A DNA stretch of 33,763 nucleotides from a virus, in IMG/VR virus record IMGVR_UViG_3300042549_010941, positions 1 to 33,763 of that record, one strand, 5' to 3'. The stretch's first letter is position 1. Every line of letters starts with the position of its first letter. Position numbers and translations under genes: made by a program. This document shows, piece after piece, positions 1 through 33,763 of this stretch. The notes under the pieces are model-generated. The model did not search any database, had not been told where the DNA came from, and saw nothing but the letters and a program-made list of their open reading frames with translations.

Positions 1-3
1 AAA

Positions 4-369
4 ATGCAAAAAATAGTAAAAAGCGACGGTTTTATCGGAGCTCAATGTTTGGACAACCAATCCAAGATTTATTTGCAATTGCAAAATGGCAAAATTGTAA
101 CATTGGTGAACAGTGATCAAGAAAGTTGCGGCAATCTGATTCGTTTGGAAGACCAAAAATTAAGTACGCGTATTCTTTCTGCCAATTTTTTGTTTTTGAA
201 AGGAAGTTTTGAAGATTTAAAAACCTCCCCTATTTCAATTATTCGAATACGTTTTGCTACCGAAACAGAAGATATTGTGGTGAAAAAAGAACTTCTCTCT
301 GAATTGACAAATCAAACCTCAAATCCTGAGAATTATTTTATAGAAAACATTAATTGCGTGGTCAACTAA
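4..369 (+). CDS. Hypothetical protein, possibly N-terminally truncated by the window edge
   Basis: I do not recognise this 121-residue protein. It starts at the first ATG, only three bases from the window edge, so the true start may lie further upstream. The sequence is soluble and mixed alpha/beta in character, with no signal peptide, membrane segment or clear catalytic motif. Its stop overlaps the stop of the convergent dipeptidase gene by a few bases. It belongs to the host chromosome flank, not to the prophage. Reading-frame length and compact convergent packing support it as a real gene. Confidence 0.6.
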   Translation: MQKIVKSDGFIGAQCLDNQSKIYLQLQNGKIVTLVNSDQESCGNLIRLEDQKLSTRILSANFLFLKGSFEDLKTSPISIIRIRFATETEDIVVKKELLSELTNQTSNPENYFIENINCVVN

Positions 370-1004
370 TTGCAATCCCAATTAAAGTTCGAAACTTTTT
401 CGCCCAAAGCACCTTTAAAATCGTAATGCCACCATTCCGATTCCAAGGCTTTAAAGCCATTTACTTCCATAACTTTCCGAAGTAATTTTCTGTTTTTTCG
501 GATTGTTCGGTCCAGCTTTTTAAACGAATGCGAGGCTTCTTTGCCAAAGAAATCGAAATCGGTTCCGAAATCAACGGCAGTTCCGTCGGAATCAACTAAA
601 GTAATATCAACCGCTCCTCCCCGATTATGTATTGAACCTTTGGCAGGATTGGCAACATACGAAGGATTGGGTACTATTTGCCACATTCGTTTTTGAATGG
701 ATAGCGGCCGGTAGCAGTCGAAGATTTTGATGGTATAACCCAGCTTTTGAAATTCTACATTAGCAGCAATTAATGCCTTCACTGTTTTTAAACGCAAATA
801 GCATTCGGCACAATCGTAGACTTTTGCTTTCAGAAAATTATTTTCAGTAGCATACCGCATGTCATACACGAAATCCGTACTGTAATCCTTTAAATTTACG
901 AACGTAGAATCGGAAACTGGACGATCAATTTGTTGTGCAAAAGCTGGATGTATATTCAAAATGAGTACTGAAAATATAAAAAAGAAAAGATGTAGTAATT
1001 TCAT
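366..1004 (-). CDS. D-alanyl-D-alanine dipeptidase, M15D family (VanX/DdpX-like)
   Basis: Predicted secreted zinc dipeptidase that splits D-Ala-D-Ala in the periplasm. Residues 1-23 form a signal peptide with a hydrophobic core and an AFA-Q cleavage region. The M15 zinc motif SIHNRGGAVD gives His126 and Asp133. The second motif, ESEWWH, gives the catalytic Glu190 and zinc ligand His193. Arg99 in DCYRP fits the conserved active-site Arg of VanX. At 212 residues the length is normal for the family. A lone chromosomal copy without vanH or vanA next to it suggests peptidoglycan recycling or use of D-Ala-D-Ala, not glycopeptide resistance. It is host flank sequence; its stop overlaps the convergent upstream gene. 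Confidence 0.92.
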   Translation of the reverse strand: MKLLHLFFFIFSVLILNIHPAFAQQIDRPVSDSTFVNLKDYSTDFVYDMRYATENNFLKAKVYDCAECYLRLKTVKALIAANVEFQKLGYTIKIFDCYRPLSIQKRMWQIVPNPSYVANPAKGSIHNRGGAVDITLVDSDGTAVDFGTDFDFFGKEASHSFKKLDRTIRKNRKLLRKVMEVNGFKALESEWWHYDFKGALGEKVSNFNWDCN

Positions 1005-1023
1005 AAAAACTCGAATTAAATTC

Positions 1024-1031
1024 TAAATATA
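1024..1031 (-). promoter_or_regulatory. Possible -7 element of the dipeptidase gene
   Basis: On the minus strand the box TATATTTA matches seven of eight positions of the Bacteroidota TAnnTTTG element and lies about 20 bases upstream of the ATG. No convincing -33 TTG is present at the usual distance, so the call is weak. Confidence 0.3.
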
Positions 1032-1166
1032 CAACATTTGATGCAAAGCGTTTAAAGAATTTAACTTTGAATATTGACATGGCACTATTGGTTAAATAGT
1101 ATTTCATTGATACTTAGTTATTTTGAAATTTGCGTTAAAATATTTTGTAAAAAATCATATTTTTAG

Positions 1167-1197
1167 TTGTGAAATAGATAATGTTAACTTACATTTG
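1167..1197 (+). promoter_or_regulatory. Promoter of the tRNA cluster
   Basis: TACATTTG at 1190-1197 is a perfect TAnnTTTG box, with TTG at 1167-1169 separated by 20 bases. The start would fall about 30 bases before the first tRNA. The region 1032-1166 between this promoter and the dipeptidase is AT-rich and shows nothing else I can support. Confidence 0.55.
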
Positions 1198-1231
1198 CAA
1201 CCGCTTAAAAGATGTATGCTCATTGAGTATT

Positions 1232-1318
1232 GGAGAGTTGCCTGAGTGGCCGAAAGGACTTGTTTGCTAAACAAGCGTATGGGAAACTGTACCAAGGGTT
1301 CGAATCCCTTACTCTCCG
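1232..1318 (+). tRNA. tRNA-Ser(GCT)
   Basis: A class II tRNA with a long variable arm. The acceptor stem GGAGAGT pairs with ACTCTCC at 1311-1317, with discriminator G1318. The anticodon loop 1264-1270 carries GCT at 1266-1268, and the T arm contains GGTTCGAATCC. The 3' CCA is not encoded. It is the first of three co-oriented tRNAs. Confidence 0.97.
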
Positions 1319-1329
1319 CTTTTACCTTT

Positions 1330-1404
1330 CGGGGTGTAGCGTAGCCCGGTTATCGCGCCTGCTTTGGGAGCAGGAGGTCGCAGGTTCGAATCCTGCCACC
1401 CCGA
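1330..1404 (+). tRNA. tRNA-Pro(TGG)
   Basis: The acceptor stem CGGGGTG pairs with CACCCCG at 1397-1403, with discriminator A1404. The anticodon stem CCTGC/GCAGG encloses the loop TTTGGGA, with anticodon TGG at 1365-1367. The T arm GCAGG-TTCGAAT-CCTGC is intact. It is separated from tRNA-Ser by 11 bases. Confidence 0.97.
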
Positions 1405-1432
1405 CACTTAAGTTTTTACACTAGTTGTAAAT

Positions 1433-1506
<74 letters not shown>

Positions 1507-1534
1507 CAAACGCCTTTTTAAGGCAAGTCATTGT

Positions 1535-1578
1535 AAGCACACAAACATTGGGAAACCTTATGTAGTGTGCTTTTTTTG
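1535..1578 (+). terminator. Rho-independent terminator after the tRNA cluster
   Basis: The stem AAGCACAC (1535-1542) pairs with GTGTGCTT (1565-1572) across a loop of 22 bases and is followed by a run of T to 1577. It would separate tRNA transcription from the integrase starting at 1596. The long loop makes it weaker than a classic terminator. Confidence 0.6.
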
Positions 1579-1595
1579 TTTAATTTCAAAAATCA

Positions 1596-2804
1596 ATGAT
1601 TATGTTTGTGACTCCAGTTAATCGCCTTTTTGACACCATTACTGACACCAAAACTTTACTTGTGTCAATAAAAACTTATTACCGTATCAGACTTAAGTCT
1701 AAAAACCCTTCAAGGGCTAAAATTGTTTTGCACATCACCGGTGGTTCTCAGAAACGAGAACGTATTGATTTGAACATTGAAATCAATACAAAAGACTGGA
1801 TAGAGAAAGAGCAGCGGCTTGTGACTACCTGCCAAATGAATCAGGATATAAATATGATTTTGGCAGCAAAACTAGCCGACATTAATAATGTTATGATCAA
1901 CTACCGGTTATCTCGAAAAGTACTCACGAATAGCTTGCTGAAGGTGGAAATTGAAAACGCATTAACCAGAATAAATTTTATTGCTTTTTTCCAGCATGCG
2001 CTTGAAGAAAATAAAGTGCATTTTGGTACCGGGACCTACAAGAGGTATGAATCCATTATTGAAAAACTTAAATTGTTCAGGAAGAATATTCCATTTGAAA
2101 CTATGAACGAAAAGTTTTTTAATGAATACCGCTCCTGGTGCATAAGTCGAAAAAATGCGCCCACAACAATTAATGGAAATATTATAGCTATGAAAACTTT
2201 TCTTAGAATTGCATTGAAATCTGGAATTAAATTGACTTTTAATGTTGAAGATATAAAAGGCGGTTCTACACATGGGAATAGAAGTTACCTTACTCCTGCA
2301 GAACTGAAACTTCTATTTGATTTTTATCTTTCCAATCACATTGGTGAAACGGAAAAAATTGTTTTGGGTACGTTTTTATTTGGTTGCATGACAGGCTGGA
2401 GGATTTCTGACTTGCAAAAAGCAAAACGATCTGAGTTAATGCAGAAAGAGCATTCGTTTGTAAATACAAAAAGTAAAGTTGATCAACATTCTGTATTGAA
2501 TAATACGGCTCAAATGATTTTGAAAAATTGCGACCTGCTGTTCGTGAAAAAATTTACTGACGCGGAACTAAATAGATCTATAAAAAAGATAGCAAACGCA
2601 TGTAAGATTGAAAAGAGTATATCTTTTCATGTATCAAGACATACATTTGCTACGTGCTTTCTGAGGCCTGAGGTTGGCGGAACCATACACCATCTGCAGA
2701 AACTTTTGAAGCATAAAAATATTGCAACAACTATGGTATATGCCCATATAATTGAAAGCGAAGCCAACAATATGGTTTTTTCCCTGGACAAACTATTTAA
2801 CTGA
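1596..2804 (+). CDS. int: Phage tyrosine integrase
   Basis: Site-specific recombinase expected to integrate and excise the prophage at tRNA-Arg. The N-terminal part (about 25-110) looks like the arm-DNA-binding domain usual in Bacteroidota integrases, residues 125-215 like the SAM-like core-binding domain, and 230-395 like the catalytic domain. Catalytic residues are visible: Arg269 in TGWRISDL, a Lys near 294, His345 and Arg348 in HVSRH, His373 in LLKHKN and nucleophile Tyr382 in MVYAH. At 402 residues the length is typical. The first ATG is at 1596 and a second is two codons on, so the exact start is open. The 3' end overlaps the last tail gene convergently by 12 bases. It is the only plus-strand gene in the left half of the phage. 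Confidence 0.95.
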   Translation: MIMFVTPVNRLFDTITDTKTLLVSIKTYYRIRLKSKNPSRAKIVLHITGGSQKRERIDLNIEINTKDWIEKEQRLVTTCQMNQDINMILAAKLADINNVMINYRLSRKVLTNSLLKVEIENALTRINFIAFFQHALEENKVHFGTGTYKRYESIIEKLKLFRKNIPFETMNEKFFNEYRSWCISRKNAPTTINGNIIAMKTFLRIALKSGIKLTFNVEDIKGGSTHGNRSYLTPAELKLLFDFYLSNHIGETEKIVLGTFLFGCMTGWRISDLQKAKRSELMQKEHSFVNTKSKVDQHSVLNNTAQMILKNCDLLFVKKFTDAELNRSIKKIANACKIEKSISFHVSRHTFATCFLRPEVGGTIHHLQKLLKHKNIATTMVYAHIIESEANNMVFSLDKLFN

Positions 2805-4640
2805 TTCCGATTCAATCTCCACCTCAATGATGTCAGGCGCGGTTTGAGTTTTCATTATCGTTTTCACATAGTGTAATTTATTGTACATAAATATTTTCGA
2901 TTTAGAGTTCAAATTTAGCACCTGATTTTTTAATGCTTTAAAACTAATTTTAAACGTCATCGCGTTGATCCGGAAGTCAAACCATTTTCTAAAATTGGTT
3001 TCGTGAATTTGCGGAATCAGCAATGGTTCTGGAGACAGTGTGGCGTTTCGTCCACTGGATAGACCGGCATAACGGACGATGTACAGTTTTGAATCGGAAT
3101 TTTCAAAAGCAGATGCAGTTTCGAAATTTCTAATGGTATCCAATGGTAGTGGTAACCCATTGATTTCAATTTGATTAGTGTTCTTGTTTTGAATAAAACC
3201 CGACGTGTAATATCCTTTGGAATCTTGGTACACTTCATCAAAAATAAATTTAGATTCCTCTCGAGCTGCAAACTTCAATAAAAATGACATACCCTGCTGA
3301 AAATTTCGAGACTTGGATTTAACCTCAAATTGTTCCAAAGAAATCAAATTTTCAAATACCATATTGTCTTGAATTTTGTTGAAAATCATCTCATCACCAA
3401 CAATATCATAATCGTAATTAAACCAGTTTTTAAATATTGTAATGAACTCACCAACTGTCATATCTGGAACGGATTTTCGCAAATCGATGGCTGTGGCTTG
3501 CTGGACAGTTGCAATTGGTTCGTCGGTAATGTTATCGTACTCAGCAATAAGTGTTACTGTAAAATCAAAAACGTTAAAGTCTGTAAATGGAGCTCCTAAA
3601 TAAGCAACATGAACCGATTCTGCACGAAAAGTAAGTTCATTAGATGCGGAAGCATTTGTAATTTCTATTTCAAATTCAACGGCCACCTTATTGAAAATAT
3701 TGGGTGATAATAAAGTCCCACCGTCGTGGTAATTAGTAAACATGGTTGTAGTTCCTAACTTGATGTTTCTGAACGCTCCGTTCCCTAACTTCGCATTAGT
3801 TCTGAAAAATCCTGACACTAGATATTTCCCATTTTGATTGAGAATAACAACACTTTCATAAGTACCGTAATCAGGATCTGTAGATATAACATCCGGAAGT
3901 GATTTCAGTTTGATAACAGGAATTTCCAAAGGCTCTCTTTTTTTGAAATACTCTTTGGAAGAATAAATGAAATTGTCGTGCAGCGTGGTATCTGTTAGAA
4001 TGTCGCCTGCCAAAACATAACCCGCATCTGAAGCAATAGTTTCCATAACATGCATAAATGCCGGAAAAGGCTGTACAATATTAGCATTGTATGAAATAAC
4101 TTCCTCGGAATCAAAAGTGTTTTCCAAAAATTCGCCAAATTGATAGTTATTGATCAATCCTTCAAAATAAGCCCACATTTCGTCCTGATCGGTGTACAAT
4201 GGTGTATGAATTGCCGGGAAGGAATAATTTTTTTCTGGCCAAACTTTATTTACGTTCGCTGCCGCATGTTCGTACATATTTTGCCCAATAAGTTCAAAAT
4301 TTTGTAGCTGTAAATCGGAAAGTTTTTTTTCCCAAAGCGGAAATTGTTCCAATCCATATTCGTAACTCACCTGCAAACGGCCGTCTTGCTCACCGATTAT
4401 TTCAAAAGTAGCGTCGTGAATGGTATTGTCTTCATAATATTTGACGTCATACAATGTGTCAAAAGTAGCGTTTCGGCTCACAAAACCCAAGGCGATATCC
4501 AATTCATCTGTTAACGGGATTTCGAACGGAAATGTTATTTTTGAATTAAAAGCGTCTGCAAACCACGGGTTTTGTTCGGTGGTTGTTATGTTGTAAGTGG
4601 ACAAATCCAACTCAAAATTAAAGGCGATAAGTTTCTTCAT
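2793..4640 (-). CDS. Tail hub/baseplate protein, Tal-like (probable)
   Basis: This 615-residue protein is the last gene of the tail operon and lies downstream of the tape measure, the usual position of tail-tip genes. The segment DLRKSVPDMTVGEFITIFKN near residue 390 resembles a motif I know from tail-hub proteins of Bacteroidota siphophages; this is recognition, not a search. No signal peptide, membrane segment or peptidase motif was seen. The start codon lies inside the 3' end of the upstream gene (23-base overlap), indicating coupled translation. The stop overlaps the convergent integrase by 12 bases, which leaves no room for a separate tail-fibre gene on this side. A role in the tail tip is inferred mainly from position. 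Confidence 0.6.
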   Translation of the reverse strand: MKKLIAFNFELDLSTYNITTTEQNPWFADAFNSKITFPFEIPLTDELDIALGFVSRNATFDTLYDVKYYEDNTIHDATFEIIGEQDGRLQVSYEYGLEQFPLWEKKLSDLQLQNFELIGQNMYEHAAANVNKVWPEKNYSFPAIHTPLYTDQDEMWAYFEGLINNYQFGEFLENTFDSEEVISYNANIVQPFPAFMHVMETIASDAGYVLAGDILTDTTLHDNFIYSSKEYFKKREPLEIPVIKLKSLPDVISTDPDYGTYESVVILNQNGKYLVSGFFRTNAKLGNGAFRNIKLGTTTMFTNYHDGGTLLSPNIFNKVAVEFEIEITNASASNELTFRAESVHVAYLGAPFTDFNVFDFTVTLIAEYDNITDEPIATVQQATAIDLRKSVPDMTVGEFITIFKNWFNYDYDIVGDEMIFNKIQDNMVFENLISLEQFEVKSKSRNFQQGMSFLLKFAAREESKFIFDEVYQDSKGYYTSGFIQNKNTNQIEINGLPLPLDTIRNFETASAFENSDSKLYIVRYAGLSSGRNATLSPEPLLIPQIHETNFRKWFDFRINAMTFKISFKALKNQVLNLNSKSKIFMYNKLHYVKTIMKTQTAPDIIEVEIESESVK

Positions 4641-6810
4641 TGTACTTTGGATTAATTTGGAATTCTAATGAATAATCTACTAACTCCCTTTCGGAATCTT
4701 GACTGGTTATAGTTTCAGAAACAGGAACCATAAATATAGTTCTGCCATTTGCATTAATCCATACTTTTTTACTCTTCATTAAACTCTCGATCGTATCGAC
4801 ATCGCTTTGCATGAGCCATCCAGTATTGATTGAAAATTTGGTAGCCTTGGTCACATCTAAATGCGAAAGATGTTCAACTAGATTGACGTATTTTTTTTGA
4901 GAAATAAATTCTAAGGTCGAATTGAATTTGTAATTTCCAGTACACTCTATGGATTGTTTGAGTAAAAATTCATCTTCCCAAACTATTTCGTTTGAATATT
5001 TTCCTTCAGGGAAAACAATAAATTGAATATTACTTGATTCCACATACCTGCTTCCGTTTTCACCCTCAATTGCACTATTTGTGATTTTGTATTCTAAAAT
5101 GTCCCCTTGGATGTATTTGTCGAATTTAACTTTTATCGTCATTACTTTGCCAAATGATTCCAAAAGATAGTCTTCAGATAAAAACTGATTATTTTTATAG
5201 ATAAGAATCTTATGTATTCCTGAAGGTACAAAAATATTGAGGTATTTTTCAGACTTAACAGTCACCCGTTCCGGCTGGTGATTGAATTTCAAGAATCCAA
5301 TTTTAGAAAAATTATTACTCAATCCAGCAATGAAGTTAATATTAGAAGACGAAAAAGTACGTACCAGTTCGTTATCTGAAAGATTCCTTTCATCTACTTG
5401 AATGCTCACGGTGGCTGGCTTATATTGATACACAACTTCGGTAATTGCTTTATCCTTACTCAAAATTTGATGAATAGTTTTTCCAATATTTACTTTCGCT
5501 CTTCCTTGGAACAATCCGATTTTTTCTAAAAAACCATAACTTGTAGCAATGTCTGTGTAAAAATCAAAAGCAGTTACTTTCAAACTCAATTGCATATAGG
5601 TATCGGTATTGAATGTTAAAAATTTTATAAAAGTGTTATCGAGCGTAAATGCTAGTTCATTTACCCCAAATGGTAATTGTGCAATATCCGATATTTCATA
5701 AATTACATTAACAACTATTTCAACTGATTCCGAATTGACCTGGCCGGAAATTACAATGATGCCGTTGTAAATTCCCGCTTCCATATTTGTGCTCGAAAGT
5801 GGCGTAACTGTAATTACATTTCTTGGAATGCCATCAATAATTATCGTTTGCACAAGAGTAGTGAGCCAAGGCAATGATTGTATTTCATAATCAACATTAC
5901 AGCTGAAAATCAGGTTTTGAGGCAAAGCTTCAGTGATGTTTTTTTCTGCTTGAAACAATAATTGATTTGGAGAAACTTCCAAAATTTGAGTATTGACTTT
6001 CTTAACCCGCATTGCCACAACATTTACAACTTGACTGCCTACTAGTACCGGTAAAGGATCGTATGAGTAAGTATATGGTTCTTGACCCACGATGTCAAAG
6101 AATTCGGTTAGTGTAATATTTACAACTGCAAGACCGTTACCAAACGCAGTTTGATAAACACCATTAGAAGTAACGGTATCTTCAATATATACATCCGGAC
6201 TTGATGAAGTGAGCGTAAATTTTTCATTACCAACTAATCGCCAAACTGGTCCTTCAAAAGTTACAGCAATGGTTTCGAAATCACTACCGATAATGTGATC
6301 AATGAAATTGTTTTTAGGGTTAAAAAACACTAAGTCGTCAGTGATTTTTAGTGTTGTATCGTGTGAAATTGACGATAAGGTATTCCATATCCCAAAACCT
6401 ATTCTTCTTTGAAGAGTGAAAACTTGACGAAACCTGAACAGTCCAACTGGAAGTAAGTCAATATTTGCAGTTGTTAAAGGAAAAGAAAGACTTAACCCGT
6501 TTTGTGTAATGGGTATTACACCAATAGAATTTTCGGCCACTCCATCGAGCTCATAAGTAAAAGGAACTATCCAAGGTGAAGCCGATGAAGGGAGATAACT
6601 TTTTTGAATAAGTAATCGAAACTGAGTTGATAACGGAAACTGACCAATATAATCTTTGATTTGGATAATTTCGTTAAACGGAGTAAAAGTGCTGGGAATA
6701 TTGATTGATTTTTCTAAATTTATTTGACGCGGTAATGGCATCCAGTCTTGGTAAACGGGAGTATCTGTAACTCCTGTATTATTTATTGGGTTTCCGATAA
6801 CTATTGGCAT
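4618..6810 (-). CDS. Distal tail/receptor-binding structural protein with an Ig/BACON-like domain (probable)
   Basis: A 730-residue, beta-rich protein without signal peptide or membrane helix. Residues about 280-375 contain a BACON/Ig-like segment (VSPNQLLFQ, then a stretch around SLPWLTTLV, ending VEIVVNVIYEI); such domains often bind carbohydrate or mucin. The C-terminal 130 residues look like a compact tail-tip domain shared by Bacteroidota siphophages, judged by eye. It lies between a small tail gene and the Tal-like hub protein. As no separate fibre gene exists between the tape measure and the integrase, this protein is the best candidate for host recognition. It starts three bases after the stop of the upstream gene. 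Confidence 0.5.
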   Translation of the reverse strand: MPIVIGNPINNTGVTDTPVYQDWMPLPRQINLEKSINIPSTFTPFNEIIQIKDYIGQFPLSTQFRLLIQKSYLPSSASPWIVPFTYELDGVAENSIGVIPITQNGLSLSFPLTTANIDLLPVGLFRFRQVFTLQRRIGFGIWNTLSSISHDTTLKITDDLVFFNPKNNFIDHIIGSDFETIAVTFEGPVWRLVGNEKFTLTSSSPDVYIEDTVTSNGVYQTAFGNGLAVVNITLTEFFDIVGQEPYTYSYDPLPVLVGSQVVNVVAMRVKKVNTQILEVSPNQLLFQAEKNITEALPQNLIFSCNVDYEIQSLPWLTTLVQTIIIDGIPRNVITVTPLSSTNMEAGIYNGIIVISGQVNSESVEIVVNVIYEISDIAQLPFGVNELAFTLDNTFIKFLTFNTDTYMQLSLKVTAFDFYTDIATSYGFLEKIGLFQGRAKVNIGKTIHQILSKDKAITEVVYQYKPATVSIQVDERNLSDNELVRTFSSSNINFIAGLSNNFSKIGFLKFNHQPERVTVKSEKYLNIFVPSGIHKILIYKNNQFLSEDYLLESFGKVMTIKVKFDKYIQGDILEYKITNSAIEGENGSRYVESSNIQFIVFPEGKYSNEIVWEDEFLLKQSIECTGNYKFNSTLEFISQKKYVNLVEHLSHLDVTKATKFSINTGWLMQSDVDTIESLMKSKKVWINANGRTIFMVPVSETITSQDSERELVDYSLEFQINPKYNEETYRL

Positions 6811-6813
6811 AAC

Positions 6814-7236
6814 TTAAAGTGTTTGAGTTGGAATATTATCTAATTGCTGGAAAAAAATACTTCCATCATTTACTGGATCCATAAGATCCTCGCTATACCA
6901 GAATTCAAAGTACAAGTCTGGAAAAGGATAAAGAAGAATTCTATTCTTAAACGAAATTTGCGGACAATTGAAAATCTTTTGACCAAGATTGGCCACGAGC
7001 CAGTTGTAAATCACGTCTCTATCAATTTCGAAAACGATGTTATTGATAGGTCCTTCCGCACCGCGAAGAATTGCGGCAGCTCGACCTGATAAAATGCAAG
7101 ATTTAAAAAGCCATTCGTTATCTGGATCGCCTGATTCTGCAGGAAATGCGGATTCGAGGTTTTGAAAAAGAAAATCGCAAATGGCATTGGCTCTGGGACT
7201 GTCAAAAACTTCGTCGGTAGTATATTTTTCGTACAT
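6814..7236 (-). CDS. Small tail protein of unknown function
   Basis: A 140-residue protein wedged between tape measure and distal tail protein, touching both: its start codon shares a base with the tape-measure stop, and its stop is three bases from the next start. I do not recognise a domain. The sequence is acidic and aromatic-rich with no membrane segment or signal peptide. Position suggests a tail-tip or tail-assembly component. Confidence 0.6.
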   Translation of the reverse strand: MYEKYTTDEVFDSPRANAICDFLFQNLESAFPAESGDPDNEWLFKSCILSGRAAAILRGAEGPINNIVFEIDRDVIYNWLVANLGQKIFNCPQISFKNRILLYPFPDLYFEFWYSEDLMDPVNDGSIFFQQLDNIPTQTL

Positions 7237-10200
7237 TATTTCTTGGTTTTTTCTTTTAGTTTTTCATACTTTCTAATTCCTTCTTTAAGGTTTTTCATGT
7301 TCCGCATTTTATCAGGGTCTACAACGGCTTCGAAGGTTTTTTCTGTGAGTTCTCTTATTGCTTCAGTGTTTTGAGCAATCACCGACAAACACATTTCTAC
7401 CAACGCATCAGAACTATTTGGCTTATCGGTTCCTGGCGTTGGAGTGTCGCCTGAATAAAGTACATTATCTTTATAATATCCTTTCTCAAATCCTTTTATG
7501 CCTTGGATTTCGCGAATCAAGGCGTTTTGAACTTCCGGAGATATTTTTGACCAGGCTTGATTGTCTATTACCATTTCTGGACGATTGCCTTCAGCAACCA
7601 TCAAGGAGTTTTGAGAAACTAAGCCTGACTTTAATTTACCCACGTATTTAGGACGAAATTGTTTGCCATCCTGTTCTCGAGTAACGTTTACATATTCAGG
7701 GTACAATCCTTTTTCGTAACCTTTTGCAGGTAAGGGTGTGGCAAAAACTGTGGCCAATTGCAAAGCACCGAGAGCGGCAACCATACCAGTAAGAAGTCCT
7801 GCAGAAATACCAAAGTCAAACTTAGGTACTTGAGCCCAAATACTCATAATGGATTGAGCAGTTGCAGTTACGATATTGGCTGCCGTAATTAATCGCTGGC
7901 GTTTTGCTTGGTTGTAATCAATTTCGGCTTTTTTCTTGGCCAAATCCTTATCAATTTTTTCAACTTGCTTATTGTACGTGAATTGCGAAATATATCCCGA
8001 ATCCAACTGACGTTTAAGCTTTGTTTTTTTCGCTTCGGAAGATTTTTCGAAACGTTGTAATTGTGCCTGCTCATTAGCTGCTAAGAAATTAGCATACATT
8101 TGATACATATTGGTTAATCCCTGAACCGCAAAAAGCATTTCGTTTATACCAAACTTTCCTTTTTCTAAATTGTTAAAAAAAGTATCCCAATTATCTGGAG
8201 TAAAACCTAAAATATCAGTTTGACCGCCTAAGCCTAAGGCAGCTAATTCGTCCGTTTCAGACTTTCCGGAAAGTTGGTTTTTCTTGTCAATTAATTCGGA
8301 TAAGGTTAGACCAAGTTTAGCCGCTTCATCGGTAAATTCCTGAACTTGTTCCGGAGTAAGAAGGGACAAATCAAAATTGTCAAACTTGCCTTTTCCAACG
8401 ATTAAATTGAATTTTTCAATTAAGGCCTTTAGATGTTTTTCCTCTTCTAAAAGTTCGTTTGCATCGAACTCACGTTGCAAAGCTTCACGTGCTTTTGCAT
8501 TGGTTCCGAGTGCGGCAAGCGCTTCATTGTGCTTGGCTTGACGTAGGACTTTTTCCCGATCAAACTTTTCATTATCCCGTTTTATTTCGTCATTGGCCGC
8601 TTTTTCTTGGATGGTACCAATCCTTAAATTGGTAAGTTCCTCTTCATGACATATCTGATCATTTATTTCAACCTGCTTTTCGAGTAGCAGCTGCTGTTGA
8701 TTTTTTATTGAGGTTACTTTTTTATTATCGCCATCTTTTTGAGCTTGGATTAAATCCAAATTCAATTGTTCCTGGAGAATTTTGATAGACTCATTGGTCA
8801 TTTCTAACTCATGAATTTTACGGCCGCTATTCAATTGCTCTAAAGCCAATTGCTTAGCATAACCTTCCTCCATCAGGTTAATTCTGTTTTCTTCGCCTTT
8901 TAGATATGCTTGATATAATTCTTCACGGAAACGCCGTTCGGATTCGAGGTAGGAATCGTCATATTTTTTCTTTTTAGCGGTTTTGTCTTTATCTCCAATG
9001 CCTTCAATATCAACAATACTGTTCGTATTTTCGGAAGATTTATTTAGATCATCGATGGCAGCCTTAGTTAAATCACCTTCTAAAGCTTTCATTTGTGCCT
9101 CAATTTGGGCTAGTTCCGCTTCCTTATCAGCAAGGCCATAATCATTGATGTACTTATCAACTAACAAATTAAATTTTTCTTTGTTAATTAATGTAACTCC
9201 AGTTGTTTTGTCTTTTCGTTTTCCAATAAACTCTCCAAAGGTTTTTAAAACATATTGCTCAACTTCTTTTCTTGATTTAAACTCCAAACCGCCGCCTTGA
9301 CCTGTAATATTGCTCATGAATTTACCTAAGCCAGACTGATATTCCGAACCGCTTTTAGCTTCAACTTCAAGTTTTTGCCTTGCTAATTCATCAAATTTTG
9401 CCTGAGCTGCCTTTGCTCGGGCATTTTTGTAGATTTCATCTGTATATTTTTTCAAGATGTCGGTACCTTCTAACATCTTGATGTTTTCAAGCGTAAGAAC
9501 ACCAATATGATCAGGAATCAGTTCGTTTAATCTCTCAAGTGCCTTAATTCGTGTTCCTTCAGCAATATTTTCATCTTTGACAATTTTTGTCAAAGTCTCA
9601 ACCTCTTTTTGTTGAGCAGCAATACTTTTTGTAGCTTCAAGATGTACATCGGACAATGTTTTTTGTACAAGAGTTGCTTTATCTACACTATCAGAAAATG
9701 CAATATAAGCAACTCCAACAGCAGCTATTAATGAAATGATTAATCCCCAAGGTGTTGTCATCATTGTCGCGGTCATTACTCGAATGGCTTGGGTAGCGCC
9801 TCGAATCTTACCGGATACTAGCATCATAGTTGCTGCATAAGCTTGACTGGCCACTATTGAAACTCCTTCCGCAAATGCCCGGGCTTTGACTCCTAAAGTA
9901 TAAAGTAAGTTGCCCTGTGTATTTCTAGTAGTCCAAAGAACAACCAATTTTTGCCACGCTACATTGGTTAACATTGCAGCTGTGACGACGGCTAAAGCTT
10001 TGGCAATAAACGCCAAAGTATTTCGCCATTTTTGTCCAGAACCGTCCAAGTCCTCGGATGCTCCGACAACTTTAGCAATCCATTCCGCCATTGCGGAAAG
10101 TGAATTCACAATAGTCTCCGAAGAAAACGCTCCTACGACCTTCTTTTGAATACGTTCTAAAGTAGCCGCTAAATTGTTGTTTTTGATGTCATATTCATTA

Positions 10201-11543
10201 ACCAATGAAGTTCCTTCGTTAAGTGATTTATTAGCCAAATCAATCTTTTCCCGGAACAGATCAGTATTTTTAGAAGCAGCACCCAAAACCATTTTGACCT
10301 CATTGTCGTTCAATTTCAGATAGTCTAATACTTTTGCCAATTGGGTAGCATCCAACCCTTTTAATGATTCGGAAAACTGCAGGAAAAATTCAGTAGGATT
10401 GGTATTTAATAAATCTTTTACTTTCTGCTGAGAAACGCCCATCACTTTGGCAAATGCCGGAAAATCTCTTGCAGCAATAGAAATTACTTTACCGTAATTG
10501 TTTCCGGCCAGTTCCGCTTTTAAGCCGGACTCTTCGAAAGCGGCACCAAGTCCTAAAGCTTCAGCTATGGAAGGTTTTAGCGCATCAGGCAACGCACCTA
10601 CTCTAGTGGTAAAAGCGGCCAAATTTTCTTCAGTTGCCGACCCATCAGCTCCAAGATCATTAATTGCAGAACCGACTGCATTAAACGCAACTTCTACGCC
10701 TGCGTTTTTCAGCTCATCATAAAGTCCTTTAATTTTACCAAGTTTATCAGCCACTTCTTCAGCACCACCTTCGAAAGAATCGCCCAAAGCAACCGACGCC
10801 TTGTTCATTACATTGACGAAATCCTTAATTTCTGCCTTAGCAATACCTATCCGCCCTCCTACTTCAGCTATTCCTAAAAGGTCAATCCTTGCGGTTCTGG
10901 TTTGCAATAATCCAAAAGACTTTGTCAAATCGTCGACTTCGTCTTTTGTCATTCCGGTTGTTTTTTGGACGTTTGACTGGGCATCTGCAAGCTTACCGTT
11001 CCAGTCAATCATTTTTTGAAGCGAAAGGACTACACCAGTAAGAACGGCAAGAACTGATGCTCCAAGAGCCGCGTATTTATTGAATCCGTCGGCTAAAGAA
11101 CTTATGGATAAACGGGTTTGGTTAGCGTTACCTCTAAGTTCAGCCATTCTCGCATTTATCGCTGTCAATTGGGTGTTGTACCTTTGGTAGGCTTCGCTTC
11201 CAGGAATCGCATTGCGAAGCTTCATTTTTAATATTGTGGCTTGATCACCGAGCTGCTTAATAGTTAAACCCGTAATTCCGATTTGCTTTTGCAATTCGGC
11301 CATTTTGGTTTTATTGCCGGCAATTTCTTTTGAATTTTCATTGATGGTTTTAGTAAGGTCGCGATATGCTTTGGTGTTTTCTGCACCTTGCTTTTTAAGT
11401 TCCCTTTTCTGCAGTAGCAAAGCTTTGTTTTCCTCAGTAAGCTTTCTGGTTGATTTTTCTAAATCAAAAAGTTCTTTTTGAGCCTCGTTACCATTAACAA
11501 TGATGTTTAGCTTTATGTCTTCGTCGGAAATAACTTTGCCCAT
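7236..11543 (-). CDS. Tail tape measure protein
   Basis: The longest gene in the window (1435 residues from the ATG at 11543). It sets tail length and is ejected with DNA at infection. The N-terminal 140 residues are charged coiled coil. Hydrophobic segments typical of tape measures occur near 155-180, 510-540 and 595-625, and a long Lys/Glu coiled coil spans roughly 840-1080. Another hydrophobic stretch with a Gly/Tyr-rich tail lies near 1230-1290. At about 0.15 nm per residue the tail would be near 215 nm (inference). A TTG six codons upstream lies inside the predicted -7 box, so the ATG is preferred. No lysozyme or peptidase domain was seen. It is preceded by a terminator and a late promoter. 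Confidence 0.92.
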   Translation of the reverse strand: MGKVISDEDIKLNIIVNGNEAQKELFDLEKSTRKLTEENKALLLQKRELKKQGAENTKAYRDLTKTINENSKEIAGNKTKMAELQKQIGITGLTIKQLGDQATILKMKLRNAIPGSEAYQRYNTQLTAINARMAELRGNANQTRLSISSLADGFNKYAALGASVLAVLTGVVLSLQKMIDWNGKLADAQSNVQKTTGMTKDEVDDLTKSFGLLQTRTARIDLLGIAEVGGRIGIAKAEIKDFVNVMNKASVALGDSFEGGAEEVADKLGKIKGLYDELKNAGVEVAFNAVGSAINDLGADGSATEENLAAFTTRVGALPDALKPSIAEALGLGAAFEESGLKAELAGNNYGKVISIAARDFPAFAKVMGVSQQKVKDLLNTNPTEFFLQFSESLKGLDATQLAKVLDYLKLNDNEVKMVLGAASKNTDLFREKIDLANKSLNEGTSLVNEYDIKNNNLAATLERIQKKVVGAFSSETIVNSLSAMAEWIAKVVGASEDLDGSGQKWRNTLAFIAKALAVVTAAMLTNVAWQKLVVLWTTRNTQGNLLYTLGVKARAFAEGVSIVASQAYAATMMLVSGKIRGATQAIRVMTATMMTTPWGLIISLIAAVGVAYIAFSDSVDKATLVQKTLSDVHLEATKSIAAQQKEVETLTKIVKDENIAEGTRIKALERLNELIPDHIGVLTLENIKMLEGTDILKKYTDEIYKNARAKAAQAKFDELARQKLEVEAKSGSEYQSGLGKFMSNITGQGGGLEFKSRKEVEQYVLKTFGEFIGKRKDKTTGVTLINKEKFNLLVDKYINDYGLADKEAELAQIEAQMKALEGDLTKAAIDDLNKSSENTNSIVDIEGIGDKDKTAKKKKYDDSYLESERRFREELYQAYLKGEENRINLMEEGYAKQLALEQLNSGRKIHELEMTNESIKILQEQLNLDLIQAQKDGDNKKVTSIKNQQQLLLEKQVEINDQICHEEELTNLRIGTIQEKAANDEIKRDNEKFDREKVLRQAKHNEALAALGTNAKAREALQREFDANELLEEEKHLKALIEKFNLIVGKGKFDNFDLSLLTPEQVQEFTDEAAKLGLTLSELIDKKNQLSGKSETDELAALGLGGQTDILGFTPDNWDTFFNNLEKGKFGINEMLFAVQGLTNMYQMYANFLAANEQAQLQRFEKSSEAKKTKLKRQLDSGYISQFTYNKQVEKIDKDLAKKKAEIDYNQAKRQRLITAANIVTATAQSIMSIWAQVPKFDFGISAGLLTGMVAALGALQLATVFATPLPAKGYEKGLYPEYVNVTREQDGKQFRPKYVGKLKSGLVSQNSLMVAEGNRPEMVIDNQAWSKISPEVQNALIREIQGIKGFEKGYYKDNVLYSGDTPTPGTDKPNSSDALVEMCLSVIAQNTEAIRELTEKTFEAVVDPDKMRNMKNLKEGIRKYEKLKEKTKK

Positions 11544-11558
11544 GTTCGTATTTTTGAC

Positions 11559-11595
11559 CAATGTTACAACTGGAAAAAGGCAATTTTAAGACATG
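11559..11595 (-). promoter_or_regulatory. Phage late promoter PL-a (tape measure operon)
   Basis: Read on the minus strand, CATGTCTTAAA (11595-11585) is followed by 18 bases and TAACATTG (11566-11559), seven of eight matches to TAnnTTTG. The tape measure ATG begins 15 bases downstream of the box, so the leader would be very short. It sits immediately after a terminator hairpin. It is one of five identically spaced copies. Confidence 0.8.
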
Positions 11596-11596
11596 G

Positions 11597-11623
11597 AAAA
11601 AGCCACTGGAGAAGTGGCTTTTT
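11597..11623 (-). terminator. Terminator between the small tail genes and the tape measure
   Basis: An 11-bp stem, AAAAAGCCACT against AGTGGCTTTTT, with the five-base loop. On the minus strand it ends in TTTTT, directly followed by the late promoter motif. It may act in both directions. It splits the tail genes into two transcripts. Confidence 0.7.
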
Positions 11624-11629
11624 ACAAGG

Positions 11630-12019
11630 TTATAGAATTTGAAATTTACTTTCATCCCACGGATGCGTAATGGTATGATCATCGTCAACAAGCATGCACT
11701 CCTTGCCTAATTTTCGCCACAATGAATCAGGATCGATGATAAAGCCGTTAAAATCTACTTCTGCGATATTGCGTACCAAGGCATCGCACTGGGTATAATG
11801 CACGGCATGCTCTGTAGTGATTTCGTTGCGAAGCAAAGCTTCAAAAACATTTTTATCTGCATACAAGATCTTACCTGTTTTTGGGAATTCAATTTTGAGC
11901 GGTACTAAATTTTCTAAAGGTTCTGAGAAAACTATTTGCAAAGCCTCCGTAAATGATTTGCCATCAATAGTAGTTTTCCCGCCTTGCAGGAATGTAACTA
12001 CGATAGTGACCTTATTCAT
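11630..12019 (-). CDS. Conserved small tail-region protein
   Basis: A 129-residue protein in the slot just upstream of the tape measure, where tail assembly chaperones are usually found. I do not recognise its fold: the first 60 residues look beta-rich and the rest mixed. Its ATG overlaps the end of the upstream gene by eight bases, so translation is probably coupled. The upstream frame is offset by +1 and no slippery heptamer was found in the overlap, so the usual chaperone -1 frameshift is not supported. It is followed by a terminator. Confidence 0.6.
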   Translation of the reverse strand: MNKVTIVVTFLQGGKTTIDGKSFTEALQIVFSEPLENLVPLKIEFPKTGKILYADKNVFEALLRNEITTEHAVHYTQCDALVRNIAEVDFNGFIIDPDSLWRKLGKECMLVDDDHTITHPWDESKFQIL

Positions 12020-12347
12020 ATTGCTCTAACTCAAAGATTGTTTGCTCTACTTGATCCAGCAATAAACGGTTTACATCAAGAACTTTGTCGCGGGTCATTT
12101 TGTGTGCAGCACTTTTAAGTTCGTCCAGAAAGAGCATGAAACTGAGCATCTTTTCTCGCTCGTGTACATCGTCCATTAATTCATGGGATAAGAATATCAA
12201 GAAGAATTTTTTGAAGGTTTTAATTCTTGATTTAATTTCGTGTGCAGGATTTTTGTGGAAGAAACTCACCATCTGAATTGCACTCTCTAAGCTATCTTGA
12301 ATTTTTTCAAGAGCCACTTTTTCTTTTTTTAATTTTTCTTTTTGCAT
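12012..12347 (-). CDS. Helical protein, tail-assembly-chaperone-like by position
   Basis: A 111-residue, Lys/Glu-rich all-helical protein. I use the ATG at 12347 (MQKEKLKK); a TTG further upstream would extend it by 18 residues that look non-coding. The middle part (FLSHELMDDVHEREKM) resembles the small protein at 13446-13619 (LETEHMDDINHRKEF), so the two appear to be paralogues separated by a moron. Position before the tape measure suggests a tail chaperone, but no family was identified. It overlaps the next gene by eight bases. Confidence 0.6.
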   Translation of the reverse strand: MQKEKLKKEKVALEKIQDSLESAIQMVSFFHKNPAHEIKSRIKTFKKFFLIFLSHELMDDVHEREKMLSFMLFLDELKSAAHKMTRDKVLDVNRLLLDQVEQTIFELEQYE

Positions 12348-12410
12348 ACTAGAAAATATTAAACGCACGAAACCCTCACTGTAGGTGTGCAAAACATTCA
12401 AAGGAATGAG

Positions 12411-12452
12411 TTAGGGCAGTTTCCTGCTCCTTCACCGTGGCGAGGGAATCGC
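12411..12452 (-). other. Possible structured 5' leader of the tail operon
   Basis: On the minus strand two small hairpins follow each other: GCGA-TTCCC-TCGC (12452-12440) and GCAG-GAAA-CTGC (12427-12416). TTCC in loop 1 can pair with GGAA at loop 2, which suggests a kissing-loop fold. It lies in the long untranslated stretch between the promoter box at 12511 and the ATG at 12347. I matched it to no known riboswitch. Confidence 0.25.
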
Positions 12453-12510
12453 TATTTGTTAATTAAAAAGTAAGGATTGCTCCTTTGTAATGTTTTGCTC
12501 AGCAAACGTA

Positions 12511-12518
12511 CAAATATA
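12511..12518 (-). promoter_or_regulatory. Promoter -7 box for the small tail genes
   Basis: TATATTTG on the minus strand is a perfect TAnnTTTG. It lies right after the moron terminator and would restart transcription into the tail genes, with a leader of roughly 160 bases. The CATGTCTTAAA element is missing; only a weak resemblance (CACATCTTTTT) at the wrong spacing is present. Confidence 0.5.
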
Positions 12519-12530
12519 AATTGTATTTCC

Positions 12531-12560
12531 AAAAAAAAAGATGTGCAAATGCACATCTTT
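12531..12560 (-). terminator. Terminator of the first moron gene
   Basis: A perfect 10-bp stem AAAGATGTGC/GCACATCTTT with a four-base loop. On the minus strand it is followed by nine Ts. It lies 30 bases beyond the stop of the membrane protein gene and is a classic rho-independent terminator. Confidence 0.88.
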
Positions 12561-12591
12561 GTAAAATTGTGTTGTTTTAATAATATATTTA

Positions 12592-13401
12592 TTATCTAAC
12601 TTCCTCAGAAAGTATACTAATGAGCTTCCAGTTTTCAATATCGACATCAATACCTCCCGTATATCCTAAACGGACTTTATAAATGAATTCAGATTCTACA
12701 CCAAAGGCATTTTTTGCGCCAACTTTTCTCAAAATAGTATAAGAGCCGTCAGAATTATTTTCAACCGAACAATCAAACATTGAAAAATCAGCACTTTTAG
12801 GATAATTAAGATCTTGTTTTATAAAATTTTTTGACATTTCACAAACTATATCTGAAGATTGGTAAGAAGGCTTTCTTCTTGAATCCATATCTTCTTTTGA
12901 ATAAGGCTCACACACTTTCATTCCGTACATTATAACCATGTCTTCAAAATACGGTTGTTTGGAAATTGATTTTATGTAGTTTTTCAATTCTTTTCCACTT
13001 AATTTCATAGTCTTGTGAAATACACTACAAAAATCCTTGTCTTTGAATATTTCTGAATCCATAAGAGTTTTGAATTCTTTAAATTGAACATCTGAAAATT
13101 CGGCATCAGTTTTAAAACCAAGCGAACTTAAATATTTTTGTTGGTCAGTAAGAACTATCGGCTCTTCATCCACAACTATTTCTTCTATAGATGTAATTTC
13201 AGATTCATCAATTTTTACTTTTTTATCAAATACACCTGCATTAATAAGAATAACACCGACTAAGATGAAAAGCATCATATAATTCAAAGCTTTACTAACT
13301 TTTTCTTCTCCTAATCTTTTATTTTCTGGAGTATTTCGATTAACATAAGATAAAATAAAAGAAATAAGGAAGCATACAGCGATAAAAATAAAAGTAATCA
13401 T
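12592..13401 (-). CDS. Moron-like two-helix membrane protein with a C-terminal periplasmic or cytosolic domain
   Basis: A 269-residue protein with two hydrophobic helices (about 1-19 and 38-57), then an acidic linker and a soluble domain with several Cys. The C-terminal part (CEMSKNFIKQDLNYPKSADFS, then Y-x-V and N-A-F-G-x-x-S elements) resembles a domain recurring in small membrane proteins with a 'SPSTAKF' signature; that likeness is from memory. It has its own promoter-like box and terminator and interrupts the late genes between two paralogous small genes. It has no evident virion role, so lysogenic conversion or superinfection exclusion is my inference. It is also more AT-rich than its neighbours. 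Confidence 0.7.
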   Translation of the reverse strand: MITFIFIAVCFLISFILSYVNRNTPENKRLGEEKVSKALNYMMLFILVGVILINAGVFDKKVKIDESEITSIEEIVVDEEPIVLTDQQKYLSSLGFKTDAEFSDVQFKEFKTLMDSEIFKDKDFCSVFHKTMKLSGKELKNYIKSISKQPYFEDMVIMYGMKVCEPYSKEDMDSRRKPSYQSSDIVCEMSKNFIKQDLNYPKSADFSMFDCSVENNSDGSYTILRKVGAKNAFGVESEFIYKVRLGYTGGIDVDIENWKLISILSEEVR

Positions 13402-13425
13402 AATATGTCTGTTTTTAGTGAACTG

Positions 13426-13433
13426 TAAATATA
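13426..13433 (-). promoter_or_regulatory. Possible -7 box of the moron gene
   Basis: TATATTTA on the minus strand (seven of eight matches to TAnnTTTG) lies about 25 bases upstream of the ATG at 13401, directly after the terminator of the upstream operon. No clear -33 TTG is present. Confidence 0.4.
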
Positions 13434-13455
13434 AAAAAAAGAGGCTTACACCTCT
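13432..13455 (-). terminator. Terminator ending the portal/head-completion operon
   Basis: Stem AGAGG/CCTCT with a six-base loop, followed on the minus strand by eight Ts. The stop codon of the small gene at 13446 lies inside the loop. The short stem makes it moderate in strength. Confidence 0.65.
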
Positions 13456-13619
13456 CTTTTCTTAGATAAATTTTCGACGGTCAGTAAAACGGATTGAAAT
13501 TCTTTTCGATGGTTGATGTCGTCCATGTGTTCGGTCTCGAGTAAAACTAAATACCAGAATCGCAATACTTTTTTGGCTCTTTTTAGGGCTCGCATTTCAG
13601 GCGTCTTAATTGTCTTCAT
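13446..13619 (-). CDS. Small helical protein, paralogue of the protein at 12012-12347
   Basis: A 57-residue basic protein (ATG at 13619; a more upstream start would add 15 Asn-rich residues). The segment EHMDDINHRKEFQSVLL lines up with ELMDDVHEREKMLSFML in the gene at 12012-12347, with conserved hydrophobic spacing before and after. It is the last gene before the operon terminator. Function unknown; it may be a truncated duplicate or one of a pair of small tail-assembly proteins. Confidence 0.5.
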   Translation of the reverse strand: MKTIKTPEMRALKRAKKVLRFWYLVLLETEHMDDINHRKEFQSVLLTVENLSKKREV

Positions 13620-13672
13620 GTGATTGGTTTTGTTATTGTTTAATAATTTATAACTAACATTCATGCAGTTTA

Positions 13673-14071
13673 TTACAAGCCCTTAAAACTATCTATTTCA
13701 AGTTGTTTCATTTCGGCAATTACGGCATCGGTAAAACCAAATGACAGCTCGCGGATGATGTTATTTAAGCTTCCGTAGATTTTGCGGTTGTGGGTATTGG
13801 AAGACTTTTTCTTTATTTTACCTTGCTTAGTTTCGCGCGATCGCATATCTACAAAACGGTGTTTTTTTGTGTGCCGGTACTCAAGGTTATTGCCGGAACC
13901 AATAACGGCAAAGTTCTTCTTTTTCCAAAAATCGGAAGAATATCCACCTGCAGTAATTGTTTGATCAATGCGCTGGTTGAGTTCCTGGCTTTCCTTTTGC
14001 AAGGTTTCACGGATAAAACGGCCTTCGAGTATGGCACGGGAAGTATCGTTACGGTTTTGTCTCAGGCTCAT
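13673..14071 (-). CDS. Head-tail completion protein candidate
   Basis: A 132-residue basic protein between connector genes and tail genes. A basic central segment (about 65-95, RHTKKHRF and KQGKIKKKSSNTHNRK) precedes a helical C-terminus. By position it fits a neck, tail-completion or tail-terminator protein, but I recognise no family motif. Its start overlaps the 3' end of the HTH gene by 23 bases. Confidence 0.5.
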   Translation of the reverse strand: MSLRQNRNDTSRAILEGRFIRETLQKESQELNQRIDQTITAGGYSSDFWKKKNFAVIGSGNNLEYRHTKKHRFVDMRSRETKQGKIKKKSSNTHNRKIYGSLNNIIRELSFGFTDAVIAEMKQLEIDSFKGL

Positions 14072-14246
14072 TTTTGGTTATGGTTATGGCATCAATTTTT
14101 AAAAGAAAAGCAATTTTTTCGCCTAATGAAAGTCGCGGACGATTGCGGTAGTTATAAATTACTTGTCTCGTAAGTTCGGCTTTCTTTTCAATTCCTTTAA
14201 TTTGTATTTGTTCCTGGAATAAATTGTCGATTTGGTCTTCGTTCAT
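14049..14246 (-). CDS. Small HTH DNA-binding protein
   Basis: A 65-residue protein whose segment AELTRQVIYNYRNRPRLSLGEKIAFLL has the spacing of an XRE-type helix-turn-helix, with a recognition helix around RQVIYNYRN. It has a perfect TAnnTTTG box just upstream, unlike its neighbours, so it may be expressed separately from the late operon, perhaps in the lysogen. It could be a regulator or a DNA-binding structural helper. It overlaps the next gene by 23 bases. Confidence 0.55.
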   Translation of the reverse strand: MNEDQIDNLFQEQIQIKGIEKKAELTRQVIYNYRNRPRLSLGEKIAFLLKIDAITITKNEPETKP

Positions 14247-14264
14247 GGTTGTTTAATTTGTAAA

Positions 14265-14272
14265 CAAAGATA
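14265..14272 (-). promoter_or_regulatory. Promoter -7 box for the HTH gene
   Basis: TATCTTTG on the minus strand, a perfect TAnnTTTG, 18 bases before the ATG at 14246. No TTG stands at the expected -33 place. It is an internal promoter within the head operon if real. Confidence 0.4.
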
Positions 14273-14279
14273 CGACTAT

Positions 14280-14738
14280 TTAATATAACTTATTTTTGAT
14301 TGAATAATTTATTTCGTAACCATCGCAACTATTTAGTGCCCAAATTGGATCGGCTTTAATGGATGGCACTTGCAAGAACTTCATAAGTCCGCATGTCTGC
14401 ATGATATCTGATTTGTCATCGAGCATTTTTTTGATTATCTTTTTTGTCATGCTTTGCGCAAGTTTCATTTTTAACAGAAATTCCGCACTTCCATCGTTTC
14501 GGTCGATTTTATTTAAAACAAGCCACAGCATAAAATCAGTACACATTGCGACATCAGCGTTAGTTCCATCTATCTGATGCGATGGGATAAAAGCTACGAG
14601 AATGGTTTCTCCAGGACTGAGTTCTGCAAGTTCCTTAGACAGCTGACTGTCATCGACAACGATTGTGGTTTTTTTGATTTCTGGAATAGCTGTTTTCAGC
14701 GTTTCTGCGTAATCCTGTACTTTTTGAATGTCTATCAT
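14280..14738 (-). CDS. Hypothetical head-tail junction protein
   Basis: A 152-residue soluble alpha/beta protein that I do not recognise. It lies between connector-type genes and the small HTH gene, in the region where neck and tail-terminator proteins are found. There are two Cys near the C-terminus but no catalytic motif, signal peptide or membrane segment. It starts three bases after the stop of the upstream gene, so it is part of the same operon. Confidence 0.55.
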   Translation of the reverse strand: MIDIQKVQDYAETLKTAIPEIKKTTIVVDDSQLSKELAELSPGETILVAFIPSHQIDGTNADVAMCTDFMLWLVLNKIDRNDGSAEFLLKMKLAQSMTKKIIKKMLDDKSDIMQTCGLMKFLQVPSIKADPIWALNSCDGYEINYSIKNKLY

Positions 14739-14741
14739 CGA

Positions 14742-15614
14742 TTAGGTTTTAGAGTTGGCTTCTTGATCTGCGTTTCGCTTGGTAATGTCGTACAGGCGTA
14801 AGATGACGTCCCAAAAATTAGCGTTTCTGGTTTCTTTGAGGTTTCCAAACACTTGACTTTCGGCCATTGCAAATAAGACGGACCGCATACCTAGTCCAGG
14901 TATTTTACTTTCTTTAGTTTTAGTTTTTGGCGCTGAAAACAATATCGATAAATCGATTTCCTTTCCTTCGATGAATAATACTGCAGTAGATAGATATTTT
15001 TGGAATGATGCGAAAAATAGATAGCATCCATAAACGATGCCCTTGTCTTGGTGCCGGAAAAAGCGCTGCCGTTTTGCAACCTTATTTTCATTATAAGGCG
15101 CTCTATAATCATTTGTGATCGCAAAGAAAACGGTACGTTTACGATACAATATCGCTAGCAGCTTGAACAAGTATTCAGTTTCTCCGGTATCATTGAAATC
15201 AATAAAGGCTTCGAGAGCATCAAGGTATTCGCCAAAAGTGACGTTATTGAATTCGTCAGCTGGTCCGTAATAATTTCGCAATCCTCCCCGAAATTTAGGT
15301 ATCGGGTTATGAATATAAAATTGCTTGATTACCTTCTGATCAGTCGCACTGTCAACTTCGAAAAAAGTATCTATCAACTGTGAATATTGGTAGATATTGC
15401 AGGCTTTTTCTTCATCGTAGCGGTTTTTATTGACGGCTTTCATGTTTAAAAGCCGATAAAATGCTGTGATTTGCAACTCATGGTAACTCATTGCTTCAAA
15501 CTGATATTGAAAAATAAGCTTTGACATTTCGATGTACTGCAGCGGGTCACATTCCGACAAGTCGGCCGGAATGTAACGCTTCATTTTCTTTTGCTGGAAT
15601 TCTATTAAATGCAT
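14742..15614 (-). CDS. Conserved phage head-region protein of unknown function
   Basis: A 290-residue, aromatic-rich helical protein in the portal-to-tail interval. No known domain was recognised. The ATG at 15614 overlaps the end of the upstream gene by ten bases; a second Met ten codons later (MKRYIPADL) is an alternative start. No membrane segment is convincing, although residues 190-215 are hydrophobic. Likely a structural or assembly factor, by position only. Confidence 0.5.
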   Translation of the reverse strand: MHLIEFQQKKMKRYIPADLSECDPLQYIEMSKLIFQYQFEAMSYHELQITAFYRLLNMKAVNKNRYDEEKACNIYQYSQLIDTFFEVDSATDQKVIKQFYIHNPIPKFRGGLRNYYGPADEFNNVTFGEYLDALEAFIDFNDTGETEYLFKLLAILYRKRTVFFAITNDYRAPYNENKVAKRQRFFRHQDKGIVYGCYLFFASFQKYLSTAVLFIEGKEIDLSILFSAPKTKTKESKIPGLGMRSVLFAMAESQVFGNLKETRNANFWDVILRLYDITKRNADQEANSKT

Positions 15615-15931
15615 TTTAGTATCAAATCATCTGTTATGTACATATCTACCTTGTCCATTCTAAATTTAAACTTTGCATGAATCTTCGCTTTCAGTTCTGC
15701 ATCGTTTAGAGTTGTGTAGGGTATGTATTCCGATTTTGAATCGTAACCTAGTTTTTTGCGCATGTAATCCTTTATTTCATGCTCGAGTTCTACTTGTGCT
15801 TCTCTCTTCTTAGCCACTACATCGGCAAGTTTTTCAATAACATCATCGTATATTTCTTGACGTTTCTTGAATTGTTTTCTTCGCATTAGGCGAAGAATCC
15901 ATTGGTAAAGTAATTTGAATGGGTTTTTCAT
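15605..15931 (-). CDS. Small basic helical protein
   Basis: A 108-residue protein with a very basic, amphipathic N-terminus (KNPFKLLYQWILRLMRRKQFKK in two short stretches) followed by a Glu/Lys coiled-coil region to about residue 60. Function is unknown. It lies between the DUF6712-like connector gene and the 290-residue protein, with a ten-base overlap at its 3' end. A packaging accessory or membrane-associated role cannot be distinguished. Confidence 0.5.
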   Translation of the reverse strand: MKNPFKLLYQWILRLMRRKQFKKRQEIYDDVIEKLADVVAKKREAQVELEHEIKDYMRKKLGYDSKSEYIPYTTLNDAELKAKIHAKFKFRMDKVDMYITDDLILKCI

Positions 15932-15943
15932 TTGGTTTGAGTT

Positions 15944-16888
15944 TTAGCAATCGACGAAGTTATCGTCTGGGTTAAAGTTTGGTGTTAATGGTTGGTAAGG
16001 CGTCGCGGGAACAGCTGGTACTTTTACGTATTCTTCAATTTTAATAAATGCTGTTTTAGCATCTTTTTGGAAGCGTTGAGACAAAGCTTCAGCTGCGTTT
16101 CCAACGGCTGCCACTCGTGCACTGGTTGTAAGCCGTGATGTGTCCGCCATCTGAAGAAGTCCTTCAGGGAATAATTGTGCAGAAAGGCGCGGAATAGCCC
16201 ATGAAAGTGATTCGAAAACCAAAGCTTCACGGATTACTGATAATAGGTTCTGGTCAAGGTTAGACGCGTCGGTCTTTAATCCTTCTTTCAACGCTGTGAA
16301 TTTATCAGAACCTATTCGAGGAAGGATTTGATCGTATTCCGCTTTCCTAATGCCTCCAGCCAGTTTTAAGAAAAGCAGCCTAGATGAACCAATAGGGAAA
16401 TATTGTTCAAACTCATCTACATTTCTGATGAAGAGATTGTGGGTAGCTTTGTAAGCATCAGTATCCTTCCATTCAGTTACGTTTTTATCCAAAAAGGTAA
16501 TTAGCGAGTCAACCGATTTGTAATATTTACGCTCTAGTTCACGGTCGGAACGTTCAATTTGCCATTCAAAAGCAATACGCTGATTGTCTTCGATACGGTT
16601 ATTTCGACCGTTGGGAGTGTGGCCTAAATCGCTTCCCTTTGCTGAAGTTCGGTAGGCATCTAAAGCGATGGGATATTGAACACGTTCCAGAAAGTATTTT
16701 TTATCATCATCTGAGGAACTGGATTCGTAAATCTCTACAACGCTTTCATAAATTGGTTCGCCAATAATTTTAATCAGGTCATATGTTGCCTCTACAAGAT
16801 CAGGCTTAAGCGCTATAAATTTATAATCGCCGTCTAAGAATCCTAAGATATCCCTGAATTTAGTTTGCTCGTTAAATAATAGCTTCAT
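15944..16888 (-). CDS. Head-tail connector candidate (DUF6712-like)
   Basis: A 314-residue, mainly helical protein directly after the portal gene, where connector/adaptor proteins lie. The N-terminus and overall layout remind me of the DUF6712 family that accompanies portal genes in Bacteroidota phages, but I could not confirm this. Acidic repeats near residue 56 (SSSSDDDKK) suggest a flexible loop. No membrane or catalytic features. It starts two bases after the portal stop. Confidence 0.55.
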   Translation of the reverse strand: MKLLFNEQTKFRDILGFLDGDYKFIALKPDLVEATYDLIKIIGEPIYESVVEIYESSSSDDDKKYFLERVQYPIALDAYRTSAKGSDLGHTPNGRNNRIEDNQRIAFEWQIERSDRELERKYYKSVDSLITFLDKNVTEWKDTDAYKATHNLFIRNVDEFEQYFPIGSSRLLFLKLAGGIRKAEYDQILPRIGSDKFTALKEGLKTDASNLDQNLLSVIREALVFESLSWAIPRLSAQLFPEGLLQMADTSRLTTSARVAAVGNAAEALSQRFQKDAKTAFIKIEEYVKVPAVPATPYQPLTPNFNPDDNFVDC

Positions 16889-16890
16889 GA

Positions 16891-18252
16891 TTACTGATTT
16901 TTAATTCGATCGTTCGGAGAAACGTCTGATTCTTTTTTGGTCGTGATCTGATGGAAACCAATCTTAACTTTCTTATTTGGCCAGTTTACACGCAGTGCAT
17001 AATTGAAAGGTTTGCAAATGATGTATTCCGGGATTTCGGTACCAGAATTGACGAAGTTTTGATAAGCGTACAATTGTTCGGAGCCTGAGTCGCTTTTACC
17101 AGTTTCGGCAATGTTCCCGATGGAACCGTGAACTCCGAAGTTAGTACTCAAGGCACGGTCGGCACGTTGAGAAATCTGAATTTGTGCTGAAACAAAATCT
17201 TTAATTTTTTGATCAATAACTGTGATTTTCCAACCGTGCTCAATGATGTTATTTCCTTGAACTTCGATGATTTTACGAGTGTGCCAAACCTTACCGGTGT
17301 TTTCTTCAGACGATAAAACTTTTAATAAATCTTTGAAGAATTGTTTTCGATAATCAATGAGCATCTGATCTTCATAAGTCTTGTTGGTAAGACGGCAGTT
17401 TTCCTTTATTCTTGCTTCTTCCTGGTCCCAAAATTCTTGTGGGCTTTCCACATGGAACTTAATATTCATTGCATTTTTAGATAATGCCTTAAATATGATC
17501 GGAATAGCAGTCGAGCGTTTAAGCCACTCTAATGATCCGAATATCGGAGGGGTAGTATAATGCTTGTTTCCAAATGAATATTGATTAGAATAATATGCTG
17601 TGGTCGGGTAAGCAAAAGGATTTTCCAAATCGAATATTGGATATACCTTCATGTTGGTAATTGAATCCAGATTTTGCAATCCAAAATCAGTCACGACAAT
17701 ATGTGTGGGTACTTTATCTGTTGATTTGGTACGTCTGGCTAGTCGCGCTTCTTTCATTTGTATATGCTCAAGCTTCACTATCTTGCCAGCACCGCCTACA
17801 CGGGGTGCACGATTACGGTGCATCTTAGTAAAATGGCCTTTCATGTAGTCGTAATCTACACAGCACTTCATTAAGTAGTCCTGATACGGCCACGAGTCTA
17901 GCCAATCCTGTATCTCATCATCTTGTACCAATTTTTTGACAGGCACATTGTCTTTAAGTTCGTCCTTGTATAAGAATGGACCGCTGCCATACACCATCAT
18001 CATTTTCTTTTCGAGCATACCAGGAGCGGTTGGATTCTCTTGCACAGTCTTCTGTATAATGTCCGGTAGGTTATCATTGCTACCATAAGACATGATAGTC
18101 CATTCACCAATATGGTAGTTGGTGTCTTCATAGTCTTGTACCTCTTGCTTGGTTTTAAAAGTGTCGAACTCACGAGGATTGGAGGATATCTCGTAGGTAA
18201 AGCCGCAGGTCTCGTCAGTTATGATGCCTTGGTTTAACTTATTTTCTCTCAT
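16891..18252 (-). CDS. Portal protein
   Basis: Forms the dodecameric DNA channel at one capsid vertex and docks the terminase. The 453-residue protein has the usual portal layout: an N-terminal wing with a conserved YGSNDNLPDIIQ segment, a middle alpha/beta stem region, and a C-terminal helical part with an ISQRADRALSTNFGVHG motif like those of portals in Bacteroidota phages. It follows the short gene at 18249 with a four-base ATGA overlap and precedes connector genes. Length is normal (400-550). The identification rests on these motifs plus position; the adjacent late promoter drives it. Confidence 0.82.
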   Translation of the reverse strand: MRENKLNQGIITDETCGFTYEISSNPREFDTFKTKQEVQDYEDTNYHIGEWTIMSYGSNDNLPDIIQKTVQENPTAPGMLEKKMMMVYGSGPFLYKDELKDNVPVKKLVQDDEIQDWLDSWPYQDYLMKCCVDYDYMKGHFTKMHRNRAPRVGGAGKIVKLEHIQMKEARLARRTKSTDKVPTHIVVTDFGLQNLDSITNMKVYPIFDLENPFAYPTTAYYSNQYSFGNKHYTTPPIFGSLEWLKRSTAIPIIFKALSKNAMNIKFHVESPQEFWDQEEARIKENCRLTNKTYEDQMLIDYRKQFFKDLLKVLSSEENTGKVWHTRKIIEVQGNNIIEHGWKITVIDQKIKDFVSAQIQISQRADRALSTNFGVHGSIGNIAETGKSDSGSEQLYAYQNFVNSGTEIPEYIICKPFNYALRVNWPNKKVKIGFHQITTKKESDVSPNDRIKNQ

Positions 18253-18536
18253 GGTATTACGATGTAGTTGTTGAAAATTAGAAGTATAGCAACATAGAAC
18301 TGTCTATTGGATTCTTTGTTGTCGTAATCACTATAAGCAATAAGCATGTTGTGGTAATCCGATTGGTTCTCTCTATAACCTGGTCTTATGAGTGCTTGGT
18401 TAACTGTCTTATAACCATTAGAGGATTGAGTTTCCTCAGAATATGTAGCAAATGTTATTGAGAAAGGAACATTGATTTCTGATAGTGCTCTCATTCGCTT
18501 GAGCGCTTCCCTTAGCTTAATGGTTTCTTGAGGCAT
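18249..18536 (-). CDS. Small leader gene of the portal operon
   Basis: A 95-residue protein of unknown function, first gene after late promoter PL-b. I choose the ATG at 18536 (MPQETIKLREAL); a TTG nine codons upstream falls within the predicted -7 box and cannot be the start. The N-terminus is a short basic helix, and the rest may be beta-rich. Its stop overlaps the portal start (ATGA), implying coupled expression. Confidence 0.6.
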   Translation of the reverse strand: MPQETIKLREALKRMRALSEINVPFSITFATYSEETQSSNGYKTVNQALIRPGYRENQSDYHNMLIAYSDYDNKESNRQFYVAILLIFNNYIVIP

Positions 18537-18560
18537 GATGAAATGGTTTAGTTGCACGCA

Positions 18561-18597
18561 CAAGATTAAGCAACTACTAACATTGGTTTAAGACATG
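18561..18597 (-). promoter_or_regulatory. Phage late promoter PL-b (portal operon)
   Basis: On the minus strand CATGTCTTAAA (18597-18587), 18 bases, then TAATCTTG (18568-18561), seven of eight matches to TAnnTTTG. The ATG of the first gene lies 24 bases downstream of the box. TTGCACGCACAA at 18552-18563 overlaps the box and recurs at 18730-18741. Confidence 0.8.
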
Positions 18598-19013
18598 AGC
18601 AAACACCTAAGACGAGCCACCAAATGGTTGACAATGAGTGAATAAGAAGGAGGTTATAAGTGGTTGGACGTGCTTTTGCAACGTGCTGATTTACAGTGCA
18701 TTACGTCATATATCTACTTTTTTGCACTTTTGCACGCACAAAATGTCGGTTGAGCGTGGCGGGATTCGGAAAGACACTGAAAAATCAAAAAAAACCCTAA
18801 AAAGGTTATTTTGTTGATTTTCAGTACTTTGTATTTTTTTCTTTTTTTTGAGAGCCAAAAGTCTGCTATTTCGAAATTGATTTCTACCTATTTATAACGA
18901 TTATTAATTACTAAAAAAGTTACTTTTTTACATCACTTTTTTAATTTTTTTGTCGTCTTTTTGTTTACTTTTTCTTATCTTTAAGTATTATTAATCAGCT
19001 AAATAACAGCAAA
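18598..19013. other. Divergent control region between the late portal operon and the plus-strand operon
   Basis: No gene is seen here. It holds the second copy of TTGCACGCACAA (18730-18741), a long imperfect inverted repeat at 18777-18824 (CTGAAAAATCAA against TTGATTTTCAG, with AACC/GGTT inside), and an 8-bp palindrome AAAAAAGT-T-ACTTTTTT at 18913-18929 within very T-rich DNA. A weak plus-strand box TATCTTTA (18976-18983) lies 30 bases before the ATG at 19014. These could be operators for the divergent genes. Confidence 0.45.
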
Positions 19014-19463
19014 ATGAGTACAAAAATTAGCACAGAAAAAAACAGCAAAGGCGCAATTATTCAAACCTTTGAAATTGTAGGTAAAAACGAAAAACCTACC
19101 GAAGTTGTAGAAAAAGCTACCGAAACAGCCGAAGCGGTAGAGGCGAAAAAAGCCGATGTTTTACAGATGATTGAAAAATTCAAGCCCGAGCCACTAACGG
19201 CAGAGGAACGCATCGAGAGAATGCCACTTTTTGAAGAACTAAGTAAGCGTTTTAAACTTTTGAAAGGAAAGGCGAATGACTTAAAAATGTTTAACGCAGG
19301 GAACGACAAGACGAACGCAAAAATTATTTTTAAGAATGCACAAGGTTTTGAGTTTGAAATCAGAAATTCAAATGTTATTGAGAAGTTAACCCAGGAAGCG
19401 CAAAAGGAATTAAATATTTTGCTTGCAGAAGCAAATACAGAAATTTTAGCTTTTGAAATGTAA
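19014..19463 (+). CDS. Charged hypothetical protein, first gene of the divergent operon
   Basis: A 149-residue acidic/Lys-rich protein I do not recognise. Residues 20-60 are Ala/Glu/Lys-rich and probably disordered or coiled. Residues 90-125 look like a small beta element (KIIFKNAQGFEFEIRN), and the C-terminus is helical. There is a strong hairpin terminator just after the stop, so part of the transcription ends here and this gene may be expressed more than those downstream. It is the first plus-strand gene after the integrase. Confidence 0.6.
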   Translation: MSTKISTEKNSKGAIIQTFEIVGKNEKPTEVVEKATETAEAVEAKKADVLQMIEKFKPEPLTAEERIERMPLFEELSKRFKLLKGKANDLKMFNAGNDKTNAKIIFKNAQGFEFEIRNSNVIEKLTQEAQKELNILLAEANTEILAFEM

Positions 19464-19473
19464 CTAAAACAAA

Positions 19474-19503
19474 AAACCCCTATCTGTCGAGGGATAGGGG
19501 TTT
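19474..19503 (+). terminator. Hairpin terminator/attenuator inside the plus-strand operon
   Basis: An 11-bp perfect stem AAACCCCTATC/GATAGGGGTTT with an eight-base loop. The plus-strand T run is short (TTTATTA), while the minus strand has a longer T tract, so it may work bidirectionally or only attenuate readthrough into 19531-20917. Confidence 0.75.
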
Positions 19504-19530
19504 ATTAATCACTAAATAAACGCCACGCAA

Positions 19531-19749
19531 ATGACATCTACAGAGAACAAAAGTAACGCATATAAATTAAGCGTACAAGTAAAAAAATTACTTCACGAAA
19601 AAGGTTTTTCTTTCCTTTTCAATTACCAAGATTACAAATATTATAAAGCGCAAGCAAAGAAGGCTTTTAATAAAGCCCAAGCGATTACAGAGCTATTTAT
19701 CGAGGAAAATATTAACGTAAAATCTGATTTCGATGAATACATCTACTAA
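19531..19749 (+). CDS. Small hypothetical protein
   Basis: A 72-residue Lys/Tyr-rich helical protein without recognised family. Its stop codon lies one base before an ATG of the SymE-like gene, and another in-frame SymE start lies within its last codons. It may be a small regulator or partner of the SymE-like protein, but there is no direct sign of that. Confidence 0.5.
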   Translation: MTSTENKSNAYKLSVQVKKLLHEKGFSFLFNYQDYKYYKAQAKKAFNKAQAITELFIEENINVKSDFDEYIY

Positions 19750-19750
19750 A

Positions 19751-19924
19751 ATGCGAAAGCTAAAAATTTCCTCAAAATTTCACAAAGCGCAATGGAAAAC
19801 TAGCTTAAAACCACATTTAACCCTTTCGGGGGACTGGTTGCAAAAGGCAGGTTTTGAAATCGGGGAAAACGTAACAATATCAGTTTCACAAAATTTATTA
19901 ATTATTCAAACTTTAAAGCCATGA
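19751..19924 (+). CDS. SymE-like toxin-fold protein
   Basis: A 57-residue protein (63 if started at the ATG at 19733). LTLSGDWLQKAGFEIGENV and the following ISVSQNLLIIQ match the core of SymE, an AbrB-fold family of type I toxins in Escherichia coli, which is controlled by the antisense RNA SymR and is SOS-induced. The conserved pattern is L-x-G-x-W-L-x-x-A-G-F and a late L-x-I-x. No antisense promoter could be supported here, so toxin activity is unproven. It overlaps the next start by four bases (ATGA), hence is in an operon with the ArdC-like and methyltransferase-like genes. Confidence 0.7.
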   Translation: MRKLKISSKFHKAQWKTSLKPHLTLSGDWLQKAGFEIGENVTISVSQNLLIIQTLKP

Positions 19925-20274
19925 CAGAAAAGCAACAAGAACACAAGGAAAAAAGAAATGCCCTTCGGGAACTTTCGAAAATTGCAAAAATGCGAATTTC
20001 CGCAGATTGCGGAGGAATGACGGTAAACGAAGTACTAATCCAAGAATTTTACACGGACGAAGAGAACGAAGAATTTAAAACTTTGTTTCAATGGAGCGCA
20101 GACGGCTATAAAGTTAAGAAGGGTTCAAAATCTTTTCTAGTTTGGGGAAAACCCCGAAAAACAGAAAAGGCAACCGACCCGAAGAGCAGCCAGAACCAAG
20201 ACGAAGACGAAAGCGAATTTTACCCTCTTTGCTACTTATTTTCAAACGCTCAAGTTGTCAAAAGAGATGCTTAA
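19921..20274 (+). CDS. ArdC-N-like small protein (possible anti-restriction/ssDNA-binding domain)
   Basis: A 117-residue protein. The segment FQWSADGYKVKKGSKSFLVWGKP, followed after an acidic linker by FYPLCYLFSNAQVV, resembles the N-terminal domain of ArdC-type anti-restriction proteins (W-x-x-x-G-x-x-V-x-K-G-x-K, then a 'lF...QV' strand). No metalloprotease HExxH domain follows, so it would be a lone ssDNA-binding-type module. The residues are seen; the family link is by eye. It overlaps both neighbours in the same operon. Confidence 0.5.
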   Translation: MTEKQQEHKEKRNALRELSKIAKMRISADCGGMTVNEVLIQEFYTDEENEEFKTLFQWSADGYKVKKGSKSFLVWGKPRKTEKATDPKSSQNQDEDESEFYPLCYLFSNAQVVKRDA

Positions 20275-20917
20275 AACAAGGGATGTACCACAGGCGTTAA
20301 AGACATTTAACGCCTTGTTTTATGGTTTAGAAAGCCATCACTTAAGCACTGTTTTTGATGATTTGCTAACGATGATTATTTGTGCGATGGGCAGAGGAAC
20401 ACAAGAAGAACTATATTTTGAAACGATAAAGCGATACAGCAGAAAAGAGCTTGATATTTTTTGCAAATTATTCGCTGAACTTGTGAAAATTTACGACCTA
20501 GAAACGCAGGAAAACGGCATTATTGACCCTTTAGGGGATTACTACGAATGTTTAGCCAGTAATTACAAAAAATCGAATTTTGGGCAGTTTTTTACACCTT
20601 TTCCCATTTGTCAACTCATCGCTGGAGTAACGAACACCGAAAAAGATTTCGGTTTGAAAATAAATGAACCTTGTAGCGGTAGCGGTCGGATGGTTTTAGC
20701 ATCCAACCAAATAGCAAAGGGAAATTATTACATTTGCCAAGATTTGGACCCGATATGTTGCAAAATGACAGCTATAAATTTATGCTTTCATAAAATTAAC
20801 GCAGAAATACATTGTATGGACAGCCTGAGAATGACTACACCGCACTTTTCAATGGTCACGAATAACGAATTTTGGAAAAACAACACTATGACTATTTTCT
20901 ATTATTCGAAGCCTTAA
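20267..20917 (+). CDS. N6-adenine DNA methyltransferase-like protein without an NPPY motif
   Basis: A 216-residue protein from the ATG at 20267 (a TTG four codons upstream is possible). FGQFFTP (105-111) and EPCSGSGRM (134-142) are the SAM-binding signature of HsdM-type gamma-class methyltransferases, followed by CQDLDPICCKMTAIN, which matches motif II. The catalytic NPP[FY] motif expected after about 50 residues is absent: the protein ends at TTPHFSMVTNNEFW. Similar short forms occur in Bacteroidota mobile elements (from memory), so it may bind SAM or DNA without methylating, or act with a partner. It is the last gene of the plus-strand operon, followed directly by a terminator. Confidence 0.7.
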   Translation: MLKTRDVPQALKTFNALFYGLESHHLSTVFDDLLTMIICAMGRGTQEELYFETIKRYSRKELDIFCKLFAELVKIYDLETQENGIIDPLGDYYECLASNYKKSNFGQFFTPFPICQLIAGVTNTEKDFGLKINEPCSGSGRMVLASNQIAKGNYYICQDLDPICCKMTAINLCFHKINAEIHCMDSLRMTTPHFSMVTNNEFWKNNTMTIFYYSKP

Positions 20918-20942
20918 ACGCCTTAATTTAAAGGCGTTTTTT
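20916..20942 (+). terminator. Terminator of the plus-strand operon
   Basis: Stem AAACGCCTT/AAGGCGTTT with a six-base loop, followed by a T run. It begins at the stop codon of the methyltransferase-like gene. Confidence 0.88.
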
Positions 20943-20946
20943 GCTC

Positions 20947-20976
20947 AAAAAAAAAATTTCCGCCCAATGGGCGGAG
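20947..20976 (-). terminator. Terminator of the second moron gene
   Basis: Stem TCCGCCC/GGGCGGA with a three-base loop. On the minus strand it is followed by AA and a run of ten Ts (plus-strand A run 20947-20956). Back-to-back with the preceding plus-strand terminator, it isolates the two convergent units. Confidence 0.85.
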
Positions 20977-21020
20977 ATTGTTGGTTTTTTTTCTTTTTTG
21001 AGGAAATATTATCATATTTC

Positions 21021-21851
21021 TTATTCGAATCTTGAAAGTCTATCAGTTTCATCTAAAAAATATTTGTTTCTGTAATATTCTAGTACAATTGTAGTTAATA
21101 AAGGATTTCTGACCTTGTCTAATTCTATTACAATACCGTAATTATACAATTTGTCTTTTAATTCTTTAAAATTAATTTTAGACACACTTTCAATATTATT
21201 ATGTCGAATATATGTCAATAAACTATTTTTTAATTTCTCTTCAAAACTACCTAAAACTCTATTTAACTCGGTCAATACAATTGTACCTTCCCCAACAGTT
21301 TTTTCTAACTCCTTCAATTTGTTTTTAAGTTTTAATATTTCATCATCTTTCATTGAAATTTTATTTTTATTATCAATTAATGCATGCTGCTTTTCATCTA
21401 AAATTATTCTATTTCTAGCTTCAATTTTAGAGTTAATTTCCCTAGAAGATTCTAAATCAAGAGTTAATTTGTCAATTTCCTTTAGCATCAATTTTTTTTC
21501 TTCTCTGGTAACAACTTCTTTTCTATCGATTAAATTTATAATCCAAGGTTCTGCTATCTTATAATATAAGTTAGTAAGAGCTCTTGAAATAGCATATAAA
21601 ATGTATGTTAGTATCAAAACTCCAAATACAATTAATAAATTGTTACGTAATTCAATCCAAAACGATTGATGATGAAAATAATTATTGATGTAATTTATCT
21701 TATCCTGCATTGTGCAAGATTCTTCAAACATAAAAAAGGCATAAACTATGTTCCAGTTTCTAATTAACCAAACACTAGCAAAAGTGCCAATAAATGGATT
21801 TCGAATTTTTGTTTTATAATTATCAAGTAACGAATTGAAAATTCCAAGCAT
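21021..21851 (-). CDS. Moron-like membrane-anchored coiled-coil protein
   Basis: A 276-residue protein with two hydrophobic helices near 22-42 and 70-92, then a long Lys/Glu coiled coil (about 110-205) and a soluble C-terminal domain. The N-terminal stretch KIRNPFIGTFASVWLIRNW resembles a recurring family of bacterial membrane/coiled-coil proteins of unknown function (recognised by eye). It has its own -7 box and terminator, is markedly AT-rich, and is inserted between terminase and portal genes. Its build, a membrane sensor with cytoplasmic coil, would suit superinfection exclusion or abortive infection, but that is inference. Confidence 0.7.
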   Translation of the reverse strand: MLGIFNSLLDNYKTKIRNPFIGTFASVWLIRNWNIVYAFFMFEESCTMQDKINYINNYFHHQSFWIELRNNLLIVFGVLILTYILYAISRALTNLYYKIAEPWIINLIDRKEVVTREEKKLMLKEIDKLTLDLESSREINSKIEARNRIILDEKQHALIDNKNKISMKDDEILKLKNKLKELEKTVGEGTIVLTELNRVLGSFEEKLKNSLLTYIRHNNIESVSKINFKELKDKLYNYGIVIELDKVRNPLLTTIVLEYYRNKYFLDETDRLSRFE

Positions 21852-21890
21852 TATATAAGATTTAAATAATTATATTGAACTTTATTAATT

Positions 21891-21898
21891 CAAATGTA
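21891..21898 (-). promoter_or_regulatory. Promoter -7 box of the second moron gene
   Basis: TACATTTG on the minus strand, a perfect TAnnTTTG, about 40 bases upstream of the ATG at 21851, in a 78-base AT-rich gap. The late-promoter element is absent, so expression is expected to be independent of lytic growth. Confidence 0.5.
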
Positions 21899-21929
21899 AT
21901 TAAATATCTAATACATTTTAAATAAATCA

Positions 21930-23630
21930 TCAAATCCCTTCCGGAGCCGTCGAACTTGTACGTTTTTTTCGCTTAGCTGAAGCTTTGGCCCATTTCGGTC
22001 TGAAGAAAAAGTATTTCCCGGCATCACTCATATTGGTAGAGAACATTGGCAGCCTGGCTTTCGGGATTTTCTCTGAAGTTTTATCCTTGTGGATTTTCTT
22101 GTTTCCATCCTTGTCAGTTTTAACCAGGGTTTTTGCAACACCCATGGAGCTCTTTAATTCTCTGCAGCCGAATTGACAAATTTTTACATTTGGCAAATCA
22201 GCATTATCACCCGCAAACATGTTACGCATCAAATTATATTCCTCTTCCTGAAAGATATTTTGCTGACCTTTATTCATAAGACTGACCGACCAACCGGTCG
22301 AAATGCCTTCATAATTTTCAATATGCTTTTGAAGTTCCGTAGCTGAATCTTTTCTGACTTCTGCATAATTGTTTCCAGACCGATCATAATACATATCCAG
22401 TTTTTTAGTTGGATGATTTTCGTAAAAATCTAAAAACTGTTTGGCTAGTTCTTTTAAGTGATCCGGAGGAAGTGTATAGAAATTTTTAAATAGATAAACT
22501 GTATCACCATGGTCTTGACCCGTAACCATAGAACACATATTTCCGAAATCGACGCCACACTCTATCGGACGGTATTTGTCAATGAAATTTTGAGCTAGCG
22601 AACTTTCCTTAACCGCCTCACCTATTGCATAACGCTTATAAAATTCGGTATTGATTCCGTTATTGTAGAAATGATGGTCTCCAAGATTTATATAAAACTT
22701 GTCGCCTTTTTTTAGCGTCGGCTGGAAGGAACCAATGGCTGTTTTAAATTCTTCAGGACCAAGAGCGATGTAAGAATCCGCAAAATAATCTTCCGTAAGA
22801 AAATCAACATTTACATACGAAGATACTATTTTGAAAAACGTGGTATTCTTTCTCGCTTTTTGCCAACGTTTTTCCCATCGGTCAAGTTGTTTCTCCAGGT
22901 TCCTGATTTTCTTTCTGTCACCCGTTTTTTGTTCGTTCATTAATTCAATGCGAATTTCATTCACAACGAATCCTGCACGTAGAGCAATACGGATTTTTTC
23001 AATATCCATATCTTTTTCTCGATCGAGAATCCAATCGTATTCACCATCGGCAATATTGGGCATATCTGTAGTAAAAGACATGCCTCTGTAATATACGGAT
23101 TTTGCAAATTTCTTATAACCCCTTAAAGCAGGCGTTAACTTTTTTACTTTGTTGAAATCCAAATATTTCGTTTCATCTCCAAAAATGTGTTGGTATGAGT
23201 TACCGGCGCCACCCGATGGCTGATCCATGGAGACAAGATTGGTAAAACAGCCATTAAACACAGAAATAGTATGCTTGTAAGATTGTGGCGGCTTGTAGGG
23301 TTTCGCGAAATGTGACGGCGGCGCTTTGTCTACCACATAATGAATCCCTTCGCTCCATCCTTTACGCTCGAGACCCTCCAGCAATGCTGGAACAACATTC
23401 TTTAAGGCATTTACATAAGTATCAGATACAAATGCAAAATACGCGCCTGGCATATCGTAACAAATCTCAATAAATCGTTCCGCAAGGATATCGGATGTTT
23501 TGGAAGTCGCACGACCCGCAACTAACCATAAAAATTTTGGCGCAATTAAATCAATGGCCATTTTTATCCAGGTCGCAAAACGCTTTTCAATTCTACTATC
23601 GTTCTTGTCTACGCTTGTTTTCCGACTCAT
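21930..23630 (-). CDS. terL: Terminase large subunit
   Basis: Packaging motor ATPase and nuclease. The N-terminal ATPase domain has a deviant Walker A (AGRATSKTS, Lys44-Thr45) and Walker B HIFGDE (Asp152-Glu153). The C-terminal RNase H-type nuclease shows Asp359 in CGVDFG, Asp414 in MYYDRSG and a late Asp in NMSDAGKYF. A charged helical insert (205-260) lies between domains. At 566 residues the length is normal. It overlaps the gene at 23596 by 35 bases. The gene order is unusual because portal is downstream, separated by a moron and the divergent operon, while the capsid lies upstream. Confidence 0.93.
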   Translation of the reverse strand: MSRKTSVDKNDSRIEKRFATWIKMAIDLIAPKFLWLVAGRATSKTSDILAERFIEICYDMPGAYFAFVSDTYVNALKNVVPALLEGLERKGWSEGIHYVVDKAPPSHFAKPYKPPQSYKHTISVFNGCFTNLVSMDQPSGGAGNSYQHIFGDETKYLDFNKVKKLTPALRGYKKFAKSVYYRGMSFTTDMPNIADGEYDWILDREKDMDIEKIRIALRAGFVVNEIRIELMNEQKTGDRKKIRNLEKQLDRWEKRWQKARKNTTFFKIVSSYVNVDFLTEDYFADSYIALGPEEFKTAIGSFQPTLKKGDKFYINLGDHHFYNNGINTEFYKRYAIGEAVKESSLAQNFIDKYRPIECGVDFGNMCSMVTGQDHGDTVYLFKNFYTLPPDHLKELAKQFLDFYENHPTKKLDMYYDRSGNNYAEVRKDSATELQKHIENYEGISTGWSVSLMNKGQQNIFQEEEYNLMRNMFAGDNADLPNVKICQFGCRELKSSMGVAKTLVKTDKDGNKKIHKDKTSEKIPKARLPMFSTNMSDAGKYFFFRPKWAKASAKRKKRTSSTAPEGI

Positions 23631-24237
23631 CAGGTAATAGTGTTATTTGGGTAATTGCAGCATCTTGCTTGAGTATTTCTTTTTCGATGACAGATAGATC
23701 ATCCATATCATCGATTTGTTTGGCCAATGAAATTCTGTTGATTTTTGCTTCGCCCAAAAATTCAGGATCCATTGCGTAAACTTTGATGGGTTTTTCGAAC
23801 AATTCTTTAGGGAATACTGGAGGCTCCGGAACATCCAGCTGCCGCATTTTTCCAGCACGTTCATTCATACGGGAAATTTTATCTAGATCAGAAACATCTT
23901 TAGCCATCAGCGTCGCAGCTGTCGTTAAATTATCCATTCTCGTGGCGTAAATATTCCGCCACGCGTTTTTGGAGATTTTGGAATCTCTATAAAAATATTC
24001 GAGCGTTTCTTGATATAAAAGCGAAGCTTTGTACCGAGACAATTCTTCAGTAATGACCAAATGTTTAATGATGCTTTCAGGCGTTCCGTATTCCAGCACC
24101 CGGTTGTGCATCCCGTGAATTTTGTCCAAAAGTTCAAGATATCGCACCACTTCCGGAGGAACGTTTTTAACGTTACCTGATTCCATAAACTCATAAATAT
24201 CCTGGATATCAATTTCGTCAATATTAATCTTCGCCAT
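23596..24237 (-). CDS. Packaging-operon protein between small and large terminase
   Basis: A 213-residue, helical, acidic protein wedged between the small-terminase candidate and the large terminase, overlapping both (14 and 35 bases). No catalytic motif is seen. The C-terminal 60 residues are rich in Asp/Glu. Tight overlap suggests it works with the terminase, either as a second small subunit or as an adaptor. It could also be the true small subunit, with the gene upstream as DNA-binding partner. Confidence 0.55.
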   Translation of the reverse strand: MAKINIDEIDIQDIYEFMESGNVKNVPPEVVRYLELLDKIHGMHNRVLEYGTPESIIKHLVITEELSRYKASLLYQETLEYFYRDSKISKNAWRNIYATRMDNLTTAATLMAKDVSDLDKISRMNERAGKMRQLDVPEPPVFPKELFEKPIKVYAMDPEFLGEAKINRISLAKQIDDMDDLSVIEKEILKQDAAITQITLLPDESENKRRQER

Positions 24238-24559
24238 ACAGTATTCGTCTTTTTATGGATTCAATTTCATTTCTATCTCGAGCATTGTTAAACATCATTA
24301 CTGCAGTAAGATTTCCGCTTTTGGCATTATCGAGCAATTTTTCATTTACCAAAAATTCAGTTTCCAATCTCCCTTTGTTGATGTGAAATTGGATGATACT
24401 ATTGGCCACATGCAGCGCCTTCATAAAACGCACTGGCTCCACGTCTAAAAACGTAGCCATTTGCAAGGGTGTATAGTTCAATCCTGCCAAATGCTCGATG
24501 GATTCCAATTCCTCTTGAGAAAAGCCGATGTTATCTATTTTGGCGGGATTTGTTTCCAT
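24224..24559 (-). CDS. terS: Terminase small subunit candidate (HTH)
   Basis: A 111-residue protein with an N-terminal helix-turn-helix (NYTPLQMATFLDVEPVRFMKAL, about 29-50) followed by a helix and the segment LLDNAKSGNLTAVMMFNNARD. The latter matches the pattern of small terminases of the 'A-x-x-G-[DN]-x-x-A' type that recognise phage DNA and oligomerise. Length and position before the large subunit fit. It overlaps the next gene by 14 bases. The symbol is tentative. Confidence 0.7.
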   Translation of the reverse strand: METNPAKIDNIGFSQEELESIEHLAGLNYTPLQMATFLDVEPVRFMKALHVANSIIQFHINKGRLETEFLVNEKLLDNAKSGNLTAVMMFNNARDRNEIESIKRRILYGED

Positions 24560-24560
24560 T

Positions 24561-24881
24561 TTAGTAGCTTTTATTTCCTTTTAAGCGGTTTTTGTTTCCT
24601 CTTTTTATTAGTAAATAAATACCAAGTAGAAAAATGCACCAGGCCGAAACGATATAAATTGTTTTGTTGGGCATTTCAGGTTTTAATTCCAAAGTAATTC
24701 CCATAGCTAGAAATAAAATCAAAAGCGCATAGCCACGAGGCATTTCTATAACTCGAATGACCAAAACCGCAATTAAAAGTGCTCCGATAACACTGACTAT
24801 CATAGAAACAACAGTAAGTAGGAAAGAAACCATGATTCCTAAAACAAATAAGGCTACTACAAATGCTAATAATTTTCTCAT
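24561..24881 (-). CDS. Small polytopic membrane protein
   Basis: A 106-residue protein with about four hydrophobic segments (5-25, 28-45, 51-66, 75-92) and a basic C-terminal tail (KRGNKNRLKGNKSY). It lies in the packaging operon, linked by a four-base overlap to the PLD-like gene and one base from the small terminase candidate. Function is unknown; a membrane protein here is unusual for a packaging block. Confidence 0.6.
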   Translation of the reverse strand: MRKLLAFVVALFVLGIMVSFLLTVVSMIVSVIGALLIAVLVIRVIEMPRGYALLILFLAMGITLELKPEMPNKTIYIVSAWCIFLLGIYLLIKRGNKNRLKGNKSY

Positions 24882-25510
24882 GATTTTCTTAATTTTGAAT
24901 GTGTAAATAGTTCTTTCCGGAACTCATATGCTGCTTTACAGTTGATGAATAAATATTGCTCAATTAAGGCGTTTTCTGACCAGTTCCCCGAGCCTTCTAC
25001 TATGTAGTGGCCAAACTCTGTTTTCATTAAACACACCTTACTATGGTTCCAGCTGAAGAGTATTTTTATGTTTGGCCGTGAACTCGCTAACGAATTGATC
25101 AGATCAATAGTTGTGGGATTCCGTTTTATCATGCTGTCGCTGATCATTAATGTAATTTGCTCCACAATTCCCTGGTCGTGCAATTGGATTAACGATTCTA
25201 CAACCCTTATATTAATTGAATAAGTAGAAGCGTATAACTCTTTTATGCCTTGATGTTTAGCAATTAGCGGAATGAACGTAAATGCATTGAATGACGCATC
25301 CGTTTGCAGAAAGAAAATCTCCTCTTCGGTCGGCAGTCTCAATAAATCTTCGGAAAGCGATTTTATCTTTTGATAATGCATCGCAAGATATTTTGAGATG
25401 AAAAGTTCGGAGGAGTTTTCTTTAGAACCGGCCAATTCCTTAACCGGTATCTGAAAATATTTATTTGGCAACACTATTTCCAAGTCTAACGTTAACCAAC
25501 GCAAGCTCAA
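24878..25510 (-). CDS. PLD-like (HKD) protein in the packaging operon
   Basis: A protein of up to 210 residues. In the C-terminal half, His156 and Lys158 (NHSKVCLMK) followed by EGSGNWSENA (Gly173-Asn176) match a single HKD phospholipase D/nuclease motif; the Asp normally found five residues after the Lys is Lys here. A single motif would need dimerisation, as in small nucleases of this superfamily. There is no in-frame ATG before residue 44, so translation starts at a TTG or GTG in the range 25510-25474, overlapping the upstream gene. Its role in packaging is not known. Confidence 0.6.
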   Translation of the reverse strand: MSLRWLTLDLEIVLPNKYFQIPVKELAGSKENSSELFISKYLAMHYQKIKSLSEDLLRLPTEEEIFFLQTDASFNAFTFIPLIAKHQGIKELYASTYSINIRVVESLIQLHDQGIVEQITLMISDSMIKRNPTTIDLINSLASSRPNIKILFSWNHSKVCLMKTEFGHYIVEGSGNWSENALIEQYLFINCKAAYEFRKELFTHSKLRKS

Positions 25511-26609
25511 ACTCCCATTCGGTTACTTTGTCGGCATACTTAGCTTTGTCGGCTTCATTTGCAGCCTTTTCGCTTTTCCCTTTGTCTCTTCGAATATAAT
25601 TCTCAAGTAAAGGCGCTCTTTTGGCCAGTTCTGCAGTTGTCATTAAATTGACGGTTTCCTGAAGCTTTCTTTGTTTGAAAATAGGATGAACACCAAGTAC
25701 TTTTTTGTTTTCCTTGTAGTGCACAAATTCATCACGAATTAATTGGTCCATTTTAAAATTTTCAACGGCTTTTTTGGCCAGCTGAAAGATTTCGTCTTGA
25801 GTCAAAGTCTGTTTGCTCAAGTCGCCACTCAAAGTTGTGTGAGCGTCGGCAAATGCATAGTAGTGATTGAATTTTTCAGTGACAAGCTGCTTTAGTTCTG
25901 CAGGAAGATCAGGATCAGAAATGAACGGGAATTCATCTCTAAATTTGATCTCATTTTTTACTTCGTCCGGAGCCGTAATAAAAGCTTCAGTTAGCTTTTC
26001 TTTGGTTTGATCTACCGTTGGAGAAAGTTCTTTCAAATCACTGACTATTTGTAGGCCAATTACAGGAGTTGCTTCTAATCTAGTTTGACGGTAAGCTTCA
26101 ACTGCTGCAGCAATTTCAGTAGGATATTCCGATTGTGAAATTTCTTTTTCAAAAGCTTTTTCAAATTTTTCAATACTAAAATCTTCAATATTGTTCATCT
26201 TTTCTTTTTCCTCTTCAATTGAAATGGCTTCGAAATAATTCTTGATTTCTTCAGGAACATTATCTTTTGAATCTCCAAACTCATTTACGAATTTAAAAAA
26301 TGCGAAAATTGAATTTCTTACCGCTTCATCTAATATCAAAAAAGCCTCTCTAATCGGATCGAGCACTGGAGCCAAAGCTTTCTTTGCTTTCCGCAAATCA
26401 TTTTCGGAAATACCATGTAATTTCTGCAATTCATACAGCACTGTATTTAACGTAGTTTCTGAATAGCCGGTTTTATTCAAGGAGCGTTCCTGTGTAGGGT
26501 TTCTATTGTCTGATTTTCGAAACAACTCAAACGCCTGGTTAAATTTTTCCGCACCTGCAGCTTCAGAACTAGCAAGGAAATTTAATACATCTTCTTTTTT
26601 TGTTTTCAT
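25461..26609 (-). CDS. Large helical protein of the packaging operon, unknown function
   Basis: A 382-residue acidic, almost entirely helical protein with long Glu/Lys stretches. It is the first gene downstream of late promoter PL-c. No catalytic motif, signal peptide or membrane segment. It could be a scaffold- or assembly-like factor, but the capsid operon lies upstream on a different transcript. I recognise no family. The ATG at 26609 is 23 bases beyond the -7 box. Confidence 0.6.
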   Translation of the reverse strand: MKTKKEDVLNFLASSEAAGAEKFNQAFELFRKSDNRNPTQERSLNKTGYSETTLNTVLYELQKLHGISENDLRKAKKALAPVLDPIREAFLILDEAVRNSIFAFFKFVNEFGDSKDNVPEEIKNYFEAISIEEEKEKMNNIEDFSIEKFEKAFEKEISQSEYPTEIAAAVEAYRQTRLEATPVIGLQIVSDLKELSPTVDQTKEKLTEAFITAPDEVKNEIKFRDEFPFISDPDLPAELKQLVTEKFNHYYAFADAHTTLSGDLSKQTLTQDEIFQLAKKAVENFKMDQLIRDEFVHYKENKKVLGVHPIFKQRKLQETVNLMTTAELAKRAPLLENYIRRDKGKSEKAANEADKAKYADKVTEWEFELALVNVRLGNSVAK

Positions 26610-26632
26610 TTTTCTCTCTTTTAAAAGTTAAA

Positions 26633-26669
26633 CAAATATTGCACGTGCAAATCCATTTTTTAAGACATG
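26633..26669 (-). promoter_or_regulatory. Phage late promoter PL-c (packaging operon)
   Basis: On the minus strand CATGTCTTAAA (26669-26659), 18 bases, AATATTTG (26640-26633), seven of eight matches to TAnnTTTG. The spacer contains the perfect palindrome TTGCACGTGCAA. It directly follows a terminator, as at PL-a. Confidence 0.8.
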
Positions 26670-26673
26670 AAAA

Positions 26674-26697
26674 AAAGGCCTGCTTTCGCAGACCTTT
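26674..26697 (-). terminator. Terminator of the protease/capsid operon
   Basis: On the minus strand AAAGGTCTGC-GAAA-GCAGGCCTTT with one G-U pair, followed by a run of Ts. The wobble pair would be a C-A mismatch in the other direction, so it is oriented for the minus strand. Confidence 0.82.
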
Positions 26698-26725
26698 CCT
26701 CACCAAAAAAAAACAAACTCAAACT

Positions 26726-27565
26726 TTATGCTCTAGATATTTCTTTGAAGAAATTTACACCTGGTTGCGTACTGAATCCTTCTAATTGAATAACCGCACC
26801 TTCTAACGCCACCCAAGAAGTTCCGTTTTTAAGTAAGAAACTTGGCGTGCCTCCCACCGGAGAGCCTGTCATACTTGCAAGCGTGATAGGGTCAGAACCG
26901 CCACCACCGATTAAAGTAATGGCGCTGTTTTCAGGAAAGTCAAGCCCAGGGAAAGTAAGCACATTTTCTTCATCGTTTGAAGCAGGTAATTGTACGATCA
27001 ATCTGTTGACATTCAAATCCAACGCAAAAGTTGTAGGAGAATAAGGCGTTGCAGTTGGAATCACACCTTGGTAGAATTTCGCTACATTTCTGTCTCGTCT
27101 TCTTTGCTCAAAAGTAATTGTGTGCTTAATGCCGTCTTTATCGTCCATGAAGTCGCCGCCTTTGATGTACAGTGGATTACACTTGGTACCCATCATTTTG
27201 TATTGCGAAGCTTCGCAGTCGTTAGGATATAAGACAATGAATCCTTCTCCTAAACTTTTCTGCATAAACTCATTTACGTCTACGCTATCTCCAGGATGTG
27301 AAGCTTCAATTTTTTTCAAAAACCCTTCAGCATCCGCTTCGCCATCAATAGAGTGCGAAAACTTTTGCATATCGTCGGTTGCGTAGAAATCAATTGGCGC
27401 TGTGCCTTCTTTCATTACAATGTTGCCGACGGTTCTAACGCCCGTGCTGTCAGAATTAGGTAGCGAAACGATGTCGCTAACGTAAAAGAATTTTAAAATT
27501 GGGTTTTTCCCTCTCGGGGCCCCACTTCCAGGTGCTGGACGTGGGACAGATTTTCTTATTGCCAT
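26726..27565 (-). CDS. Structural protein, probable major tail tube protein
   Basis: A 279-residue protein directly after the capsid gene. The middle segment (KMMGTKCNPLYIKGGDFMDDKDGIKHTITFEQ) looks like a tail-tube core to me: a cysteine-proline strand followed by an acidic turn and a beta strand ending in FEQ. The C-terminal 75 residues (ITLIGGGG, then FLLKNGTSWVALEG) form a beta-rich module similar in pattern to the capsid's C-terminal repeats and may be surface-displayed. The alternative is a head decoration protein. No search was run. Confidence 0.5.
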   Translation of the reverse strand: MAIRKSVPRPAPGSGAPRGKNPILKFFYVSDIVSLPNSDSTGVRTVGNIVMKEGTAPIDFYATDDMQKFSHSIDGEADAEGFLKKIEASHPGDSVDVNEFMQKSLGEGFIVLYPNDCEASQYKMMGTKCNPLYIKGGDFMDDKDGIKHTITFEQRRRDRNVAKFYQGVIPTATPYSPTTFALDLNVNRLIVQLPASNDEENVLTFPGLDFPENSAITLIGGGGSDPITLASMTGSPVGGTPSFLLKNGTSWVALEGAVIQLEGFSTQPGVNFFKEISRA

Positions 27566-27576
27566 AATTGTATAAA

Positions 27577-29739
27577 TTAAGCGGTTACACTAGTTGTTTT
27601 GTTCCATACACCGTCAACTTTTACAAGTTCGATGTAGTGCGTTGCTGCTGAAAGAACCACACTGGCTCCTACCACAATCATATTTGATACATTCGCAACT
27701 GTAAATGTCACGCCTGTTTTACCGTAAATTCTGATCACTTTGCCATCAGAACCTCCTAAGATGGTTTCTAACGTTTCGTTTACGTCTCCTGCATATCTGT
27801 AAACAGTTCCTGCAGCCCCATCAATATCATCACCCGTGAATGAAATATCTGAATTGGTTGATCCTGTAACTAATGCAACTCGGCCAAGTTCAGAAAGTGA
27901 GAAATCAGAGTTTACGTAGAAAGTAATTGTGCCACCCGCTTTTAAATCGAAATCGCCACCGGTAAGCACAATTTTACCCGCACCTGCAGTAATGTTTTTA
28001 GAAGCAGCCAAACCTACGTTACCACGAACTTTGATTACTTGACCAGGTTTCACATTTGTAAACTCAGTGATGTTGGTAACCCAAGTATCATCTACCTGAA
28101 TATTTTTGTAATCAACAGCTACTTTACCTGTTAATGAATCAAAAACCGGAATGAATTTGTCATTTAAGAAAATAGGCTGATCATTAGACCACACCGATTG
28201 GATTCTGAATTCTTCAGGATCATTTGGATTGACCTCTCTACCAATGTGAATCAATCTAATTCCCAATTTGTAATCCGCCAATAGATAGATCATTCTCAAA
28301 AGCGTTTGGAATCGGTAAGCCGATTTCTCGCTTGGAATGTTTTCTAAAATTTCAACGTTATCGTCAAAAGTTGCGAAGAAGAAAGAAGGATTATCCTGGT
28401 CTACAAAAGTTTCTACACGGATATTTGCGTAGTTTTCAAAATGTTCCGGCATTCCTTTGTAGTCCATGTTCGTGCCATTCAATTGCTTGTACTTTGCTTT
28501 GTACCAGTCCCACACTTTATAGTGCAGATACACAACTAAATTTGGCGATTTTACCACGTCCTGAGGCAATCTTTTTAATACACCCAAATTGTTTTCGGCA
28601 TCACTATGGAAGTAATCGTAAACATTCTCAGGGGTAATTGGTCCCATTTCAAACGGGCGGAATTTTTTATTAACATCACGTGCTTTGTACAACTGGTAAA
28701 ACAATCCGTTCTGACGATTAATGTATTTTCCTGCTTTGTTGGCATTTTTAGGAGTCTGTACGAAGATTCCGTTCAAAGATGAAATTCTATCTTCGACACG
28801 TGCTCTTTTCATCAACTCACCTACCAAGAAACGAACGAAAGACATTTTCTCAGGCTGAGAACCTTCTTTGTTCAAGAAGTTCAACCATGAAGACTCAATA
28901 GCTTGCAATTGAGAACCATTCCATTCGGCGTCAATTTGTACTGGATAGATTTTACCTTCTTCAGCTTCAATTTCTTGAATGTTTTTAGGTAACCATCCAA
29001 ACTTACGACCCTGCGTGATTTCAGCTGTTAATACCGTTCCGTCAGAAACTTTATCGTCAACATTCAATCGCTTTGGCCAGAAAGCCGGCAGCATAAAATT
29101 GTCACGGTGTAACGATCTTAGTTCTGTTGGATTTTCTCTGAAGTACAAAGTTGCATCACCGTTCAATTTGTTGATAGTAACCGGGTCAGTATAATCTACT
29201 GCAGAAGTAGTCATTCCTAATGCAGCAGCTTTGTTCCATCCGCGATCGTTATCGATGGCATCATACTCTTTTTTGCTGCCAAAAAGATGTGTTGCGGAAT
29301 GTTTCCAATCTTTCATAGTGGCTCGTTTTAATTCAGCTTCTGGAGTGTCTTCTTCAGCTGTGTCCAATAATTTTTCAATCTTCGCTTTCTGATCTGCCAT
29401 TTTTTGCTCAATAGCTTGCAGTACCGCTAAATTGTCTTCTTTACCTTCAGCTTTCGCATCCGCTAAAATCTGATCCAATTCTGCTGCAGAAATATCGGTT
29501 TCGGCCAACAGTGCTTCAATTGAAGCTTTGATATCACCGGCGTTTTTTTCGTCGGCCAAATCCTTATTAAATGCTTCGATCAACGAATTGACCGTAGCTT
29601 CAGTAAGATGGTCTTTTAGTTTAGCCGACTGTGCCGCGTCTAAACTTACTTTGCCGTCAGCTATAGGCATTTCGCTAAGACCTAAGAAGGTCAAAACCAT
29701 TGCGGCAGCTTGTTGCATTTTTAAACTCTTAAATTTCAT
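27577..29739 (-). CDS. Major capsid protein with N-terminal scaffold domain and C-terminal beta repeats
   Basis: At 720 residues it is about twice the usual HK97-fold length. Residues 1-140 are acidic coiled coil (many Ala, Glu, Asp, Lys), like a delta/scaffold domain removed by the protease encoded just upstream. Residues about 150-555 would hold the capsid fold; I recognise motifs such as KRLNVDDKVSDGTVLTAEI and NFLNKEGSQPEKMSFVRFLV only in general terms. Residues about 565-620 and 663-715 are two similar beta modules beginning GQVIKVRG and GKVIRIYG. These are likely exposed on the shell. Position after an S49 protease supports the call. Confidence 0.82.
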   Translation of the reverse strand: MKFKSLKMQQAAAMVLTFLGLSEMPIADGKVSLDAAQSAKLKDHLTEATVNSLIEAFNKDLADEKNAGDIKASIEALLAETDISAAELDQILADAKAEGKEDNLAVLQAIEQKMADQKAKIEKLLDTAEEDTPEAELKRATMKDWKHSATHLFGSKKEYDAIDNDRGWNKAAALGMTTSAVDYTDPVTINKLNGDATLYFRENPTELRSLHRDNFMLPAFWPKRLNVDDKVSDGTVLTAEITQGRKFGWLPKNIQEIEAEEGKIYPVQIDAEWNGSQLQAIESSWLNFLNKEGSQPEKMSFVRFLVGELMKRARVEDRISSLNGIFVQTPKNANKAGKYINRQNGLFYQLYKARDVNKKFRPFEMGPITPENVYDYFHSDAENNLGVLKRLPQDVVKSPNLVVYLHYKVWDWYKAKYKQLNGTNMDYKGMPEHFENYANIRVETFVDQDNPSFFFATFDDNVEILENIPSEKSAYRFQTLLRMIYLLADYKLGIRLIHIGREVNPNDPEEFRIQSVWSNDQPIFLNDKFIPVFDSLTGKVAVDYKNIQVDDTWVTNITEFTNVKPGQVIKVRGNVGLAASKNITAGAGKIVLTGGDFDLKAGGTITFYVNSDFSLSELGRVALVTGSTNSDISFTGDDIDGAAGTVYRYAGDVNETLETILGGSDGKVIRIYGKTGVTFTVANVSNMIVVGASVVLSAATHYIELVKVDGVWNKTTSVTA

Positions 29740-29769
29740 AATGTTTTAAAAATTAGGTTAGTATATAGA

Positions 29770-30660
29770 TTAAATTAAACTCTTTATTTTGTACTGATCT
29801 GCAAACTGACGGGCTTTCTCCATCGCTAAATCCATCCCGCCAATGGCGTCGATCATGCCATAATCCAATGCTTTGTCTGCAAAGAATGTTTTACCAGTAA
29901 GGACACCCACTTCTTCTTTAAGATTTGGTCTTGCCGCTCTAACTCCCGCTTGAAACTTTTGAGCCATTGGAGAAAGTTGTTCAGTTTTGATCATGTCGTA
30001 TTTGCCTTGGCGAGCAAGTGTGAACACATCATTTTTATGATTGGATTCGTCCGGGTAGATTTCGTGAAACTTGATTCCAAGCTTTTCTAAAGCTTCCTGA
30101 TTGTCGCGGAAAGAACACACGACGCCTACAGAACCGAATCGAGCAGAAACATCATTTGCGGCAATGATATAATCGCAAAGCGTCACGAGCCCCCAAAAAT
30201 GAAGCGAAAGGGCATCTTCAACCAATCCAATAATTGGTTTTGTTTTGGTTTTAGCAAATTCTATAAAAGGACCAATTGCTTTTACAGTTCCTCCAGGTCC
30301 GTCAACTTGTAAGATGGTTGCATCGACATTATTCAAGTTTTGAGCAGCTGTCAATTGTTCTACAATTTCATCGGCACCGGTAACGCACCAATCGCCATAA
30401 CGGGCAATTTCTCCAATCATTTTGACTTGAGCGATACTGTTTTGGGGAACTTGGATAGGTTGACCAGAAGCAGTTCTGATGGGAACGCCTCTCTCGTCTA
30501 GAATTTCTAATGCGGACGGTTCCGGAGTATACTTGGAATTAAACTGAAGTTTTTTGCCTTGGTAAAGTCCTTCGATAATTGGGTAATAATTCTCAATAGA
30601 ATTATGATCCAAAAACCATTGACCTCTGAAAATTTCTGATAAAAGTGGATTGAACTTCAT
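29770..30660 (-). CDS. Prohead protease, S49 family (lambda C/SppA-like)
   Basis: A 296-residue serine peptidase expected to cleave the capsid scaffold region during maturation. ILQVDGPGGTVKA (about 116-128) is the oxyanion-hole strand, Ser152 in EDALSLHFW is the candidate nucleophile, and FGSVGVV (175-181) is the conserved strand after it. Lys209 in ESNHKNDVF sits where the SppA dyad lysine does in bacterial homologues. It is followed by the capsid gene and driven by late promoter PL-d. The catalytic assignment is based on motif alignment by eye. Confidence 0.88.
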   Translation of the reverse strand: MKFNPLLSEIFRGQWFLDHNSIENYYPIIEGLYQGKKLQFNSKYTPEPSALEILDERGVPIRTASGQPIQVPQNSIAQVKMIGEIARYGDWCVTGADEIVEQLTAAQNLNNVDATILQVDGPGGTVKAIGPFIEFAKTKTKPIIGLVEDALSLHFWGLVTLCDYIIAANDVSARFGSVGVVCSFRDNQEALEKLGIKFHEIYPDESNHKNDVFTLARQGKYDMIKTEQLSPMAQKFQAGVRAARPNLKEEVGVLTGKTFFADKALDYGMIDAIGGMDLAMEKARQFADQYKIKSLI

Positions 30661-30678
30661 TGCATCTGTAATTTGATG

Positions 30679-30715
30679 CTAAAGTAGTAGAGCGGTAAAA
30701 ATGCTTTAAGACATG
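30679..30715 (-). promoter_or_regulatory. Phage late promoter PL-d (protease/capsid operon)
   Basis: On the minus strand CATGTCTTAAA (30715-30705), 18 bases, TACTTTAG (30686-30679), seven of eight matches to TAnnTTTG. The protease ATG is 18 bases downstream of the box. The motif starts four bases after the stop of the last lysis-block gene. Confidence 0.8.
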
Positions 30716-30719
30716 CTTT

Positions 30720-30890
30720 TTAAGAAAAAAGCCTTTGAAACTTTATCGCATCCTGATTTAATTTTTCTTTCTGGAGCATCGCAATTTTAAAAACTAACTT
30801 CCCTAGTTCCAAAAAAAGAGCATCGGTAGGATGCTCTTGTATTTGTTGCTGCAGTAGAGCACATTTTATTTTCAATTCTTGAATTTCCAT
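30720..30890 (-). CDS. Small coiled-coil protein at the end of the lysis block
   Basis: A 56-residue protein from the ATG at 30890 (MEIQELKIKCALLQQQ). Gln/Leu heptads suggest a short coiled coil. Its start lies inside the last codons of the -1-frame spanin extension (19-base overlap), suggesting coupled translation. The role is unknown. A GTG further upstream is possible but would cut into the spanin frame. Confidence 0.5.
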   Translation of the reverse strand: MEIQELKIKCALLQQQIQEHPTDALFLELGKLVFKIAMLQKEKLNQDAIKFQRLFS

Positions 30891-31033
30891 AAACGGTAAG
30901 CGATGATAGGAATTAATAATAAAAGAAGCCAACACATTGAAAATTTTTTGCTTTCCGTTTCTTTAGAACTGGAAGAACTGTTTTCCTCTAAAGCTTCATT
31001 TTCCCTGCGAGCTTTTATTTCGGAATTTTTTTT
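30872..31033 (-). CDS. -1-frame extension: membrane-anchor part of a probable u-spanin
   Basis: After a ten-A tract the -1 frame stays open for 53 codons: it encodes NSEIKARRENEALEEN, a Ser/Lys/Glu-rich linker, then MCWLLLLLIPIIAYRLW and a basic tail KFKN. No ATG precedes the hydrophobic helix, so it needs frameshifting (or transcript slippage) from the lipoprotein gene. The helix plus basic end fits an inner-membrane anchor with the C-terminus inside. Alternatively the A tract is a sequencing or assembly indel and the two are one plain gene. Confidence 0.65.
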   Translation of the reverse strand, partial: KKNSEIKARRENEALEENSSSSSKETESKKFSMCWLLLLLIPIIAYRLWKFKN

Positions 31034-31404
31034 TTATCAGATAAAGTTTCCTGTTTACTTTGAGTTTTTGAATTAGTTGAATTATCAGTTTTTCTCGAAG
31101 CATCTACTTTTGCGTTTTTCCAAGTAGTTACAAGCTTTCCGTCTTTAACTTCCTGTGTTTTCTCAATGGGCTTGGAAGCATCTATTGGCTCTAGTTTTTC
31201 CGTTTCATCCACTAAATTGTTTGTGATAAGTGTATGGGCCGTTTCTTGAATTGTCAAGTCGCTTTGCTCATCATTTTGCGTCAGGTCAAGAGATTCGACC
31301 GACCGCTCGAGCGTGCTGGATTTATCAGACTGAGACTTGTTTGTTTTTCGAACTCCACAACTGAATAGCATTAATGGAATCAAAAGAAATAATAGTTTTT
31401 TCAT
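31015..31404 (-). CDS. Outer-membrane lipoprotein of the lysis block (probable u-spanin N-terminal part)
   Basis: A 129-residue protein from the ATG at 31404 (MKKLLFLLIPLMLFSC). It has a lipoprotein signal peptide with lipobox L-F-S-C, and a hydrophilic periplasmic part with many Ser/Thr/Lys/Glu. The zero frame stops 11 bases after the ten-A tract (SDKKKIPK). Slippage at A-AAA-AAA into the -1 frame would add an inner-membrane anchor, giving a lipoprotein of about 177 residues tied to both membranes, as in T1 gp11-type unimolecular spanins. It follows the endolysin with a six-base gap. Without frameshift it would be only a lipoprotein. Confidence 0.8.
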   Translation of the reverse strand: MKKLLFLLIPLMLFSCGVRKTNKSQSDKSSTLERSVESLDLTQNDEQSDLTIQETAHTLITNNLVDETEKLEPIDASKPIEKTQEVKDGKLVTTWKNAKVDASRKTDNSTNSKTQSKQETLSDKKKIPK

Positions 31405-31409
31405 AATGT

Positions 31410-31874
31410 TTATATATTTAAAAGTTGAAAATGCATACCGTCTATTCTTGTCCAGGTTCCACCCCACTCAAAGCCGCAATCCGTAAAACACTTTACAAAT
31501 TCTGGAGATAACTTAGGAACCATACGCAATTGGTTTTCTGCTTGGTTTACGTCCACAGCAATTGCCCATGAATGCAGCGATAGGGATTTTAAATCCCTTT
31601 TGTTTCTGATGAAAAATACGCCGTCCCACGTCTTTAATTCATGTGCCAGACCACGACATATTATTGTTCGGAGTGCATTACGCAACGGATCAATCATATC
31701 CTTGTTTAAGAATATTTTCTTTGGAAAGCCAATTGTTCCTAGTGCCGAAAATCGAACATGTGCGAAAGCTTCAAGAATGTCCGGCTCCACTATCCATAAA
31801 ACGAAATGTTTGGCTTGAGTAGCGGGAAGATTTGGATCACCGTATTTTTTTAAGCACTGAGCAGATGTAACCAT
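31410..31874 (-). CDS. Endolysin, M15-family zinc peptidase
   Basis: A 154-residue peptidase expected to cut peptidoglycan stem peptides (L-Ala-D-Glu or D-Ala type) during lysis. The M15 motif SLHSWAIAVDVN gives zinc ligands His101 and Asp108, and DGMHFQL gives Asp145 and His148. No signal peptide, so release depends on the holin. The gene overlaps the upstream membrane gene by one base and is followed by the lipoprotein/spanin gene, a typical lysis cassette. It is not closely related to the host M15 dipeptidase at 366-1004, which has a signal peptide and other motifs. Confidence 0.9.
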   Translation of the reverse strand: MVTSAQCLKKYGDPNLPATQAKHFVLWIVEPDILEAFAHVRFSALGTIGFPKKIFLNKDMIDPLRNALRTIICRGLAHELKTWDGVFFIRNKRDLKSLSLHSWAIAVDVNQAENQLRMVPKLSPEFVKCFTDCGFEWGGTWTRIDGMHFQLLNI

Positions 31875-32167
31875 TATCGTTTTAGTTTTTTGAATAAATT
31901 ATCGTCGATTACCTTGGTACACATGAAAATCAGAATCATAAAATTGAAAATGGTTTGATAAACACCTATTTTAATTCTCGATTCGCCGTCAATCATAAAC
32001 GCTGATTTGAAAAGTGTTACACTAAAAAACAGGCAGTATAGCATTAATAGGCCGTACACTATTTTTCGCGCAAAGTTTCGGGATTTTTGGTCCGTATATT
32101 TTATAAAAAATGCCGCGAATAGCATTCCGTATAAAATCCAATTAATTACTAGCAGCATCTTGTCCAT
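31874..32167 (-). CDS. Small three-helix membrane protein, holin/antiholin candidate
   Basis: A 97-residue protein with hydrophobic segments near 5-22, 34-55 and 68-83 and a basic C-terminus. It lies between the holin-like gene (26-base overlap) and the endolysin (one-base overlap), so it is probably a second holin, pinholin or antiholin. No family motif was recognised, and assignment rests on size, topology and place. Confidence 0.65.
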   Translation of the reverse strand: MDKMLLVINWILYGMLFAAFFIKYTDQKSRNFARKIVYGLLMLYCLFFSVTLFKSAFMIDGESRIKIGVYQTIFNFMILIFMCTKVIDDNLFKKLKR

Positions 32168-32453
32168 CTTTGTCGATTGTTTTATTAATGCGTTTAACCG
32201 AAGCCTTCAAAATGCTTTCTAGACCATAAGCAATCACTACAGTAAGCAGAAGCGTCATTTTGATTGATAAATTAAAATACTCCATTAGAGCAGGCGAAAT
32301 GAAAAACGCAACGATTACTGATCCTATTAATTTTCCCGCCAAAACAGTTCGTTTCAGCGCTTCCTTTTCATCTTTGGAAAATATCGCATAAGCTGTAGAA
32401 GTAATGGATGCAAAGAATATTAGCAATTGCGATATGATGTCTTGATCTTTCAT
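32142..32453 (-). CDS. Holin (LydA/phage_holin_3-like)
   Basis: A 103-residue protein from the ATG at 32453 (MKDQDIISQLLIF); a TTG seven codons upstream falls in the promoter-to-start leader. Three hydrophobic helices (about 8-24, 37-58, 63-85) and a basic, charged C-terminus (KRINKTIDKD) resemble LydA-type holins. First gene after late promoter PL-e, followed by the second membrane protein and the endolysin. Identification is by size, topology and neighbours. Confidence 0.72.
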   Translation of the reverse strand: MKDQDIISQLLIFFASITSTAYAIFSKDEKEALKRTVLAGKLIGSVIVAFFISPALMEYFNLSIKMTLLLTVVIAYGLESILKASVKRINKTIDKDGQDAASN

Positions 32454-32482
32454 CGATGTATTATTAGGGTTCAATTCTAAAT

Positions 32483-32519
32483 CAAAAATATTGATTGACC
32501 GGAATCGATTTAAGACATG
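32483..32519 (-). promoter_or_regulatory. Phage late promoter PL-e (lysis operon)
   Basis: On the minus strand CATGTCTTAAA (32519-32509), 18 bases, then TATTTTTG (32490-32483), a perfect TAnnTTTG. The holin ATG is 29 bases downstream of the box. It is the best-matching copy of the five. Confidence 0.85.
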
Positions 32520-32524
32520 GAAAT

Positions 32525-33055
32525 TTAATAGTTAAGCGCTCGGTTCGAAATCTTGTTTTGAAGGCGTGACATCTTGCATTTATCGCCTCTGTTCAATATC
32601 CTTCGCAAACTCTCTAGGTTAAATCCGGCTTCATCGAGTTCATATTCCACCATAAATTCAGCAATGGCATCTCGGACTAATAAATCAGGTCTCGCACGGA
32701 GCATTCCTCGGGTATGGAAAACAAAAGCTATCCGGAACTGATCTTCGATAAGATTGTTGATTTTGGTATTTACATACTCCGGAACTTTCAGGAAATGACT
32801 CCTGCCCTTTTCTACTTTGTAAAGCTTGGCCTCCGGTTGTGTATCAGAAAAAGTAATATAGACATAATACTTATCTGGCTTTACTGGCTTTTCAACCTTC
32901 TCAAGCGAGGTTAAGATCATGAAACCAAGCGAAGATTCTGTAGTAATTTTGCAAGCTTTTACTTTCATGTTCAGGTATTCGCCATCTATTCCTTCAAATT
33001 CCTTGAGGAAAAAGGGAATTAAATGTTGGCGAATCTTAACCGGAACTATGTTCAT
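32525..33055 (-). CDS. Hypothetical protein immediately upstream of the lysis promoter; late-activator candidate
   Basis: A 176-residue protein of unknown family. The N-terminal 100 residues are alpha/beta, and the basic C-terminal 60 residues (from RARPDLLVRDAIAEF to RRILNRGDKCKMSRLQNK) are helical and could bind DNA. Its stop is six bases from the late promoter PL-e element, a place like that of gene C before the late lysis promoter in phage Mu. On this basis alone it is a possible activator; there is no direct evidence. It is not preceded by a late promoter. Confidence 0.5.
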   Translation of the reverse strand: MNIVPVKIRQHLIPFFLKEFEGIDGEYLNMKVKACKITTESSLGFMILTSLEKVEKPVKPDKYYVYITFSDTQPEAKLYKVEKGRSHFLKVPEYVNTKINNLIEDQFRIAFVFHTRGMLRARPDLLVRDAIAEFMVEYELDEAGFNLESLRRILNRGDKCKMSRLQNKISNRALNY

Positions 33056-33057
33056 AT

Positions 33058-33315
33058 TTACTCACAAAATTGCTTTTCAAAATCGAATTTTTGAACGAAG
33101 TAAGAAACCCCGTTATCGTTGGCCAGCTGAACCGGATTCAGCTGGCTATTATTGGTTATTGTGTCACCACATTCTGTAATGAAAATGTAACGTACTTCTT
33201 GAAGTTCTCGAATATGCCTAACGTCATACAACTTACCGCACTTTGAATTGCAAGGAATTTGTTCTTGAGAACAGGCGAGCGTGAGAAAAAACAATATGTA
33301 AATTGCGAGCTTCAT
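33058..33315 (-). CDS. Small lipoprotein
   Basis: An 85-residue protein with a signal peptide MKLAIYILFFLTLAC whose L-A-C is a lipobox, then a Cys-containing periplasmic domain (PCNSKCGKLYD, TECGD, QFCE). The Cys pairs suggest disulfides in the periplasm. Three bases separate it from both neighbours. Function unknown; it could modify the host envelope or block superinfection. Confidence 0.65.
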   Translation of the reverse strand: MKLAIYILFFLTLACSQEQIPCNSKCGKLYDVRHIRELQEVRYIFITECGDTITNNSQLNPVQLANDNGVSYFVQKFDFEKQFCE

Positions 33316-33318
33316 TTC

Positions 33319-33654
33319 TTATTGATCTGCAATTATATGAAGTGCGACTACTATCAAAAATGGGATAATAAGGCTGTGGATGAAATCCATGAAATCGCCA
33401 CCTTTGTCATGTTTTCCTTTGCTGAATTCTTTTTCGTCGATTACTTCGATTATTGCGGCAGGAAAAGCGGCAAAGAAAATAAAACTGAATGCTGCGGCTT
33501 CTTTTAATCCGATGATTCCGGTAAAGAATTTCAAGTTAAAGAACCACGTGCCTATTGCAAAAGAGATCAGTATTAAGACAATATGGGCAATCTTGTCGGC
33601 ATACTTTCCTTTCAGCCACCAGGCGAATAGGACATTGAAAATTTGTTGTTTCAT
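33319..33654 (-). CDS. Small polytopic membrane protein
   Basis: A 111-residue protein with three or four hydrophobic segments (24-43, 52-70, 93-108). The layout D-K-x-A-H near residue 20, then E-V-I-D-E and D-F-M-D-F-x-H-S reminds me of small membrane proteins of the VanZ/DUF2279 type, but the match is weak. It lies upstream of the small lipoprotein and probably belongs to the same transcript. Confidence 0.6.
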   Translation of the reverse strand: MKQQIFNVLFAWWLKGKYADKIAHIVLILISFAIGTWFFNLKFFTGIIGLKEAAAFSFIFFAAFPAAIIEVIDEKEFSKGKHDKGGDFMDFIHSLIIPFLIVVALHIIADQ

Positions 33655-33672
33655 AATGTAAATATTTAACTG

Positions 33673-33763
33673 TTAATAATTATCCGCTGTTAGCCCAACT
33701 CTACTTATTTGAATCTGTATGTTTTCCCATGTTATAATGTCATCTACTGAGATTCTGGTATTG
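33673..33763 (-). CDS. C-terminal end of a gene cut by the right edge
   Basis: On the minus strand an open frame runs from the edge to a TAA at 33673-33675, giving 29 residues ending QISRVGLTADNY. The composition looks coding, and the spacing to the next gene (18 bases) fits the compact phage arrangement. It is too short to identify. Confidence 0.5.
   Translation of the reverse strand, partial: NTRISVDDIITWENIQIQISRVGLTADNY

Follow-up and report, generated by a model that had tools for sequence, protein, structure and literature searches.

The prototype of the unimolecular spanins (u-spanins) is gp11 of phage T1 (Kongari et al. 2018, PMC6139136), and in proteins of this type the lipidated cysteine is the only one in the periplasm (PMC6139136). 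It has been reported that Bacteroidetes phages use only unimolecular spanins (PMC12596118), and one such protein has been annotated in Cellulophaga phage Ingeline (PMC8776804).

Slippage on homopolymers has been studied in several other systems. Insertions during transcription, mostly of a single base, are found in A/T runs and become exponentially more frequent as the run lengthens (PMC5574713), and selection against long A/T runs is evident in many genomes from a length of about nine (PMC1088944). On a run of seven As, E. coli RNA polymerase slips little, with 0.39% insertions (PMC6260861). In the tssM1 gene of Citrobacter rodentium, a run of eleven As before a stop codon results in approximately 20% full-length protein through slippage of RNA polymerase, without ribosomal signals (PMC4256274).

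The locus described here lies in a 33,763-nucleotide stretch of viral DNA (IMGVR_UViG_3300042549_010941; the window), whose source is a temperate flavobacterial, Duneviridae-like phage. The major capsid region of the window shares 62% identity with Flavobacterium phage 6H and 44% with laban6-1, both of the Duneviridae. Near the left end, genes for tRNA-Ser, tRNA-Pro and tRNA-Arg (1232-1507) lie between an M15 D-ala-D-ala dipeptidase (366-1004, PF01427) and a phage integrase (1596-2804, PF00589); the region 366-2804 resembles one border of a prophage in the integrated state. The features of the lysis region are as follows.

31015..31404, minus strand: frame-0 open reading frame, predicted lipoprotein of 129 aa with lipobox LFSC, homologous to the proteins of loci L061-L073
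31026..31035, minus strand: homopolymer of ten As (A10), site of the frame break, read from the sequence
30872..31033, minus strand: -1 frame with its stop codon, carrying the predicted helix SMCWLLLLLIPIIAYRLW, related by homology to single-frame u-spanin C-termini (profile E 1.2e-8)
31410..31874, minus strand: M15-type peptidase, endolysin candidate, directly upstream (PF13539, E 2.5e-13)
32142..32474, minus strand: holin-like membrane protein, a weak assignment (phrog_126, E 0.0012; phrog_6384, E 0.0028)
30720..30887, minus strand: small downstream open reading frame of 55 aa (MEIQELKIK...), no family match

The frame-0 reading frame starts at an ATG at 31404 and ends at the stop codon 31017..31015 on the minus strand. 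Its N-terminus, MKKLLFLLIPLMLFSC, is kept among the homologues and carries, by motif, a lipoprotein signal in which the lipobox cysteine is residue 16; the periplasmic part is rich in Lys, Ser and Thr and contains a conserved EKLEPID..KP...KDG..TTWKNAKVD stretch. The last codons are GAT AAA AAA AAA ATT CCG AAA TAA, so that the A10 tract (31035..31026, minus strand) is followed three codons later by the stop. From the tract, 53 codons of the -1 frame (31033..30875) can be read before a stop codon at 30874..30872; they encode (K)KNSEIKARRENEALEENSSSSSKETESKKFSMCWLLLLLIPIIAYRLWKFKN, consisting of a charged linker, a single hydrophobic helix and a basic tail. When the two frames are joined, a product of 177 aa is obtained. 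The only ATG of the -1 frame borders on the hydrophobic segment (SM|CWLLLLL), and a separate start there would therefore yield a peptide of approximately 21 aa without the linker.

This architecture had been proposed in an earlier sequence-only reading, which placed a lipoprotein ending just past ten As, a -1 frame of 53 codons lacking an ATG before its helix, and a joined product of about 177 residues at 30872..31404. On re-reading of the sequence, the coordinates and lengths proved exact and the observation as a whole was confirmed. The same reading expected nine or eleven As to give a plain single-frame gene. Eleven As (one extra) do restore the long frame, as do eight (two fewer), but nine do not, since the frame then entered stops after KFRNKSSQGK. 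The A10 tract is the only A/T run of nine or more within any gene of the window. The small downstream reading frame shares its first 16 nt, from the ATG on, with the end of the -1 frame, and its translation could be coupled to that of the long product.

Several lines of evidence indicate that the -1 frame is more than a chance opening. In 12 other genes of the window, a -1 frame open for at least 50 codons was found at 31 of 6397 codon positions, and at none of these 6397 positions did an open -1 frame end in a comparable hydrophobic segment. The stronger line is homology: when a profile of the homologues' C-termini was compared with six-frame fragments of the window, the -1 reading frame was matched with an E value of 1.2e-8 and there was no second significant match in the window (next best E 0.37), which shows that both halves belong to one protein.

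Homologues were collected from viral contigs in two rounds, the lipoprotein serving as query in the first and an alignment in the second, which gave 13 loci: ten complete (L061-L069 and L071), two truncated at the 5' end (L072 and L073), and L070, which repeats L069. All 12 homologues lack an internal stop and carry the C-terminal helix in frame, and in all ten complete ones the lipobox and the helix share a single frame, a state that the window reaches only if its two frames are joined. The longest A run in L061-L069 and L071-L073 is seven or eight, and none of these homologues has a run of at least eight As at the site of the window's tract. Thus, both halves of the window gene are homologous to single-frame u-spanins, and the break is unique among the clean relatives. 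The sequence-only reading had named conservation of the tract and of both frames in related phages as a check of frameshifting; the clean relatives turned out to be single-frame, with no equivalent tract. No relative more than 45% identical in the spanin protein was found, so that conservation of the tract was assessed only among more distant homologues. When viral contigs were searched for exact copies of this site, the A tract being allowed any length, no match was obtained, and a search of genome contigs with the u-spanin alignment gave none either. In nearly all of L061-L073, seven or eight consecutive As in KKE/SKKE codons (e.g. L063:4261) are retained at a single position of the gene, away from the window's site. 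The conserved seven-A run (SKKE) was considered as a second frameshift site and rejected, its -1 frame stopping within a few codons.

Similar proteins also occur in more distant phages. In phages 6H, 23T, FPSV-D15 and laban6-1, a hypothetical protein encoded between an amidase and an S49 protease has a lipoprotein signal and a C-terminal helix in a single frame, and that of 6H belongs to phrog_19472, a family of unknown function. The unannotated proteins of 6H, 23T and laban6-1 (Duneviridae; phrog_19472) resemble the window protein in layout and in their position between endolysin and S49 protease; unlike the window copy they are encoded in one frame, and tblastn with the window protein gave no match to them, nor to any of the INPHARED phages. 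Similar single-frame proteins precede an S49 protease in L074/L109, L105, L107, L110, L111, L112 and L114, several of which are Flavobacteriaceae bacterial genome contigs; the criteria of this layout scan were simple (lipobox motif and hydrophobicity), and its remote cases are less sure.

Taken as a single product, the gene probably encodes a u-spanin tying the outer to the inner membrane, a likely reading based on homologues that join the lipobox to the C-terminal helix without a change of frame and on the position in the lysis cassette. The u-spanin topology suggested earlier is supported by the same features, and the complete homologues do carry the C-terminal membrane helix, whose absence from relatives would have spoken against it. 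There is no cysteine between Cys16 and the helix, as expected of a u-spanin (PMC6139136). With regard to position, the earlier claim that the gene lies right after holin and endolysin stands for the endolysin candidate, which is directly upstream (PF13539), while the holin call is weak (phrog_126, E 0.0012); the gene thus sits in a lysis cassette with an adjacent M15 endolysin candidate and a weak holin match nearby. Like T1 gp11, the protein has an N-terminal lipobox, a place after the endolysin and no extra periplasmic cysteine, and with its two frames joined it would also have a C-terminal transmembrane helix. It differs from gp11 in that the window copy has a broken frame and its spanin function is a prediction. 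The window protein showed no significant match to any PHROG or Pfam family named as spanin. The periplasmic domain of a u-spanin is expected to be mainly beta; AlphaFold modelling of one homologue (L061) gave strands in the middle, at 48-111, followed by helices, among them one at the C-terminus, at low confidence (mean pLDDT 58.8, pTM 0.16).

From these features and from T1 gp11, we infer the membrane topology and the role in lysis. The joined protein would be lipidated at Cys16, sent to the outer membrane and extended across the periplasm, with the C-terminal helix anchored in the inner membrane. After the action of holin and endolysin, it would be expected to collapse and fuse the two membranes, by analogy with T1 gp11.

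With regard to the origin of the break, the data are best explained, with good confidence, by a u-spanin gene of the ordinary kind whose frame is broken by one base within Lys-rich poly-A, a break private to this sequence, rather than by an evolved frameshift signal. The gene would have been single-frame ancestrally, and the A10 tract would have arisen in a stretch rich in Lys (AAA) codons. In most of the spanin genes compared, approximately 80% of the Lys codons are AAA and runs of seven to nine As are common, which makes a long A run unsurprising. Three points tell against this reading: closer relatives of the spanin protein (above 45% identity) were not found; no other frame break was detected in the window, as described below; and slippage on A10 goes towards restoring the protein, as would equally be expected if the site had been selected for slippage. 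Such a private break could take two forms. The tract may be miscounted or variable, with A11 or A8 giving a plain gene, or A10 may be real, with slippage (mainly RNA polymerase adding one A) giving part full-length protein and the rest truncated lipoprotein.

The first form, a consensus error or strain mixture in which the majority tract is truly A11 (or A8) and the gene a plain single-frame u-spanin, is a serious possibility that falls somewhat short of an even chance. It agrees with the single-frame state of all clean relatives, with the fact that A10 is the only long homopolymer inside a gene of the window, and with the occurrence of contigs with frame errors in the same collection. One of these, L099 (IMGVR_UViG_3300020811_000275), contains a second broken copy of the u-spanin gene, interrupted at two places. 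This copy was considered as a parallel frameshift and rejected as a sequence error, frame breaks being present in many L099 genes; L099, probably an outcome of sequencing error, calls for caution with frameshift claims from this collection. In the window itself, however, no other frame break was detected among the 135 homologous queries with matches there, whereas the same test found dozens in L099. This argues against a generally poor sequence and indicates that the window is generally frame-accurate, which does not fix the length of the single A10 run.

The second form, a real A10 tract with non-programmed slippage that yields truncated lipoprotein side by side with u-spanin, is a plausible reading that is held tentatively. 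Here RNA polymerase would add one A, possibly with some ribosomal -1 shifting on A-AAA-AAA. Both the direction and the tract length fit known slippage (PMC4256274, PMC5574713, PMC1088944), A10 being within the range of in-gene A/T runs (approximately nine or more) regarded as slippage sites (PMC1088944), and the -1 frame remains unbroken and homologous. To judge from other bacteria, some of the protein made from an A10 tract would probably be full length owing to slippage (PMC4256274, PMC5574713, PMC1088944). On the other hand, the arrangement is common to no relative. As in tssM1 of Citrobacter, an A run shortly precedes a stop codon in the gene of a trans-envelope protein, and an extra A in the mRNA would give the C-terminal part. 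The Citrobacter case differs in that it was shown by RNA mass spectrometry and both forms of the protein are needed, whereas the window case is known from sequence alone; moreover, a related Yersinia case is given for tssM1 (PMC4256274), and no related case was found for the window gene.

Among the remaining explanations, a real A10 tract in a non-functional gene, that is, a decaying prophage without its spanin, is unlikely. Given the tRNA cluster, M15 dipeptidase and integrase at the left end, the window could be a provirus in integrated form, in which decay of a lysis gene is conceivable; however, no other broken gene was found in the window and the -1 frame shows no additional decay. It is slightly more doubtful that A10 is real and that the u-spanin is made only via slippage at a set ratio of lipoprotein to spanin, tuning or delaying outer-membrane disruption in the manner of Citrobacter tssM1.

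A conserved programmed -1 ribosomal frameshift setting the ratio of an o-type lipoprotein to the u-spanin is very improbable. The A-AAA-AAA heptamer is present and in the correct frame, but the arrangement is conserved in no relative, and RNA folding after the tract stays at chance level against shuffles (z -0.33, -0.09 and +0.20, in a model that leaves out pseudoknots). The earlier claim that the protein is made by -1 frameshift is thus unsupported as an evolved mechanism, since neither the tract nor a break at this site occurs in any relative, the downstream structure does not exceed chance, and an uncertain or variable A tract explains the data equally well; frameshift dependence as an evolved mechanism is unlikely. 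Three runs of at least nine As with an apparent frame switch in related loci (L012:6018, L027:5678 and L032:9558) were also rejected as frameshifts, being places where one gene ends and a new gene follows. No spanin dependent on frameshifting was found in the literature searched, and we know of no earlier one. Two separate genes for an o-spanin and an i-spanin, to which the lipobox in one frame and the helix in the other might point, can practically be dismissed, as no ATG precedes the helix in the -1 frame, both parts are fused in one frame in the homologues, and the helix is C-terminal, unlike that of an i-spanin.

With these findings, flavobacterial phages and prophages gain a previously unannotated family of u-spanins, whose constant place between endolysin and head protease is useful in annotation. 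If the A10 tract is real and is slipped through, the window gene would be, to our knowledge, the first spanin that depends on frameshifting.
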